Source: Chitinophaga sp. 180180018-3 (GTDB taxonomy: Bacteria > Bacteroidota > Bacteroidia > Chitinophagales > Chitinophagaceae). From it: a DNA stretch of 64,000 bases. Location of the stretch: assembly GCF_037893185.1 (NCBI RefSeq), contig NZ_CP140772.1:7432001-7496000 (forward strand), read 5' to 3'. The notes below the pieces were generated by a model. The model was not told the DNA's origin. It saw only the letters and a list, made by a program, of their open reading frames with translations, and did not search any database. Of this stretch, positions 1 to 64,000 are shown one piece after another. How positions within the stretch are numbered: the first letter of the stretch is position 1; the number at the start of each line of letters is the position of its first letter. The position numbers were made by a program, and so were the translations under genes.

Positions 1-2
1 TA

Positions 3-473
3 TACGAACGGGCTATGCAACAGGCTGGCGCTGATATATCCCATATACAGGCGCTGATCAGCGATGTTAAAACCGGAAGGTCTATCGACAGCATTCTTTC
101 AACCCCTGCCCTTCCAGAGGCGGTAAAGGGCTTTCTTCGCTTTACATTTGATGTTATTGCCACCGGCAAACCTCATATACTGGCATCGGTATTTACTTTT
201 GGTCGGGAAGACCTGATTCCTGATATGTTTCTGGCCCTGGTAAAGGATCTGGGCGAAAAATTTCCAGGCACACTAGACATCTTTATTTACTACCTGGAGC
301 GTCATATTGAAGTTGATGGCGATCATCATAGCCAACTGGCGATTCAGATGGTAAATGAGCTTTGCGGTACCGACCAGGCCAAATGGGAAGAAGCTGCCCG
401 GTATGCTGAACAGTCGCTGCAATGGAGACATCGGCTCTGGAGTAGCATCATTGCTGAAAATGTAGTCGTATAA
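3..473 (+). CDS. DUF3050 family protein, 5' end outside window
   Basis: The reading frame is open from the first bases of the window (Tyr-Glu-Arg-Ala before the first Met at 15), so the true start lies upstream. The visible C-terminal part, about 156 residues, carries the block FTFGREDLIPDMF and an acidic, His-containing helix (HIEVDGDHH), which I associate with DUF3050, a haem-oxygenase-like all-helical family of unknown function. It ends about 85 bp before the tRNA-Phe gene. A DUF3050 protein here is probably core genome lying just outside the integrated region. Family assignment is from memory of the motif; no reaction is claimed. Confidence 0.8.
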   Translation, partial: YERAMQQAGADISHIQALISDVKTGRSIDSILSTPALPEAVKGFLRFTFDVIATGKPHILASVFTFGREDLIPDMFLALVKDLGEKFPGTLDIFIYYLERHIEVDGDHHSQLAIQMVNELCGTDQAKWEEAARYAEQSLQWRHRLWSSIIAENVVV

Positions 474-491
474 ATTTTTTTGCAAAAAAAT

Positions 492-521
492 TTTGCAATT
501 CAAAAGATTGTCTTACTTTTG
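492..521 (+). promoter_or_regulatory. Bacteroidetes-type promoter of tRNA-Phe
   Basis: TTTG at 492-495 and TACTTTTG at 514-521 match the -33 TTTG and -7 TAnnTTTG boxes of Bacteroidetes vegetative promoters, with 18 nt between them. The -7 box ends 36 bp before the first base of the tRNA. Confidence 0.6.
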
Positions 522-557
522 CAATCCCCTCACACGAGAGGGACAAACAAAACGGAT

Positions 558-630
558 GGTGCGGTAGCTCAGTTGGTAGAGCAAAGGACTGAAAATCCTT
601 GTGTCGCCGGTTCGATCCCGGCTCACACCA
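558..630 (+). tRNA. tRNA-Phe (anticodon GAA)
   Basis: Full cloverleaf: acceptor 5' strand GGTGCGG (558-564), D-arm, anticodon stem AAGGA/TCCTT with loop CTGAAAA and anticodon GAA at 591-593, T-arm GCCGG-TTCGATC-CCGGC (606-622), acceptor 3' strand TCACACC (623-629) and discriminator A630. CCA is not encoded (the next bases are CGA). The acceptor stem has one C-A mismatch (562/625) and a G-T pair (564/623); TCGCACC would pair fully. The 3' half lies within the putative attachment repeat and overlaps the recombinase stop codon on the other strand, so the mismatch may be an integration scar. Confidence 0.93.
604..619 (+). repeat. attL-like 16-bp repeat in tRNA-Phe T-arm
   Basis: TCGCCGGTTCGATCCC recurs exactly and in the same orientation at 16123-16138. 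The following bases (CTCACACCAC here, TTCATATCAC there) still resemble each other, as expected if the distant copy is a displaced and decayed tRNA 3' end. Confidence 0.5.
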
Positions 631-2197
631 CGAAAGCGGGAACATAACTGTAAAAGGTTTTGTTCCCGCTTTTTATTTGGTGCAAATCACTTGCCTGCGC
701 TGCAATCTGGCGGAATACTTCATTTACGCGCGGGGTTCGACACGTATCATTTTTCCGATTATATAATATCCCTTCAGGAAAGAGCAAAAATTGTAGCTGC
801 TGTTTCTCCCCATAATCACCTAAATCCCACAAGGACGCTAGTTTAGAAGCATAGGTAATGCACTCGTCGACACACTTTTCAAGGTTCGACACTCCATTTT
901 TGAATTTAAGCAGCTCCTGCTCAATATTTTTGCGCTCCTCCAAAAGCCGGGGCTTAAATTCCTCATATATCTCCCGATCAATTTCCTCCATAGCGAAGCG
1001 TTCTTTAAGCCGTTGCAATTTTCTATCTACCTCTGCTAATTGCTTATGAAGCTGTTCCTGCTGCGCCCTCCCTTCTGCCGTTAACAGGTTATAAGTGGCA
1101 ATCATCTGGAGCCGGATTATAGTCCTGTGATCTTCATTTACATCCACTGTATAACTATTCAACAGTGTCTTGAATGCTGAGTGCAGATTGTCGGCCCGCT
1201 TGTTGCATTTACAGCCGGGGGTATTACACTTATAATAATATTGCTGATTTTTAGCGGCTTTGTATGCCCGCAGGTAATTACCACAGTCGTCACACTTTAA
1301 AAAGCGCTTTAAAGGAATATTTTCATTTTCAGGTTTAAGGTTGTATCCCTGGTGATTTTGTGATAGAATGCCATTCACTTTTAGAAACAATTCCTTTGAC
1401 GCCACTTTTTCCTGTACCCCTTCTACTATTTTTCCCTCCAAGGCATTGTGGACGAGCAATCCACAATAGAACGGATTCCGCAAAAAGTCTGAAATCCTTT
1501 GATTGTCAAGCTTTAATCCGCGCGCGGCTAACCTGGCTCTTACTTCTTCATTGGATACTCCTTCTGCCTTCCATTCAAAACCCTTCCTGAGCAGCTTCCC
1601 TGTTTGATTGATGACAAATTCTTTTTTTCCATTTCTGCGTACAATATTATATCCTAATGGCGGTGAGGTGCACCATATTCCTTGTAATAGCTTCTCTTTT
1701 ACTCCCGCCATGCACTTTTCCCGGCGAAGCTGGTTGTCATATTCACTGAAAATAAACTGGATATTTTGTTGCAACCTCCCACTAACAGTTGTAGTATCCG
1801 TTGGCTGTGTTACCGCATAAACTAATATCCCTGCTTTCTTCAATTGATCCGCAATATACATGGCATTGGTTCCTGAACGGCTAAACCGGTCAACGCTATA
1901 AACAATGATGTAGGCAATCTTCTCCTTGCTCCTTTTTACAAAGGAAAGCATGTTATTAAACTCTTTCCTCTCATCAGTCTTGGCACTTTCATACGTTCCT
2001 CCGAAATACCCTGCTATATGATAACCACTTTTGTTGGCATACGCCTCACAGGCTTTACGCTGTGTCTCGAGGCTCATATTATTATCAGCCTGTTCTTTCG
2101 TTGAAACCCGCGTATAAATCACGCAATTCCTACTACTTGTGGTGGCTGTTTTCTTTCCTTTCGTAAAGGATTCAAAGAGGTGTAAATCGTTACTCAT
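623..2197 (-). CDS. Large serine recombinase (site-specific integrase)
   Basis: A 524-residue protein with the serine-recombinase order. The N-terminal resolvase domain (residues 23-165) has the nucleophile Ser32 in YTRVSTKEQ and the Arg-rich VDRFSRSG block at 102-109. A recombinase domain follows (about 175-285), then a zinc ribbon with Cys302, Cys305, Cys324 and Cys329/331, and a long coiled-coil region. This is the full large-serine-recombinase architecture, so the protein is probably active in integration and excision. The stop codon (623-625) lies in the acceptor strand of tRNA-Phe. Its start overlaps the upstream small gene by ATGA (2194-2197), implying translational coupling. Confidence 0.93.
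   Translation of the reverse strand: MSNDLHLFESFTKGKKTATTSSRNCVIYTRVSTKEQADNNMSLETQRKACEAYANKSGYHIAGYFGGTYESAKTDERKEFNNMLSFVKRSKEKIAYIIVYSVDRFSRSGTNAMYIADQLKKAGILVYAVTQPTDTTTVSGRLQQNIQFIFSEYDNQLRREKCMAGVKEKLLQGIWCTSPPLGYNIVRRNGKKEFVINQTGKLLRKGFEWKAEGVSNEEVRARLAARGLKLDNQRISDFLRNPFYCGLLVHNALEGKIVEGVQEKVASKELFLKVNGILSQNHQGYNLKPENENIPLKRFLKCDDCGNYLRAYKAAKNQQYYYKCNTPGCKCNKRADNLHSAFKTLLNSYTVDVNEDHRTIIRLQMIATYNLLTAEGRAQQEQLHKQLAEVDRKLQRLKERFAMEEIDREIYEEFKPRLLEERKNIEQELLKFKNGVSNLEKCVDECITYASKLASLWDLGDYGEKQQLQFLLFPEGILYNRKNDTCRTPRVNEVFRQIAAQASDLHQIKSGNKTFYSYVPAFVV
633..674 (+). terminator. Terminator of tRNA-Phe
   Basis: Twelve-base perfect arms AAAGCGGGAACA (633-644) and TGTTCCCGCTTT (661-672) followed by T residues. 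The hairpin is inside the 3' coding end of the opposite-strand recombinase. Confidence 0.8.
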
Positions 2198-2433
2198 GCT
2201 GCTTTCTGTTTATCATCACCCGTTGTTAGCGTAATAATCCTGCCTTCTGCCACATTTCTTTTTGAGCGGACGGAAAGTGTTATTCGTGTAAATGCTTTAA
2301 TCGTATCCATGAGCTGAATAATCTGTTCATCACTATAATCTCTAAAGCTGGCCAAGGCTCTCACTTCTTCTATGGTTACATCATAATCCCTGTATGAATC
2401 ATACAGGGGACTATCTCCACACTGTTGGGGCAT
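2194..2433 (-). CDS. Small hypothetical protein upstream of recombinase
   Basis: About 79 residues if translation begins at the MPQQ codon at 2433; the frame stays open to 2511, but that longer start would overlap the preceding gene. It has no domain I recognise: an acidic N-terminal part, then a predicted helical segment (EEVRALASFRDYSDEQIIQLMDTIKAF) and a basic stretch. The 4-bp ATGA overlap with the recombinase start suggests co-translation and an accessory role in the element. The function is unknown. Confidence 0.6.
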   Translation of the reverse strand: MPQQCGDSPLYDSYRDYDVTIEEVRALASFRDYSDEQIIQLMDTIKAFTRITLSVRSKRNVAEGRIITLTTGDDKQKAA

Positions 2434-2473
2434 ACCTTTTTGTTTACAAAAGTTTGATTGTAAAATGATAAAA

Positions 2474-2812
2474 TCACAATGTGCGGCGTGGATTTGCAGA
2501 CAGGTAATCATTTAACTGTGACTGGCTAAATAGAATACGCCCACGCCTCTTACGTTGTAGGGGAGCTAATTTGCCTTCACACACCAGGCAATAGATTCTA
2601 GCAACAGATAAATGCAGATAGGCTGCCGTTTCCTTAGCGGACAATAATTGGTCAGCGGCCAAATAAGGCTGCAAAGGCTCTTGGGTCCTTTGCAGCTTAT
2701 CTAGTTTCTGCTCTATCTGTTCCAGTCTGGTGAGAATCTCCTGCAATACGTCCTCCGTGCTGTTGCTATTCGTCCTCCTCATCATCATCTTCTTCTTCAT
2801 GGTAATCATCAA
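2474..2812 (-). CDS. Excisionase-like helix-turn-helix protein
   Basis: About 112 residues. The N-terminus is Met- and Lys-rich with several possible starts (2812, 2800, 2782). A short coiled coil (EILTRLEQIEQKLDKLQ) is followed by a MerR/excisionase-type winged HTH with LLSAKETAAYLHLSVARIYCL and the basic wing KRRGRILFSQSQLNDYL. This is the HTH_17 pattern common in Bacteroidetes mobile elements, where such proteins act as excisionases or control integration. It overlaps the upstream acidic gene by up to 47 bp, so one transcript with the recombinase is likely. Confidence 0.78.
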   Translation of the reverse strand: MMITMKKKMMMRRTNSNSTEDVLQEILTRLEQIEQKLDKLQRTQEPLQPYLAADQLLSAKETAAYLHLSVARIYCLVCEGKLAPLQRKRRGRILFSQSQLNDYLSANPRRTL

Positions 2813-3005
2813 TGAGGTCTTCTGCCTGATGAATAGCGTCCCTTTGCTCTTTTGTAAATTGTACCGACAATGTGATTATTTCATTCTTCTCATCGGCTTC
2901 TATGATTTCTGGCGTTATTTCTTGGCTGCATAAAAGATTGGCAACTTCAACAATAATTGCTACTGGGACTTCCAGGTCTTTTTCGATAATTGTTTTCAAT
3001 GGCAT
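2766..3005 (-). CDS. Small acidic hypothetical protein
   Basis: 79 residues ending in an extreme acidic tail (EEEDDDEEDE). The front part alternates hydrophobic and acidic segments without a motif I recognise. The 3' end overlaps the excisionase-like gene, and the reading frames are staggered as in compact element operons. It is first in the minus-strand run leading to the recombinase. It could be a small regulator or a DNA-mimic-like protein, but nothing in the sequence settles this. Confidence 0.55.
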   Translation of the reverse strand: MPLKTIIEKDLEVPVAIIVEVANLLCSQEITPEIIEADEKNEIITLSVQFTKEQRDAIHQAEDLIDDYHEEEDDDEEDE

Positions 3006-3256
3006 GTGTGTAAGGATTAGTGAAACAATAGTTCGTATACTCCTTAAAGCATACAGATTTCAATACAAACATACTATGCCCACCAAGCCCACTTTCCCTT
3101 ATTTGATCGAATGTGCTCGAATTAGCTCAAATTTTTCTGAATTTGTACAAATTTTCCATTTCTGGGGGCCACAATGAATTCTGAGGGCATAAATATCCTC
3201 GTTGAAATGCTAAAAACGCAGGTTCACTTCATTGATGACCGCTATTTACGCACCTG

Positions 3257-3490
3257 TTAAACATATTTAACCCCCATTAGAAGATAATAGAAGATAATAG
3301 AGATGTTGTCGTATCTGATGATATTTATTGCCTCTGGTGTAATATGTGGATAAGCTACGAGTATATCCTGCACTGTTTCACCGCTTGATAATCTTTCCAA
3401 TATTAACTCAACAGTAATACGTGTACCTTTAATTACGGGTTTACCCAGCATAACCTTTGGATTGATATCTATGTATTGTGTTATGTCCAT
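3257..3490 (-). pseudogene. DUF433 antitoxin-like protein with damaged C-terminus
   Basis: The N-terminal 50 residues match DUF433 closely: INPKVMLGKPVIKGTRITVE, then ILERLSSGETVQDILVAYPHITPEAI. In this family the sequence normally continues into an Ala-rich helix; here it turns into IIRYDNISIIFYYLLMGVKYV, which looks out of frame. Next to this stretch is a 10-bp tandem duplication (AAGATAATAG twice, 3281-3300), a plausible frameshift source. The usual partner, a DUF5615 PIN-like toxin, is absent downstream. An orphan, probably decayed toxin-antitoxin remnant. Confidence 0.6.
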
Positions 3491-3611
3491 TTATTCAAGA
3501 TTTGATAAAGGAATCGCCGACCAGGGAAAGCCAGCGGAGGAGACACAAATATAGTCCTGCCGGCTAGGAAGAATCAATAACTGGGTTAGTTGCTATACAT
3601 TGATAGTAATA

Positions 3612-3878
3612 TTATTGTGGCAAAAGTTCCGTTCTGTCGGTGTCTGCCTGATAGTAGACTTCATTCATCACCTCAATAATTTTCTGTTTTTCCGCATTAC
3701 TGAGTGACGGAATAACTTTTCTGCTATCGGTTGGGTGTGGTTTGTCTCTTCCGCGCATTTTACGATAGAATGTAGGAGTACTCCAATTACATTCCTCACA
3801 AACCCTCTCCCTGAAGGTGACCGGTAGCTTTGATAACATTGTATGTATTTGTAACAAAGTATTTACGGATTTATTCAT
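3612..3878 (-). CDS. Hypothetical small protein, possible HTH
   Basis: 88 residues with no recognised family. The central segment (LPVTFRERVCEECNWSTPTFYRKMRG) has the spacing of a helix-turn-helix, and the C-terminal part (NAEKQKIIEVMNEVYYQ) is helical, so a DNA-binding or element-control role is possible. It stands alone between the DUF433 remnant and another small gene, in the same orientation. Function is not assigned. Confidence 0.5.
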   Translation of the reverse strand: MNKSVNTLLQIHTMLSKLPVTFRERVCEECNWSTPTFYRKMRGRDKPHPTDSRKVIPSLSNAEKQKIIEVMNEVYYQADTDRTELLPQ

Positions 3879-3931
3879 AATGCTATTTTGTATTGTTATT
3901 AATAGATTGATTCTACGGATGGCGATGTAGT

Positions 3932-4231
3932 TTATCCACCGAGTTTATTGGGTCTTTTTACCCTCTTAACGCCTTTCCTTATAAGAAAGAAGTTTGCCTC
4001 AAGCAGCTTTTCCACATCGCCAACAAATTCGATAGTGTTCAATAAATCCGGATTATTATCTGGAAGATTATTTAATAGTAGCGTAAAGTGATCATGAGCA
4101 GCGAGAAGATTGTAGATACTGAAGAACTCTTTTAATACGGATATCGGGGCTTTCATTTCGCCGGCGGTTAGCCTAAACGGTTTCTCTACACGGGCCTTTT
4201 TCTGTGAGCCTGTTTGTTGTTTTTCTTTCAT
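3932..4231 (-). CDS. Hypothetical protein, basic ends and helical core
   Basis: 99 residues. Lys/Arg-rich N-terminus (MKEKQQTGSQKKARVEKPF), a helical centre (ISVLKEFFSIYNLLAAHDHFTLLLNNL) and a very basic C-terminus (RKGVKRVKRPNKLGG). I do not recognise the family. Such small basic proteins are frequent next to recombinase modules in Bacteroidetes islands. Confidence 0.5.
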   Translation of the reverse strand: MKEKQQTGSQKKARVEKPFRLTAGEMKAPISVLKEFFSIYNLLAAHDHFTLLLNNLPDNNPDLLNTIEFVGDVEKLLEANFFLIRKGVKRVKRPNKLGG

Positions 4232-4376
4232 AAAAATTAGCGTTTAATTTGAGGACTTAACTAATCTGATTTTTAGAGCAGCGCCAATAACATGCTCTGT
4301 AGTTTTCTAATTATAGCTGTTTCCTATAATGGGAAAGAGATTTCAAGGGGCGAACATTTTTCGGAAAACTCCGCGG

Positions 4377-4739
4377 CTATGTGCTTTCCAATACGGAAAA
4401 TGGTTCTTTACATAGCAAAATGCTCCTTAATAATTCAATTCTATCTTCATTCTTTTGACGTCTTAGAAATAATAAGGCATGGCGAAGTATTGTCTTAAAT
4501 AGCAAGCAAGAATTGTCCTTTGACAAGGTTTTTTCTCTTTTTGACCATAATTCAGCAAAAATATCTGTCGTGACATTCGTGATAACACTTACATCGCATG
4601 TTCCTGTCAGCCGAGCAACAGTACTGAATGTTTTATCACAATAGGTATTTAGAAAGTCCTCAAATACGGTCATATCGTCTTGTAGCTGATAAGCCATATT
4701 ATTACCTGGAGACAGGGTTGTTTTAGCCTTACAGTTCAT
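4377..4739 (-). CDS. Sigma-70 region-2-like protein without region 4
   Basis: 120 residues, or 105 if translation starts at the internal MAYQ. Residues from about 25 to 100 follow the layout of ECF sigma region 2: F-(x)-YCDKTFSTVARLTG, the acidic/hydrophobic VTNVTTDIFAELWSKRE block and FKTILRHALLFLRRQKNEDRI. A normal ECF factor is 160-200 residues and continues into the region 4 HTH, which is missing here; the protein stops after an unrelated LLCKEPFSVLEST tail. It may be a truncated sigma factor or a sigma mimic of the element. Upstream lies the structured intergenic region at 4810-4963. Confidence 0.45.
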   Translation of the reverse strand: MNCKAKTTLSPGNNMAYQLQDDMTVFEDFLNTYCDKTFSTVARLTGTCDVSVITNVTTDIFAELWSKREKTLSKDNSCLLFKTILRHALLFLRRQKNEDRIELLRSILLCKEPFSVLEST

Positions 4740-5182
4740 TGTAGCTCATTTTATGAATGGAGAAGAGAAATAGCTACCTGAAAGGACTTGCCAGCGGGGG
4801 AAAAACAAAAGAGACGCGGGTTAGTCCTTACCGCACTGAAGGGCTGCGACACCCTAACGACGAATAAGAACGCCCACGTCTCTTCAGTACGCAATATACT
4901 AAGGAAAGCGTGAGCGATTTACCCTATTCTCGTCGTTTTTGAAAGGTCGCAGTTTTCAGTGCGAGAATTGAAGCAAATACGCTTAATATTTAGCTGTCCA
5001 TATGATCAAGGAAGTGTTATATATTTTGAAATCCATCGGTTGGAAAAAATTTTATTGCAGAGTGAAATTAATAGAAAGTGTTGAATTTTGCAAATAAATT
5101 TCTGAAATAATCATCAAAGTTCTCATTTTCAACACTTTTAGCTTTAAATGACATTTCTAGGGTTACCTATATTGCCACTTCA
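4740..5182. other. Structured intergenic region with nested inverted repeats
   Basis: No gene is visible. AGAGACGCGGG (4810-4820) pairs with CCCACGTCTCT (4873-4883), 10 of 11. Two blocks of the same segment, 4832-4850 and 4856-4868, are also complementary to 4946-4963 and 4924-4937. Two mutually exclusive folds are therefore possible, or a long imperfect palindrome. An operator-like pair occurs at 5075-5138. The region separates divergent gene blocks (minus left, plus right). Candidate roles are a regulatory RNA, a transfer origin or a control region. Confidence 0.5.
5075..5138. promoter_or_regulatory. Inverted-repeat operator upstream of XRE gene
   Basis: AAAGTGTTGAA (5075-5085) and TTCAACACTTT (5128-5138) are perfect 11-bp inverted arms 42 nt apart, ending 44 bp before the XRE regulator's first possible start. 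This is the layout of an autoregulatory operator pair; binding is inferred. Confidence 0.4.
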
Positions 5183-5422
5183 ATGGTGAATAACGCTATT
5201 AAAATGTCAGAAAAGAGAATCCTTAATAGAATCAAAAGTGTCCTGGCGGATAAAGGAAAGACCAATATCTGGTTGGCGGAGCAGTTGGGGAAAAACAAAA
5301 CAACAATATCTAAGTGGTGTACAAATGATCAGCAGCCCACGCTGGAGACGCTGTTTGATATTGCAGTTGCGTTAGATGTTGATGTTAAGGAACTCCTCAT
5401 TTCGAATAAACCTCGAAAATAA
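5183..5422 (+). CDS. XRE-family transcriptional regulator
   Basis: 79 residues, or 72 from the internal MSEKRI start at 5204. It is a single Cro/C1-type HTH: RIKSVLADKGKTNIWLAEQLGKNKTTISKWCTND, then the QQPTLETLFDIAVALDVDVKELL helices. A protein this short is only a DNA-binding domain, probably a dimeric repressor. It is the first plus-strand gene after the structured intergenic region and precedes the 1336-residue cargo gene by 252 bp, so it may control the cargo, the minus-strand recombinase block, or both. Confidence 0.88.
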   Translation: MVNNAIKMSEKRILNRIKSVLADKGKTNIWLAEQLGKNKTTISKWCTNDQQPTLETLFDIAVALDVDVKELLISNKPRK

Positions 5423-5577
5423 AATTAAATGTTACTCTCCCGGAATCCTGACATTACTTCTGATTTACCTCTTAACCCAGCAAAATCATTTACTAGATAA
5501 TGGGGGTGTAAAATTATTGGGGTTTTATGAGTAGATGGGATACGACCTGCTTACGAACTATTTGCCTTTACTTTAAT

Positions 5578-5585
5578 TATATTTG
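5578..5585 (+). promoter_or_regulatory. TAnnTTTG -7-like box before large cargo gene
   Basis: TATATTTG fits the Bacteroidetes -7 consensus and lies 90 bp before the start of the 1336-residue gene. A TTTG at 5561-5564 is only 13 nt upstream, shorter than normal, so the assignment is weak. Confidence 0.3.
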
Positions 5586-5674
5586 ACAGTTAATGTAATT
5601 CCAATCTCTCATTGGAAATAATTTACATATAATAGTTATTCTCAGTATCGCTTACCCCTTGATCTGTAAATCCT

Positions 5675-8600
5675 GTGTATATGCACCATGATCTGAACGA
5701 ACGGGCGTACCGTATTTCCGAAGAAATAGATTTTATAAAGCCTTCCGTAATAAAACAGACAGACGAACTTTTGGAGCAGGCTGACTTAAAATGGAACTTA
5801 TCATATTTGCTTGCCCAAATTCTCTTACATGCCAAACCTTTATCTGGATATAGCTTTAATGAGCAGGGTTTGCAAGAGGCAAAAGTAATATTCGAAAGGA
5901 GTAGCTCCTTTGTTGTCGATATTGACGGTCTAAAGTCCAAGTACTGGCTGCGCAACGTATTGGGTAAGATTTGCATACCATCCAGTATCAGATATGCGAT
6001 AGGTGTTTATGATCGTATAAGATATGCGGAGGCAGAACTAGTTTTCCTAACAAATACCTTTAATCAAGATGCAAAATTATCAGCTGAGGAGCTCTCGCAC
6101 GCAGTAGTGCTCTACTTACAAGAGAAGGGTATTGAAGTAAACATAGAAAATGCAACTGTCGCTGGATTCCTTTATTGGCGCGAGATAGAACAAAGCTACT
6201 CAATAGGTCCTTTACGCGAGTACGAGCAGCTCCTTTCAATGGAAAAGGATTTCGCTTTTCTTAGTTACTTAAATTCCAATATAGGGGGAGATTTTCAGTT
6301 TGAAATTGAAGCTTCAAAGTACGATGAGCTATGCCAACAGCATAGAGCCTATTATCCTGCAGTTGATCTACAACTCATTTTAAAATCAGAGACGATAAAG
6401 AGGGATGGGAATCGTTGTCTGATTCAGTTTCAACGTAACATTGATAGTAACGTCTTTGATAAGAGTTATGCATTACTTTTTCAGTTTATGGCAGAGGAGG
6501 ATGCTGATTTACCTACGAACCGTCTGGTCGCACAGTGGCTGGAGAAGGTTTCATTATTAACGGAATCAATTCATGCACCGGACTTTCTCTCCAAGACTTA
6601 TAGAGATATGATGCTGGATGGATCAATGTTATTGCTTCTTTCAGAACAAGATCTGGTGGGCACTGAGCAGGAATATGCAAAGGTGATGCTGGATTGCCTG
6701 GAACGACGTCTTGACTTTTTAAAAATAAATGCGCCTTGGATAAATTATAGCTTTTCTAAAGAAAATGACATTTTTAGTCAATATCGGCAGCTCGTAGAAA
6801 AGTATGGACACAATGGTGGATTACCACTCGGCCAGAGCTGCAGGGCTATGATAAGCTCACTAATCCGAATAGTAGTCAAGTATGACTATTTGCGGAATCC
6901 GGTCAGAGTATACAAATTATATGAGCACGCTTTGGAGCGTCCATATTTGCTGTATAGCTTGGGATGCTGGATTGCCTGGATACAGCCATCTGTTATTCCT
7001 CTTCTGTCGGTAAACACTAGTACCGCCTCTTTGTCGCTGGTGCTTTATAGAGAGTTCAGACAGCATAATGAAAGAGTGAAAGCAAGTTTGCTAGATACTG
7101 AAGTTTCGATTGTTGCAGGATTGTTTCAGTTATTACTTGATACATTTCTTAGGACACCTCATGCCTCAGGAGAAGAAGGTGCTCAAGCTATCCACCAAGC
7201 ATTATTTGAAGTTTATGGGCAATATCATTGGTTTCTTCAGGCCAATCCAACTGAAGCGAACAAGACGAGACTGCGATATTATGAGCAGCTGATTAAAACG
7301 TTTGAGAGTATTCTTTCTACTCATATCATTGGATGTATAATGTATAAAAATGCTGTCGGTATTAAAGAGTTACTGACTGCTGTTATGACTCAGGAGCTAA
7401 ATGAGTCATTGAGCAACAGACATCTTCTGAAACTGCCAACTATAAAAATGGAGTTATTGGCGTTTTTACTGCGGTTATCAGATAGCCATTCCATGACGAT
7501 ATTAGTTTCGGATCTCCCTGGTTTGAAAAAGAATATGGTAAGCGAGTTTTTTAAATCGTATGCGCAGATATTAGAGACTCAAGCAGTTGATGGTTGGGAC
7601 TTCACTAATAATAAGGAAGGAAAATTTATACCAGTCCTTGGTGTAAATTATGCGGCATTTAATCGTATGCCCTGGGCAGAAACATTTGTTACTTTTAACG
7701 GATTGCTGTTATTGGATGACTGGCTGGATGAAGTCCGTTTGGGGATCGCAGGGAAGCTGGAAGGTGAAAAAAAACACTTCTTAATATCCAAGGTCCAAGC
7801 CTTTATTCATGGACTACTATTGGTCCATAAGGCCCTTAGCACACGCGAATATCGGTCGGATATTGGAAGAACGGGGACTATAATGAAAGTAGAACAGGCT
7901 TTGGCCAAATGGATACAGAAGTGGTCCCATGATAGCGTCGAGCATGGGGGGATTGATATATTTAGTAGCGCTTATGAGAATAATAGATTTCAGTATAAGC
8001 AGGAGTATCTTTTGCCCAAGATAGCCGTAACAGTAAATTATATGTCTGACGTGGTGAAAAATGATATATTCCGCGCGTTATTTCGGAAAGACAGTCTTTC
8101 AAAAGCGCTGCATATGCTAGAATTTATCACCAAAAGCAGGGATAGGCAGCTATTGGTAGATAAGATAGAGCAGCAGGATGTTCTAGAGTACGTTAGCCAT
8201 AAGTATTCTTATGAGGTGGAACATGTACTCAGCACGCTAGCAGTGCATGAGGAGTTCAAGCAATTGGCTAAGTCCGTACTTGAATATTGGGTAATTAGTG
8301 AAAAGGCAGATGATCTGAACGCTTCACCAGAGAAAAAGATAACCGCTTTCAGGATAAGGCTACTCCTGGCTTATTTTGATGGTAACATTAATGAAATTGA
8401 AAATATTATTAATCCTGGATTTGACCGGTATTATAGCTCTGGTTATGGACAAAATTTCCAACCTGAGGAAACACGTAATTTTTATAAAGGACTGCTGGCA
8501 GCGCAGCGAAAAGAATACGAAAAAGCAATTACCGTTTTTAACACCTTAATCAATGATACCAGGTCTATCAGACCTGAGTTTGCGGTCAATCGGTTCCATT

Positions 8601-9685
8601 GCCGAAATGAAATAGCGATAAAAATAAGAAGCCAGCAGGACAGATTAGAGGCATTTGAGAATGCCATCAAGGAATGGGATGATTATATCAGTAAGATTCC
8701 GGAAGGTGATATGAAAGAGAAGTTTGATTTTGTCAGTGAGAGTATCTGGTTCAACAAGTTATTGGCATTTCTTGAAACAGGTAACCGCCAGGCATTTAAC
8801 CGTACTTATCTTGAGCTAGAGCTCAGTCACAGGATGTTACCAGCCTTCCTGGAACTTTATATTAAATACCTTACCCGATTTAGCGAATATGACAAGGCTA
8901 AACAATTATTGATTGAGGCGCTTGAATATCATCGAATGGAGGATGGATCGGTTCCCGATTCAATAAAAGCTTTACGTCATCTAGTTGAGGAGAAGGAGGA
9001 TTTTGAGAGAATGAGATTCTACTACCAGGATATAGTCAGCAGATCTCCTCAAACATTAATCAGGATACTTCCCGAAAAATTAAATGGCGGCGCTACACTT
9101 GAGGAGTTTCTCCTCCGGGAGATTTGCGGTGCGGTTAATGACCTATTAGGCAATATTAACGCTATCAGAGAGATTGGTAAGGAGGATAAGTATACTGATC
9201 TTGTAAAGATGGTTCTTCGGGCAAGAACCAGAAATTGGGACTGGAACATAGGTGGTGATAGAGGCGGATACTCTGCGCCCAAAAGTGCGAAAGGAAGAGA
9301 ACCTAATCCGGGAGAAATTGACCTGATGATTTCAGAAGCCAATAACGACCATATGGCGACTATTGAAGCACTTATTCTTAATGGGACCAATCGAAATCTT
9401 GTTCTTGATCACGTAATGAAAACGTTCAACTATGATCACCGGAGAAAATTGTTCTTTATACTTAATTACTATCAAGGAAAATATTTCGTAGACCACTGGG
9501 GTGATTATAAGAACTACGTTTCAAACATATCCTATCCGACTGAATTTCCAATTTTAAACGAGGCCTTGGAAGATCTATCAGGACCTTTTACCAATCATTC
9601 AGTGAGGGTCGCTATTGCCAAGCATGACAATGGTCTGATTATTTATCATTTATTCATTAATGTTGGATATAAGATTGAAAGCTAG
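5675..9685 (+). CDS. Large helical-repeat protein of unknown function, defence candidate
   Basis: 1336 residues, no signal peptide and no clear membrane span. Most of the length is leucine- and aromatic-rich amphipathic helix, and the segment from about 930 to 1180 looks TPR-like (ETRNFYKGLLAAQRKEYEKA, YDKAKQLLIEALEYH). I find no Walker A. The C-terminal 150 residues form a distinct compact domain starting near RNWDWNIGGDRGG, with GEIDLMISEANNDHMATIEAL and a conserved-looking LDHVMKTFNYDHRRK; the D-x(n)-I-E layout recalls PD-(D/E)xK nucleases but lacks the Lys. Size, repeats plus a C-terminal domain, and island context resemble anti-phage proteins. The start could also be Met3. Confidence 0.85.
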   Translation: MYMHHDLNERAYRISEEIDFIKPSVIKQTDELLEQADLKWNLSYLLAQILLHAKPLSGYSFNEQGLQEAKVIFERSSSFVVDIDGLKSKYWLRNVLGKICIPSSIRYAIGVYDRIRYAEAELVFLTNTFNQDAKLSAEELSHAVVLYLQEKGIEVNIENATVAGFLYWREIEQSYSIGPLREYEQLLSMEKDFAFLSYLNSNIGGDFQFEIEASKYDELCQQHRAYYPAVDLQLILKSETIKRDGNRCLIQFQRNIDSNVFDKSYALLFQFMAEEDADLPTNRLVAQWLEKVSLLTESIHAPDFLSKTYRDMMLDGSMLLLLSEQDLVGTEQEYAKVMLDCLERRLDFLKINAPWINYSFSKENDIFSQYRQLVEKYGHNGGLPLGQSCRAMISSLIRIVVKYDYLRNPVRVYKLYEHALERPYLLYSLGCWIAWIQPSVIPLLSVNTSTASLSLVLYREFRQHNERVKASLLDTEVSIVAGLFQLLLDTFLRTPHASGEEGAQAIHQALFEVYGQYHWFLQANPTEANKTRLRYYEQLIKTFESILSTHIIGCIMYKNAVGIKELLTAVMTQELNESLSNRHLLKLPTIKMELLAFLLRLSDSHSMTILVSDLPGLKKNMVSEFFKSYAQILETQAVDGWDFTNNKEGKFIPVLGVNYAAFNRMPWAETFVTFNGLLLLDDWLDEVRLGIAGKLEGEKKHFLISKVQAFIHGLLLVHKALSTREYRSDIGRTGTIMKVEQALAKWIQKWSHDSVEHGGIDIFSSAYENNRFQYKQEYLLPKIAVTVNYMSDVVKNDIFRALFRKDSLSKALHMLEFITKSRDRQLLVDKIEQQDVLEYVSHKYSYEVEHVLSTLAVHEEFKQLAKSVLEYWVISEKADDLNASPEKKITAFRIRLLLAYFDGNINEIENIINPGFDRYYSSGYGQNFQPEETRNFYKGLLAAQRKEYEKAITVFNTLINDTRSIRPEFAVNRFHCRNEIAIKIRSQQDRLEAFENAIKEWDDYISKIPEGDMKEKFDFVSESIWFNKLLAFLETGNRQAFNRTYLELELSHRMLPAFLELYIKYLTRFSEYDKAKQLLIEALEYHRMEDGSVPDSIKALRHLVEEKEDFERMRFYYQDIVSRSPQTLIRILPEKLNGGATLEEFLLREICGAVNDLLGNINAIREIGKEDKYTDLVKMVLRARTRNWDWNIGGDRGGYSAPKSAKGREPNPGEIDLMISEANNDHMATIEALILNGTNRNLVLDHVMKTFNYDHRRKLFFILNYYQGKYFVDHWGDYKNYVSNISYPTEFPILNEALEDLSGPFTNHSVRVAIAKHDNGLIIYHLFINVGYKIES

Positions 9686-9903
9686 CAAAATATCTGGCCA
9701 CAAATGAAAGAGAAATAGATAATCCGGATTATTTTCCTTTTTTCGATTTCTCTTTTATTCAATTGCATTTACATGATGATGCTGATAGGTTTTATCATAA
9801 ATTAGATCATAATGTTTCTTTTTAAAATAATTGCTTTAACGTTGGATTAACACTTTTGTCGTGGAGACTTTCTATATTTTCAGAATAAATAATATTAGAT
9901 ATT

Positions 9904-10242
9904 ATGGAGTTAGATAAAAATCAATCCGGTGTACCTGCAATTCCCAAGTTTCTTCCTTCATTGGCAAATGGACATATTTTTATCACACACACTTTAGAGC
10001 CACAATTTGTGGGTAGAGTACGTTTCAGTAAAAAGGGGAATTGGCTAATTAATTTTCCCTCAGCAGATGATCCCAACGAATTGCAAGACATTATTGATGT
10101 TGTAGATGAAATGTTAGAATACTGCAATGAGATCATTCTACCATCAGTGAAAGCAAAGGGCTATCAAATCGGAAAAACTGGATTATTAATACCTCCCGAT
10201 AGAAAACCTATTGAAGATCTTGACTTTATCGAAAAAATATAG
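9904..10242 (+). CDS. Hypothetical 112-residue protein following large cargo gene
   Basis: 112 residues, soluble and acidic towards the C-terminus. It shows an internal hydrophobic beta-type segment (GHIFITHTLEPQFVGRVRFSKKGNWLINF), then an acidic helix (DDPNELQDIIDVVDEMLEYCNEIILPSVKAKG). No family is recognised. It lies 218 bp after the 1336-residue gene in the same direction, and could be its partner or an independent gene. Upstream DNA is AT-rich and could hold its own promoter. Confidence 0.6.
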   Translation: MELDKNQSGVPAIPKFLPSLANGHIFITHTLEPQFVGRVRFSKKGNWLINFPSADDPNELQDIIDVVDEMLEYCNEIILPSVKAKGYQIGKTGLLIPPDRKPIEDLDFIEKI

Positions 10243-10253
10243 CCTGTAGACTT

Positions 10254-10280
10254 CGTCTGGATGAGTGGATTTGAACTACC
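10254..10280 (-). other. tRNA 3'-end-like remnant
   Basis: Read on the minus strand, GGTAG-TTCAAAT-CCACT followed by CATCCAGACG has the length and T-loop of a tRNA T-arm plus acceptor strand, but the stem has a mismatch and no tRNA body precedes it. It may be an old integration scar next to the repeat at 10299. Confidence 0.25.
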
Positions 10281-10298
10281 AAAAAAGCCTGACTAAAT

Positions 10299-10361
10299 AT
10301 TCAATTCGTTACAAATTTCCTCCAAATCCTCCAAGAAATTCGACATCTCTCCCTTTCCACG
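10299..10361 (+). repeat. Imperfect direct repeat, left copy
   Basis: About 63 bp resembling 12636-12702 in the same orientation; by hand 38 of the first 50 aligned bases agree, and both end in CTTTCCACG followed by a terminator-like hairpin. The pair brackets the two repeat-protein genes (10496-12387). Confidence 0.5.
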
Positions 10362-10363
10362 GT

Positions 10364-10395
10364 GCCTGTAAGTAAGTTATTTACGGGCTTTTCTT
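10364..10395 (+). terminator. Terminator-like hairpin after left direct repeat
   Basis: GCCTGTAA (10364-10371) pairs with TTACGGGC (10381-10388), allowing one G-T pair, followed by TTTTCTTT. Confidence 0.45.
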
Positions 10396-10495
10396 TCTCC
10401 AAGCTTTTTGCTACAAAAATCCTCTACTGGCATATAGCTTATAAACTTTTTTCTGATCGAGGCATAAAGACCGGCATCATCCTGGCCGTTAGGAA

Positions 10496-11809
10496 TCAAA
10501 ATTTCAACTTTGTCAATTCTCTTAATTTTTTAAAGCCGAAGTTTCTAATGATATAGCCTATCATTTGGGGAGGCATTAAAGTAAGCGCTTGGGGGCATGT
10601 TAAAAAATATCCATGTTCTTTACAATGCAGCTTGTAAGTTCTAACCACCTCTTCTATTGTATACTTATTGCGGGTATAGAATTGGGAAACAAAATTAAGT
10701 CCTGATTTTTCCCGTGCTATTTTCAAAGTAAGCCCATGGCGATTCAGGCAGCCGGCTAAGCGAGAAAATCCGTCGTTTATTAGTTGTTGGCGTGTAAGAA
10801 ACTTTCTATATTTTTTGCAGACTCTCCTGTAGTCTGCAATTGCCTGTTCTTGCAAGTATTCCCGTCCCCGGAAGCGACGCAGAGAAAACCCCAGCTTACA
10901 TCGCCGACGAATAGCTTGGAAACCTTTGTGTTTGGTGATTGCATGTGCTAAGCCCCGTAGGTTCATTTCATAAAGTTCTTTCCTAGTCAAATACTTATTA
11001 TAGTCTACACAAAGCTGCTTGTAGTCGGCAATTGTTTTTTGTAGGGTATAATACTCTCTGGACACCTGTCGGAATTTGATTTGCAGGCGTTGCGCAATAT
11101 CATATGTTGTACCATGATATTTATAGATAGCATTGGCCATTGATGCTTTACCCGCTGAGTACAATTCCTTAATAGTAGGCATTCTCCCAAATCGGGAAAT
11201 AAACGGCTGTAACTCTGTTTCTATATTTTTGAAGTCAGCCCAATAAGTAGGGGGCTTAATGCAACTATCCCTGCGAAAAGCAGATGATCTTGTTGGCTGA
11301 AAATCTATTTTGCCGATAATCTTAAGCACCTCCTCTTCAATCCATTTAATTCGTTGGCAAAACAACTTTTGTGGTAAAATGATATATTTCTTTTTTAGCT
11401 GTTTGTATATCTCTATCTTCTTCGCCATTTTAACTTCATAGGCGTTACTATTAGTCCGATTATATCCCGCTATTTCTATATACGTTTTCCCAATTAGGAA
11501 ATCACACTTATATAGATATTTCTTGGAAATTCTGACGTGTACCTGGTGAGGTATATTATATTTAAAAAGAATGTTATCAAACACACACTCGTACGAGCTC
11601 TGCAGATAATGTCCGTCATTTGCCGGGAACAGCCGCTCAGAGCGCATGTTAAGTAATTTATAAAATTTGGGGTATCCGCCATTTTGGGATATCGCTGATG
11701 ATAGGTCATTACGTTCTATCATCTTCAAGAGCGACGCGTTGGGAAAGAACCCATATTCTTCAATGATGGGTTTCAAATGCTTAATATAATAATGGACTCG
11801 TCTGACCAA
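10496..11809 (-). CDS. Vsr-like nuclease flanked by tandem DNA-binding-type repeats
   Basis: 437 residues. Residues 5-56 are one repeat unit. Residues 70-150 form a nuclease-like domain with Glu74, Asp103 (YLYKCDFLIG), Glu112 (YIEIAGY) and the Lys-rich KMAKKIEIYKQL, the pattern of Vsr/DUF559-type endonucleases. Four more 55-60-residue units follow at about 190-246, 253-308, 318-374 and 378-436, with a recurring Leu-Thr-Arg-x-x-Leu, small insertion and Gly-Phe-x-x-Ile/Leu-Arg. Their length and shape resemble homing-endonuclease-associated repeats. The start is a TTG at 11809 preceded by AAGGAGG, and it overlaps the upstream gene by 37 bp in another frame. Probably a modular DNA-targeting nuclease. 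Confidence 0.78.
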   Translation of the reverse strand: MVRRVHYYIKHLKPIIEEYGFFPNASLLKMIERNDLSSAISQNGGYPKFYKLLNMRSERLFPANDGHYLQSSYECVFDNILFKYNIPHQVHVRISKKYLYKCDFLIGKTYIEIAGYNRTNSNAYEVKMAKKIEIYKQLKKKYIILPQKLFCQRIKWIEEEVLKIIGKIDFQPTRSSAFRRDSCIKPPTYWADFKNIETELQPFISRFGRMPTIKELYSAGKASMANAIYKYHGTTYDIAQRLQIKFRQVSREYYTLQKTIADYKQLCVDYNKYLTRKELYEMNLRGLAHAITKHKGFQAIRRRCKLGFSLRRFRGREYLQEQAIADYRRVCKKYRKFLTRQQLINDGFSRLAGCLNRHGLTLKIAREKSGLNFVSQFYTRNKYTIEEVVRTYKLHCKEHGYFLTCPQALTLMPPQMIGYIIRNFGFKKLRELTKLKF

Positions 11810-12387
11810 CGGACAACCTCCTTTATCGGGATACCAGCAGCCTTTTTAAAATTTGTCAACGTCCCCAACCTAGTACTAGCCCACGCTAAACCATTTTTAC
11901 CTAACTCCCTCAAGTTAGCAAGTGTTATGACATGGCCAGCCTGATGAAGTTGTTGCAATTCCCGAATCACCCTAGCCTTTGTCCAACTCTTCTTTTTTAG
12001 TTTAATGCCTAATTTTTGCTTTTTATTCAACATTTTTAACCCACCATGCCTACTTATCGCACTTATTAAAGCAAACATTTTCTTTTCGTGCATGACTCTG
12101 AAAATCGCCATGTTTTCCAAAAGCTGTTGATTCTGCTGACAAAATTTTCTAAGCTCGGCTACTGTATTCTTTTTAGTCCAATAGCCTGGTGGCCTTCTCT
12201 CGTTAATGATCCCCATCTCTGCGTGAAGGTTTCGGAAGTTTTTAAAGTACTTAGGGACAGCATATTGAGCTAGTTTCCTATATCCTGTCTTAATCATTAG
12301 GCTTTTGGTAGGAACAATTGCCCATTGCCTGTAAAGTACTAGGCATTGAGTCAAAATACCTTCCCTGCTCCATTTTTCTCTCGGCAT
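11773..12387 (-). CDS. Repeat protein, three 55-60-residue units, partner of nuclease
   Basis: 204 residues, strongly basic. It contains three units of the same kind as the downstream protein: 6-60, 70-128 and 135-186, each starting with Trp-(Ser/Thr)-(Arg/Lys) and ending with a hydrophobic-Gly-Ile (EMGI, KLGI, AAGI). No nuclease residues are seen. Its end overlaps the start of the nuclease gene by 37 bp, and the unit series continues directly in the next frame. The two may be one original protein split by a frameshift, or a coupled two-subunit system. Upstream (12388 on) no further element gene follows. Confidence 0.7.
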   Translation of the reverse strand: MPREKWSREGILTQCLVLYRQWAIVPTKSLMIKTGYRKLAQYAVPKYFKNFRNLHAEMGIINERRPPGYWTKKNTVAELRKFCQQNQQLLENMAIFRVMHEKKMFALISAISRHGGLKMLNKKQKLGIKLKKKSWTKARVIRELQQLHQAGHVITLANLRELGKNGLAWASTRLGTLTNFKKAAGIPIKEVVRWSDESIIILSI

Positions 12388-12635
12388 AACAACGAGACTT
12401 TATAATGAAAATAATTGCAGAAATTCTATTCTTATCCCTTTTCCTTCTTTGCAGGAATAGAAGAAAGGAGAAATTCTGTAAGCGTTCTTCTTTGGAAGCT
12501 AAAGAAAACCTAGAACCTTATAAGTATACTTACAACGAAAATGTTACTTCCTATAATCTGGTATACTACCGTAGAACCGATGGCTGGCTTAGGCTTATTA
12601 TACTATACCTCATATCAAAACGTTCGTCTGTAAAA

Positions 12636-12702
12636 ATTCAATCCACTGCAAATTTGTTCAAAATCCTTCAAAAAAGTCGACCTTTCCCCGCCCCTTTCCA
12701 CG
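12636..12702 (+). repeat. Imperfect direct repeat, right copy
   Basis: Counterpart of 10299-10361, followed like it by a terminator-like hairpin. On the minus strand both copies encode similar short peptide tails (FLEDLEEICNELN and FLKDFEQICSGLN), so they may derive from the 3' end of a gene used as an insertion target. Confidence 0.5.
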
Positions 12703-12708
12703 AAAGAA

Positions 12709-12735
12709 AAGGTCATCGAAAGATGGCCTTTTTTT
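12709..12735 (+). terminator. Terminator-like hairpin after right direct repeat
   Basis: AAGGTCATC (12709-12717), loop GAAA, GATGGCCTT (12722-12730) with one G-T pair, then a run of T. Confidence 0.6.
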
Positions 12736-12808
12736 ATGCCCGGAAATGTTGGTTCAACATTTATTATGCCGCACGGAGCTCTGACCTCCGCGGGCAGATC
12801 ACAATTTA

Positions 12809-13219
12809 TTACTGCGCTACTTTGATATACCCCCACCCTTCACGCTGTTTGGTGACTATTTCATAAATGGCATCCGGCACTACTTGTACACCGGGGATCA
12901 ATTCACTGGCTACTTTATTATTCCGCTTCATAGTAGCACCGCATACTTTTACGCTCACATTTTTATTGTTCAGCAATTCTGTGAGGGCAGTGGTTATTTT
13001 GGATTTATCTTTCAAAACCATATCCAATGCCTCGCCGTACACAGCTATCTCCAGCTGTGCATCCGGGCTACCTTTCAAAATACTGTTCACTTGCCGCATT
13101 ACCGTGTTATGATCCGCTACCGATTTGCTGGTAATATCAAATACTACCTTGTAATCAGCCTGGGCATAAGATGCGAGATATACAAGCAAACATCCCACAA
13201 GTATGAATAGCTTTTTCAT
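12809..13219 (-). CDS. Secreted DsrE-like protein
   Basis: 136 residues from the MKKLFIL start; an upstream frame extension has no signal-peptide sense. A signal peptide (MKKLFILVGCLLVYLASYAQ) is followed by a DsrE/DsrF-like alpha/beta domain: YKVVFDITSK, DAQLEIAVYGEALDMVL and VKVCGATMKRN with a Cys. The C-terminal IPGVQVVPDAIYEIVTKQREGWGY parallels that of the Tat-exported DsrE protein at 14232, so the two are paralogues. DsrE-type proteins carry or sense sulfane sulfur. It is the last gene of the operon with the TsdA-like cytochrome, so a periplasmic sulfur-relay role is likely. Confidence 0.8.
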   Translation of the reverse strand: MKKLFILVGCLLVYLASYAQADYKVVFDITSKSVADHNTVMRQVNSILKGSPDAQLEIAVYGEALDMVLKDKSKITTALTELLNNKNVSVKVCGATMKRNNKVASELIPGVQVVPDAIYEIVTKQREGWGYIKVAQ

Positions 13220-13260
13220 GATCATATTTTTACCTGAAATGATGAATATCAACCGGAAGT

Positions 13261-14235
13261 TTATTTAATGCGCCACTTGTTTCTTTGATCCCGGATAGGG
13301 CCAAAAGGACCGTATTTATGCTGTTGCTCAGAAAAGGTATCGCTGAACGGCCCGAAAGGATGATCCACCGGCTTCGTGCTTACTACAGGCCAGTCTTCGG
13401 GGAATTCTTTAACAGGACGAGGTTGTGAATTTACAAAGGCAGCTACATCCCACGCTTCCTCGTCGGTTAATTGTGGTTTACTATAGTCCGCGCCAAACGG
13501 CATATTGTTTTTTACATACCCGGCAAATCTCGATATCCTGTAAATGCCAGCGCCTGTATTATAACTGTTCTCTCCCCACAAAGGCGGATACTCAATTGCC
13601 AGCGTGTCTGATAATGTCTTGCCACCTCCATTCTCCCCATGACATCTACTGCATTTCTGTATGTATACCTGTTTACCTTTTATGGTATCTGCCTTTCTTT
13701 CCAGGTAGGCGATTTCTTTTATTCCGCTTCCGGGCGGCTTGTATCCCTTAGGTACATCTTTCCCGAGCCATCGTATGTAAGCTACGATCGCCCTGAGCTC
13801 CCGGCTGTTACTGTCGAGGGCATTGCCATTGAGGCTTCGGATCAGACAATCATTCACTTTTTTTTCTATTGATTCAACCGTGCCGCTTCTTTCTCTGAAT
13901 TTCGGGTATGTAGATGCCGTTCCGCCATAGTTGTTTCCCCAGCGTTTGGTGCCCGCATCCAGGTGGCAATTCTGGCAATTCATACCATTGCTGATGGCCG
14001 CTATTTTTCCTCTTGGTCCCAGGTATATGGAAGTATGCACAATAAGATCCCGGCCATAAAGGATCATGGCTCCATTTGGTGTATATGGAATCATGGCTGT
14101 ATCGGGAGCCATCCACAATACCGTGGTTAAGTTTCTTCCGCGTTTTGTCTGGCAGGCGAAAAACATTTTAATAACAACCAGGATCAATCCCAGCAACACC
14201 ATCCCCAACAACACCCGGAAAAAAAGCTTTTTCAT
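13261..14235 (-). CDS. tsdA: TsdA-like dihaem cytochrome c (thiosulfate dehydrogenase family)
   Basis: 324 residues. An N-terminal membrane anchor (residues 5-27) precedes two CxxCH haem sites, Cys87-Cys90-His91 and Cys195-Cys198-His199. Cys130 in NDCLIRSLNG occupies the position of the unusual axial Cys ligand of haem 1 in TsdA, about 40 residues after the first haem His. This supports thiosulfate-to-tetrathionate oxidation (or the reverse) on the periplasmic side of the membrane. The start overlaps the stop of the upstream DsrE gene by 4 bp (ATGA at 14232-14235). Substrate is inferred from family and context. Confidence 0.82.
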   Translation of the reverse strand: MKKLFFRVLLGMVLLGLILVVIKMFFACQTKRGRNLTTVLWMAPDTAMIPYTPNGAMILYGRDLIVHTSIYLGPRGKIAAISNGMNCQNCHLDAGTKRWGNNYGGTASTYPKFRERSGTVESIEKKVNDCLIRSLNGNALDSNSRELRAIVAYIRWLGKDVPKGYKPPGSGIKEIAYLERKADTIKGKQVYIQKCSRCHGENGGGKTLSDTLAIEYPPLWGENSYNTGAGIYRISRFAGYVKNNMPFGADYSKPQLTDEEAWDVAAFVNSQPRPVKEFPEDWPVVSTKPVDHPFGPFSDTFSEQQHKYGPFGPIRDQRNKWRIK

Positions 14236-14933
14236 CCCGCACTACAGTAGCCACAATTCCGTTCCTGAGCACGGCCTACAGCCCAGACGCCGGAAGGCAC
14301 TAATTGTATTCCTGGTAAGATTCCATCTATCCATTCTTTCTTAACCTCAGCAGCATCGAGCGACATGTTTTGTGCTACCACCGCACTATACACTGTCATT
14401 GCCATGTTACATACACAGAATAATACGCCGCTGGCCTGCAGTTCATTGATTCCGATAGCAACCTCTCCAATACCCGGTACTTTGAAATCTCCTGGTTTAG
14501 GCTCCCAGAACGGATTTCTGACTGCCGGCGCTTTTGTGGCAGGATCATCTGCCTTAAATACCTCTCCAAATTTATATTTCTCCCATAGCTCACTCTTCAT
14601 AGCATACGGAATCCCTTCATGACGTAACACCACCACCACACAGCATTCTTTTTCGGGCGTTCCTGTAGCTGCATTGGTCATTAAAAACACCTTAGGCCAG
14701 GCAAAGGGCAATATGTCATGCGGACGAACTACATCCAGCACCATTTTGTGTTTACCCTTGATTTTATTCAGCCATGCCTCGGGGTCTTCGAGACCAGTTT
14801 TATTTTTTCCAGAGGTAAATGCCGCCTGCATATCTAAAGGAACAAAAGAAGGTATGGTCAACACCGTTGCTCCTGTAATGATTTTTCCAAGAAAATCACG
14901 GCGGTTGGTTGCGTCGTTTTCGATATAACTCAT
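14232..14933 (-). CDS. Tat-exported DsrE-like protein
   Basis: 233 residues. A twin-arginine signal (RRDFLGK at 11-17, hydrophobic ITGATVLTIPSFVPL) directs folded export. The mature part has the DsrE-fold layout with VVLRHEGIPYAM, a Cys-Val-Cys motif in VLFCVCNMAM and a C-terminal CGYC (four residues from the end), giving candidate sulfur-binding cysteines. It is the first gene of the minus-strand sulfur operon and is translationally coupled to the TsdA-like cytochrome. Likely a periplasmic sulfur carrier for that enzyme. No AraC-type footprint is proven, but the AraC gene lies next upstream. Confidence 0.8.
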   Translation of the reverse strand: MSYIENDATNRRDFLGKIITGATVLTIPSFVPLDMQAAFTSGKNKTGLEDPEAWLNKIKGKHKMVLDVVRPHDILPFAWPKVFLMTNAATGTPEKECCVVVVLRHEGIPYAMKSELWEKYKFGEVFKADDPATKAPAVRNPFWEPKPGDFKVPGIGEVAIGINELQASGVLFCVCNMAMTVYSAVVAQNMSLDAAEVKKEWIDGILPGIQLVPSGVWAVGRAQERNCGYCSAG

Positions 14934-15072
14934 ATGATTGCTATTTTGGTGAATGCAATATTTACCAATAACAACTGCTATTGCTAATAGCAGGCTGTCA
15001 ATCGTCTGGCATTAAAGGATAGCAGGAATTCAAGGAAACGGTCAAAAATATAAGGAGATGCATTTTCGACAC

Positions 15073-15126
15073 AGTTAATACGGCTAAATCTTCAACCAAT
15101 GTTATCATTGCTTAACCGTATTAACT
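15073..15126. promoter_or_regulatory. Inverted repeat between AraC gene and sulfur operon
   Basis: AGTTAATACGGCTAA (15073-15087) and TTAACCGTATTAACT (15112-15126) match at 14 of 15 positions as inverted arms 24 nt apart. There is no T-run on either side, so an operator for the neighbouring regulator is more likely than a terminator. Confidence 0.4.
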
Positions 15127-15188
15127 TGGGGAAGTGATGCTAATTTAGGAAAATAAGAATGGGGACTATCGGATAAAAGTGACAAAAT

Positions 15189-16007
15189 TTAAATCCCCAA
15201 CGCCTGCTCCAGGCTACTGCGGAAGCCGGGATATTCATGTGGCAAACATCCCGCGAAATGTCTGAACTCATTGATAAAATGAGTTTGATCGCTATACCCG
15301 AACCGGTTAGCCAATAAACACCATTGAATTTTTTTTTCTTTTTCCATGTATTCAATCGTTCGTCGGAAGCGCACAATGCGACAAAATGTTTTCAGGTGGA
15401 GCCCTGTTTGTTCCAGAAAATTTCTTTCTAAAGTACGTTTAGTAAGGTAAGTGCCCGACTCCAATTGCCGGATGGTAATATTACCATCTGCAGCATATAT
15501 CATCCGTATTGTCTCATTCAGATTTCTTGAATATTTTCTTTCGCTTAACAATTGCCTGATAAGAAATGCCTCCAGAATAGCAACCTGTTGTTCTCCGTTA
15601 CTGCATTCCCTCAGCTGCTTCCCTAATTCACGCATTTGAGAACCGATAATAACTGATAGATCTATGCTTTTATTGGTGAAATTAGTTGCCGGAACATGGA
15701 AGAGTTTAAACCAACCGCCTGGCTTAAAATTTACCACAAGGTTTTTCATTCCTGTATAAATGCAGCGCTCACAAACAATATCATTGGGTCCTGTAACACT
15801 TTCTGATGCTACATATTCCTTATTAGTAACATCATAAACCTTATCCGGCGGACCTAAATTAAATTCCAGACTTTGTATAAGATGTGGTAAGATGATCATG
15901 TTCCGGCTGTCTTCTTCCCGGAAATCGCTTTCCAGGATTAAGGAGGAAAGAATATAATCCTGTAACAACCTGTGCGGCCGGAAAGATTGCACCTTGAACA
16001 TATTCAA
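15189..16007 (-). CDS. AraC-family transcriptional regulator
   Basis: 272 residues. An N-terminal sensing region of DUF6597-like character (HRLLQDYI, SLEFNLGPPDKVYDV, FKPGGWFKLF) is followed by a C-terminal double HTH: GNITIRQLESGTYLTKRTLERNF for the first and CLLANRFGYSDQTHFINEFRHF for the second, ending with the PHEY of AraC proteins. It is transcribed in the same direction as the sulfur operon and lies 255 bp upstream of it, with an inverted repeat between, so it may regulate that operon. The start could also be Met3. Confidence 0.88.
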   Translation of the reverse strand: MNMFKVQSFRPHRLLQDYILSSLILESDFREEDSRNMIILPHLIQSLEFNLGPPDKVYDVTNKEYVASESVTGPNDIVCERCIYTGMKNLVVNFKPGGWFKLFHVPATNFTNKSIDLSVIIGSQMRELGKQLRECSNGEQQVAILEAFLIRQLLSERKYSRNLNETIRMIYAADGNITIRQLESGTYLTKRTLERNFLEQTGLHLKTFCRIVRFRRTIEYMEKEKKIQWCLLANRFGYSDQTHFINEFRHFAGCLPHEYPGFRSSLEQALGI

Positions 16008-16122
16008 ACGCTTTATAGATACCAGATATCTGAAATATCAAACTGCTCTGAAATAGTTAATAGTAGCCCGAACCAAACATGAATTCATATGCAAATATAA
16101 GCATCATTATCTATCCTATAAA

Positions 16123-16138
16123 TCGCCGGTTCGATCCC
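16123..16138 (+). repeat. attR-like 16-bp tRNA T-arm copy
   Basis: Exact direct repeat of 604-619. The downstream bases keep a decayed resemblance to the tRNA-Phe acceptor strand. There is no tRNA body upstream, so this is an orphan tRNA 3' end as left by integration. Confidence 0.5.
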
Positions 16139-16140
16139 TG

Positions 16141-17611
16141 TTCATATCACAGCAAAAAGTTTCTCTGCCGGCGTCCTTTTTTATTAAGATCCCGGACAAC
16201 ATCCCCATTACCGGCAAATCTTACTTTCAAGATCCACCGCAACCAAGCTGGCTAATCACTTCTTAGAAAATTAATTCTTTAAACAGCACTGGTATCTTAA
16301 ATGCCAATTGGTTTGTTCAAAGCTTATTAAATACGCGGTACAATGAACTGATGAATGATGCACTCCTCATCGCCCTGAAAAGCCGGGGGAATGGCGCAGT
16401 CACCGCACCATTCCTCTTTCTGATCCCGGCTGGGTTACAAACAATGGTAACATATTACCCCAAAGACCTAAACCTCTCATAAAGTTGGCCAATAAAAACA
16501 TAACTTACCCTTTTTGAAATCTCAGAAAAATTTCTCCTCTCTCCTTAAAAATGAACTTCCTATAAAATACTCGCTCCCTTCCTCTTATATCCCTCCTTAC
16601 TGTTTCTGTTCGCATTCCCTATCTGTTTTCTGTTTACATCTAACAAATACCCTAAGGCCATTATTTATTTCTATCCCTGATTTTTTCTTACGCAAATACA
16701 GCGCGTACTCATTAACTACTTTTACACTGTTAACCCCAAAGCTTGTCCCTAATACCCGTGAACACAGCAAGAGATCACCGTACGGAGGCGCTTGTTAAGC
16801 TTAATTTTCCCGTCCAGCTCATCTGGAAACACGACCGGGAATATAAGCCTGGCAGCATCTCTGAAGCGACGGTGATCTCTTTATTTGCTATGTTATTTTT
16901 TGATTATTGCACATGGTCTACAAACAACGGATTTACAAACAACGAAATTTCTATGTACCCTTTTCAAAATATAGGTTGGTTTTATTTGTTAATATTCTTT
17001 GGCTCCCTGATTCATAATACATTCTTCCGGTTCATAAAATCAAAGGATGAACGCCGTGCTGATGGTGACAATTTCTGCTACTAGTCTTATAAAATATTGG
17101 CCTGTCGCGGGGTTACCCATAACAATGCTATATCCGGCTCTTTTCTTTTTCGCTATAGCTGTTTCATTATACATTAATGAATACAGTTCTCCATAACAAT
17201 CTACAGTTATATAGCTCTAATAATATTCTATTACACACCTGAAACATAGAAAGTACTATTTCAGTAATTAAATATTTCATAGCTATTTTTAAAAAGTCTC
17301 CGGATCATCCATTATTTACCTTCTTATAAATAGCTTCTTTCCCGCTGCAGCACTATATTTCATCAAAAACATCCAACATTTAACCCAAGTGTTCGCCGCA
17401 AATTTCGTTTGTATAAAATTGGCTAATCAATATGTATAACTTCCCGCAACAACCACTCTCTTTGCTCAAAAATGCTCTCATCAACTATGCTGTCACCGCA
17501 CTTCCACAAACACTCGCCTGGCAGGTAGCCCATGCTTCTTCCAAACAACCAGCCATACTTTTTCCATGCGGAAACACTGCGCCTTCGCAAATCTGTGTAC
17601 TAATAAAAACA
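16141..17611. other. Long gene-poor stretch
   Basis: About 1.5 kb without a convincing gene. Open frames of 94-113 codons at 16514-16798, 16743-17084 and 17432-17734 lack family signatures and overlap each other or antisense frames. Short motifs of the type GGCTAATCA recur (about 16250 and 17415). It may be decayed element DNA to the right of the attR-like repeat. Confidence 0.5.
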
Positions 17612-17773
17612 TCATGGCTTTGCGTCTTCCTCCACATCATTTCCTGGCACAACCCCTCCTGTCCACAGGTACAGCCCCATGAAATACACTTGTGTTTTAC
17701 CCAGCACACCCCTGTATATCTCCCGACACAATAATTTCCCTCCCACCACGCGGCGCGTGGCAGTAACACTCAT
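17612..17773 (-). CDS. Possible small basic protein
   Basis: A 53-codon frame beginning MSVTATRRVVGGKLL, starting 13 bp after the P-loop gene on the same strand. Close spacing is the only support; no family is recognised, and a longer frame lies on the opposite strand. Low confidence. Confidence 0.2.
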   Translation of the reverse strand: MSVTATRRVVGGKLLCREIYRGVLGKTQVYFMGLYLWTGGVVPGNDVEEDAKP

Positions 17774-17786
17774 CTTTTATCTCTCA

Positions 17787-18353
17787 TCACACCTCCTCCC
17801 GGTTCGAAAAAAATCCTCTGGATTTTGAAGCAGGCAACGATAACTCCCGCAACAACTGCACAATCTCTCCTACCCGCTCTTTAAATCGTTGCCGGGATTG
17901 CGTAATCAGGCGATCCAATACATAAATATTGCTGCTTTTCACCTCCTGCCGAAACAGCTCCATATCCTCATCACAGATCACTTTCTTGTCATTCCAGCTG
18001 CTATACAACATCAGGTAATGCACCTCGAAGCATAACTCGCTGAAAAATGACAGGATCGTTCTTGCATCCCGGGCGCTGTCATCAAAAACAAGACTGACAA
18101 CCACCAACAGGCACGCTTCCGTATCACGATGATGCTCAATCACCGATTTTATACGCGCCAGATAATCCCCGGCCCGATAATTATGATCCGAATTGTTGAT
18201 CACAATATAATCGCCGGTACCGAGTCCTGATGCCTGAATCGGCCCTTTAAAGGGAAAAAACAACCTTCGCTCGAATATCTCTGCGAGGGTCTTGGTTTTG
18301 CCTGTATGCGGGTAACCAACTATAACAAACAATTTTCTTGGGTTAAAATTCAT
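17787..18353 (-). CDS. P-loop NTPase of unknown role
   Basis: 188 residues from the MNFNPRK start. The Walker A motif GYPHTGKT begins about residue 13, and a hydrophobic strand ACLLVVVSLVF follows near residue 100, suggesting a small kinase- or GTPase-like fold. The middle contains YIVINNSDHNYRAGDYLARIKSVIEHHRDT. There is no membrane segment, and the C-terminal part is basic. I do not recognise a named family. It lies 60 bp downstream of the Amj-like flippase on the same strand; co-transcription is possible. Confidence 0.7.
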   Translation of the reverse strand: MNFNPRKLFVIVGYPHTGKTKTLAEIFERRLFFPFKGPIQASGLGTGDYIVINNSDHNYRAGDYLARIKSVIEHHRDTEACLLVVVSLVFDDSARDARTILSFFSELCFEVHYLMLYSSWNDKKVICDEDMELFRQEVKSSNIYVLDRLITQSRQRFKERVGEIVQLLRELSLPASKSRGFFSNREEV

Positions 18354-18413
18354 ACTGCAAGAAAACAAGAAAAAAGAGGAAGTCTGTTAACGAAATCTAA
18401 ATAGCCTAAATAG

Positions 18414-19214
18414 CTAAACTTTCTCCGCCAGGTGAGCTATCAACTGTGCAGCCGGCAGGAATAATACCTGCGCCACCAGGGTTCCCAATATACGCGCCAA
18501 TACCATATAAGACACATATCTGCTGAATGCCCCTTGTGATAATTTTCCCAACACTACATCATCTGTAAGCATAGATAAATGCGGATCTATAAATAGTGCC
18601 ATCAACACCGTTGCAATACCATTTATTACCCCCGACAAATTGCTGGCCGTTGTCCTGTATTCCGGGCTCAAATAGGCAGCATATACGCATGATAAAACAG
18701 CTATTGTTATAATAGCCGTAGCCAGGACGTTATAAATAAAAATACGCCAGGGAAAATCCTTTCTGTCTGAAAGCATCACCAGGGTTTCTTTTGCCGGCAT
18801 CCTGAGACTTTCCTTCATGAATTGCATGCCGGCACCCGATAACCCAAGATAAAACAGGCGGGGAATAGATCTGTGGACACTGAAATTAGCCACCGCTCCC
18901 GTCATCAATCGCCGGAAGGTAGGAATCAATATTGCTCCCAATACCGAGCCTATGGTGCAGGACAAAATAATATACCTGAAAACAGCCTCATTTGATGTAA
19001 CCTGATGCTTCAATCCATCCTCCACCGTTTTTGCCAGTAATGGCGCCTGAAACGTATTAGCAGTACGGGATAATAATACCAGTATATTGAATAGCGAAAA
19101 GGTTATTGCAATTCTGCCTGTTCTGACCCCAACAATTCTTACGGCATATGATAATGTTGTGATCAGGTTGATCAGCATGGTAAGAATAAAAACGATTATA
19201 ATCTGGGTAGACAT
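18414..19214 (-). CDS. amj: Lipid II flippase, Amj family
   Basis: 266 residues, a polytopic inner-membrane protein with about six to eight hydrophobic segments. The N-terminal block (LITTLSYAVRIVGVRTGRIAITFSLFNILVLLSRTANTFQAPLLAK) is characteristic of Amj/YdaH (DUF2837). Amj flips the peptidoglycan precursor lipid II across the membrane as an alternative to MurJ. Length agrees with the family (about 270). Whether it is the main or a backup flippase here cannot be seen. Confidence 0.85.
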   Translation of the reverse strand: MSTQIIIVFILTMLINLITTLSYAVRIVGVRTGRIAITFSLFNILVLLSRTANTFQAPLLAKTVEDGLKHQVTSNEAVFRYIILSCTIGSVLGAILIPTFRRLMTGAVANFSVHRSIPRLFYLGLSGAGMQFMKESLRMPAKETLVMLSDRKDFPWRIFIYNVLATAIITIAVLSCVYAAYLSPEYRTTASNLSGVINGIATVLMALFIDPHLSMLTDDVVLGKLSQGAFSRYVSYMVLARILGTLVAQVLFLPAAQLIAHLAEKV

Positions 19215-19432
19215 ATCTGTATCCTAATATTAATACAGCTACTAAAATAATCATTATTCTATTCTCCGCCTTTTCACCGGATTCGTAGCTGCAAGGCGAA
19301 TTCACATTTCATTCCCACTGGAAACCAGGCAGCCTCCTCCCTGTTATAGATAAAATTATATCCGATCAGATAACCATTTTAACAGTACGCCATTAATTAT
19401 ATAATTTGCAATTAACATAAAGCTTTGAGCTG

Positions 19433-20911
19433 GTGAAAACACTTATTGGTTATCTGACAGATACGGAATGGCATCTCTATATGAAAGTTGGTAGTATTGT
19501 TTTAATAGTGCTCATTTTCATCGGGCTGGTTGCCACTATACTAATGGAAAACCGCAATCCTGTGAAGGCCATTGCCTATATACTGGTACTGGTATTCATT
19601 CCGATAGTAGGATTAATTATCTACTATTATCTCGGCAGGGATCTGCGTAAGAGGCGAAGGTTTACACTCAAGGGCAGCAAAGATGAAGTGTTGTTCCTAC
19701 GATATTGGGAATCACAGCGATCGGAAATAGAACAGATGCAGATGCTACTCAGGCAGCAATTCGGCAGCAAACAGGAACTGTCCGCTATGCTGCTGAATAC
19801 CCGCCAATCCGTATTGAGTAGGAATAACCATGTACAGATACTCGTAAATGGAGAAGAAAAATTTCCTGCCGTATTCAGTGCCCTGAGGGCAGCCCAACAT
19901 CATATACATATCGAATATTACATGGTGACAGATGATGAGGTCGGCAGAGAACTGACAGAGATCCTTATTGAAAAACTGAATGTTGGTGTACAGGTTCGTT
20001 TTATTTACGATGATATGGGAAGCAACCGGATCGGAAAAATCCCTGGCAAACTGCAGGAACATGGAGCCAGCGTGTATCCATTTTCTCCCGTGCTGGTCGA
20101 CTTCTACCTGAATGCCAATTACCGTAATCACCGTAAAATAATTGTGATAGATGGTAAAGTAGGATTTGTTGGCGGCATCAACCTGGATGAACGTTACATC
20201 AACAACGGCAAATATCCTACTTACTGGCGGGATACGCATCTGCGTATTGAAGGCGATGCCGTTAATTTGTTGCAGTTGCAGTTTCTGATGAGCTATCGTT
20301 ACTGTAGTAAAGATGTTTTTCCTTTCGCTGAACCTTTTTTTGGAAGATCTCAATTAAAAGGGAACAGCTTTGTTGATATCGTTGCCAGTGGCCCCGACTC
20401 TGAATGGCCAATAGCCATGCAAAGCATATTGATGGCCATTAACGTAGCAAAAAGACGTATCCGGATCACTAATCCTTATTTTATTCCGACCGAAGAGTTG
20501 CTAACAGCGCTACAAATGGCAGCCCTCGCGGGAAAGGACGTACAGTTGTTACTGCCATTTAAGGGCGATTCCTTCATCGTACAGCACGCTGCTTTATCTT
20601 ACCTGAAACCCTTGCTGGCTGCAGGTGTAAAAATATTTTTCTATACCCGGGGTTTTATTCATGCTAAAACGATGGTGATAGATGATAGTCTCGCGTGGGT
20701 TAGTTCTGTGAACTTCGATAACCGCAGCTTTTATCTGAATTGTGAAATAGGAGTACTCATCTACGATGAGGAAGTAGCTGGCAAATTAAACAGGGTATTT
20801 GATGAAGATCTTTTACACGCAGTACCTGTACAGGAAACCCGTTGGAATAAGCGCAATTTTTTGAACCGCTTTATAGACGCCGTTTTCCGGTTATTAACCC
20901 CCCTGTTGTAA
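19433..20911 (+). CDS. cls: Cardiolipin synthase
   Basis: 492 residues starting at GTG 19433. Two N-terminal membrane spans (about 20-38 and 46-66) precede two phospholipase D HKD motifs: His233-Lys235-Asp240 (NHRKIIVIDG, followed by GFVGGINL) and His410-Lys412-Asp417 (IHAKTMVIDD, followed by SSVNFDNRS). The enzyme joins two phosphatidylglycerol molecules, or a PG with a PE, to cardiolipin at the inner membrane. The ClsA-type length is complete. Transcribed alone and divergently from the Amj gene. Confidence 0.93.
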   Translation: MKTLIGYLTDTEWHLYMKVGSIVLIVLIFIGLVATILMENRNPVKAIAYILVLVFIPIVGLIIYYYLGRDLRKRRRFTLKGSKDEVLFLRYWESQRSEIEQMQMLLRQQFGSKQELSAMLLNTRQSVLSRNNHVQILVNGEEKFPAVFSALRAAQHHIHIEYYMVTDDEVGRELTEILIEKLNVGVQVRFIYDDMGSNRIGKIPGKLQEHGASVYPFSPVLVDFYLNANYRNHRKIIVIDGKVGFVGGINLDERYINNGKYPTYWRDTHLRIEGDAVNLLQLQFLMSYRYCSKDVFPFAEPFFGRSQLKGNSFVDIVASGPDSEWPIAMQSILMAINVAKRRIRITNPYFIPTEELLTALQMAALAGKDVQLLLPFKGDSFIVQHAALSYLKPLLAAGVKIFFYTRGFIHAKTMVIDDSLAWVSSVNFDNRSFYLNCEIGVLIYDEEVAGKLNRVFDEDLLHAVPVQETRWNKRNFLNRFIDAVFRLLTPLL

Positions 20912-20915
20912 AATA

Positions 20916-21311
20916 TTAATTACGATCCTCTTCCAGATCCCGGAATTCACCGTTGTCTTCTTCCAGGTCCTGGTGCCGGTCGCCACCCAGGCTGTAAATA
21001 TTATTCTCCTCGTCTTCATGTCCTATAGCTTCATCGCTATCGTCCAGCTCTGCTCCGGGAATATCAAGATCATCTCCTACCCTGTCTTCCTGCCAGCTTT
21101 CCTCCTGCTCATCTCCCCTGGTATTTTTCCTCTTATTTTGCTCAACCGGCAATTCGCTGTTTCTCCTGAAAGAACTGCTCATTTCATCCATATTGAGGTC
21201 CACCTCTCCATCGCGGTTATTCCTGTTCATAATATCTTCACTGGCCGGATACTCGGGATACCCTGGAAACTGATCTTCTTTTTTAGCCTTCTTTGTTTTT
21301 TTATTGCTCAT
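20916..21311 (-). CDS. Acidic low-complexity hypothetical protein
   Basis: 131 residues from the MSNKKTKK start at 21311; longer in-frame starts would add an unrelated hydrophobic leader. A Lys-rich N-terminus is followed by a disordered, highly acidic chain (DLEEDNGEFRDLEEDRN at the end). Proteins of this type are common and uncharacterised in Bacteroidetes. It converges with cls, with only 4 bp between the two stops. Function unknown. Confidence 0.6.
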   Translation of the reverse strand: MSNKKTKKAKKEDQFPGYPEYPASEDIMNRNNRDGEVDLNMDEMSSSFRRNSELPVEQNKRKNTRGDEQEESWQEDRVGDDLDIPGAELDDSDEAIGHEDEENNIYSLGGDRHQDLEEDNGEFRDLEEDRN

Positions 21312-21418
21312 AGTCATCTCTTTTTTCGCATAAAAATATAGGAATGTCATGCCATAGGCTGTTGACACAGTATCTATGAGAGATAACAATGCGGGAGAAA
21401 TGATTGTTTACGGGCTTC

Positions 21419-22693
21419 TCAGCGTTTTTTTCCCAGAAGGTTAATCTGAAAGGATACACCGGCAGAGTACAGTTTAACCTGTCCAATCCCCACCCCACGA
21501 AGGGGAATTTTTGCATATGGTTGCACCCCAACAATGAGCCGTTTTCCTGCGGGATGCTGGTATAAAGCACCTACATTAAGAATGGCCAGATAGTGCTGGT
21601 TCTCATTTTCCACCGTTTTTTCCCAGTCGGGGTAGGTCTTATAGATATACTGATACTTCTCTTTCAACATCAGGTAATTAGAGATCCCAAGGGTAGCACT
21701 CAAAGTATTATTGTTCCTTTCCAGGAAGGTATAATTAAGGTTCACAGGAATGTCGAGTACATCGCAATCGGCATTTACTTTTACAAGATCATTGTTAACA
21801 GATCCGCCCGGCGTTTTATAATCTTTATTCGTAGCACCATAAAGCTTCTTACTATAAACCGCACCGGTAGTAACGAACCAGTGCCTGTTAAAATAATAAT
21901 GAGCAAGCAGTCCCACATTGAAGCCCACTTTACCGTAATTAAAAGAAGGAGCAACATTAAGATCCGGTCCCAGGGTAACTCCAAAATAAAGCCCTTTGGC
22001 ATTGATTTTTCTACGATTTTTTTTTGCGGTCGAATCCTCTGTAATGCCTGTTTTTACTGGTATTTCGTAAGGTTTGTTTATTTTCGTATACCCGTTAAGG
22101 TTATAGTCTTTTATCGTTACGGGAATGCTGGTAAACTGGCTATTATTTGTTTTTGTATAATTATCCGGAAGACGGATAACCGATTTATTCTCTTCTTTAA
22201 TATTATCATCACCGGATGTATGTCCCGGATGTATGTTGTTTCCGGCAGACATTACCGTTTGTTCATCAGCAGGTTTATTTCTTCCTATAGTAGCGGTATC
22301 GTTGTTTTGATTGACAAAAACGGTTTTATTATTGCTTGTGGCTTGTTGCCTGCCTGTTTTGGTTGTTTTGGTTGTTTCACGTGAAACGACGCCGGCATCA
22401 GTATGATTTGGCGCTTTGGAAAGCTGCATGGTATCTGTACGGCTGCTTTGGGGGGATGCAGGTGCCTGCACAACGGCCTCCACATTATTCTCGTTAACAC
22501 CAATTGATTGAATGCTCCACCAAACCAGTCCACCGAGAATCGGCAACAGCATTAGCCACCACCATGCAACTGGTGTTTTAGGCTGATTATCTGCATCAAG
22601 CAACGCTTCCATTTTCGTCCAGGCATCCTGGTCAAATGGAATGTCAGCTTCATTCAGCTTGTTACGGATACTATTTTCAAATTCGTCATTCAT
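21419..22693 (-). CDS. Sigma-associated membrane protein with beta-barrel C-terminus
   Basis: 424 residues. The N-terminal cytoplasmic part (about 1-40) is followed by a membrane span (VAWWWLMLLPILGGLVWW), a long Ser/Thr/Asn-rich linker, and a C-terminal part (about 235-424) of alternating aromatic strands (YFGVTLGPDLNVAPSFNYGK, AHYYFNRHWFVTTGAVY) typical of the Bacteroidetes outer-membrane beta-barrel family. The start overlaps the upstream ECF sigma gene by 8 bp, the usual sigma/anti-sigma-like pairing in this phylum. A parS-like site (22373-22388) lies inside the linker coding sequence. Confidence 0.8.
   Translation of the reverse strand: MNDEFENSIRNKLNEADIPFDQDAWTKMEALLDADNQPKTPVAWWWLMLLPILGGLVWWSIQSIGVNENNVEAVVQAPASPQSSRTDTMQLSKAPNHTDAGVVSRETTKTTKTGRQQATSNNKTVFVNQNNDTATIGRNKPADEQTVMSAGNNIHPGHTSGDDNIKEENKSVIRLPDNYTKTNNSQFTSIPVTIKDYNLNGYTKINKPYEIPVKTGITEDSTAKKNRRKINAKGLYFGVTLGPDLNVAPSFNYGKVGFNVGLLAHYYFNRHWFVTTGAVYSKKLYGATNKDYKTPGGSVNNDLVKVNADCDVLDIPVNLNYTFLERNNNTLSATLGISNYLMLKEKYQYIYKTYPDWEKTVENENQHYLAILNVGALYQHPAGKRLIVGVQPYAKIPLRGVGIGQVKLYSAGVSFQINLLGKKR
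22373..22388. other. parS-like site 1
   Basis: TGTTTCACGTGAAACG, 15 of 16 identical to the bacterial ParB-binding consensus TGTTTCACGTGAAACA. It is within the coding sequence of the sigma-associated protein. Confidence 0.75.
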
Positions 22694-23273
22694 TTTTATA
22701 CAAAGGCATATTTAAGTCTATACCATCATCCATGTTAATGGAAGCTTTTATTATTCTTTCTTTCAGTATTTTTTTTGCTTTAAACAGATTTGATTTGGAG
22801 GTACCTTCCGAGATGCGCAATATCTGCGCAATTTCCTGGTGCTGAAATCCTTCCATAACATACAGGTTAAAAACAGTCCTGTAGGCCGGAGGCAGCGCCT
22901 GTATATGTTTCAGGAGTTCGTCATAGGATAGTTTATCTATAGCCTTTTCATTGGTACCAGGATCCTGTAACTGGCTAAAATCATCAGTGAATACTAGTTT
23001 CTTCTTACCTCTCAAAAAGTCGATGGCAGTATTTACCATTATTTTTGCCAGCCAGGTTTTAAATGATCTGCTTGTGTCGAAAGATTGAATGTGTTGAAAT
23101 ATTTTAAGAAATCCATCATTCATGATTTCAATCGCTTCATCCCTGTTCTGTGCATATCGTAAACAAATACTTAAAGCATAAGCGAAAAAATTCCGGTATA
23201 ACATTTCCTGGCTGTTGCGTTCTTTTCTGCAACAACCTGCTATCAGATCATTAATATTATTCAGATCCTGCAC
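22686..23273 (-). CDS. ECF RNA polymerase sigma factor
   Basis: 195 residues with both expected parts. Region 2 (about 22-95) has FFAYALSICLRYAQNRDEAIEIMNDGFLKIF and FKTWLAKIMVNTAIDFLR; region 4 (about 125-180) has LPPAYRTVFNLYVMEGFQHQEIAQIL and SEGTSKSNLFKAKKIL. It directs RNA polymerase to its own regulon. The overlapping downstream gene is its likely membrane partner. Target promoters are not visible here. Confidence 0.93.
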   Translation of the reverse strand: MQDLNNINDLIAGCCRKERNSQEMLYRNFFAYALSICLRYAQNRDEAIEIMNDGFLKIFQHIQSFDTSRSFKTWLAKIMVNTAIDFLRGKKKLVFTDDFSQLQDPGTNEKAIDKLSYDELLKHIQALPPAYRTVFNLYVMEGFQHQEIAQILRISEGTSKSNLFKAKKILKERIIKASINMDDGIDLNMPLYKNE

Positions 23274-23553
23274 AAAAAAAACTTATCAGCTTTAAGCGTT
23301 ACTGTTTCCTCGTTATCTAATTTGGGTTTTAAAAACTCAAAACTGATGAATGATACGGAAAGCAGTAAAAAAGCGTTGCCTGATTCTGAAAAAAAATCGC
23401 CTCTCTGCAAAACGCATTTTAAGCCCATTTAATAGCCCTACCCCTTTTCACAACACTTACATCCACCTCTAAAGAGATATACGAAATTTACCCCCTTTCC
23501 GGAGGTCGATTTTTCGTATTTCTGTCATTTTTTTTCGCATTATGCATAAAAAA

Positions 23554-23581
23554 GCGGACAGATGCTTAAGCATCTGTCCGC
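23554..23581 (-). terminator. Terminator of mnmG
   Basis: Perfect 28-bp palindrome GCGGACAGATGCTTAAGCATCTGTCCGC, followed on the minus strand by a T-run, 17 bp after the mnmG stop. Confidence 0.85.
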
Positions 23582-23597
23582 CTAAAAAAAGTGATGA

Positions 23598-25466
23598 CTA
23601 TCTTCCCATATAAACCATCAGGATCTGTACGTCGCTCGGATTTACTCCACTGATCCTGCTGGCCTGACCTAAAGTGTGTGGTCGTATTTTGTTAAATTTT
23701 TGTCTCGCTTCATTTGACAAGGAAACCAGTTTTCCGTAATCGAAATTTGCTGGTATTACCAGATCTTCCAACTGGCTCATTTTCTGAACAAGCTCGTTTT
23801 CCTTTTCGATGTATACATCATACTTGATCTGAATTTCTGCCTGTTCCAATGTTTCATTATTGAAAGCCACCAATGCCTGACCTATTTTTTCAACCCTGTC
23901 TTTCATAGAAAAAATATCCAGGCCGGGTCTTAACAGGATCTGATGGGCTTTTTGTTTTTGCGTAAGTGGCGCAGAAGCGCGGTCGGCCAGTAGTGAACTG
24001 ATCTCCTCCGGCTCAATGGAAAGTTCCTTTAGTATGCGCTTGATTTGTTCTACTCCCTGTCGTTTTTCCTGTACCCGTTGCATCCTTTCTTCTGATGCCA
24101 ATCCCATTTTGTAACTTCTTTCTGTTAATCTGAGATCAGCGTTATCCTGCCGTAACAGCGTTCTGAATTCAGCACGGGAAGTGAACATCCGGTATGGTTC
24201 TTCCGTTCCTTTGTTGATCAGATCGTCTATCAGTACGCCTATATAGGCTTCACTTCTTTTCAGGATAAATGGATCCAGCTCCCTTGATTTAAGGTGTGCA
24301 TTGATCCCAGCCATGATACCCTGACAGGCCGCCTCTTCATACCCTGTGGTACCGTTGATCTGGCCAGCGAAGAAAAGGTGCTGAATCTGCTTTGTTTCCA
24401 GGGAAAACTGCAATTGGGTAGGTGGAAAATAATCGTACTCAATAGCGTATCCGGGCCTGAACATACGGCAGTTTTCAAATCCGGGAACCAGGCGAAGCGC
24501 TTTCATTTGTACCTCTTCCGGTAAGGAGGTAGAGAACCCGTTTACATAGATTTCCACTGTGTCCCAACCTTCCGGTTCTACGAAGAGCTGGTGTCTTTCC
24601 CGCTCAGCGAAACGGTTGATCTTGTCTTCAATACTAGGGCAGTAACGCGGTCCGGTTCCCTGAATTCTCCCCTGGAACATAGGAGAACGGTCAAAGCCGG
24701 TACGAAGCATTTCATGTACAGCCTCGCTGGTATATGTGATCCAGCAGCTTCGTTGCTGAGCTGGTTTAATTTTTTCGATGTCGAGGTAAGAAAACCCTAT
24801 AATCTCATCGTCTCCTTTCTGTTCCTCCATTTTGGAGTAATCAAGACTCCGGCCATCAATTCGGGGAGGTGTACCTGTTTTCAGGCGATCACTTTCGAAA
24901 CCCAATGAAACCAGTTGTTCTGTGATTCCGGTTGCAGCCTTCTCAGCCACTCTTCCCCCACCAAATTGTTTCTCGCCGATATGGATTACTCCATTCAGAA
25001 AGGTACCATTAGTGAGTACAACCGCTTTAGCTTTTATCTCATGCCCTAACCCGGTAATTACCCCATAGCATCTTCCATCCTTCACTAAAAGTCCTTTTAC
25101 CATATCCTGGTAGAAATCGACGTTTGGTGTTTTTTCCAATGCTTCTCTCCATTTTGCAGCGAACAGCATACGGTCGTTTTGTGTACGAGGGCTCCACATG
25201 GCAGGTCCTTTTGAGCGGTTCAGCATACGAAACTGGATCATAGACTGATCTGTAACAATGCCAGAATAACCACCCAGGGCATCTATCTCCCTTACTATCT
25301 GTCCTTTTGCGATCCCTCCCATAGCAGGGTTGCAACTCATCTGAGCAATGGTTTGCATATTCATGGTCACCAATAATACTTTGGAGCCCATATTGGCGGC
25401 AGCAGCAGCAGCCTCACAGCCTGCGTGCCCGGCGCCTACAACAATTATATCGTACGATGGAAACAT
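23598..25466 (-). CDS. mnmG: tRNA uridine-5-carboxymethylaminomethyl modification enzyme MnmG
   Basis: 622 residues from the MFPSYD start at 25466. The frame extends to 25550, but that extension translates the parS-like palindrome (MFHVEHLT) and a -7 box, so it is not coding. The FAD-binding Rossmann motif VGAGHAGCEAAAAAA is at the N-terminus; GGRVAEKAATGITEQL, FKTGTPPR-like LKTGTPPRIDGRS and the C-terminal GIDEAR-type GQASRISGVNPSD follow. With MnmE it modifies U34 of tRNAs. mnmG (gidA) often lies near the replication origin, in accord with the parS sites here. Confidence 0.96.
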   Translation of the reverse strand: MFPSYDIIVVGAGHAGCEAAAAAANMGSKVLLVTMNMQTIAQMSCNPAMGGIAKGQIVREIDALGGYSGIVTDQSMIQFRMLNRSKGPAMWSPRTQNDRMLFAAKWREALEKTPNVDFYQDMVKGLLVKDGRCYGVITGLGHEIKAKAVVLTNGTFLNGVIHIGEKQFGGGRVAEKAATGITEQLVSLGFESDRLKTGTPPRIDGRSLDYSKMEEQKGDDEIIGFSYLDIEKIKPAQQRSCWITYTSEAVHEMLRTGFDRSPMFQGRIQGTGPRYCPSIEDKINRFAERERHQLFVEPEGWDTVEIYVNGFSTSLPEEVQMKALRLVPGFENCRMFRPGYAIEYDYFPPTQLQFSLETKQIQHLFFAGQINGTTGYEEAACQGIMAGINAHLKSRELDPFILKRSEAYIGVLIDDLINKGTEEPYRMFTSRAEFRTLLRQDNADLRLTERSYKMGLASEERMQRVQEKRQGVEQIKRILKELSIEPEEISSLLADRASAPLTQKQKAHQILLRPGLDIFSMKDRVEKIGQALVAFNNETLEQAEIQIKYDVYIEKENELVQKMSQLEDLVIPANFDYGKLVSLSNEARQKFNKIRPHTLGQASRISGVNPSDVQILMVYMGR

Positions 25467-25484
25467 AATAACTCTAAGAAAATG

Positions 25485-25492
25485 CAAAATTA
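25485..25492 (-). promoter_or_regulatory. TAATTTTG -7 box of mnmG
   Basis: On the minus strand TAATTTTG fits TAnnTTTG and lies 18 bp before the MFPSYD start, so it also supports that start over the longer frame. No clear -33 box. Confidence 0.45.
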
Positions 25493-25527
25493 CGGAGAAG
25501 AAGGCAGATTGCAGACAGAAAGTAAGA

Positions 25528-25543
25528 TGTTCCACGTGGAACA
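25528..25543. other. parS-like site 2
   Basis: TGTTCCACGTGGAACA, a perfect 16-bp palindrome of the parS type, in the mnmG upstream region. Confidence 0.75.
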
Positions 25544-25664
25544 TTAGCACTCCTTAAATAGAGTAAGGAATACCTATAGTCTTGAAAAGCGATCCAGGTC
25601 ATTTTACAATTGTATCCTATTTAACCAGCTCATAAATCAACCTCATTCATAACCCTAAAAGCAA

Positions 25665-25680
25665 TGTTTCACGTGGAACA
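25665..25680. other. parS-like site 3
   Basis: TGTTTCACGTGGAACA, 14 of 16 as palindrome and matching the parS consensus except one base. Confidence 0.75.
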
Positions 25681-27433
25681 TTCATTTTAAAACAGCGAGT
25701 ACTATATCTCATCAAATACTCTCAATTAAGAACAGTGATTAGTCGCTGGAATAAAATGTGCATGGGGATTCGTTGAAAACAGATCAACAATGAATAAATA
25801 CTATCCGGGATAATTCAAATCAAACTTGCCGGCGGTGCTGATTGAATAAAGTTTGATCGAACGCCTATTCCTGACTATTTACTACTCTAAGAATAGCGTT
25901 GTATAAACCAGAAAGATTCATTAAAAGCAATAAATGATTCTGGTGCTATTGATAGCTTTAGAATTGTGAGCTGAATAGAACTCGTGAAAAAATTACCATA
26001 GCGAGTCCATTTTTTACACCCCAAACATAATAAAGCGTAGATGCAATCATGAGCTAATACAGCCTAATTATATAGGCTGTATTAGAAATAACCATGGATA
26101 TCTTCTTATTGCCTGCCCGTCTCTATCTACTACTATCTGCTGGTCATAGATGACCAAATACGATGCTTGCGCTGTTCATTCTCACTTGCATTATACCACG
26201 ATTTCTAAAAGCAGCGCTGAACAATAAGTATATACTACTCTAAAAAGTGCCTACTTCCACTTTATCATCCGTATGACAACAGAAGAAATAATCGCTGTTG
26301 CGGTAACTCCATTATTCTAAAACAAAGCACCTGCTTCAATCAAATATAAAATTCAGCATGCATTACTATCCATCGGGGCATACATCCTTCTACCGTCAGT
26401 ATAAACATAAAGGATCAGATCAGTTTTTTGGGTAACACCGCACAATTCGGTATTCTATTACAACACCGCAGGATAGGCTATCTCTCTCCTATTCCTTTCA
26501 CGTTTATCTCCGCAACAGTAATTCCTTCCAACCTAAGATATACCTCATTGGTCTCCATAAAATCTGCAACAAAGCCGACATCAGATATTGAGAAATCAAA
26601 CACCTCTGCTCTTCTGTTTCATCATCCTTCATAACATCATAACCCAATCACTTCAATACTCAGTATCCAAAAATCCCCTACACAATAATAAATATCATGG
26701 AGGCATATACTATCATAGCATTTCCCTTTAGCCAGTGAGCCCTCATCTTAAATAGCCTAATAAGATTCTCCCGGGTAATTTCATTATCGGCCAACGGGCC
26801 AACACCATCTATAGTAATCCTTCATGGTGGTATTTTCCATCTGGAGAAGCTAAAATGCTAATTGCGCCGATATTTTCAGCAGGCTTTCTACAAGTGGTAT
26901 ATCTATCTGCAATAAAGACAAAATAGTAATTGCACCATATATCAATAGGATTGTAGCAAATAAAGGAAACACTAAATAGGAATCAATCGCCCCATATACT
27001 ATCAAACAATAAACTGAGACACACCCTTTTTGTTAGCATAATTTCTCAGGTAGACATAACAGGCGTTCAGGTAAATACCTATCAACCCTGCTGACTCGTA
27101 GGCAATGAATTATAAGCGGGATACCGATATCTTTACGTCGTTGATAAAAACAGGATCCAATCCTACTGGCTGTTATTACTACGGTAAAATCTGCTATAGT
27201 CCTGTTCAATAGCATTAGGCCATTGGTGTTTAAGCACACGAACGAGCAGGCAAATAAAAGGCTATTATAGAAAAAGAACTCAACCAGGCAGAAAAGTCGA
27301 GGTTGTTATCTTCTGAATTTAAATGTTCAACAAACAAGGGAAATAGTGTCATCTACCAGGAAGAATCAGCACTCATGATCATTCCAAATTTATGTAATCT
27401 CAACAACGGATATTTCTGCCCTGTGATAATTAA

Positions 27434-27449
27434 TGTTCCACGTGAAACA
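27434..27449. other. parS-like site 4
   Basis: TGTTCCACGTGAAACA, one base from the consensus TGTTTCACGTGAAACA. Confidence 0.75.
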
Positions 27450-27470
27450 TTCAGATCTAAAAATAAAAAA

Positions 27471-27486
27471 TGTTCCACGTGGAACA
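27471..27486. other. parS-like site 5
   Basis: TGTTCCACGTGGAACA, identical to site 2 and only 21 bp from site 4; 36 bp from the end of ybeY. Confidence 0.75.
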
Positions 27487-27521
27487 TTTCATTTACTCCT
27501 CTTATAATCCAACCTATGTGT

Positions 27522-27944
27522 TTATCCAAAATACTTACACAGGTATTCATCCTCTTTTGCCCTCATTAGGGTCGAGTCTTTCTTGCTTTTATCTTTAAAA
27601 CCACAAAGATGCAAGGCGCCGTGAAAAATGACCCTGTGTAATTCCTGAATAACTGGAACTTTGAACTTCTCCGCGTTATCTACTACTCTATCCACGCTGA
27701 TATAGATTTCTCCCTCAGTAACATCAGGATCCTCTCCCATTTCAAAAGTCACGATGTCGGTATATGTATCGTGATTCAAAAATTGCTTATTGATCTCCAG
27801 CAAGTAAGCATCGGAACAAAATATATAATGCAGACTTTCCAATCCCTGCTCTTCTGCGGCGAAAAGTTCTGCCAGAAATGATTTCAGCCTGCGCTTTTCC
27901 TTCAAATAATCTTTTACCTCGTGTGCTGTAAATTGAATAGCCAT
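27522..27944 (-). CDS. ybeY: Endoribonuclease YbeY (rRNA maturation factor)
   Basis: 140 residues, full family length. NHDTYTDIVTFEM is the YbeY signature, followed by the metal site HGALHLCGFKD with His108 and His112. In E. coli a third His completes HGxLHLxGYDH; here position 118 is Asp and the run continues KDKSKKD, a variant I recall from other Bacteroidetes. YbeY is a single-strand RNase needed for 16S rRNA 3'-end maturation and ribosome quality control. It is downstream of no other gene and ends in the parS region. Confidence 0.93.
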   Translation of the reverse strand: MAIQFTAHEVKDYLKEKRRLKSFLAELFAAEEQGLESLHYIFCSDAYLLEINKQFLNHDTYTDIVTFEMGEDPDVTEGEIYISVDRVVDNAEKFKVPVIQELHRVIFHGALHLCGFKDKSKKDSTLMRAKEDEYLCKYFG

Positions 27945-28010
27945 TGATTCTCTGAAAAAATTTTATTGGATGTAAAAGTAAAGTGAAATTTCGGTTTCAA
28001 AGGCCTTTCT

Positions 28011-28042
28011 TTTTGCATATTGGCATTTCGAGGGTACCTTTG
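28011..28042 (+). promoter_or_regulatory. Bacteroidetes-type promoter of feoA
   Basis: TTTTG at 28011-28015 and TACCTTTG at 28035-28042 with 19 nt between them, an almost ideal -33/-7 pair, 64 bp before the feoA start. Confidence 0.7.
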
Positions 28043-28106
28043 CTTATCATTCATGTAAGTCCCCAAAGATGCCAGGTAAAACGTTTAAAAGATTAATCAG
28101 CAGGAA

Positions 28107-28343
28107 ATGAAAAAAGGCATGATTAAGTTGTCAGCTCTTACAACAGGGAAAAGCGCAGTAATTATTGAATTTGCAAAAGACGATCTTCATATAAAACTGA
28201 TGGAAATGGGTTGCGTACCTGGTGAAACAGTGAAGGTGGAAAAAATAGCTCCCCTTGGAGATCCCATATCAATCATGGTTGCCGGTTATAATTTATCGCT
28301 TCGAAAAACAGAAGCAGATCATATTTGGGTAGAGGAAATTTAA
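28107..28343 (+). CDS. feoA: FeoA domain protein
   Basis: 78 residues, a single FeoA SH3-like domain: LSALTTGKSAVII, then IKLMEMGCVPGETVKVEKIAPLGDPISIMVAGYNLSLRKTEADHIWV, matching the MGCVPG(x)n-GDP pattern of the family. FeoA assists the ferrous-iron permease FeoB. No feoB follows; instead 1.5 kb of non-coding DNA lies downstream, so it stands alone. It has a good promoter of its own. Confidence 0.9.
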   Translation: MKKGMIKLSALTTGKSAVIIEFAKDDLHIKLMEMGCVPGETVKVEKIAPLGDPISIMVAGYNLSLRKTEADHIWVEEI

Positions 28344-28346
28344 ATT

Positions 28347-28543
28347 TTATCCACGTTTTTTCACTTCTCTTCTATATTTCGACGAGATTTTATCCCAAAA
28401 AAACAAAAAAATTTTTTTTAAAAAAGTGCTTTTTCGAAAAAATAGACCCTTTTTTGTCAAATTTTCCACATTTTAGCTCCAGAATCGCTTTTTTCAAAGA
28501 AAAACTCTCATTTCTATTCTTTTCGGAGGCTCATTTATCCACA
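28347..28543 (+). other. Minor DnaA-box-like cluster
   Basis: TTATCCACG at 28347-28355 (8/9), TTTTCCACA at 28462-28470 (8/9) and TTATCCACA at 28535-28543 (9/9 to TTATNCACA), all in the same orientation within 200 bp of AT-rich DNA. Confidence 0.5.
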
Positions 28544-28950
28544 TTTCTGGCTAAAAAACACTATTTCCTACCAAAAAATTTTCACGGCAAAAAAACATGA
28601 AACACAACGCAGTGTTTCATACTCCATCTTTGTTGAATTATGCGAAAATCAAGCCTTGAGAATCGCGTAAAAAAGCAACATACGGGGTTATGCAATGAAC
28701 AATCCTGAAAAATGAATTCTCAGCCGCTAATAAAAGCGGCTGGATTCAAATAATTGTTTCGTCCAGTCTCTTCCCTAAGTACAAAGCATCCACAGCATCC
28801 TCCCAGTGCTTCAACAATCCAATATTTCTGGAAATCCCGGGGGGGTGAGGGGAAAATCCTGAAAGATTCATTGTCAGAGCAATTGCCAGGCGTCGTAGAT
28901 GTCTTCTAAAATAGTTTCTCATACTTTATACAGAAAAATACATTTCTATC

Positions 28951-28985
28951 CAATTCTACACGCCCTGATAAGGCGCTGAGAATTG
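28951..28985. repeat. Palindromic repeat unit
   Basis: CAATTCTACACGCC, loop CTGATAA, GGCGCTGAGAATTG; the arms pair at nearly every position. Confidence 0.65.
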
Positions 28986-29113
28986 AATAAAACATCCTCA
29001 CTCCTGCTTAATAAAAATGCTCACAAAATATTCGATTCTCAACGCCTTCCGTGTGGCTTTAGAACGAGATATAAAAATCTCCTGCAAATCTGCTTCCGAT
29101 TGGAATTAGAATA

Positions 29114-29153
29114 TTGAATTCTCAGCGCTTTAGTAACGCGTTGAGAATCGAAT
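29114..29153. repeat. Palindromic repeat unit, best-preserved copy
   Basis: TTGAATTCTCAGCGC, loop TTTAGTAAC, GCGTTGAGAATCGAA. Arms pair except two positions. Confidence 0.7.
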
Positions 29154-29235
29154 GAAAATAGATTATCTGCACATACCCCAGTATAGGAGCCAATCTCAGC
29201 TGCCTATGAGCGCGTTTAGGATTGAACGAAAATAA

Positions 29236-29260
29236 AAATGCCGGGGTAACCCCGGCATTT
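29236..29260. terminator. Perfect GC-rich hairpin
   Basis: AAATGCCGGGG, loop TAA, CCCCGGCATTT: 11-bp perfect arms, only a short T-run on either side. It could terminate transcripts crossing the array in either direction. Confidence 0.45.
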
Positions 29261-29780
29261 CATAAAATATTCAATTCTCACAGCCCTCTTAAAATCACTA
29301 TGATAAGTCCTTTCCAGCCCTATAACCGACTAAAATCACTAAAACGACCTCAACTCTTAACAATACCCAGCCTCTTTTAAATTGGCCGCAATTCACAATG
29401 TCAATATTTCCCCGAAAAAACGAAGCCTCTGAGAATCACATGAAACTCCCAATCGTTCCATTCCCCCACATACGGAAAGAATATCGAATTCTGAACGCCT
29501 GTTCCCAATCCCTGCTAATATCATAGCTGGAAAGTTTGTACGATATCCAACCCGGCAGCGCACCAAATTTTGAAATCTCACGCTGCTGGTATGCCTCTGA
29601 GAATTGAATATTCGTTTCTTTTCACGGCATACCCCAAAGAGGATTTTATATTCCTGATTCTCAGCGTCCTGGAAAATGGTTTCTAAGAGTTTCCGTTCAT
29701 TAAAAATTGGCGGAACAAAAAAGGGGGACCTCAGGTATGCATAACACACTGGTACTTAATCAATTCTGAAAAAATAAAAA

Positions 29781-29807
29781 GCCGTGAGAATATCAAAATC
29801 TCACGGC
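29781..29807 (-). terminator. Terminator of nadA
   Basis: GCCGTGAGA (29781-29789) and TCTCACGGC (29799-29807), followed on the minus strand by TTTTTATTTTTT. Confidence 0.85.
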
Positions 29808-29877
29808 CTTCGCAAAAAAGAAGTGCTATTAGTTCAAGAAAAGATTCAAAATAAAACTGAAAATCAATAAGTTATAC

Positions 29878-30885
29878 TTATAATCCAGCTCTTGCACTGA
29901 TTTCCAGCATACGTTCAATAGGCTTTTTGGCTGCTACGCGTAAAGCTTCATCCATAGTAATCTCTGGCTGCTCATACTCCATGCACAGATATAATTTTTC
30001 CAGCGTATTCAATTTCATGTGAGGGCAATCATTGCAGGCACATGCATTATTTGGAGGAGCTGGTATAAAAGTCTTATGAGGATTCTCTTTCTGCATCTGA
30101 TGAAGTATTCCTGTTTCTGTAACAACGATATACTCCTGGGCATCATCTTTCTGGCTGAACTTTAGTAGTCCTGTAGTAGATCCGATATAGTCAGCTATTG
30201 CAAGCACAGCCGGTTCGCACTCAGGATGTGCGATCACCCTGGCTTTAGGATGACGCACTTTTAGTTTGGTTATTTTCTCCAGTGAAAAAATTTCATGTAC
30301 CATGCAGGCTCCGTTCCACAACACCATATCCCTTCCGGTCTTCTTGATCAGATATGAACCCAGGTTTCTGTCGGGTGCGAAAATGATTGGTTGATCTGCC
30401 GGCACGCTTTCAATTATCTTCTCAGCATTTGAGCTCGTGCAGATAATATCACTCAGCGCTTTGATACCTGCAGAGCAGTTGATGTAGGAAATCACGATAT
30501 GATCGGGGTATTTATCGCGAAACTTTTTGAACAATTCCGGTGGAGCACTATCGGCCAAAGAACATCCGGCTTTAAGATCCGGCAACAGCACCTTTTTCTG
30601 AGGGCTCAGAATTTTTGCCGTTTCAGCCATAAAGTGTACTCCGGCGAAAACAATAATATCTGCATCTGTTTTTGCGGCCTGCTGGCTGAGCCCCAGACTA
30701 TCTCCAATGTAATCTGCGATATCCTGAATATCCGGCTCCTGATAATAGTGTGCCAGGACAATTGCATTTTTTTCCTTTTTCAGATTTTCGATCGCTGCAA
30801 ATAAATCCAGAGAGGGATCAACGGCTATATCCAAAAATCCATTTCGTTGCAAATTTTTTTTCGCTTCAGCGATTTCCATAATCAT
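29878..30885 (-). CDS. nadA: Quinolinate synthase NadA
   Basis: 335 residues. It condenses iminoaspartate with dihydroxyacetone phosphate to quinolinate in NAD synthesis. The three conserved cysteines for the [4Fe-4S] cluster are present: Cys108 in KAGCSLADS, one in GACMVHE and one in ACNDCPHM. Other family blocks are [22 protein letters not shown] and [21 protein letters not shown]. The start may be Met1 (30885) or Met3. It lies alone, divergent from ppiD across the proposed origin. No nadB or nadC is nearby. Confidence 0.96.
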
Positions 30886-30944
30886 GACTATATATTTATT
30901 TATTTATTTAAAAGAAAAGCCCACTACTATTAGGGCTGTGAATA

Positions 30945-31544
30945 TGTGGAAATTTAATTTCCGGCCTGTATACAAATGTAGTTGTTATTCTTTTTTACTT
31001 CGCTTTCCACATTAAATTAACACGCTATTTCCGCGTCAATACTGGCTTTTCCTGTTTTCATCCACATACGTGGATATCGTTGTTAGTGAAAATCTTTTTA
31101 CTTGTTGGTGTATTAGGAAATTGTTAAAACATCGCATTTGCTATCCACAATTTCGGTCTTCTTGTTTTAAGGGTAAATTTAACCACAATAACAAAATTAG
31201 TTTTACCAGTTCAAAAAGGCTGGTTTTCCCACCTTATTTTACGTTTTACAGGGGTTTTTACACATGAATTGTGGAAAAAAAACGGCTGGAGGTTCAAAAT
31301 GGTCGGAATGCATGTAGTCGCGGATTTGCCCCTTTTTATTCACATTTTTATGTGAATTGGGAAATCCACACTTTTATCGATTTGTGAATAAATGTTTACC
31401 CCGGGTTTTCTGCAGATTTTATGTAAAAACCAGCTGCGACTGGCTTTTCAAAATAAAAGACTGGCGGAAAAAAGCACCCTCGGAAATGGGGATATCTGTG
31501 GAAAAATTGTGAATCATAGGATATCCACCAAAGTGTTATACACA
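30945..31544. other. Major DnaA-box-like cluster
   Basis: Matches to TTATNCACA. Full matches: 31336-31344 (+), 31383-31391 (-), 31536-31544 (+). Eight of nine: 31058-31066, 31141-31149, 31179-31187, 31256-31264 (+), and 31270-31278, 31497-31505, 31508-31516 (-). Weaker ones at 30945, 31003, 31351 and 31362. By a rough count less than one 8/9-or-better hit would be expected by chance in this length. Confidence 0.65.
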
Positions 31545-31588
31545 GTCGAAACCCTTTGCTGTATTGGGTTTGATGATAAAAAATACTC

Positions 31589-31621
31589 TTTTGCAGTTAC
31601 AGTTATTTTATTCTATTTTTG
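31589..31621 (+). promoter_or_regulatory. Bacteroidetes-type promoter of ppiD
   Basis: TTTTG at 31589-31593 and TATTTTTG at 31614-31621, 20 nt apart, 30 bp before the start codon. Confidence 0.7.
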
Positions 31622-31651
31622 CTTTCCTTAAAAATGTAGACTATATAATAT

Positions 31652-33742
31652 ATGTCAGTAATTCAGAAAATCAGGGACAAATACGCCGTCGTGATCGTTG
31701 TAGTGATTTGCCTGGCTATTGTTAGTTTCCTGTTACAGGATGCCTTTTTTGGCAAAAGTTCTTTGTCCCGTCGAAGTACGAGTGTGGGTAAAGTAAATGG
31801 TGAAGATCTCGATCTCTCAGAGTATCAACGCCGTATTCAGGACGCGGAAAATATTGCCCGTCAGCAAATGCCTAATATTGACGAGCAGACCCGTCAATAC
31901 ATTCGCGAACAGGTTTGGAACGAGTTTCTGAATGAACAAATCATGCAGGCTCAGTATAAGAAACTGGGCATTGTGGTAACCGAAGCTGAGATTGTAGATC
32001 AGATCAAAGGAAAAAATCCTAATCCTATAGTTGTTCAGCAATTTACCCGCGATGGTCAATTCGACCGTAATGCGCTGCAACAGGCTGTTTCTCAGGCAGG
32101 TACCAATCCGCAGATCCGCGAAGGCCTGCATCAGCTGGAAAGCTATATTGCTAAATACCAGGAACATCTTAAATACACTACTCTCCTTAAACAGGGTGTA
32201 TATTATCCTAAATGGTTAGCCAAGCAACAACAGGAAGACAACAGCCAAACGGCTACAGTATCTTATGTTAATGTGCCCTACGCTACTATCGCGGATTCTA
32301 CCATTAAAGTAACAGACAGCGAACTGGATCGCTTTATCCAGGAGCATAAACAGCTCTTTAAAGTAGAAGAATCCCGTAAAGTGGAATATGTTTCTTTCGA
32401 TGCCATTCCATCTGCTAAAGATTCTGCTGCAGCCATCCAACAGATTGTTGGGCTGAAACATGAGCTGGATACCACCAAAGATGTGGCTGGTTTCATTAAC
32501 AGAAACTCTGATATTAAGTACTACGACGGATATATTTCTAAGAACGAAGCAAAGGTTCCTCAGAAAGATTCGATTGTAAACCTTCCAGTGGGCGCTATTT
32601 TCGGACCTTATTATGATAATAACCTGATCGTTTATGCGAAAATGGTTGATCGTAAAAATATGCCGGACAGTGTAAAGGTGCGTCACATTCTGATTGCATC
32701 TGGTGGTCCTCAGGGCGGACTACCTGACTCGGTAGCCAAAAAACGCGCAGATAGCCTTGCTATCGCTGTAAAAGGCGGAGCAGACTTTAAAGCGCTGGTT
32801 GCTCAGTTCTCCGACGATCCGGGTAGCAAGCAAACAGGTGGAGAATATGATTTAACTCCTTCTTCCCAATTTGTACCTGAGTTTAAAAACTACGCGCTGG
32901 AAGGACCTAAAGGTGAAACTAAGGTTGTAAAAACCCAGTTTGGTTACCATGTAATACAGATCATGGAACAGAAGAACATAGGTCCGGCTATCAAAGTGGC
33001 TTACCTGGGTAAATCTGTAGAAGCCAGCAAAGAAACAAATAACACCGCTTATGGTGCTGCCAGCGATTTTGCTTCAAAAAGCCGTTCTGCCGCTGCTTTC
33101 GAGAAAACTGTGCAGACAGAAAAGCTGAACAAGAGAATTGCTGATAACGTTCGTCCGATGGATTTTGTAATTCCTGGTATTGGTCAGTCACGCGAACTGG
33201 TTCGTTGGGCGTATGATGCGAAGAGAGGAGATGTAAGCAATGTATTTACTTTTGATGATAAATATGTTGTAGCTGTATTAACCAGCGTTCGTGAAGAAGG
33301 AACAGCTCCACTGGCGGATGTAAGGCCGCAGGTAGAAGCAGAGGTTAAAAAGCATAAGAAATCTGAACAGATTATTGCTAAACTCCAGTCTCCTGCTTCT
33401 CTGGATGCGGCTGCTAAAACTACCAACCAGCCTGTGCTGAAAGCAGAAGGAGTATCTTTTGCTACTCCATTCATAGCTTCTCTTGGTTTTGAACCACGTG
33501 TAACGGGCGCTGCTTTCAATAAGAAATGGGGTACTGCTGCAGTATCTGCACCTATTGAAGGAAATGGTGGTGTATATGTAATTAAAGTAGACAGTTTCCA
33601 GCCTGCGGCGCAACCGGGCCAGGATGTTGCTTCTCAACAGGCTGCTTATGAGCAGAGTGTTAAAGCAATGATGGATCAGCAACTGTTTGAAGTATTGAAG
33701 AAGAAGAGCAATGTGAAAGACACCCGCGGTAAATTCTTCTAA
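31652..33742 (+). CDS. ppiD: PpiD/SurA-type peptidyl-prolyl isomerase
   Basis: 696 residues, anchored by one N-terminal membrane span (VVIVVVICLAIVSFLLQDAFF, positions 13-33). A SurA-N-like helical chaperone part (about 50-210) precedes a parvulin domain at about 340-440 (VKVRHILIASGG...GADFKALVAQFSDDPGSKQTGGEYD...FGYHVIQIME) and a C-terminal dimerisation-like part. It acts in the periplasm on outer-membrane protein folding. Length is near that of E. coli PpiD (623) with a longer insert, as usual in Bacteroidetes. Followed by a terminator. Confidence 0.92.
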   Translation: MSVIQKIRDKYAVVIVVVICLAIVSFLLQDAFFGKSSLSRRSTSVGKVNGEDLDLSEYQRRIQDAENIARQQMPNIDEQTRQYIREQVWNEFLNEQIMQAQYKKLGIVVTEAEIVDQIKGKNPNPIVVQQFTRDGQFDRNALQQAVSQAGTNPQIREGLHQLESYIAKYQEHLKYTTLLKQGVYYPKWLAKQQQEDNSQTATVSYVNVPYATIADSTIKVTDSELDRFIQEHKQLFKVEESRKVEYVSFDAIPSAKDSAAAIQQIVGLKHELDTTKDVAGFINRNSDIKYYDGYISKNEAKVPQKDSIVNLPVGAIFGPYYDNNLIVYAKMVDRKNMPDSVKVRHILIASGGPQGGLPDSVAKKRADSLAIAVKGGADFKALVAQFSDDPGSKQTGGEYDLTPSSQFVPEFKNYALEGPKGETKVVKTQFGYHVIQIMEQKNIGPAIKVAYLGKSVEASKETNNTAYGAASDFASKSRSAAAFEKTVQTEKLNKRIADNVRPMDFVIPGIGQSRELVRWAYDAKRGDVSNVFTFDDKYVVAVLTSVREEGTAPLADVRPQVEAEVKKHKKSEQIIAKLQSPASLDAAAKTTNQPVLKAEGVSFATPFIASLGFEPRVTGAAFNKKWGTAAVSAPIEGNGGVYVIKVDSFQPAAQPGQDVASQQAAYEQSVKAMMDQQLFEVLKKKSNVKDTRGKFF

Positions 33743-33773
33743 TAAAACGCTACATTTTAACTGACATAAGGAA

Positions 33774-33797
33774 AGGGGAAGCAGTAATGCTTCCCCT
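33774..33797 (+). terminator. Terminator of ppiD
   Basis: AGGGGAAGCA (33774-33783), loop GTAA, TGCTTCCCCT (33788-33797), then TCTTATTGTTT. Confidence 0.8.
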
Positions 33798-33868
33798 TCT
33801 TATTGTTTATAGGGTGGTTTTACCTGTTATTGACTTATTCGTAAATTTGTATTTCTAAATGTGAGAAA

Positions 33869-34375
33869 ATGGACGAAATCGTTAATAAAATAGCGCAGAG
33901 TGGATTGGAAACCATCGACTTAGAGAATTACTTTCCACAGGGAGAAATAGTTGTTTTTGACCTGAAAGACTTTCTGTTCATGGGGCTGATCCTGAAAGAA
34001 AAGGATTTTAGAGCTGCCCTTCAAGCGCACGACTGGGAGCAATACCGTGGAAAGAATGTGGGTCTCGTATGTAGTGTTGATGCAGTAATACCGTTGTGGG
34101 CATATATGCTGGTAATGACCTATCTGGAGCCATTGGCGGCTTATGCGGCTGCAGGAGATGCCGATTTTATACACAAAACCCTTTACCTGCAGGAGTTGAG
34201 CAAGATTGATGTAAGCACGTTTGCAGATAAGAGAATTGTGATAAAAGGGTGTGGCGACAAGCGTGTGGGAGAAATTGCCTATGCGGAGATCACCAGGTTA
34301 CTGCGTCCGGTTGTAAAAAGTATCATGTACGGAGAACCCTGTTCTACAGTACCTGTCTATAAGAAAAAAAGCTAA
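33869..34375 (+). CDS. DUF2480 family protein
   Basis: 168 residues matching DUF2480, a Bacteroidetes family of unknown role: IVNKIAQSGLETIDLENYFPQGE, LFMGLILKEKDFRAAL, CSVDAVIPLWAYMLV and KGCGDKRVGEIAYAEITRLL. The GCGDK motif with Cys is family-typical. A TAAATTTG box at 33842-33849 lies just before the start. The last 4 bases overlap the 3' end of the convergent corA gene. Confidence 0.85.
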   Translation: MDEIVNKIAQSGLETIDLENYFPQGEIVVFDLKDFLFMGLILKEKDFRAALQAHDWEQYRGKNVGLVCSVDAVIPLWAYMLVMTYLEPLAAYAAAGDADFIHKTLYLQELSKIDVSTFADKRIVIKGCGDKRVGEIAYAEITRLLRPVVKSIMYGEPCSTVPVYKKKS

Positions 34376-35478
34376 AACCAGCCTCTTTTCCTGAAAACAA
34401 AGACCATCAGGAGTAGCAATATACCCATTCCTCCCAGGGTGTAGTAATATCCGTTAGGGGAATCCAGTTCGGGCATATTGTGAAAGTTCATGCCATAGAT
34501 ACCGGCCAGCAATGTGGGCGGTGCCATTAGCGTAGTTACCACGGCCAGTACTTTCATAATCTCATTCAACTTCAGATTGAGCTGGGTATGGTACATCTCC
34601 TGGAGGTTTAGCACCATGTCGCGGTAGTTATCTGCCAGATCGTTACATTGAATAATGTGGTCATGAACATCTTTGTAATATTTTCTCACATTATCTTCCA
34701 GAAAATCGCTGTCGCTTTTCAGATAACCATTTACCAGCTCACGCACAGGTGAGATGGCACGCTTGAATAAAAAGACTTGTCGCCTCAGAAAGTTGATTCT
34801 GGCCAGTGTGCGGGTATTAGGTTGGTGTTGCACAATGTCTTCCATCATTTCAATCCGCTCTCCCAGTTTATCCATCACGATAAAATAGTTATCAACGATT
34901 ACATCGAGCAAGGCATAACAGAGATAATCTGCTCCACCATTGCGGATCCTGGATCCTTTAAGCGTTAGTTTGGTGCGGATGGGATCAAATACATCTCTTA
35001 CCGGATCTTCCTGGAAGGAAATCACGAAATTTTTTCCGAGCACGATACTTACCTGTTCCAGGTCAACCGCGGAGGTTTCATTGTTAAAGTAGATCATGGG
35101 AAGCAGGCAAAAGAGGCGGTCGTTGATTTCGTCCATTTTTGCCCGTTGTCCGATGCTCAAAATGTCTTCTTCAATCAATGGGTGAATCAGGAAGTTTTCA
35201 CAGATGGCGTGTACTTCGTCTTTCCGTAGCCCGTCGATATTAATCCAGCAAAGTTGAGGTGACTCAAGATATTTATAGGTGTCTTCTATCTTTTCCAGAA
35301 CCAGTTCTGTACACGAAGTGCTGTTATAGTCAAAAACAGTGATCCTTGTATTATCCGCTGGTTTGCGTAGAGAAACCCCTTCCGCCGGATTAAAGTTCAT
35401 GATACGCTGCTTCCTCACCTTAAACGGATTTAGTACCTGCACTACATCGGGGATAGGAAGTTTGTTTTTCAATGCCAT
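34372..35478 (-). CDS. corA: CorA family magnesium/cobalt transporter
   Basis: 368 residues. A large N-terminal cytoplasmic funnel is followed by two C-terminal membrane helices. The signature YGMNFxxMPE (GIYGMNFHNMPELD) is at the end of the first helix, which starts at KVLAVVTTLMAPPTLLAGI; the second is YYYTLGGMGILLLLMVFVF, and the tail is basic (RKRGWF). It takes up Mg2+ as a pentamer. Single gene, convergent with the DUF2480 gene. Confidence 0.95.
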   Translation of the reverse strand: MALKNKLPIPDVVQVLNPFKVRKQRIMNFNPAEGVSLRKPADNTRITVFDYNSTSCTELVLEKIEDTYKYLESPQLCWINIDGLRKDEVHAICENFLIHPLIEEDILSIGQRAKMDEINDRLFCLLPMIYFNNETSAVDLEQVSIVLGKNFVISFQEDPVRDVFDPIRTKLTLKGSRIRNGGADYLCYALLDVIVDNYFIVMDKLGERIEMMEDIVQHQPNTRTLARINFLRRQVFLFKRAISPVRELVNGYLKSDSDFLEDNVRKYYKDVHDHIIQCNDLADNYRDMVLNLQEMYHTQLNLKLNEIMKVLAVVTTLMAPPTLLAGIYGMNFHNMPELDSPNGYYYTLGGMGILLLLMVFVFRKRGWF

Positions 35479-35665
35479 AATTAACTGATATTACGAGGAT
35501 TCATCACCGAATTTAAAATAAATAGAGGTTCTGTCAATTTTCCAGCGGAATATTTATGGATGTTTAATATTTCTCCGAGTCGTAGAGAAAGATCGCGTGA
35601 TGTGAGAAATAAATTCGCAACTATTATCCCATAGGACATATGGACTAAAGAATGAAATATTAAAA

Positions 35666-35710
35666 AGGCTTATTATTAACCTGCGGGTAGCAACGGAAAA
35701 TAATAAGCCT
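35666..35710 (-). terminator. Terminator of the DUF3472 gene
   Basis: AGGCTTATTATT (35666-35677) and AATAATAAGCCT (35699-35710), 12-bp perfect arms, followed on the minus strand by TTTTAATATTT. Confidence 0.75.
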
Positions 35711-35733
35711 ATAAAAATTTTTAAAAGCGGAGA

Positions 35734-36990
35734 TCAGAATTTAGGAAGATCGATTACCGGGGGCGTGCCGGTGGCCGGTCTTTCGAAAATATCCCCATAT
35801 TGTGCATTAGCTGGTTTGAAGCCACTGTTCCATAAATAGAACCACCCGTTTTCTGCTCCTCCCCCATAGTCGATACGGTCTTTTGCTTTGGCGGTGGCGT
35901 CGTTGGAGAATCTGGCTTTGGTTAACTCAATCCATTCTCCGGTATTGGTTTTTATCCAATGGTTACCAAAGTAGCCTTTACGGCTGAGATGACCATTTTC
36001 AAACGAAAAGTTTTCCAGAAAAGAGTAAAGATGTCCCATATATTTTCCATCTTTCGGTGCTCTGAAACTGGCGATCAGCTTCCACTCCCGGTGTTCGGGA
36101 ACATAGAAATACGCCGTATATGTGGTGGTAGTGCCGGTAGGAACGCTGTGCATCAGGAAATGATAGGTTTCTCCTGCTTTCCAGGGATATATCCAATGGC
36201 TGTGGCCTCCGGTTCCTTCTCCGCCAAAGCCGCTGGCATAAACGCTGTCGCCTTTTGCAAGGAGTACCACCTGATCTTCATATTTCACTTTGCTGCGTTC
36301 TTCCGGTTCTCCGCCGGCATCCCACACAGAAAAGATGATTCTTCTTTCAACAGAGGAATTTACCTGCATTCCGAAATAGCCTCTGTGAAAGCCGCACGAC
36401 ATGAAGTAAGTGCCTATTTTATCTTCTCCCGCCGGCACTTTAATTTCACCATAAAACCATTCTACATTTTTGCCATCCGGCACAGGGTAGTTAAGATGTA
36501 CGGAGGCCGCACGGCGCCAGGGTTTGGGGTTGAACTGTATGTCTTTTACCGCGGCGCCGGAAAGGTCTATGCCTTTGACATCTGCATAAACACTTCCTTT
36601 CTTTTCTACTCCTTTCAGTGAGATACAATAAAACCCTGGGTTTTTTATATTGGTTTGTAAAACCGGGATCGTTGTAAATTCATTATTGTTAGGAATGCTA
36701 ATTGTTTTTTCTGTTCCGTTCACTGTAAGTGAAATACTGCTTCCGGCATCAGATCTGGCAACCAATGATACTTTCAGCGGCCCGGTGCTGGCTGCGTGGA
36801 AATAGAAGTTAACCGTGTTACTATTACTGGTCCAGTTAGTAACACCTTCTTTTTCGTTGATGTTTACATTTTCCTCTGCAGGGTCTGCATAAGCAGTGAA
36901 ACCGGGAAGTTCCACCGCAGGAGATTGAGCAAAAGTGCTGCCAGCAGTAGCGTATAGCAGCAGCGCCGATAGGAGAAATCGTTTATTCAT
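35734..36990 (-). CDS. Secreted DUF5077-DUF3472 protein
   Basis: 418 residues with a signal peptide (MNKRFLLSALLLYATAGSTFAQ). The N-terminal beta domain of DUF5077 type (about 30-150) precedes DUF3472 (about 175-390: WFYGEIKVPAGEDKIGTYFMSCGFHRGYFGMQ, HWIYPWKAGETYHFLMHS). Family members are secreted and often linked to polysaccharide use, but no activity is established. There is no sus gene nearby. It ends with a good terminator and is transcribed alone. Confidence 0.85.
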   Translation of the reverse strand: MNKRFLLSALLLYATAGSTFAQSPAVELPGFTAYADPAEENVNINEKEGVTNWTSNSNTVNFYFHAASTGPLKVSLVARSDAGSSISLTVNGTEKTISIPNNNEFTTIPVLQTNIKNPGFYCISLKGVEKKGSVYADVKGIDLSGAAVKDIQFNPKPWRRAASVHLNYPVPDGKNVEWFYGEIKVPAGEDKIGTYFMSCGFHRGYFGMQVNSSVERRIIFSVWDAGGEPEERSKVKYEDQVVLLAKGDSVYASGFGGEGTGGHSHWIYPWKAGETYHFLMHSVPTGTTTTYTAYFYVPEHREWKLIASFRAPKDGKYMGHLYSFLENFSFENGHLSRKGYFGNHWIKTNTGEWIELTKARFSNDATAKAKDRIDYGGGAENGWFYLWNSGFKPANAQYGDIFERPATGTPPVIDLPKF

Positions 36991-37110
36991 TGTTCATTAA
37001 TTGTATGGGAACAAATAAAGCAGCATCTCTTACCAAAAGCAATTGCAGGATTAAAATATTACAATCGAATGAGAATGTCTTAAAAGGCGCCAGGGATCCG
37101 GGAAATGAGG

Positions 37111-37503
37111 TTATTTCCGTTTTTTACTTTTCTTGTATTTCACTTCAACATTAGCCACGCCGGTATTGAGCATACCTAGTTTGGCAGCAGCCCGGTGTGA
37201 AAGATCTATAATGCGCCCGGTAACAAATGGTCCCCTATCGTTGATACGAACTTTCACACTTCTTCCGTTTGAAACATTGGTGACGGTGACTTTGGTGCCG
37301 AAGGGCAATGATCTGTGGGCTGCAGTGAGCCGGCGTTGACGGAAAACCTCGCCGCTGGCAGTTTTTCTACCATCAAAGGAGTCGGCATAATAGGAGGCTT
37401 TACCTGTTTCCATGATTTTGCGGCTGCAGGAAGAGGTAGTTGCCATCAGTAAGAACAGCAACGGTGCAAAACAACCACGGATGGACGCTTGAAGAGGTGT
37501 CAT
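37111..37503 (-). CDS. rlpA: RlpA-like lipoprotein
   Basis: 130 residues with a lipoprotein signal ending at the lipobox-like ATTSSC. The double-psi beta-barrel domain shows GKASYYADSFDGRKTASGEVF, LTAAHRSLPFGTKVTVTNVSNGRSVKVRINDRGPF and the final RIIDLSHRAAAKLGM. The catalytic-type Asp of RINDRGPF is kept. RlpA is a septal-ring lytic transglycosylase in some bacteria; the SPOR domain found in longer forms is absent here, so it may be a short enzyme or a binding protein. Confidence 0.88.
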   Translation of the reverse strand: MTPLQASIRGCFAPLLFLLMATTSSCSRKIMETGKASYYADSFDGRKTASGEVFRQRRLTAAHRSLPFGTKVTVTNVSNGRSVKVRINDRGPFVTGRIIDLSHRAAAKLGMLNTGVANVEVKYKKSKKRK

Positions 37504-37556
37504 TACGGATAGCGATTTAGATTAGAGATATAAAAATAGCACATTTTTTAATATGT

Positions 37557-38066
37557 TCATCGGACATTGGTATTCAATTGATGAACAACGTTTTTGATTA
37601 AAGAAGGAACAATCAGGCGATGAAAAGGCTTAACAAAGAAGAAGTAGAGCCTCCCCCATATATTGTTGTAGTGAACAAGGGTAGTGCATAACAACAGTTG
37701 TGGGGTATTTTCGGAGGATTGCAGATAAAGGGAAACCCAGAAGTTAAGATGTTTATCATCCTGCCCAAGGATCAGTTCTTTCTTGTTTTTATCAAGGATA
37801 ATAAAGGGGCCGGCCTTTTCTCCCGGGGCGATCTGCATTTGTTTCCGGGATGTGGGTTGGGATACTTTAAGGCCAAATAAGCGAACGAGGTTGTCCCTGA
37901 AAAGCAGCATCTGCTCCACCCAGCGAGGAGCTGAAGATAAAAAAGCAGAGCCAGTTTGTTCGATTGTTACCGGATGAGTGGAGAGGATTGCAGTTGAATA
38001 AGAGTCGGTATAATGAATGCTACCAGGCTTCGGGTGGAGGATTGAATCATCAGGGAGTAAGTACAT
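37557..38066 (-). CDS. DUF2867-like protein
   Basis: 169 residues from the MYLLPDDS start at 38066; the frame stays open further but that stretch lacks coding sense. It matches the DUF2867 pattern: YTDSYSTAIL, FLSSAPRWVEQMLLFRDNLVRLFGLK, the ILGQDDKHLNFWVSLYL block and a hydrophobic C-terminus. Role unknown. It lies divergently from poxB with 101 bp between starts. Confidence 0.7.
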   Translation of the reverse strand: MYLLPDDSILHPKPGSIHYTDSYSTAILSTHPVTIEQTGSAFLSSAPRWVEQMLLFRDNLVRLFGLKVSQPTSRKQMQIAPGEKAGPFIILDKNKKELILGQDDKHLNFWVSLYLQSSENTPQLLLCTTLVHYNNIWGRLYFFFVKPFHRLIVPSLIKNVVHQLNTNVR

Positions 38067-38167
38067 GATATACGTTATTGATCCTGCACAAAGGTAAGTA
38101 TATATATTGCTGAACAATGTAGATGAGGCAGATGTTTTAATCAATCTACGAGCAGAAAAAATATTTT

Positions 38168-39904
38168 ATGGCAAAATTAGTAGCAGATCAGATCGTGGAA
38201 ATGCTGGTTGCGGCTGGTATTAAGCGAATTTATGCCGTTACCGGCGATAGTTTAAACCATTTGAATGATGCTGTTCGCCGGGAAGGCAGCATACAATGGA
38301 TTCATGTAAGACATGAAGAGGTAGGGGCATTTGCGGCCGGGGCAGAGGCACAGTTGAATGGACTGGCCTGTTGTGCGGGGAGCAGCGGTCCGGGCCACGT
38401 ACATCTTATCAATGGCCTGTATGATGCACATCGTTCGGGAGCATCTGTGCTGGCTATAGCATCTACCTGTGCTACCAGTGAATTTGGCAGCAATTATTTC
38501 CAGGAAACAAATACCATCAAGTTGTTCGATGATTGTAGTCATTATAATCAGATTGCAGCAACCGCTGAGCAGGCGCCCCGTATGTTACAGGCAGCCCTTC
38601 AGCATGCGTTGAATAAACATGGTGTGGCGGTTTTCGGGTTACCCGGAGATGTGGCAGCCCAGGAAGCGAAAGAAATACCAACTGCCACGAAAACCTATGC
38701 TCCCCGGCCAATTATCCGTCCGTCTGAAAAAGAGCTGGATCAGCTGGCAGAGCTGCTAAACGGCGCCGGAAAGAGGGCTATTTATTGTGGTGTTGGTGCA
38801 TCGGAAGGGCATGATCAGGTAGTGGCGCTTGCCGAAAAATTGAAAGCACCGGTTGCTTATTCGTTTCGCGCGAAGATGGGTATACAGCATCATAATCCGA
38901 ATGAAGTGGGAATGACTGGCCTACTGGGCCTGGCATCCGCCTATAAAAGCATGCACGAGGCTGATGTATTGCTCCTACTCGGAACAGATTTCCCCTATAC
39001 CCCTTTCATACCGGAAAAAGCGAAGATTGTTCAGATAGATATAAGGCCCGAACTGCTGGGCCGCCGGGCCACCCTTGAAATGGGCCTGTGCGGGGATATC
39101 AGGGACACACTGGATGCCCTGTTGCCGAAATTAAAAACGCATACAGACAGGGAGTTTCTCGATGCGATGGTGGAGTTTTACAAAGAAGTGCAGCAGAAAA
39201 TGCAGACATATGTGAATGACAAAGGTAAAACGGATGCCATCAGCCCGGAATTTGTGGCAACCACCCTTAACCAGGTTGCTTCCAACAATGCAATTTTTAC
39301 CGTAGATACCGGGATGACGAATGTGTGGACCGCCCGTTATCTGGTGGCGACAGGAAAGCGTTCTCTCCTGGGTTCTTTTAATCATGGATCTATGGCCAAT
39401 GCCATGCCTCAGGCAATAGGCGCCGCACTGGCTCAACCGGGCAGGGAGGTATACGCCTTGTGCGGAGATGGAGGATTAACTATGTTGCTCGGAGATCTGA
39501 TGACCATACGACAATATAATCTGCCGGTAAAAGTGATCGTGTTTAATAACAGGGCATTGGGAATGGTGAAACTGGAAATGGAAGTTGCGGGTATACCGGA
39601 CTGGCAAACAGATATGGTTAATCCAGATTTCGCAGCGGTAGCAGTTGCGATGGGGTTCACGACCTTTACGGTACATCAGCCGGACGATGTAACAGATATT
39701 TTACAAAAGGTTGCGCAAACGAAAGGTCCGGTATTGGTAAACATCTTCACTAATCCTGAATCACTGGCAATGCCTCCCAAAATAGAGTTTTCACAAATGA
39801 AAGGTTTCGCCCTCTGGATGAGCAAATTAATTCTCAGCGGGCGTTATGAGGATGTGTTTGATGCCGTTAAATCGAATTATAAACATCTGAAAGACGCATT
39901 GTAG
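38168..39904 (+). CDS. poxB: Pyruvate oxidase (quinone-dependent), PoxB type
   Basis: 578 residues. Thiamine-diphosphate enzyme with three domains: PYR (about 1-180, with RHEEVGAFAAGAEAQL holding the catalytic Glu), FAD-binding centre (about 190-340) and PP (about 360-540, with CGDGGLTMLLGDLMTIRQYNLPVKVIVFNN as ThDP/Mg motif). It oxidises pyruvate to acetate and CO2, giving electrons to quinone. The C-terminal 30 residues (SGRYEDVFDAVKSNYKHL) correspond to the membrane-binding tail of E. coli PoxB, 572 residues. Other ThDP enzymes fit less well. Confidence 0.9.
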   Translation: MAKLVADQIVEMLVAAGIKRIYAVTGDSLNHLNDAVRREGSIQWIHVRHEEVGAFAAGAEAQLNGLACCAGSSGPGHVHLINGLYDAHRSGASVLAIASTCATSEFGSNYFQETNTIKLFDDCSHYNQIAATAEQAPRMLQAALQHALNKHGVAVFGLPGDVAAQEAKEIPTATKTYAPRPIIRPSEKELDQLAELLNGAGKRAIYCGVGASEGHDQVVALAEKLKAPVAYSFRAKMGIQHHNPNEVGMTGLLGLASAYKSMHEADVLLLLGTDFPYTPFIPEKAKIVQIDIRPELLGRRATLEMGLCGDIRDTLDALLPKLKTHTDREFLDAMVEFYKEVQQKMQTYVNDKGKTDAISPEFVATTLNQVASNNAIFTVDTGMTNVWTARYLVATGKRSLLGSFNHGSMANAMPQAIGAALAQPGREVYALCGDGGLTMLLGDLMTIRQYNLPVKVIVFNNRALGMVKLEMEVAGIPDWQTDMVNPDFAAVAVAMGFTTFTVHQPDDVTDILQKVAQTKGPVLVNIFTNPESLAMPPKIEFSQMKGFALWMSKLILSGRYEDVFDAVKSNYKHLKDAL

Positions 39905-39923
39905 AAGAACAGTGTCTGATTCG

Positions 39924-42368
39924 CTAGAACGGGTATCCGATCGCAATATTCAGGATCAGGTTCTTCTTTCGCCAATCAGGATCGCCGAAATTGATTTTGT
40001 TGATGACCCATTTTTCGTTGTCAGGAAGATAGGGTATGCGCAATGGTGTGGCCAGATCCAGTCGTACTACCACTATTGAGGCATCTATTCGAAGACCGAG
40101 ACCCGCGCCTACGGCGATATCTTTATAAAAAGTGTTGAACTTGAATTTGCTGCCGGGTTTGTCGGGAACATCTTTTTGAAGCCAGATATTACCTGCATCA
40201 ACGAAAGCTGCAACGTTAAATACGCTTGCAACGTGTATGCGCAGTTCTGAATTGAATTCCAGTTTAATGTCACCGGCTTCGTTAGCCAGCAGGGCGGAAG
40301 TATCCACTGCTTTATTATGGTAAGAACCGGGGCCCAGCGTACGAGCCCTGAAGGCCCTGATACTGCTGCTTCCACCGGTGAAGAACTGTTTTACGAATGG
40401 CAGCGTGGCAGAGTTGCCATAAGGCAAACCATATCCCAGCAACAGGCGGTTAACCCATTGTTTGCCATTGCCTATTTTCCAATAGTGGCGGCCTTCGAGC
40501 GTAAGCTTTTCGTATTGAGCGAAGGAATTGCCGAGTATGGTACGTTGTCCGGTATCATTTTTAGGAACGAACAATCCGGCCAGATTACCGGATATATCGA
40601 TGTTACCACTGAGATAGAAGCTATGTATACGATTGGGGTGCTGATTGTTGTAGGTGATGGTGTAGTTACCACCCAGGATGAATTGTTTTTCTATAGCAGC
40701 TCTTTGGCTTGGATCGTTCAGCAGTATGCTGTCGTATTTGGAAGTTGTTCTGGTCGGCAATACATAAGTAACTGCTACCGGAGCAAAGATGTGGCTGAGG
40801 TATTGTGTTTTTTGCCACAGATACTGCAGCTGCAGCGTATATGCGTTCAGGTTATACATGTCGGCCCGGCTGTATAGTTCATAACTGGCGCTGATACGGG
40901 TCTTGGGCACATAAGGTGTTCGGATATTAAGTCCACGGAACGGCGTCAGGAACCGGGGAAAGGTAACGGCCACTTCAGCTCCGAGGGAATATGAATTACT
41001 TCCTCCGGCGCTGTTATTACCTGTTTGCCATTCCATTCCTCCACTCAGGCCTATCTCCAGCAATGATGCTGAATGGAGCCAGTTGCGGTTCTTGGCCGTT
41101 ATTTTCACTTCAGAACCAATAAACCCGTTGGATTTGGAGGTGCCTCGTAACTCTGTTTGTAATGAACGACGTTTATAGGGAGTAAGATAAAATTTGGCGT
41201 CCAGCCATCCACTATCGAGAGAGAGGCTGTTATTTACCATTGCGCGGTAATTGACGGTTTGCAGGCTGTCGCGCCCATTCCTGCCCGGCGTTTTGCTGGT
41301 GGGCAGCTGGCTGGGGCTGGTTCCCACGATATTGTGAACGGAAGTATCCCTCACCGGCGAAAACTGACCTTTGACAAATTTAAATACCCCAAGATTGATC
41401 AGCCTTTGTAAGGTGATGTTGTGGGAGCTCAGGCGGTAAAGGCTGTCCGGCCGGAGAAAAACGGACCGGTCGAAAGCACTGCGCTTAAATCGTTTTACAG
41501 AATCAATGATGTAAATACCCTTGTACATTACCGGTGTACCGAGTGTTGATGCAGAGTCGTTATCCAATGAATAGTCTGGGAAAAGCGAGATGTCGTGCAT
41601 TCTGTAAGGCCGTAGTGCGAGCAAAGGCGTATTGTCTTTTATCTTCACATACAAATTCACCTTACCCATCTTATTACTATCGGCCTGTACAAGCAGGTAA
41701 TCTGGTGTGAAGTAGTAATATCCCTGTTCTTTCAGAACTGCGTGTATACGTTCCCGTTCGGCCGTTATGGAATCAAGGGAATAGGGCTCTCCTTCTATCA
41801 GGGAGCTTTCATCTCTGGTGGCCAGAACGGATTTACCAATGGCGCTGCTATCGGTAATATAGGTAACGCTTTTGATCGTATAGCGATGATTGGGGGTGGC
41901 GGTGTAAATAACAGCGGCTTTTTTACGGCCGGTTTTTTTTACAGCAGCAGTTACTTCCGATTGAAAGTATCCATGGTCTATCAGTGAGCCCTGGAGGATT
42001 TTAGAAGTATAGTCGGGTTTTGCCTGGCTCAGTAACACCGGAGGCTCTCCCCATTTTTTTCTCAGGAGGTAGTTAAGGCCTTTTCCTCTGGGCTCTTTGC
42101 CCATATTATACAGCCATAGCTTAATGGGCATGCCCAGGAATTTCCTGTTCCGGTTAGGCCGGATCTTTTTGTTAAGTCCTTCAACGAGCGAGCTGTAGTC
42201 TTTGGGTTTCTTTCTGGTAACAGTATCGTTGATCCATTTCACCTCACTACCTGTATATAACCGGTCGCCCTCCGGAACAGTACGGGTAGTACTGCAGGAG
42301 CTGATCGCCAGGTATACCAGGCAGAGTATGATAGTGTTTATGATGATATAGTTATTTGCTCTTCGCAT
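39924..42368 (-). CDS. BamA/TamA-family outer-membrane protein
   Basis: 814 residues from the MRRANNYI start at 42368; longer starts overlap tamB more and would mask the lipoprotein signal. A lipobox-like LAISSC follows the hydrophobic N-terminus. POTRA-like modules (about 120-380) precede a C-terminal 16-strand Omp85 barrel (FTGGSSSIRAFRARTLGPGSYH; the final residues end NIAIGYPF). The Phe-ended barrel and the position directly after tamB, overlapping it by 17 bp, point to a TamA-like role with TamB in outer-membrane assembly. Confidence 0.9.
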   Translation of the reverse strand: MRRANNYIIINTIILCLVYLAISSCSTTRTVPEGDRLYTGSEVKWINDTVTRKKPKDYSSLVEGLNKKIRPNRNRKFLGMPIKLWLYNMGKEPRGKGLNYLLRKKWGEPPVLLSQAKPDYTSKILQGSLIDHGYFQSEVTAAVKKTGRKKAAVIYTATPNHRYTIKSVTYITDSSAIGKSVLATRDESSLIEGEPYSLDSITAERERIHAVLKEQGYYYFTPDYLLVQADSNKMGKVNLYVKIKDNTPLLALRPYRMHDISLFPDYSLDNDSASTLGTPVMYKGIYIIDSVKRFKRSAFDRSVFLRPDSLYRLSSHNITLQRLINLGVFKFVKGQFSPVRDTSVHNIVGTSPSQLPTSKTPGRNGRDSLQTVNYRAMVNNSLSLDSGWLDAKFYLTPYKRRSLQTELRGTSKSNGFIGSEVKITAKNRNWLHSASLLEIGLSGGMEWQTGNNSAGGSNSYSLGAEVAVTFPRFLTPFRGLNIRTPYVPKTRISASYELYSRADMYNLNAYTLQLQYLWQKTQYLSHIFAPVAVTYVLPTRTTSKYDSILLNDPSQRAAIEKQFILGGNYTITYNNQHPNRIHSFYLSGNIDISGNLAGLFVPKNDTGQRTILGNSFAQYEKLTLEGRHYWKIGNGKQWVNRLLLGYGLPYGNSATLPFVKQFFTGGSSSIRAFRARTLGPGSYHNKAVDTSALLANEAGDIKLEFNSELRIHVASVFNVAAFVDAGNIWLQKDVPDKPGSKFKFNTFYKDIAVGAGLGLRIDASIVVVRLDLATPLRIPYLPDNEKWVINKINFGDPDWRKKNLILNIAIGYPF

Positions 42369-45300
42369 CAGGTGTTGCTGAATTTTTATTTGTCTTCTTA
42401 TTATCACGTAACCGGTCTTTCTTCTTATCTGATTTGGAACGTTGCAGAATTTCCCGGAATTCATCATAGTCCATCACCAAAGCGAAGGCAACGCCGGTTT
42501 CTACCACCTGGCCCTGAATCACCATCTGGCCATCATTACGTTGATATACCCTGATTCTGTAGCGACCATCCCTGGTAAGTTTGTATTCTACTGAAATATC
42601 GCCTATCAGAGAGCTGGCATTTTGCTGATTCCCCTGCAGCATGATATTGGAGCCAACGGAAACGGATAAACGATCATTGAACAGTTGCTTGGATGCTCCG
42701 ATATTCAGATTGGTGCTTTCCTGTGCAGAACCGGAAGAGTAATCTTCTTTATTCTGAAGATCAAAATTCAGGTCCACTCCTTTGATCAGGTTTCCGGCGA
42801 GGTTGTTGAGTTGCTGAGAGAGGATTTTACTAACACTGTTTTTGGCTGCCTGCCCTACCCCGCCTCCGGTTCCGCCGCTCAGTGTGCTCATCGGATCGTC
42901 GGGGACAAAGGTGTTCAGCACCAGTAGCCCCATTACCTGTTTATTCAATTCAGATGTGCTCTGGTTGATTTGTTTCAGGCGATTATAAGGGGTACCGTTT
43001 AGCGTGTTCCTGTCTTTTTCCGGCAAATCAAGACGGAAGCTGATATCGGGTTTCAGCAGGCTGCCTTTGATCATCAGGTAAACAAGAAATGGCATGCGCT
43101 GTTTGTACATATTCTGTTGGTCAGCAGGCTTGCCTTGTATCTGACCAGCCACAAGGTCGTAGGCTGGCGCATTCACCGTGTATTTGGCGGTAATATCGAG
43201 GTCGGCGGAGGTGGCATCCCCGTTGAAGGAAATAAAGCTTCCTTTCTCGATATCAAAGGAGCGTTTGATCAGTTGATTAAGCGACATTTCATATTTCCCT
43301 TCGGAAATTTCGTAACGTCCTGTCAGACTGAGTTTACTACTGGGATCCAGTGTTGCATTAATACTGGCCGTTCCCTTTGCCTGTACATAGTCCCCGTTCT
43401 GTGCATCAATGACAATCTTGATAACAGATTCCGGCGTGATGTCGAGGTTTCCGGAGAGGAACATCCCTTTCAGGCGGGTGGTTTTATATTTCAGGCTGTC
43501 TTGCCGGGCCAGCAGCGCAGAGTCTACCGGTTTGGACATATCCACGAATTCCACGATACCTTCCCTGTTGGCAAGGCTTGGCTCGTCCTGCGGAAGTATC
43601 ATGGTGACGCTGGATTTATCGCGTAGTTTCACGGCAGCGTCGATTCTCGGGAGATCGAGGGTACCACGTACTTTTATTTTGCTATCGATGAATGCCGGCC
43701 CATAAACCCACTGATCGGGGTTTTGTTGCTTGCCGAGTGCCATGAAATTATTGGCGGTTACGTCCAGGTTGAAACGGTAGTTGGTGAAGTCCTTAGAGTT
43801 GATGCGGCCGTTCACTACCAGTTCGTTATTAAGACTGTCGGCGATGACAAGGTTGTTCAGCTGAATACCTTTTTCGTCGATCACAATATTTTCATCGGGC
43901 AAGTGCAGGGTACTGCCAATCATGTTGACCATGGCAGCTGCTTTGTTGAAATGCAGATTACCAGTAACGCGAGGGGCTGAAGTGGTCCCTGAAATATTGA
44001 ACTGGCCGTCGGCGCTTCCCGACATATTAGACAGGCTACCCATTGTAAACGGCTCCATCACTCCCATATTGAGGTGGTTGATGTTGAGCAGGGCATTGAT
44101 GGTGCTGTCGTAAGTACCATCTACCTTAATATCATTTCCATATCCTTCCAGTCCGGCAAGGAGTTTATATTGATCGGGTGAGCTATTATCAACGCTGGCG
44201 TTGAGGGTGCCCATGTGCTTGTTCCTTACCACAAGGCTGTCTACTTTCAGCACTGCATGAACGAGCGGAGACTGGTTCCAGTTATGTACGGTGGCGTCGG
44301 CATTGAGGATACCGTTTGCCAGCAGGGTATCGGTAGCCAGCAGGCCGGTGATGGTCGATAATTTGAAGTTGCTGATATTGGCCAGCAACGCGGGTACTGA
44401 GCTGGAATCGGGCCGGGTGGACACCTGTATTGCCTGATCGCCATGTGAAATTTTGATATTGGCGGTATCCGGAGCCCCGTTCCTGATGCGCAACACATTA
44501 TTGCCGGCAACGGTCCAGGTTTGTTTATTCAACAGCAGTCCGGGTTTCAGCGAGAGCTGCATTACGTTGTCTTTCAGGAAGGAAAACAGGCCACCCAGTT
44601 TGTATTTAGCCTGCCGGTTTTCATCGTCCAGCAGGAGATCGAAATCAACCACTCCTGTGCTGGCATTGGCTTTCAGCAGGGTGTGCTGCAGCGGGAACGA
44701 CGGATGATGCATACGGGCGAGCGACACGTACGATTGTATGGAAGTATCTCTGATGCGTGTAAACATCCGCAGACTGTCTATTTGCAGGGAGTCGTAACTG
44801 ATTCGGGCAACGGCCGCATTCACCAGGAGCAGGCTGCTGTCGCTGTTCAACCTGCCGGAGGTAACCAGTGGCACGTCCATCCGGAGCGCGGGGAACAGTG
44901 CCTGCAGGCTTTTCGGCCATAATAAAGAAGCATTCCAGCGTAATATTTGTCCGCCGGGAACACTTACCACCCGGGATGAATCTTCCGGCATCAACGGCTT
45001 ATTGATAATATTGCTGAAAGCAGTACCAATCTTTGTATAATTCATCTGGCCGCTGGCATTCAGCGAGCCAAGGGGACTTAGTAATGTTATATATTGCTGG
45101 TCGCTATAGCTTGCGGTGAGCGAGATGCTATCAAGCGGAAACTCCTTCTCCCTCGTTGTAATTTTGCAGTTGGTGAGAAAGGCATTTCCGCTGATCTGTT
45201 CTGGCGCAATGGTACTGAAATCTGCAACGAAGTTCCCTTTCAGCGACATTGGCTCTGAATACCAGTGGGTGGCAAACAGGTCTGCTTTGGCCAGGTCCAT

Positions 45301-47427
45301 GTTTACTTTAAGGTTCCTGATGGTACTGTCGGGCAGCTGGCCGCTGATATCAAAGTTGGCGTTGATGCTGGTATCTGCGCTTTCTCCCTGTACATGAAAA
45401 TCTCCTCTGTTAATGCCGGCAATGATGTTTACATCATGGTAGGTGTAGGCATTATAATGTGCTTCATCCAGCTGTACGGCAGCTTTAGCTGTCATCTGTT
45501 TTAGCGTATACCCCTGACCGTTAGCCATCAGTTTTCCGGCCACCCAGCCAAGCGTAGTATCATACAGCATAGCGCCAGGGTTGGCACGGAAGTATGGTAT
45601 GCTGATGGTATAGCTACTGCGTATACTGTCGGTGATATTGACGAGATGTGCATCCAGATTGGCCTGGACATATTCGCTTTTTAACTGCAGTTGAGTGACA
45701 AGGTCTTTCATATCACCGCGGAACATCCCGGTGATAAGCATATCTTCCGGTATCCGGGGGGTATCCGGTAAAGTTCCCGCTGGTAGCCAGGCCCGCAGCG
45801 GTTTATTGCCGGTTTGTATGTAGAGATTTGGCAGATTGGCGCTGAACTGATTAGGATCGGTGGCATGCTGTACCTGGCTTTCGTCGGCTTTTATGATGTT
45901 GCCGTTATGGTCATTAAGATACAGTTGTTTGATATTGAGCGTACCCAGTGTTCCTTTCAGTATAGCCGACAGCGTTAGTTCCTTATCCCAGAGCGGGGCA
46001 AATGATTTGTTTTTCCTGGCATCCGGAACAAAGGGCAGCCACTCTCCCAGTGCAACATGAACAGAGTCGAGGCTGGCATCCAGTCCGAGCTGATCCAGGT
46101 TATCGGCAATGCCGGACCAGGAGGGAACTGTAACGATAATCTGTTTTCGGAATGTACTTTTATTTGTTTGTAGCAAGAAGTTTTTGAGGGCCAGCATATG
46201 CGGTGTAAAAAGCACATCCATATTTGCTTTCCTGATGGCAAACCCAGATCGCTCGCTGGCAGTAAGCGACTTAATATGAACGGCAGTACTGTCTGGTTTA
46301 TATCGGAGGTTAGCGATTTTGCTGGCGAAGCTGGTCAGCAGCAGGTGATTGTAGTCGGGATCAGGGCCGGCGGCTTTGGGAGCCGGACCATTGTCGTAGC
46401 GCAAGGCGATGTGGTCCAGATTTACCAGGTTGGCGAATACCTGCCAGGTATTCGGAGTGGTATCTTTTGGGATGGCGGGAATGGTATCTTTTGCCGGCAA
46501 CATCATCACAACACCGGTGGTGTTATTGATGGAAAGGTCGCCCACCTGTATGCGGGTAGAATCCTGATCCAGGTTGCTGTTGCGTAGCAGCAGGGAGCCA
46601 ATCCGCCAGGTGGTGGAAATACCGGAGCCTTCATCAGCATATTGGAAGCTTGAATTGTTGAGCTGTAGTTTTTTTAGCAGCAGGTGCAGCGAGGGGCTGT
46701 TGGTATCGGCGGGTGGTGGCGGAGGGGCTGCCGCAGCGGGTATACGCGGTATATATTGTTGACGGAAAAAGCCCCGCAACCCATCGAGTTTAATGCCGCG
46801 GAATGCGTATACACCGTCATCTATCAGCAGGTCGTCCGGATCAACAAAAAGATTATCCCAGGCCAGCACCGCGTTCATACCGCCTGGAGCATCCAGGTAG
46901 CTTACCCTGACATGGCGGAGGGAAATATCTTTCAGGCGGAACTGCATGGTAGTGCCCGTAGCGGGAGAAATAGTATCCGGCGTGGTAGCAGGACTTACAA
47001 AAGCGTTGATAATAAACTGATAGTTAAAAACGGAATCGGTTGGATGCCGGTAGGCATTTACAATGAGGCTATCCCACTCCAGTTTGTCTATTTTCAGTTC
47101 ATTGCCGATCAGTGAGAGCAGGTTGTAATGTACTTTGAGAGAACCGGTATAAAAGAGCGCCTGGTTGGAGGTATCGGCAACATACACATTACGAAGCTCC
47201 AGGTATTGCCACCATCTGACACGGAGATATCCAATCTGTACTTTGGTATGTAGTTTTTTTCTGAGATAACTTTCCCCCTGATCTCTCAGGTAGCTCTGGA
47301 CACCGCTCAGTTGGAGTAATAAAACAAGTATTACGGGCAGAAAGAGCACCGCAACAATTGGCCATAAAATCCATCGCCACCAGCGGCGGCGGCCCTTTTT
47401 TTCTCCTGTTTCAGCTGGTTCTGTCAC
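42352..47427 (-). CDS. tamB: TamB-like inner-membrane-anchored translocation protein
   Basis: 1691 residues. An N-terminal membrane anchor (WILWPIVAVLFLPVILVLLLQL) is followed by a very long beta-rich periplasmic chain with AsmA-like start and the DUF490 C-terminal domain (about 1380-1640: LIKGVDLNFDLQNKEDYSSG, LFNDRLSVSVGSN). TamB spans the periplasm, and with the Omp85 partner helps insert outer-membrane proteins or move phospholipids. Its 3' end overlaps the TamA-like gene, so they are co-translated. The last 20 residues are Lys/Asp-rich. Confidence 0.92.
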   Translation of the reverse strand: MTEPAETGEKKGRRRWWRWILWPIVAVLFLPVILVLLLQLSGVQSYLRDQGESYLRKKLHTKVQIGYLRVRWWQYLELRNVYVADTSNQALFYTGSLKVHYNLLSLIGNELKIDKLEWDSLIVNAYRHPTDSVFNYQFIINAFVSPATTPDTISPATGTTMQFRLKDISLRHVRVSYLDAPGGMNAVLAWDNLFVDPDDLLIDDGVYAFRGIKLDGLRGFFRQQYIPRIPAAAAPPPPPADTNSPSLHLLLKKLQLNNSSFQYADEGSGISTTWRIGSLLLRNSNLDQDSTRIQVGDLSINNTTGVVMMLPAKDTIPAIPKDTTPNTWQVFANLVNLDHIALRYDNGPAPKAAGPDPDYNHLLLTSFASKIANLRYKPDSTAVHIKSLTASERSGFAIRKANMDVLFTPHMLALKNFLLQTNKSTFRKQIIVTVPSWSGIADNLDQLGLDASLDSVHVALGEWLPFVPDARKNKSFAPLWDKELTLSAILKGTLGTLNIKQLYLNDHNGNIIKADESQVQHATDPNQFSANLPNLYIQTGNKPLRAWLPAGTLPDTPRIPEDMLITGMFRGDMKDLVTQLQLKSEYVQANLDAHLVNITDSIRSSYTISIPYFRANPGAMLYDTTLGWVAGKLMANGQGYTLKQMTAKAAVQLDEAHYNAYTYHDVNIIAGINRGDFHVQGESADTSINANFDISGQLPDSTIRNLKVNMDLAKADLFATHWYSEPMSLKGNFVADFSTIAPEQISGNAFLTNCKITTREKEFPLDSISLTASYSDQQYITLLSPLGSLNASGQMNYTKIGTAFSNIINKPLMPEDSSRVVSVPGGQILRWNASLLWPKSLQALFPALRMDVPLVTSGRLNSDSSLLLVNAAVARISYDSLQIDSLRMFTRIRDTSIQSYVSLARMHHPSFPLQHTLLKANASTGVVDFDLLLDDENRQAKYKLGGLFSFLKDNVMQLSLKPGLLLNKQTWTVAGNNVLRIRNGAPDTANIKISHGDQAIQVSTRPDSSSVPALLANISNFKLSTITGLLATDTLLANGILNADATVHNWNQSPLVHAVLKVDSLVVRNKHMGTLNASVDNSSPDQYKLLAGLEGYGNDIKVDGTYDSTINALLNINHLNMGVMEPFTMGSLSNMSGSADGQFNISGTTSAPRVTGNLHFNKAAAMVNMIGSTLHLPDENIVIDEKGIQLNNLVIADSLNNELVVNGRINSKDFTNYRFNLDVTANNFMALGKQQNPDQWVYGPAFIDSKIKVRGTLDLPRIDAAVKLRDKSSVTMILPQDEPSLANREGIVEFVDMSKPVDSALLARQDSLKYKTTRLKGMFLSGNLDITPESVIKIVIDAQNGDYVQAKGTASINATLDPSSKLSLTGRYEISEGKYEMSLNQLIKRSFDIEKGSFISFNGDATSADLDITAKYTVNAPAYDLVAGQIQGKPADQQNMYKQRMPFLVYLMIKGSLLKPDISFRLDLPEKDRNTLNGTPYNRLKQINQSTSELNKQVMGLLVLNTFVPDDPMSTLSGGTGGGVGQAAKNSVSKILSQQLNNLAGNLIKGVDLNFDLQNKEDYSSGSAQESTNLNIGASKQLFNDRLSVSVGSNIMLQGNQQNASSLIGDISVEYKLTRDGRYRIRVYQRNDGQMVIQGQVVETGVAFALVMDYDEFREILQRSKSDKKKDRLRDNKKTNKNSATPDAKSK

Positions 47428-47702
47428 TATGATGTATTACGATAGTAAATTACTTAATATAAACGCAAAAGTGTATTTATGGTTTATTTGCGGGCAGGAT
47501 AGTGCACCTGGCATTCGCCAGCGGGGTACAACAAAATCCATACCTTCGGGTAACAGGAATAAATAGTATTTGCAAGAATACATTAAATACGGTAACGGAC
47601 ACACTATTTTTTGGGTGCAGGATAAAAATGAATATGTGAAGCAGCGGTAACGGATCGTTGAAAATGGGGAGCTGTAGCAGGTTAAGAGGTAACCAAAAGA
47701 TA

Positions 47703-48329
47703 TTATTGTTTTATCACAGGTTTATTCCGTTGATTAAACCGATAGATGTAATACTCCAACTGATCTTTTTTTTCCCGGTCTGCTCTGAATTCGTCCAACA
47801 GCGTACTATCCTGGGGGAGTATATATTTACGGAGATTATAAGGGCTAAGATCCAGTATTTCACCGGTAACAATATTGAGTACTTTCTTGATGACAACAGG
47901 GGTGCTGATGTTATTAACAGTCATATCGGCCTGGTTGACATACCCGCGGGAAGGTTGCAGGCCATGTTGGGTGTAGATACAATAATAGCCGGTTTCTTCC
48001 AGTTTATTTAGCCCGTTGTCTTTTATATAGATATTTTTTCCATCACAGAATCCCCAGTACTTTTTCACTTTATGTTCCTGGCCGGAGGCGTCCCGGAGAA
48101 TGAGCTCATTCCTGTTGGCGAGCAGGTATATCTGTGCAGCAGTGCTACGGTCTTTAATCAGAAGGTCGCCTTCTTCAGATGGGTTATTGGTCTGAAACTC
48201 TTCAAATGTTTTGTATAGTCCCTTTTTCAGCCTGGAAGCTTCGGTGATGAGCACCGGTTGCCGCACCGTTTGTGCGGCGGAAGAGAGCACAAACAACAGC
48301 AAACACCAAAGACACAACATTTGTTTCAT
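47703..48329 (-). CDS. Secreted hypothetical protein, paralogue of the 54948 gene
   Basis: 208 residues with a signal peptide (MKQMLCLWCLLLFVLSSAAQ). The middle part has KGLYKTFEEFQTNNP, VKKYWGFCDGKNIYI and KLEETGYYCIY; the protein at 54948-56042 repeats the same order (DGVYLSYEDFLQNKP, VPQYWGVVKNGEVYKY, ERDGFGYVISSY). Both are therefore members of one secreted family with the motif Gly-hydrophobic-Tyr-x3-Asp/Glu-Phe. No known function; a Bacteroidetes-specific envelope role is a guess. Confidence 0.7.
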   Translation of the reverse strand: MKQMLCLWCLLLFVLSSAAQTVRQPVLITEASRLKKGLYKTFEEFQTNNPSEEGDLLIKDRSTAAQIYLLANRNELILRDASGQEHKVKKYWGFCDGKNIYIKDNGLNKLEETGYYCIYTQHGLQPSRGYVNQADMTVNNISTPVVIKKVLNIVTGEILDLSPYNLRKYILPQDSTLLDEFRADREKKDQLEYYIYRFNQRNKPVIKQ

Positions 48330-48448
48330 GTGAACAAATGTATCCGGTTTGAGATTGGAATGGAGCAGAAATAGCTGAATGGGCTTATTTCTTCTGCTGG
48401 CCTGATAATTATATCTCCGACTTAAACAGGAAGAGATAAAAAACTATA

Positions 48449-48468
48449 GGCCGGGTAAAAACCCGGCC
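48449..48468 (-). terminator. Terminator of gltBD
   Basis: GGCCGGGT (48449-48456), loop AAAA, ACCCGGCC (48461-48468), followed on the minus strand by TATAGTTTTTTAT. Confidence 0.8.
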
Positions 48469-48529
48469 CGGCTGAAGGTTACAACAAAATCTAAACCTGC
48501 TTATGAGAAAAATGTTAATTCATTTGATC

Positions 48530-50005
48530 TTACAACGCCATTGCCTGCAGCGAATGGTCTTTACTTTCCAGTTGAGAGCTTCCCATCAGGAATTCATCAA
48601 CTTTTCTGGCACATTCCCGTCCTTCACTGATGGCCCATACTACCAGAGACTGGCCGCGGCGCATATCTCCGGCGGTAAATACCTTCGGAATAGAAGTAAG
48701 GTAATCTTTTTCAGTGGCTTTTACATTCCCACGTTCATCTTTTTCCACTTCCAGTTGATCCAGAAGTCCGGTATGCTGCGGATGAACGAAGCCCATTGCC
48801 AGTAAAGCGAGCTCGCAGGGCAGATCCCTTTCAGAGCCAGGTACTTCAGAGAACTTTGCCGGACGGCCATCTGAACTGGAAGTCCATTCGATATCCACAA
48901 CACGTAAAGCTTTCAGATGTCCTTTATCGTCACCGATGAAAGATTTCGTCGCAATTGCCCAGTGACGGTCTGCGCCTTCTTCGTGTGAAGAAGAAGTTTT
49001 CAGGATCATCGGATAAGTTGGCCAGGGCATGAACGGAGTACGTTCTCCCGGAGGCTTAGGCAGCAATTCCAGCTGAGTGACGCTGATAGCACCATGACGG
49101 TTACTGGTTCCGACACAGTCGGAACCGGTATCTCCACCACCTATCACAATCACATTCCTGCCTGTAGCCATAATATCATGGCCATCAACGGGGAGATTAC
49201 CTACCCTTTTATTCTGCTGTTTCAGGAAATCCATTGCGTAATGAACGCCTTTCAACTCACGGCCTGCGATTGGCAGATCGCGCGGAATGGTAGATCCTCC
49301 TGCCAGTACTATAGCATTATACTCTCTCAGAAGATCGTTCGTACTAATATTAACCCCAACATTTGCATTGCACAGGAACACCACTCCTTCTTCTTCCATC
49401 AGTTTCACGCGGCGTTCTACCACCCATTTCTCCAGTTTGAAGTCGGGGATACCGTAGCGGAGAAGACCGCCAGGCGCATCATCGCGTTCGAAAACGGTTA
49501 CAGAGTGACCTGCATAGTTCAGTTGGGCAGCAGCAGCGAGCCCGGCAGGACCGGAACCGATAACAGCTACTTTTTTACCGGTACGTACCCGGGGAGTTTT
49601 AGCCTGAACGAGGCCTTTATCGAAAGCGATTTCAATAATATGTCTTTCTATTTCCTCAATAGCCACCGGCGGCTGATTAATACCCAACACACAGGCGCTT
49701 TCACAAGGAGCCGGACAAATACGGCCGGTAAATTCCGGAAAGTTATTGGTGGATGTCAGAATATCATATGCTTCTTTCCAGTCCTGGCGGTATACAGCAT
49801 CGTTAAATTCCGGAATCACGTTACCCAGCGGGCAACCGCTATGGCAAAAGGGCACGCCGCAGTTCATACAGCGGGCAGCCTGCTGATTTAATTTGTTTTC
49901 AGGGAAACGATCTACGAATTCATTGTAGTGCTTAACCCTTTCCCGGGGATCTGTTTTCCCGGGCAACTCGCGTGTAAATTCCAGGAATCCTGTAGGCTTA
50001 CCCAT
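48530..50005 (-). CDS. gltD: Glutamate synthase small subunit
   Basis: 491 residues from the MGKPTGF start at 50005. N-terminal Fe-S cysteines ([17 protein letters not shown] and [13 protein letters not shown]), FAD-binding [13 protein letters not shown] and NADPH-binding [14 protein letters not shown] are all present. Electrons pass from NADPH through FAD and Fe-S clusters to the large subunit. It lies 64 bp after gltB in the same direction, forming the gltBD operon, closed by the terminator at 48449. The C-terminal [17 protein letters not shown] is the conserved family end. Confidence 0.96.
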
Positions 50006-50069
50006 AATTTTCCTCCACAAGTCCCTTACCTGCAAGGGATATTTTGAATGATGAATGTTAATTTTTTTC

Positions 50070-53000
50070 TCAGTGACCTACTTTCTGTCCCTGTACTTTA
50101 CCTGATTTCAACACAGCCTTGTATTCTTTCGGGAATACTTTTACGAAGTGGCGCAGTTGGTTTTCCCAGTCTTTCAGGATAAACTTAGCTACGGTGCTGT
50201 TCGTATAGGCATGGTGTTTAGTGATCAGATCCTGCAGCAGAGTTACATCTTCCTGGTCCAGCGGATCGAGGTCGATCATATCCCTGTTGCATTGGTTGGC
50301 GAAATTGCCCTTGATATCGTATACATAAGCGATACCACCGCTCATACCGGCACCGAAGTTACGGCCGGTTTCCCCGAGGATAACGGCTTTACCACCGGTC
50401 ATGTATTCGCATCCGTGATCGCCTACTCCTTCCACTACTATGGTAGCACCGGAGTTACGCACGCCGAAACGTTCGCCCGCTTTACCGCGGATATAGGCAT
50501 CGCCGGAGGTAGCACCATAGAAGCAAACGTTACCGGCAATGATATTTTCTTCTGCTTTAAATCCGGCTTCGCCCTGCGGATACAGGATCAGTTTTGATCC
50601 GGACAGGCCCTTACCGAAGTAGTCGTTAGCTTCTCCTTCCAGTTCCAGCGTCAGACCTTTTGTAGTAAAGGCGCCGAAGCTCTGGCCTGCAGATCCGGTA
50701 AATTTAAAGTGGAGGGTATCTTCCGGCAGTCCTTCACTCTTATAACGTTTAGATACTTCGTTAGAGAGGATGGTACCAACTGTACGGTCCGTATTTTTAA
50801 CAGTATACTGTTGATATACGCGTGCTTTCTTTTCCAGTGCGGGCTGTGCGGCTTTCAACAGCTGCCAGTCGAGCACTTCGGCAATACCATGATCTTGTTC
50901 TTCCTGTTTATAAAGACCGGTTTCAGCAGAAGCCTGTTCTTTATACAGGATCGGAGAAAGATCCAGTTTCTGTGCTTTCCAGTTGCCGATGTTATCGCGC
51001 ACCTGGAGGCATTCTACCTGGCCTACCATTTCGTTGATGGTTCTGAAGCCTAGTTCAGCCATGATTTCGCGGAGTTCTTCCACGAGGAAGGTGAACAGGT
51101 TCACTACGTGCTGCGGATCGCCGGTGAAGCGTTTCCGCAGTTCCGGATCCTGGGTAGCAACACCCACAGGGCAGGTATTCACATGGCATTTACGCATCAT
51201 GATACAACCTTCCACTACCAGTGCAGCAGTGGCAACACCCCATTCTTCCGCACCCAGCAATGTTGCAATAGCAATGTCGCGGCCGGTTTTCAGCTGTCCG
51301 TCTGTTTGCAGTACTACCCTGCTACGCAGTTTATTTTTTACGAGGGTCTGGTGCGACTCAGCGAGGCCGAGTTCCCAGGGCAGACCAGCGTGCTTGATAG
51401 AGCTTTCCGGAGAAGCGCCGGTACCGCCATCGTGGCCAGATACCAGTACCACGTCTGCGTGGGCTTTGGCAACACCTGCAGCGATGGTACCAACACCTGC
51501 TTTAGATACGAGCTTCACGCTGATACGGGCAGCACGGTTGGCGTTTTTCAGATCGTAGATCAGCTGAGCCAGATCTTCGATAGAATAAATATCGTGGTGA
51601 GGAGGCGGTGAAATAAGGCCTACACCCGGAGTGGAGTGCCTAACTTTCGCGATCCAGTCGTCCACTTTATGGCCGGGCAGCTGTCCGCCCTCACCGGGTT
51701 TTGCACCCTGCGCCATTTTGATCTGTAATTCGTCGGCATTGGTCAGGTAGTAGCTGGTAACCCCGAAACGGGCGCTGGCAACCTGTTTGATGGCAGAACG
51801 CATAGAGTCGCCGTTTTCGAGCAGCTCATAGCGGAGCTCATCTTCCCCACCCTCACCGGTATTACTTTTAGCACCGATGCGGTTCATGGCAATAGCGAGT
51901 GTGGAGTGTGCCTCGTGAGAAATAGAGCCAAAGCTCATCGCACCGGTTGCGAACCGTTTGAAGATGCTGCTGGCTGGTTCTACTTCGTCAATAGAAATAG
52001 ATGGCCGGTTAGGTTTGAAGCTAAACAGACTGCGCAGCGTTGCTGCCTTTTCAGCCTGATCGTTCACGGCCTTGGAATATTTCTTGAATGCAGCGTAGTC
52101 GCCCATCCGGGTGGAGAGCTGCAGATAGTGTATAGTGGTTGGATTGAAGAGGTGGAACTCTCCTTTACGTTTCCACTGGTATACACCACCTTCTGTCAAA
52201 CGCTGTACGGGTGTTTCCTTACGACCATATCCCATCCAGTGTTTGGCCAGTGTTTCGCGGGCGATTTCATCGAGGCCGAGGCCCTGGATACGGGAAACTG
52301 CGCCGGTGAAATATTTATCAACGGTAGCCTGGTTGATACCGAGTATTTCAAAAATTTGTGCACCCTGGTAAGATTGCAGGGTAGAGATGCCCATTTTGGA
52401 GAAAACCTTTAACAGGCCTTCGCACACCGCTTTGATGTAGTTCTTTTTCAGTTTGTCGACATCCTGGGCAGTATCCAGGTTGCCGCTCAGCTTCATATCA
52501 CGGATGGTGCTGAGTGCCAGGTATGGGTTGATGGCAGTGACGCCAAAGCCCAGCAGGCAGGCAAAGTGATGTACTTCCCATACATCGCCGGCTTCCACAA
52601 TCAGTCCTACCTGGCCACGATAGCCTTTCCGGATCAGGTGGTGGTGAACGGCAGATGCAGCGAGGATAGAAGGCATCGCGGCGTGTTCGGAGTCGATGGC
52701 GCGGTCGGAAAGGATAATCACCTCAAATCCGTCTTCCACGGCATCCACGGCATAGCGGCACAGGCGCGCCAGGCCTTTCTCGAGCGAACCGGGTTTACCA
52801 TCGGCTTTGAAATAGGTATGCAGTGTTTTGGCCTGGAATAAACCAGTGTCGATACTGCGGATCTTTTCAAGTTCGTGGTTGTTAAGGATAGGATGACGCA
52901 GCGAAACACTGTGGCAGTGTAACGGATCTTCATCCAGCAGGTTGCCGTTGTTACCTACGAAGGTAGCGAGCGACATTACCAGTCTTTCCCTGATAGGATC

Positions 53001-54599
53001 AATCGGAGGATTGGTTACCTGGGCAAAGAGTTGTTTGAAATAGTTACAGAGGTGCTGGGGCTGGTTGCTCAATACCGCCAGCGGCGTATCGGTACCCATA
53101 GATCCCACAGGCTCCTTGCCATCTATCGCCATTGGTGCGATGATGTGCTCCAGATCTTCGGTGCTGTAACCAAAAGCGCGCTGGTATTTAAAGATCTGCT
53201 CGTGCTCCAGATGGGTAAAGGTTACCCTGGGTTCAGGCAGTTCTTCCAGGCGGATCTTGTATTTATTCAGCCACTCGCCGTACGGTTGCTGGGAGCAGAT
53301 TTGCTGCTTCAGCTCTTCGTCGCCGATGATACGGCCCTGGTCCATGTCTACAATGAACATTTTACCAGGCTGCAGGCGGCCTTTTTCTTTTACATTTTTA
53401 GGATCAACAGGCAGTACACCGGCTTCAGAAGCCATGATCACCCGGTCGTCTTTGGTTACAACAAAGCGGCTCGGGCGCAGACCGTTACGGTCGAGCGTAG
53501 CGCCGATGATCTTACCATCGGTGAAGGAAATGGAAGCAGGTCCGTCCCAGGGCTCCATCAGGGAAGCGTGGTATTCGTAAAATGCTTTCTTTTCCTCGCT
53601 CATGCTTTCATTACCATCCCATGCCTCAGGAACCAGCATCATCATTACATGCGGGAGGGAACGGCCGGTCATGGTCAGGAGCTCAATAACGTTGTCCAGG
53701 CTGGCGGAGTCGGATTGTCCTTCTTCCACAATAGGGAGCAGCATTTCCATTTCTTCTTTGGAGAAGTATTTGGTAACGAAGTCCCTTTCGCCGGCGCGGA
53801 GCCAGTTAAGGTTCCCCTTGAGGGTGTTGATCTCACCATTGTGGGCAATATAGCGGTAAGGGTGAGCCAGTCTCCAGCTGGGGAAGGTATTAGTCGCAAA
53901 CCTTGAGTGGATGAGGGCAAAGGCGGATACCATTTTCTCATCACTCAGGTCAGTATAATAATGACGTACCTGATAGGTAGTCAGCTGACCTTTATAAACG
54001 ATGGTTTTATAGGAAAGGGACGCGATATAGAAAAGCGACTTTTCCTTCGGAACAGTATTGCGAACGGTTTTGGAAACGTAATTGCGGAGTACGAATAATT
54101 TGCGTTCAAAAACTTCCGGATCACTGATATGATAAGGGCAGGCAATAAATACCTGCTCAATTTCGGGCTCTACAGAAAGTGCGGATTCTCCGATGCCATC
54201 AGGGCGAACGGGAACTTTACGATAGCCCAGAATCTCCAGGCCCAGATTCTCAGCACTGCGTTGAAAAATTTCGCGGCATTCTTCCCTCCAGCGGGGCTCT
54301 TTCGGAAAGAAGACCATGCCTACACCATATTTTCCAAATTCCGGCAGGCGAATACCCAGTTTCAGGCATTCGTCGTACAGAAATTCGTGTGGCGTCTGAA
54401 ACAGTATACCTGCACCATCTCCCGTATTCTGCTCACAGCCGCAGGCTCCGCGGTGTTCCATGTTTTCCAGCATGGTTAAGGCATCACGAATGATCTGGTG
54501 GGATTTACAACCCTTGATATGAGCTGTGAACCCTGTTCCGCAGGCATCATGTTCAAATTCCGGACGGTATAAACCTCGCGTTTGCTTCACTTCATCCAT
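50070..54599 (-). CDS. gltB: Glutamate synthase large subunit
   Basis: 1509 residues, full length. Class II glutamine amidotransferase domain with the nucleophile Cys20 in HDACGTGF after a short propeptide. The central domain follows, then the FMN-binding synthase domain (about 800-1170) with the 3Fe-4S cysteines in [19 protein letters not shown], and the C-terminal GXGXG beta-helix domain. With GltD it makes two glutamates from glutamine and 2-oxoglutarate. First gene of the operon. Long frames antisense to this gene are only GC-driven shadows. Confidence 0.97.
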
Positions 54600-54947
54600 T
54601 TGGTTTAGATTTTTTGCTTTGGCACACTATCCCCTCTGACTTGCGCCGCGGGTGATGGTGTACGATATAATTTGGGAACGGTATAAAGATACTAAAGGAA
54701 TGAGACATTTTTTATACAAACTTTTGTTAGGCGGTTAAAATTTAGAAAAAAATAAAATGAAGTGGTTAATTGTTAGAATTTTTGAAAAAATGAATGCCCG
54801 GTTGGGGTAACTTCAGGGGTTAAGGGGAAGCAGGCTCAACCAATTTAAAAGCAGGAAATCACACCGGGTTATCAAGGTCTTTTATTGATGAACCCACTAT
54901 ATCTTTGGCAAGTAACCACAATTTACTCACTCCTATACCGTAACTGT
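54600..54947. other. Intergenic region between divergent gltB and hypothetical gene
   Basis: 348 bp without a gene, AT-rich at 54690-54800. It should hold the gltB promoter on one side and the 54900 box on the other. Confidence 0.5.
54900..54907 (+). promoter_or_regulatory. TATCTTTG -7 box before secreted hypothetical gene
   Basis: Fits TAnnTTTG, 40 bp before the MPTKAT start, supporting that start rather than the earlier in-frame codon at 54885. No -33 box is evident. Confidence 0.4.
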
Positions 54948-56042
54948 ATGCCAACAAAAGCAACGCTCGCATTTTTAGCACTGGTATTGGGCGCGATTCA
55001 GCCGGCCAGCGCACAACAATTGCCCGAAGATACTGCTGCTCATGCAAAAAGCAATGCCCGGAAGAGAATTTCGCTCGACGAGGGCCAGCCCTTCTCCCCT
55101 GCCAGCCGGCAGGTAAAGATCGCCGGAATAACCGTTGTCAATGCTTTATGGGATACCAGCCGCCTGGGCTTCCTGCAGGTAGGGCTTTTTAATAAAAAGG
55201 TGGAAGCCGTTCCGGATAAGCCTATGGGAACGTTTCTCCAGGATTACATAAATGCTGCCTATGGGAATCTCTATCAGCCCGGAAACGTTACGTTGTTGTG
55301 GGTGGTTGAGGAACTGCGTATCGGCGAACGAACCGGCGCCATGAGTGAAAAGGCCTTTATACGTCTGAAAGCAACCGCCTATGCTACAAAGGACGGCAGG
55401 GCGTTCAGACCGGTAACCTCCATCGACGAAGTGAAACAGGTGGGTGGCATGGATGTCACGCACAAACACAAGAGTAATATCACGAAAGCATTCAAAAAGC
55501 TCTACGAGGAGTCTGTTGCCCACCTGGATACTGCTCTGCCTGATGCGCCGGCCATCACCTATGACGATGTAGTCAAGAAACACACCGCCCGGCGGGAAGC
55601 CCCGGCGCTGAAAGTTAGCAAGATGGATGATGGGGTGTATTTGTCTTATGAAGATTTCCTGCAGAATAAGCCTGCCATCACCCGGTTTGACCTGAGTGGA
55701 TCAAATGTCCGTGCCCGTGTATACACTGTTGCTTCCGACGGCGGGAAGTCTGAAGTGCCGCAATATTGGGGAGTAGTAAAGAACGGAGAAGTATACAAGT
55801 ATAAGGAAGGCCGTCTTATACCGCTTGAGCGGGATGGATTCGGCTATGTCATTTCCAGCTATATCGCCGATTATAAAAGGCGGAACAGGTCTATCATCTG
55901 GGGATCTGTAGCCGGAGGGATCACGGGAGCAGCTATTATGAGCGCATCTACCGGTCTGCAGTACGCTGATGCATTCCCAACCCTGAAAGTGTCGCCTGAA
56001 GCTACGGCGATAGATATGGAGACAGGGGAATTTATTTTTTAG
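54948..56042 (+). CDS. Secreted hypothetical protein
   Basis: 364 residues from the MPTKATL start; signal peptide (MPTKATLAFLALVLGAIQPASAQ). A central domain of about 180 residues is unrecognised (WVVEELRIGERTGAMSEKAFIRLKATAYA). It is followed by the domain shared with the 47703 gene (about 235-320) and a short hydrophobic segment (SIIWGSVAGGITGAAIMSAS) near the C-terminus, possibly a membrane or glycine-zipper part. The stop codon abuts the perfect inverted repeat at 56044. Role unknown. Confidence 0.75.
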   Translation: MPTKATLAFLALVLGAIQPASAQQLPEDTAAHAKSNARKRISLDEGQPFSPASRQVKIAGITVVNALWDTSRLGFLQVGLFNKKVEAVPDKPMGTFLQDYINAAYGNLYQPGNVTLLWVVEELRIGERTGAMSEKAFIRLKATAYATKDGRAFRPVTSIDEVKQVGGMDVTHKHKSNITKAFKKLYEESVAHLDTALPDAPAITYDDVVKKHTARREAPALKVSKMDDGVYLSYEDFLQNKPAITRFDLSGSNVRARVYTVASDGGKSEVPQYWGVVKNGEVYKYKEGRLIPLERDGFGYVISSYIADYKRRNRSIIWGSVAGGITGAAIMSASTGLQYADAFPTLKVSPEATAIDMETGEFIF

Positions 56043-56043
56043 G

Positions 56044-56165
56044 GAGAATTACGAATTAGGAATTACAAATTACGAAAATGCCGGGGAGATAGTAGCGAAG
56101 TGGATCTTCGCGTTTACTATCTCCCCGGCATTTTCGTAATTTGTAATTCCTAATTCGTAATTCTC
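56044..56165. repeat. Perfect 51-bp inverted repeat between convergent genes
   Basis: Arms 56044-56094 and 56115-56165 are exact reverse complements, separated by 20 bp that itself holds GCGAAG/CTTCGC. The arms contain repeats of GAATTA-type units (AATTACGAATTAGGAATTAC). It fills the gap between the stop codons at 56042 and 56168. Either a bidirectional terminator or a MITE/REP-like element. Confidence 0.9.
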
Positions 56166-56167
56166 TT

Positions 56168-57709
56168 CTACGGTTCAAACAAAAACACCGTCTTCCCATT
56201 TTTTACCTGCATTCTCAATGGCTCACTAAGCTGGCTTTCATTCTGCATTCTGTCCAGCGCAGTTACTACATAAGTGTACATCCGGCCTTTTACGTAGGTA
56301 ATATCCTTGTATTCAGGATCAGAGGCCTGCTGCAGTATCGAGAGTATTTTCGTTGGGTCATTGACGTTAATGGGCTCATTTTGCTCAAAGCGATAGAGGA
56401 CATACTGTTTGGTACGGCCACTGGTATCATCGTCGGTCCAGTGGATTTCCAGGCCACCGGGCCGTTCGAAGGCATCGATAAAATAAGGCGCATCCGGTGT
56501 TTGCTTAGGCAGCCAGTTCATGATCGGGCGCAGTGCCGGATATTTGTAAACGCGGTTGCGCAGGATATCTTCCAGCCCCAGCGGGTTACCGCGGAAGGAG
56601 GCAGCACTGTAAAAGATGCTTCCCTGAATGGTGCCGAGCGTACGGGCCTCCTCAATCTGGGCCGGTATTTCGTTAGGGTCTTTCCAGGCGGCGTTGCTGC
56701 CGATGCGGTATACGCCGTGCCCGATATACACCTGCCGTCCGTAGCCGTGCTGGCTCCACCAGTTCAGCAGTATCTCATAGTCTGCCAGCCGGTGGCCTCG
56801 CTCCCAGTACAACTGGGGCGCCACATAATCGATCCAGCCTTTCTTCAGCCATTTCAGGATATCAGCATAGAGATCATCGTAGTTGGTTTGTCCGCCTTTG
56901 GTATAGGATCCTTCCGGATCTTTATCTTTATTGCGCCATACCCCAAATGGGCTGACACCAAATTTTACCCAGGGCTTTTCTGCTTTGATAGCTACACTCA
57001 GCAGCTGTATAATAGCATCAACATTGGCTCTGCGCCAATCGTCCTTCATCATATTGTTCCCATACAGGCGGTAAGAACTGTTGTCCGGGAACTCTTTTCC
57101 CGGAACACGATAAGGATAGAAATAATCGTCAAAGTGCACAGCGTCGATGTCATATCGTTTTACCACATCCCTTATCACATTCGTCACGTATTCGCGGACT
57201 TCCGGGATGCCCGGATCGAAATATTTTTTGTTGTCGTAGGTGACGAACCACTGTGGTTTCAGACGGGTAATGTGGTTGGGAGCCACACTACTGCGACTGA
57301 CATTAAAAACAGCGCGATAAGGATTAAACCAGGCATGGAATTCCATTCCACGGCGATGGGTTTCATCGATCATGAATTGCAAGGGGTCGTAATACGGATT
57401 CGGGGGCTGCCCTTGCACGCCTGTCAGGTATTCCGACCAGGGCTCGAATGACGAAGGGTAAAATGCATCGGTTGCCGGACGGATCTGTACCACCACGGCA
57501 TTCATGCCATTGCGCTGCTGCTGGTTTAATATAGCGATGAACTCCTGTTTTTGTTGTTCTGTGCTAAGCCCGCGCCTTGATGGCCAGTCGATATTCTCTA
57601 CTGTTGCTATCCACACTGCCCGCAGTTCCCTTTTGGGCGATACCTGGGCCCACGCCTGTTGTGCCAGGGTAACCCATAATATCGCGCCAGCTATAAATTG
57701 CTTCAACAT
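56168..57709 (-). CDS. Family 10-like glycosyl hydrolase (GHL10), secreted
   Basis: 513 residues from the MLKQFIAG start at 57709. A signal peptide (ending LAQQAWAQ) precedes a TIM-barrel of the GHL10/DUF187 type: ELRAVWIATVENIDWPSRRGLS, VVQIRPATDAFYPSSFEPWS, MEFHAWFNPYRAVFN, DIDAVHFDDYFYPY and IDYVAPQLYWERG. The last 110 residues look like a fibronectin-III-like module (GLEIHWTDDDTSGRTKQYVLYRF). Family members cut cell-wall or other glycans; substrate here is unknown. Confidence 0.9.
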   Translation of the reverse strand: MLKQFIAGAILWVTLAQQAWAQVSPKRELRAVWIATVENIDWPSRRGLSTEQQKQEFIAILNQQQRNGMNAVVVQIRPATDAFYPSSFEPWSEYLTGVQGQPPNPYYDPLQFMIDETHRRGMEFHAWFNPYRAVFNVSRSSVAPNHITRLKPQWFVTYDNKKYFDPGIPEVREYVTNVIRDVVKRYDIDAVHFDDYFYPYRVPGKEFPDNSSYRLYGNNMMKDDWRRANVDAIIQLLSVAIKAEKPWVKFGVSPFGVWRNKDKDPEGSYTKGGQTNYDDLYADILKWLKKGWIDYVAPQLYWERGHRLADYEILLNWWSQHGYGRQVYIGHGVYRIGSNAAWKDPNEIPAQIEEARTLGTIQGSIFYSAASFRGNPLGLEDILRNRVYKYPALRPIMNWLPKQTPDAPYFIDAFERPGGLEIHWTDDDTSGRTKQYVLYRFEQNEPINVNDPTKILSILQQASDPEYKDITYVKGRMYTYVVTALDRMQNESQLSEPLRMQVKNGKTVFLFEP

Positions 57710-57795
57710 CTGCCTTACTTTATACGTAAGATGCGAAAATAGCAAAAAGCAGGTCTGGTTGGATATAATTATGTGATTCTTATGAAGATAGCTAT

Positions 57796-59667
57796 TTAAT
57801 CTTTCCGCAGATTTACGTTAAACGCCGGTGCCTTATAGTCTTTCGGCAGGTGATCCGGCGGTATAGTAACGGTATTGCCATCGCGATGTGCATGGTAGTT
57901 GGGCGACATAATCTCCACTCCTGCCGCATTGAACTGGTTCTGGATATTTTCATGCAACCCGGAATAAATGCCGGCCATATGATCCGGATGATCTGTATAG
58001 ACATTCAATTCATAAGCCACAGAAAAATCGTTCAGTGCGGTTTGCAGTACGAACGGTTTTTTATCAGCCAGGATCCCGTCGGTGGCCAGTGCGGCCTTTA
58101 TCAGCAGCTCATGTACCTGCGGCCAGGGAACATCATATCCTATGGTGACGGTCGTGTGCAGGATCAGGCCGAGTTCTTTGCTGGAAGTAGTAAAGTTGAT
58201 AGTGTGGCCGCTTAATATACTGGCATTGGGAACTGTAACTTCCTCATTCCTGACTGTGCGCAGCCTGGTTACCAGCAAATTCTTTTCTATCACATCTCCC
58301 ATAACCTCCCCTATTTTAACCCGGTCGCCTATCTTAAAAGGGCGCATATAAGTAATCACAAAGCCCGCAATCACATTGGATATAGCCGATGACGAACCAA
58401 GGGAGAAAAGGATCCCCAGGAAAACAGATACTCCCTGAAAAATTTTGGAATCCGATCCGGGCAGATAAGGGAAAATGACAACAAACATGAATGCATACAA
58501 CAGGAACTTTACACCGCTGCCTGTGGGGCGTGCCCAGTCTGCATAAAATCCTTTAATAGACAGGTTGCCGGTTGCAATTTCTTCTGCCAGATAATTTACC
58601 AGCTTAACAAGATACCTGGTGATCACATAAATGACCAGTATGGTAAGGAGTTTAGGGAGATAATGAACAAAGCTCAGGGATATTGATTTAATCGGAGCTA
58701 ATGTCCACGAGATGAGTTTATCGGCGATGCCTCTTGTCCACGGAAATATGCTGAAAACAAATGGCAGTGTGATATAAAAGACCAACAGAATAAGAATGAT
58801 CCTCAGGATGCGCAGCCCATTAAAGATAAGCCCCATCTGCTTTTGCTGGTTCAGCAATGCGTACTCCTTTACCCTGATGCCTTTGAAGTAGTGATCCTTA
58901 TTGCGGACGATTTTTTTCCGTAATCGTTTAAACAGGCGGTTGATGCCAAATACAATCAGGGAAAATACAACGATGATCAGCAGCAGCCAGGCAATTCTGA
59001 TGAGGATGTGTTGCAGACTGTTTTCCTGTTTTGTCTGCAATACGGCTTTGCGGATAGCTGCTGCATATTGTTGTGCCACCCGGGCCTTATCTTCATTGAG
59101 CCATAGCGCGTCGTCATCTGTTATGGTCAGGAGTACAAGGTCGTTATAGACTACATCGATGTTGCTTTCATTGGGGACAACGACCACGGAATCGGCAACG
59201 AATAGCGGGTCTTCTGCCAGCCGGGTTACTTTATGATCAATGTTTGCAGCCCGGTCACTTGGCTGAAATGGTCCCAGTTTATTATATACAAAGAAAAGGG
59301 TATCGCCGAAGGGAGCAACCGGAATCCCTGCATTGGAGGCTCTGAGCAGCTGAATGCGTTGCAGGGAGGCTGCTTTTTTAATGGAATCGGCCTTCTCAAA
59401 AGCAACCAGCTTTTCCTGTAGTTCTTTCTTCCTGCTGTTGTTTTCCTGTGTGAGCTGCCGGAGTTGCGCTTCCAGGGCCTGTCGTTGTTCTCCATCAGCT
59501 TTCTGGAGGGAATCATTTTCGCGGAGTAACCGGGTAGTGAGCACCAGCTGTGAATCGGCCTGTGCATTGGAGGATGTGCGACGGCTACTGTCTGCCTGTG
59601 CCACGGCGCAACAGGCAATGCCTGTGAACACCGCCAACAGGATAAGGATAGAAGAAAAACATCTCAT
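57796..59667 (-). CDS. Mechanosensitive ion channel, MscS family
   Basis: 623 residues. A signal-like N-terminus (MRCFSSILILLAVFTGIACCAVAQ) and a Gln/Lys-rich coiled coil (about 45-110) form a periplasmic part. At least four membrane helices follow between about 225 and 415, and then the MscS pore and beta domain (about 415-600): LFSLGSSSAISNVIAGFVITYMRPFKIGDRVKIGEVMGDVIE and TVPNASILSGHTINFT. It opens under membrane tension to release solutes. Larger than E. coli MscS (286), closer to MscK-like forms. Confidence 0.92.
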   Translation of the reverse strand: MRCFSSILILLAVFTGIACCAVAQADSSRRTSSNAQADSQLVLTTRLLRENDSLQKADGEQRQALEAQLRQLTQENNSRKKELQEKLVAFEKADSIKKAASLQRIQLLRASNAGIPVAPFGDTLFFVYNKLGPFQPSDRAANIDHKVTRLAEDPLFVADSVVVVPNESNIDVVYNDLVLLTITDDDALWLNEDKARVAQQYAAAIRKAVLQTKQENSLQHILIRIAWLLLIIVVFSLIVFGINRLFKRLRKKIVRNKDHYFKGIRVKEYALLNQQKQMGLIFNGLRILRIILILLVFYITLPFVFSIFPWTRGIADKLISWTLAPIKSISLSFVHYLPKLLTILVIYVITRYLVKLVNYLAEEIATGNLSIKGFYADWARPTGSGVKFLLYAFMFVVIFPYLPGSDSKIFQGVSVFLGILFSLGSSSAISNVIAGFVITYMRPFKIGDRVKIGEVMGDVIEKNLLVTRLRTVRNEEVTVPNASILSGHTINFTTSSKELGLILHTTVTIGYDVPWPQVHELLIKAALATDGILADKKPFVLQTALNDFSVAYELNVYTDHPDHMAGIYSGLHENIQNQFNAAGVEIMSPNYHAHRDGNTVTIPPDHLPKDYKAPAFNVNLRKD

Positions 59668-59715
59668 TCCTTTAAAATACGTAAAATTCCTGTCCTGCAG
59701 CCGATATCCGGAAAG

Positions 59716-60168
59716 TTATATCTTCCGCCTGGCGTATTGGCTATAGTCCGGGAGAATAGCCTGGTATTCCTCGTGCATCAGTGGCGATGTAAGCAGGAAA
59801 TCAGCAGATGCCCGGTTGCTGGCCATTGGAATATTCCAGACAACACCCAGTCGCAATAAAGCCTTGATATCGGGATCGTGTGGTAATGCTTCCATCGGAT
59901 CCCAGAAGAAGATGATGACATCCAGCTCGCCGGTGGCTACGAGAGCACCTATTTGCTGATCGCCGCCCAGGGGGCCGCTCAGTAATTTTCTGACGGGGAT
60001 ATCCAGTGCCTGTTCGATCAGCTGGCCGGTGGTACCCGTGCCGTAGAGCTCATGGCGACTTAACACTGTTTTATTGTACGTGGCCCATTCTATCATCTCT
60101 GCCTTTTTATGGTCATGAGCAATAAGGGCAATACGTTTGCGTGCTTTAAGGACTTTCGTTGTTTGCAT
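59716..60168 (-). CDS. mgsA: Methylglyoxal synthase
   Basis: 150 residues from the MQTTKV start. IALIAHDHKKAEMIEWA, LYGTGTTGQLIE and the active-site block SGPLGGDQQIGALVATGELDVIIFFWDPMEALPHDPDIKALLRL are diagnostic; the catalytic Asp lies in GGDQQ. It turns dihydroxyacetone phosphate into methylglyoxal and phosphate, a bypass of lower glycolysis. Single gene, downstream of the ferritin gene on the same strand (56 bp gap). Confidence 0.95.
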   Translation of the reverse strand: MQTTKVLKARKRIALIAHDHKKAEMIEWATYNKTVLSRHELYGTGTTGQLIEQALDIPVRKLLSGPLGGDQQIGALVATGELDVIIFFWDPMEALPHDPDIKALLRLGVVWNIPMASNRASADFLLTSPLMHEEYQAILPDYSQYARRKI

Positions 60169-60223
60169 AATTGAGCACAAAAGTAATAAGTGACACGCAA
60201 TAAATGTGAGAATTTATAATGTT

Positions 60224-60739
60224 TTAATGTCTGTCAGCTGTGTCAAGCGTACCCAGATCCCGGTCGAAAATATACAACCCGCCTTTATCCTCACCGATGA
60301 GTTTCAGCTTATCGAGGATCTGCCGGGCCATGCGTTCTTCTTCGATCTGCTCGGTTACATACCATTGCAGAAAGTTGTGAGTGGCGTAGTCTTTTTCGCT
60401 CAGGCATATATCCACCAGGTTATTGATCTCTTTGGAAACGAGCAATTCATGACTGAATACATGTTCAAAAATTGAGTGTATGTTTTTGAAATTATGGGTG
60501 GGTTGCTTCAGTGCAGGAACCAGACCGTGGCCGCCCCGTTCATTGATGAACTTTATCAGCTTCAGCATGTGTATCCTTTCTTCGTCTGAATGACGATACA
60601 GGAACTGGGCGATACCATTGTAGCCCTGTACTTCTGCCCAGGAAGCCATCGCAAGATAATATTGGGAAGAGGCAGCTTCCATTTCCACCTGCTGATTGAG
60701 GGCATCCTGGATTTTGGGAGATAGTTCTTTCAATAACAT
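60224..60739 (-). CDS. ftnA: Ferritin
   Basis: 171 residues, four-helix-bundle ferritin. Ferroxidase-site residues include Glu19 in NQQVEME, Glu54 and His57 in SDEERIHM, and later Glu in WYVTEQIEEE. It oxidises and stores iron in a 24-mer. No haem-binding Met typical of bacterioferritin is seen. It precedes mgsA and is divergent from the Nfu gene at 60894, with 154 bp between starts. Confidence 0.93.
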   Translation of the reverse strand: MLLKELSPKIQDALNQQVEMEAASSQYYLAMASWAEVQGYNGIAQFLYRHSDEERIHMLKLIKFINERGGHGLVPALKQPTHNFKNIHSIFEHVFSHELLVSKEINNLVDICLSEKDYATHNFLQWYVTEQIEEERMARQILDKLKLIGEDKGGLYIFDRDLGTLDTADRH

Positions 60740-60865
60740 GACGAAAAATTTGTATAATTAGAAGAAGATGCAGACAGAGAAGGGATATCACTGCTGCTTA
60801 TAACGAGATTGTTAATTTCGATGGCCTATATTCCGGATGCGCCGGAATTTCTGCCCGAAAAACGT

Positions 60866-60873
60866 TACCTTTG
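60866..60873 (+). promoter_or_regulatory. TACCTTTG -7 box of the Nfu gene
   Basis: Fits TAnnTTTG, 20 bp before the start codon; the -33 box is not clear. Confidence 0.5.
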
Positions 60874-60893
60874 CCGTAGTAAATTAGGATAAA

Positions 60894-61490
60894 ATGATTA
60901 AAACAGGAAATCCGATCATTAGCATATATACAGAAATGACACCTAACCCGGAAACAATGAAGTTTGTGGCAAACAAGCTGTTGTATCCCGGTAAGAGCAT
61001 TGATTTCCCGGATGAAGCCAGCGCAAAACCGTCTCCTTTGGCCGTGGAACTCTTCAGCTTCCCATTCATCAGGGGCGTGTTCATCATGGCTAACTTTATT
61101 ACGCTTACAAAAACCAGTGATACCGACTGGAACGATATAATCCCCACCGTGAAAGCCTTCCTGAAAGAATATCTGGAAGATTCCCGGCCTATTATCAATG
61201 AAGATGAGGTGGTTGTCACCAAATCTGCTGCCAGCAACGAAGTAAGCGCAGACGATACCGATGTGGTTAAACGTATCAAGGAATTGCTTGAAAACTACGT
61301 GAAACCAGCTGTAGAAATGGATGGCGGTGCTATTCAGTTTAAGGATTATGAGAACGGCACAGTGAAGCTGATGCTGCAGGGCTCCTGCTCAGGTTGTCCT
61401 TCTTCCATGATCACACTGAAAGCCGGCATCGAAGGTATGATGAAGCGCATGATCCCTGAAGTGAAAGAAGTGGTAGCAGAAGCAGAATAA
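60894..61490 (+). CDS. Nfu-type iron-sulfur cluster carrier
   Basis: 198 residues with two domains. The N-terminal Nfu domain (about 7-95) has YTEMTPNPETMKFV and PLAVELFSFPFIRGVFI. The C-terminal NifU domain (about 118-190) has VKPAVEMDGGAIQFKDYENG and the cluster-binding CSGCPSS. It hands assembled [4Fe-4S] clusters to apo-proteins. The architecture is that of mitochondrial NFU1 and of Bacteroidetes homologues, not the A-type-fused NfuA of E. coli. Ends in a clear terminator. Confidence 0.93.
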   Translation: MIKTGNPIISIYTEMTPNPETMKFVANKLLYPGKSIDFPDEASAKPSPLAVELFSFPFIRGVFIMANFITLTKTSDTDWNDIIPTVKAFLKEYLEDSRPIINEDEVVVTKSAASNEVSADDTDVVKRIKELLENYVKPAVEMDGGAIQFKDYENGTVKLMLQGSCSGCPSSMITLKAGIEGMMKRMIPEVKEVVAEAE

Positions 61491-61521
61491 GCCATAGTTG
61501 AGTGAATGATAGTGTTAAACG

Positions 61522-61554
61522 AAAGCACAGTCTTTATTGGCTGTGCTTTTTTTT
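61522..61554 (+). terminator. Terminator of the Nfu gene
   Basis: AAAGCACAG (61522-61530), loop, CTGTGCTTT (61541-61549), then T-run. Confidence 0.85.
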
Positions 61555-61586
61555 AGCATGCAGTTTCCATGTTAACAACCCTGTGG

Positions 61587-63305
61587 ATGAAGAAAACAGC
61601 GATTATTGATATGAAAGGATTCGGACTGATGATGGCCGGACTGGCGATTGCCATGACGCCGGCACAGGCACAGCAAAAGAAAGGTATCGACAGCACTGCT
61701 GCTGTTGTTACCTATGGCTTCAGCAGTAACGGGAAACCGGTACCGGGGAACGGGCTGCAATTATTTATCGATGGCCCGCGGGCCCATATTGTACCTGGCG
61801 GGAGTAAACAACAGGAGCAACAATACCTGCAGTTACACGAACAGGCTACCATGCAGGTACTTACACTGAATAACGGAGATGTATACACGCTGAAGAAGGG
61901 ATTCGGAGAATACGCTACCCCGGAACTGCTGCCGGATACTGCTACCATTCTCGGCTATGTTTGTAAGAAAGCAAAACTCTTTATCCGTTCCAATACCATA
62001 GAAGTATGGTATACCAACAACCTTAAGCTGAAAGGAACTCCCAGTATCAGTATTGCTCCCGGGCTCGGACTGGTGCTGAAAATAGTACGTAACGGCAACA
62101 GCGAAACTTTGGCGAAGAGCATTTCTTACCGGAAAATCACCCCGGCAGAACTGGCCTGGCCGGCAAATACCGGGACACTAACAGACGATGCTGCTTACAT
62201 GCGTCAGGTGATCGATAGCCGTTATACCACCATCCCCATATTCGATCAGGAGCAGATCAGCTGGGGCAACAATACCCCCAATCCATCAGGAGAGCAGGAA
62301 GGAATCACTTATCACTACGCGGGAGGCACTATCATCCTGAAAAAAGTTAAGCTGCCGGCACCGCGTAAAGGAGAGAACCTGTTCGCAGAGCTGACACAAT
62401 ACTCTAACGGGGATGCCTATGACCGCACAGGCGCTGTATTTATGATTCCGACAGACAAGCAGTTATCGTTTCTGGATGGCCTGCAGAAAGGCGTAGGGGC
62501 GTTACCGTTATTCACTGCCGCCAACGGGAAGAAGTATCAGGGAATGGTGGCAACAGACAATTACCTGCCAGCCCTGGAAATTCTGAGATTTTTTACTCCA
62601 TTCGGTGTAAGACAGTTTAACAATCAGGTGAAAATTGCCGGTTATAACTGGGCGGATTCAGTGATCTATAAGCAGGATATCACGGAACTGCACAGCCGCT
62701 TGCAGGGAGAAGTCTGGTTGGGCGTTTATATCGGCAACTATGATAAAGGCGGACATAAAGTAAGCCTGCGATTGAAATATTATCCCGGAGATCCGGAAGA
62801 TGAAAATAGGCCTGGTGGCAACTGGGTTTACCCGATCTTTAATACCACCAATCTGATGGAAATGGCCGGACAGGAATATCCTACCCTGTTCGATAAGGAT
62901 TCCCTGAAAGCAACGGTTGATATCCCGGCGGGTATCAGGCATCTGCAGTTACGATTCCTTACTACAGGCCATGGTGGCTGGGGAGGCGGAGACGAATTCA
63001 ATCCTAAGCAAAACGAGATTTTCGTGGATGGGAAAAGAGTGTATCACTTTATTCCCTGGCGCACCGATTGTGCTACCTACCGCTTATCGAACCCGGCATC
63101 CGGAAATTTCGGTAATGGTTTATCGTCGTCGGATCTGAGCCGTTCCAACTGGTGCCCGGGTACACTAACATCTCCGGTGATTATATCGCTCCCTGATATC
63201 GCCCCGGGCCGGCATACCATACAGGTAGCCATTCCGCAGGGAAAGCCGGAAGGAAGCAGCCAGAGTTTCTGGAATGTATCCGGAACACTGATAGGTGAGA
63301 AATAG
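61587..63305 (+). CDS. PNGase F-related secreted protein with GLPGLI-like N-terminus
   Basis: 572 residues from the MKKTAII start; starts at 61569 and 61611 are also possible. Signal peptide ends near MTPAQAQ. The first 200 residues look like the secreted GLPGLI-type region (ADIVTYGFSSN-like; ILGYVCKKAKLFIRSNTIEVWYTNNL). Residues about 320-570 resemble the two jelly-roll domains of peptide-N-glycosidase F: TTGHGGWGGGDEFNPKQNEIFVDG and RSNWCPGTLTSPVIISLPDIAPGRHTIQVAI. PNGase F removes N-glycans. The catalytic residues cannot be fixed here, so enzyme activity is only possible. Confidence 0.85.
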   Translation: MKKTAIIDMKGFGLMMAGLAIAMTPAQAQQKKGIDSTAAVVTYGFSSNGKPVPGNGLQLFIDGPRAHIVPGGSKQQEQQYLQLHEQATMQVLTLNNGDVYTLKKGFGEYATPELLPDTATILGYVCKKAKLFIRSNTIEVWYTNNLKLKGTPSISIAPGLGLVLKIVRNGNSETLAKSISYRKITPAELAWPANTGTLTDDAAYMRQVIDSRYTTIPIFDQEQISWGNNTPNPSGEQEGITYHYAGGTIILKKVKLPAPRKGENLFAELTQYSNGDAYDRTGAVFMIPTDKQLSFLDGLQKGVGALPLFTAANGKKYQGMVATDNYLPALEILRFFTPFGVRQFNNQVKIAGYNWADSVIYKQDITELHSRLQGEVWLGVYIGNYDKGGHKVSLRLKYYPGDPEDENRPGGNWVYPIFNTTNLMEMAGQEYPTLFDKDSLKATVDIPAGIRHLQLRFLTTGHGGWGGGDEFNPKQNEIFVDGKRVYHFIPWRTDCATYRLSNPASGNFGNGLSSSDLSRSNWCPGTLTSPVIISLPDIAPGRHTIQVAIPQGKPEGSSQSFWNVSGTLIGEK

Positions 63306-63359
63306 CAAATTTTCCGGGATGCAGCTACTGTATCCCGGAAATCTTATCATATTCGCATT

Positions 63360-63983
63360 ATGAACGATTTATACCAGGGATTTCTACAGGGATTACATGA
63401 GATGACCGGATGGGAATTGGTGGCTGTTTTCTTCGCAGTATTGTCTGTTATTTTCCAGAAAAACAACAACATCCTGGTTTATCCAACCGGTATCATCAGC
63501 ACAGGGATTTACACCTATCTTTTATCGCGAGCGCACTTCAAGCTATACGCAGATGCCATCCTGAATGCCTATTACCTTGTAATGAGTGTATATGGCTGGA
63601 TTTATTGGGCCAAAAAGGGGGCGTCCACTCCTCATACACCGGTGACGCATGCCGGAAAACGGGAACTGGGTACGGCAATATTAATCGCTGTGGGCGGATG
63701 GGGGCTCTTTTATTTCCTGTTAAGCCGCTTTTCCGACTCCAATGTTCCGGTGATGGATGCCTTCGTTTCCGCCACCGCCTGTGCCGGAATGTGGCTGCTG
63801 GCAAAGAGAAAGGTAGAAAACTGGATATTCCTGAATATTTCCAATCTGGCAGCCATTCCGCTGCTGTCCTATAAGCATCTTTACCCAACGGCCGCATTGA
63901 CGGTCTTTTTGTTTATCATTGCTGTTTTCGGGTATTTCGACTGGCGAAGAATTGTACGGGAAAGAGAAACACTCCATTCATGA
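63360..63983 (+). CDS. pnuC: Nicotinamide riboside transporter PnuC
   Basis: 207 residues with about seven membrane helices: WELVAVFFAVLSVIFQKNNNILVYPTGIISTGIYTYLL, LNAYYLVMSVYGWIYWAKKG and LAAIPLLSYKHLYPTAALTVFLFIIAVFGYFDW. NILVYP and YGWIYW belong to the PnuC signature. It imports the NAD precursor nicotinamide riboside; the next gene, overlapping by ATGA, would be the usual nadR-like kinase. It functions at the inner membrane. Confidence 0.93.
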   Translation: MNDLYQGFLQGLHEMTGWELVAVFFAVLSVIFQKNNNILVYPTGIISTGIYTYLLSRAHFKLYADAILNAYYLVMSVYGWIYWAKKGASTPHTPVTHAGKRELGTAILIAVGGWGLFYFLLSRFSDSNVPVMDAFVSATACAGMWLLAKRKVENWIFLNISNLAAIPLLSYKHLYPTAALTVFLFIIAVFGYFDWRRIVRERETLHS

Positions 63984-64000
63984 AGAAAGTAGTTGTAATA
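63980..64000 (+). CDS. Start of next gene (partial)
   Basis: ATG at 63980 overlaps the pnuC stop (ATGA) and reads MKKVVVI to the window end, the hydrophobic start of a Rossmann or P-loop protein. In Bacteroidetes pnuC is often followed by an ATPase of the NadR type, so this is a reasonable guess, but seven codons prove nothing. Confidence 0.4.

What the first reader, a model, noticed from the sequence alone, without database searches (positions are those of the whole stretch)
30945..31544. Dense DnaA-box cluster suggests the chromosomal replication origin
At least three exact and seven 8/9 matches to TTATNCACA on both strands occur in 600 bp of non-coding DNA between divergent nadA and ppiD, with an AT-rich tract at 30889-30910. 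Chance would give well under one such match by a rough count. parS-like sites and mnmG within 9 kb fit an origin neighbourhood.
Basis: partly seen in the sequence, partly recalled or inferred. Interest (0 to 1): 0.85.

Follow-up and report, generated by a model that had tools for sequence, protein, structure and literature searches.

The report
Chitinophaga chromosomal replication origin
This stretch is very probably where this bacterium's chromosome starts copying itself: it carries the opening motif known from other bacteria, and some relatives add long, regularly spaced rows of binding sites for the start protein, in some species even inside a protein-coding gene.

Summary
In the 8.13 Mb contig, sampled GC skew is negative in 15 of 15 stretches on one arm and positive in 15 of 17 on the other, turning inside this gap (local minimum 31069). 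The best 600 bp elsewhere in 800 kb has 5 boxes; this has 10. The genome's only four parS 16-mers lie 3.4-5.4 kb away. Its pattern hits this genome once, here, and sits before nadA in 27 of 80 nadA loci. dnaA is 668 kb away.

Unexpected: many Chitinophaga carry a second DnaA-box array beside oriC, mostly on one strand and spaced in whole helical turns, or boxes inside the coding linker of an outer-membrane gene, where synonymous shuffling indicates selection on DNA. The window keeps a three-box trace. Function is inferred; literature search did not complete.

The parts
30886..31651 (.). oriC: 766-bp non-coding region between divergent nadA and ppiD with 11 DnaA boxes (<=1 mismatch, 3 exact)
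   Evidence: 751-766 bp and 8-13 boxes in all 33 rows with both genes (32 genomes: strain E66 is in twice; own included); cumulative GC-skew minimum at 31069
30937..30953 (-). tandem DnaA-box pair of the unwinding module: 30945-30953 (two mismatches) and 30937-30945 (one mismatch), sharing one base
   Evidence: sequence; one-mismatch box; aligned in nine Chitinophaga, where the outer box varies
30934..30936 (-). 3-bp GC spacer (GCC) between box and first trio
30922..30933 (-). four DnaA-trios: minus strand CTA ATA GTA GTG, i.e. 3'-GAT TAT CAT CAC-5' on the plus strand
   Evidence: fits the rule of three or more NAN and the GAT-first preference in PMC8287927; single hit of the module pattern in the genome; invariant in the nine aligned Chitinophaga
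30886..30919 (.). AT-rich tract beyond the trios, likely first melted DNA; includes (TATT)5.5 at 30889-30910
31336..31344 (+). exact DnaA box TTATTCACA
31383..31391 (-). exact DnaA box TTATTCACA; TTATNCACA here is invariant in nine aligned Chitinophaga
31536..31544 (+). exact DnaA box TTATACACA
28347..28543 (+). second, three-box group in the nadA-feoA gap (28347, 28462, 28535; one exact), all on one strand, 115 and 73 bp apart (11.0 and 7.0 turns at 10.45 bp)
   Evidence: homologous place of the phased arrays in relatives
25528..25543 (.). parS TGTTCCACGTGGAACA; overlaps the 5' end of the mnmG ORF as listed from its GTG
25665..25680 (.). parS TGTTTCACGTGGAACA
27434..27449 (.). parS TGTTCCACGTGAAACA
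27471..27486 (.). parS TGTTCCACGTGGAACA
22374..22387 (.). weaker parS-like core GTTTCACGTGAAAC inside the outer-membrane gene
   Evidence: not matched by the 16-mer
29878..30885 (-). nadA, quinolinate synthase; lies between the two box groups
31652..33742 (+). ppiD/SurA-type peptidyl-prolyl isomerase gene
28107..28343 (+). feoA-like ORF; name given from recall of its sequence, not tested against a family library
   Evidence: translation
23598..25550 (-). mnmG (gidA)
21419..22693 (-). outer-membrane beta-barrel gene with variable linker; homologs carry the coding DnaA-box array in some species; own copy has no exact box

Best explanation
The nadA-ppiD gap is the chromosomal replication origin of this Chitinophaga genome. 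Proposed working: DnaA loads on the box cluster (31544 down to 30937); the tandem boxes at 30937-30953 seat DnaA next to the GCC spacer; DnaA then grows as a filament on the plus-strand trios (30933 to 30922) and melts the adjacent AT tract (30919-30886), where helicase is loaded. ParB on the four parS sites 3.4-5.4 kb away gathers the new origins. A second group of same-strand boxes on the other side of nadA, long in some relatives and three boxes here, probably binds DnaA cooperatively on one face of the helix and buffers or titrates free DnaA beside the origin. Shown: sequence elements, single occurrence, sampled skew, conservation, phasing, excess over synonymous shuffles in the coding version. 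Inferred: DnaA binding, melting, ParB action, titration. The confidence given is for the origin and its unwinding module, not for titration.
For: Cluster far above background. Skew switch and minimum at 31069. Module pattern TWMACANNCNTAATARTA: one hit in 8.13 Mb, reversed control none. A looser form occurs in 27 of 80 nadA loci, each within about 200 bp before nadA and nowhere else in those 1.38 Mb. In 195 family genomes 96 have a hit; of the 29 relatives' loci fetched from it, 19 have nadA and 3 more only ppiD within 1.5 kb. Of ten family genomes sampled at a hit, 9 change from negative to positive 20-kb skew there; the cumulative minimum is within 0.5 kb of the hit in 3 of 10 and 4-14 kb off in the rest. 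Four parS 16-mers in the genome, all in this window; one ParB match. The host DnaA keeps the helix-turn-helix GGRDHTTV, the arginine finger and the residue equivalent to B. subtilis Ile190 (read by eye from the alignment; roles from PMC8287927). Second array: 226 of 299 boxes in 35 nadA-feoA gaps are antisense to nadA, against 160 of 355 in the oriC gap; without the three long arrays, adjacent same-strand distances peak at period 10.4-10.5 bp, R 0.66, against a maximum of 0.38 in 500 random placements in the 32 gaps.
Against: No binding, footprint, marker-frequency or plasmid data. dnaA is 668 kb away. Of the ten sampled genomes, G085 does not switch and shows no arms of skew in 24 sampled stretches; G174's hit has no nadA within 20 kb; several near values are tiny and the far samples of G173, G004 and G174 do not fit; no random positions were sampled there as a control. 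In the family scan the reversed-pattern control also hits 44 of 195 genomes (my count from the table), so the pattern alone proves little away from nadA; 7 of 29 fetched loci have neither gene, and in L139 the hit reads away from nadA. The second array is not universal: for example G232, G265, G220, C. cymbidii (L044) and GbtcB8 (L042) have no more than three boxes in either place, and G226 has four exact gap boxes in the other orientation. Here the second group is only three boxes. Distances from related genomes are not independent; over unique distances R falls to 0.43.
Confidence: 0.95

Rival explanations
1. A DnaA-regulated promoter region: the boxes serve transcription control of nadA and ppiD, and the origin lies elsewhere.
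For: The boxes lie between divergent genes; DnaA can act as a transcription factor (established knowledge).
Against: Skew switch in this gap, single trio module, parS cluster and a box count above any other sampled place.
Confidence: 0.03
2. The origin is at dnaA (contig coordinate 8.13 Mb), as in many bacteria, and the nadA region is a secondary DnaA cluster.
For: dnaA lies at the end of the contig, so the circle was cut there.
Against: Skew is positive on both sides of dnaA (8.11-8.13 Mb +0.074, 0-20 kb +0.020); these two stretches were in the sample whose best 600 bp has 5 boxes, and the module pattern has no hit there.
Confidence: 0.01
3. The second array is only a minisatellite that happens to contain a DnaA box, and the coding array only a repetitive protein; neither binds DnaA for a purpose.
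For: The long arrays grew by duplication of a unit pair of about 124 bp (spacers two units apart 60-74% alike). One-strand orientation follows from duplication. Relatedness among genomes inflates the phase signal.
Against: Boxes stay while spacers are 41-56% alike on average (units were chosen by having a box, so this is partly built in). Spacings of about 51, 62, 72 and 103 bp share the helical period, not one repeat length. In the gene, exact boxes exceed every one of 5000 synonymous shuffles in five genomes.
Confidence: 0.2
4. The two box groups on either side of nadA make a bipartite origin, both parts being needed for opening, as recalled for B. subtilis and H. pylori.
For: Two box groups flank nadA in this window and in many relatives.
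Against: The second group is nearly missing in some species that keep the first, and there is no module hit at the second group in this genome.
Confidence: 0.2

Closest known systems
Basal unwinding system (BUS) of Bacillus subtilis oriC and its predicted relatives (PMC8287927)
   Same: Tandem boxes, short GC spacer, at least three NAN trios with GAT first, AT-rich DNA beyond
   Different: Located between nadA and ppiD, 668 kb from dnaA; later trios are TAT/CAT/CAC; not tested biochemically
Origins near gidA/mnmG with ori-proximal parS (recalled; DoriC 10.0 mentions gidA-adjacent oriC in some Gammaproteobacteria)
   Same: mnmG, parS and the origin within 9 kb
   Different: nadA, a feoA-like gene and ybeY lie between mnmG and the box cluster
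datA of E. coli and DnaA-box clusters of B. subtilis (recalled)
   Same: Several boxes outside the minimal origin, proposed to titrate DnaA
   Different: Here about 1-10 kb from oriC, mostly one strand, helical spacing, up to 20 boxes in a row, in one clade inside a gene's coding sequence

Membership tests
Bacterial chromosomal oriC | Dense DnaA-box cluster above background | tested here: met
   10 boxes per 600 bp against at most 5 in 800 kb sampled
Bacterial chromosomal oriC | Position at the GC-skew minimum of the chromosome | tested here: met
   (sampled, not every base)
Bacterial chromosomal oriC | AT-rich unwinding stretch beside boxes | tested here: met
   30886-30919; sequence only
Bacterial chromosomal oriC | Drives autonomous replication / bound by DnaA | not testable with these tools
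   needs experiment
Bacterial chromosomal oriC | Next to dnaA (common, not defining) | tested here: not met
   DnaA domain at 8,130,965, 668 kb away
Basal unwinding system (box, spacer, DnaA-trios) | Box with at most 2 mismatches, spacer at most 16 bp, at least three NAN trios | tested here: met
   one-mismatch box, 3-bp spacer, four trios (rule)
Basal unwinding system (box, spacer, DnaA-trios) | DnaA-dependent strand separation needing boxes and trios | not testable with these tools
   assay described in PMC8287927
Ori-proximal ParB/parS | parS sites concentrated near the origin, ParB encoded | tested here: met
   4 of 4 16-mers within 5.4 kb; one ParB match
datA-like DnaA titration locus | Cluster of consensus boxes outside the minimal origin | tested here: inconclusive
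   Present in many relatives, only three boxes in this window
datA-like DnaA titration locus | Titrates or inactivates DnaA | not testable with these tools
   needs deletion and initiation assays

The most novel reading that the evidence does not exclude
Chitinophaga keep, beside oriC, an array of same-strand DnaA boxes set on one face of the helix as a DnaA reservoir or filament platform. Its place is exchangeable between a non-coding gap and the coding DNA of an outer-membrane protein's disordered linker, so a protein gene doubles as a replication-control element.
Probability: 0.55. Interest if true: 0.75.

Novelty: new variant of a known kind. Interest (0 to 1): 0.55.

Why it matters
It fixes oriC in a genome whose contig is cut beside dnaA, and gives a sequence rule (box, spacer, trios before nadA) to look for it in related drafts. 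It gives an exact, testable unwinding module in this lineage. The arrays offer natural variants, from none to about 20 boxes, for testing how DnaA titration sets initiation timing, and the coding version would be an unusual case of replication sites selected inside a gene.

Tried and rejected
The strand order in the capped place list looked like a strand bias of boxes; the sampled stretches hold both strands, so I take it for a listing artefact. I considered a second trio module at the ppiD end and at the feoA-side boxes: one search found one hit only in the genome. The element GCTGAGAATTGAAT in the nadA-feoA gap is not origin-specific: five paired and three single copies with one mismatch lie elsewhere in the genome. 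Weaker boxes (two mismatches) in this window's gap did not add a clear phased ladder. The coding array has R 0.61 at 10.5 bp over 48 distances but 0.29 over unique distances, so I do not claim helical phasing there. That the two array types exclude each other is one evolutionary contrast: the 8 linker-array genomes form one side of the mnmG tree and the other 26 of its 34 rows the other. The linker-bearing genomes were first picked by an exact-pair scan of 79 Chitinophaga (40 with a match), so I fetched four unselected ones: two have linker arrays (4 and 7 boxes), one has four gap boxes in reverse orientation and no outer-membrane gene in the stretch, one has one box in each place. Of 14 stretches fetched one (L244) held none of the genes and was dropped; the 20 loci listed itself were not analysed further.

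Literature: the paper search failed at every try and paper reading failed, so I make no claim that anything here is absent from print. Seen: of PMC8287927 the abstract, introduction, search-program section, results and discussion and found passages; of PMC6323995 the abstract and one section.

Full report
The observation. The ten boxes in 600 bp stand against a background of 0.56 and a sampled maximum of 5.

Position in the chromosome. The window is 7,432,001-7,496,000 of a single 8,131,986-bp contig. GC skew in 40 sampled 20-kb stretches is negative in 15 of 15 between 3.8 and 7.43 Mb, positive in 15 of 17 between 7.50 Mb and, across the contig ends, 2.6 Mb, and mixed in 8 between 3.0 and 3.7 Mb, roughly opposite the window. 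Over 124 contiguous kb the cumulative minimum is window 31069, inside the finding. The DnaA gene is at 8,130,965, with positive skew in the stretches on both sides.

Anatomy. Read on the minus strand towards nadA: the box cluster, then a tandem pair of boxes (30953-30937), a 3-bp spacer, four trios (30933-30922), then AT-rich DNA up to the nadA start. The search rule of PMC8287927 asks for a box with at most 2 mismatches, a spacer of at most 16 bp and three or more NAN trios. All three are met, and the box-proximal trio is GAT, the commonest there. That the B. subtilis module reads very similarly is my recollection.

Conservation. Nine Chitinophaga aligned over the whole gap share an invariant CCCTAATAGTAGTGGG block and several boxes at constant places, among them an invariant TTATNCACA at 31383. 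Among 80 nadA loci from named records, 27 carry the looser module pattern, each within about 200 bp before nadA, and none elsewhere in 1.38 Mb; L042 and L076 carry near variants that the pattern misses. The other loci include Sphingobacteriaceae, Saprospiraceae and cyanobacteria. In a nadA-blind scan of 195 family genomes 96 have a hit, and the reversed control hits 44 (control counted by me). Of 29 relatives' loci fetched from it, 19 have nadA, 3 have ppiD only and 7 have neither. Nine of ten sampled genomes turn from negative to positive skew at the hit, several weakly. G085 does not, and its genome shows no arms of skew; G174's hit is not at nadA.

Segregation sites. TGTTYCACGTGRAACA occurs four times in the genome, all between mnmG and ybeY in this window, the first overlapping the listed 5' end of mnmG. 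The one ParB match lies at 805 kb.

The second array. A relative (L043) has 18 boxes in a row on one strand, 52 or 61-63 bp apart, between nadA and feoA. G250 and G206 have 20 each on one strand, in DNA without an open frame of 150 codons. In 35 gaps, 226 of 299 boxes are antisense to nadA, and 17 of 35 hold at least 7 antisense boxes (my count). Leaving out the three long arrays, 88 adjacent distances peak at a period of 10.4-10.5 bp with R 0.66 (0.43 over unique distances); random positions in the same 32 gaps give at most 0.38 in 500 trials; the oriC gap's boxes peak at 11.4 bp. The window has three same-strand boxes at 11 and 7 turns.

The coding array. In G198, G200, G205, G229, G231, G236, G263, the frame-shifted copy of G257 (strain E66), G196 and G218 the linker of the outer-membrane gene beyond mnmG carries 4-9 boxes, 67 of 70 antisense to the gene (my sum). 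In the nine of these with nadA on the same contig the gene is on nadA's strand; for G198 this is unknown. Read in three of them, the boxes encode V-[D/N]-[K/N] in an otherwise unlike linker. Of 32 genes tested by 5000 synonymous shuffles, five exceed every shuffle (G200 8, G236 8, G198 7, G205 6, G229 7 exact boxes), G263 (p 0.012) and G231 (p 0.02) are weaker, one has a single box (p 0.15) and 24, the window's own included, have none; G257, G196 and G218 were not tested, and G206, G250 and G177 had no gene in the stretch. So the DNA, not the protein, seems to be selected. The window's own linker instead holds a parS-like core.

Verdict. The finding is the chromosomal origin, at high confidence by sequence. 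The unwinding module is a new member of a published kind; the ori-side arrays are what is unusual. Their function is inferred, and whether they are in print is unchecked because paper search did not complete.

Noticed in passing
window 28650-29810: Several degenerate copies, in both orientations, of an element like GCTGAGAATTGAAT in the non-coding nadA-feoA gap; the same element recurs in this gap in L043. Similar paired copies occur at five other places of the genome.
   Followed up: partly
L138 (G176:C227) 1203-1268: Two module hits on opposite strands 65 bp apart beside nadA, as if the unwinding module were doubled.
   Followed up: no
L089, L092, L104, L106, L108 upstream of nadA: These Sphingobacteriaceae-type loci also have their box maximum before nadA, with parS about 6.2-6.3 kb further; L070 has a trio-like run there. 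The nadA origin may be older than Chitinophagaceae.
   Followed up: partly
window 3005-4016: A smaller box group (five with <=1 mismatch, one of them exact) about 27 kb from oriC.
   Followed up: no
G257 = Chitinophaga sp. E66 (L047, L239): nadA reads with one TGA and the outer-membrane gene's boxes shift frame; with 65% completeness this looks like sequencing error.
   Followed up: no
G085: An 8.4 Mb single-contig family member with no coherent GC skew in 24 sampled stretches: heavy rearrangement or an assembly fault.
   Followed up: no
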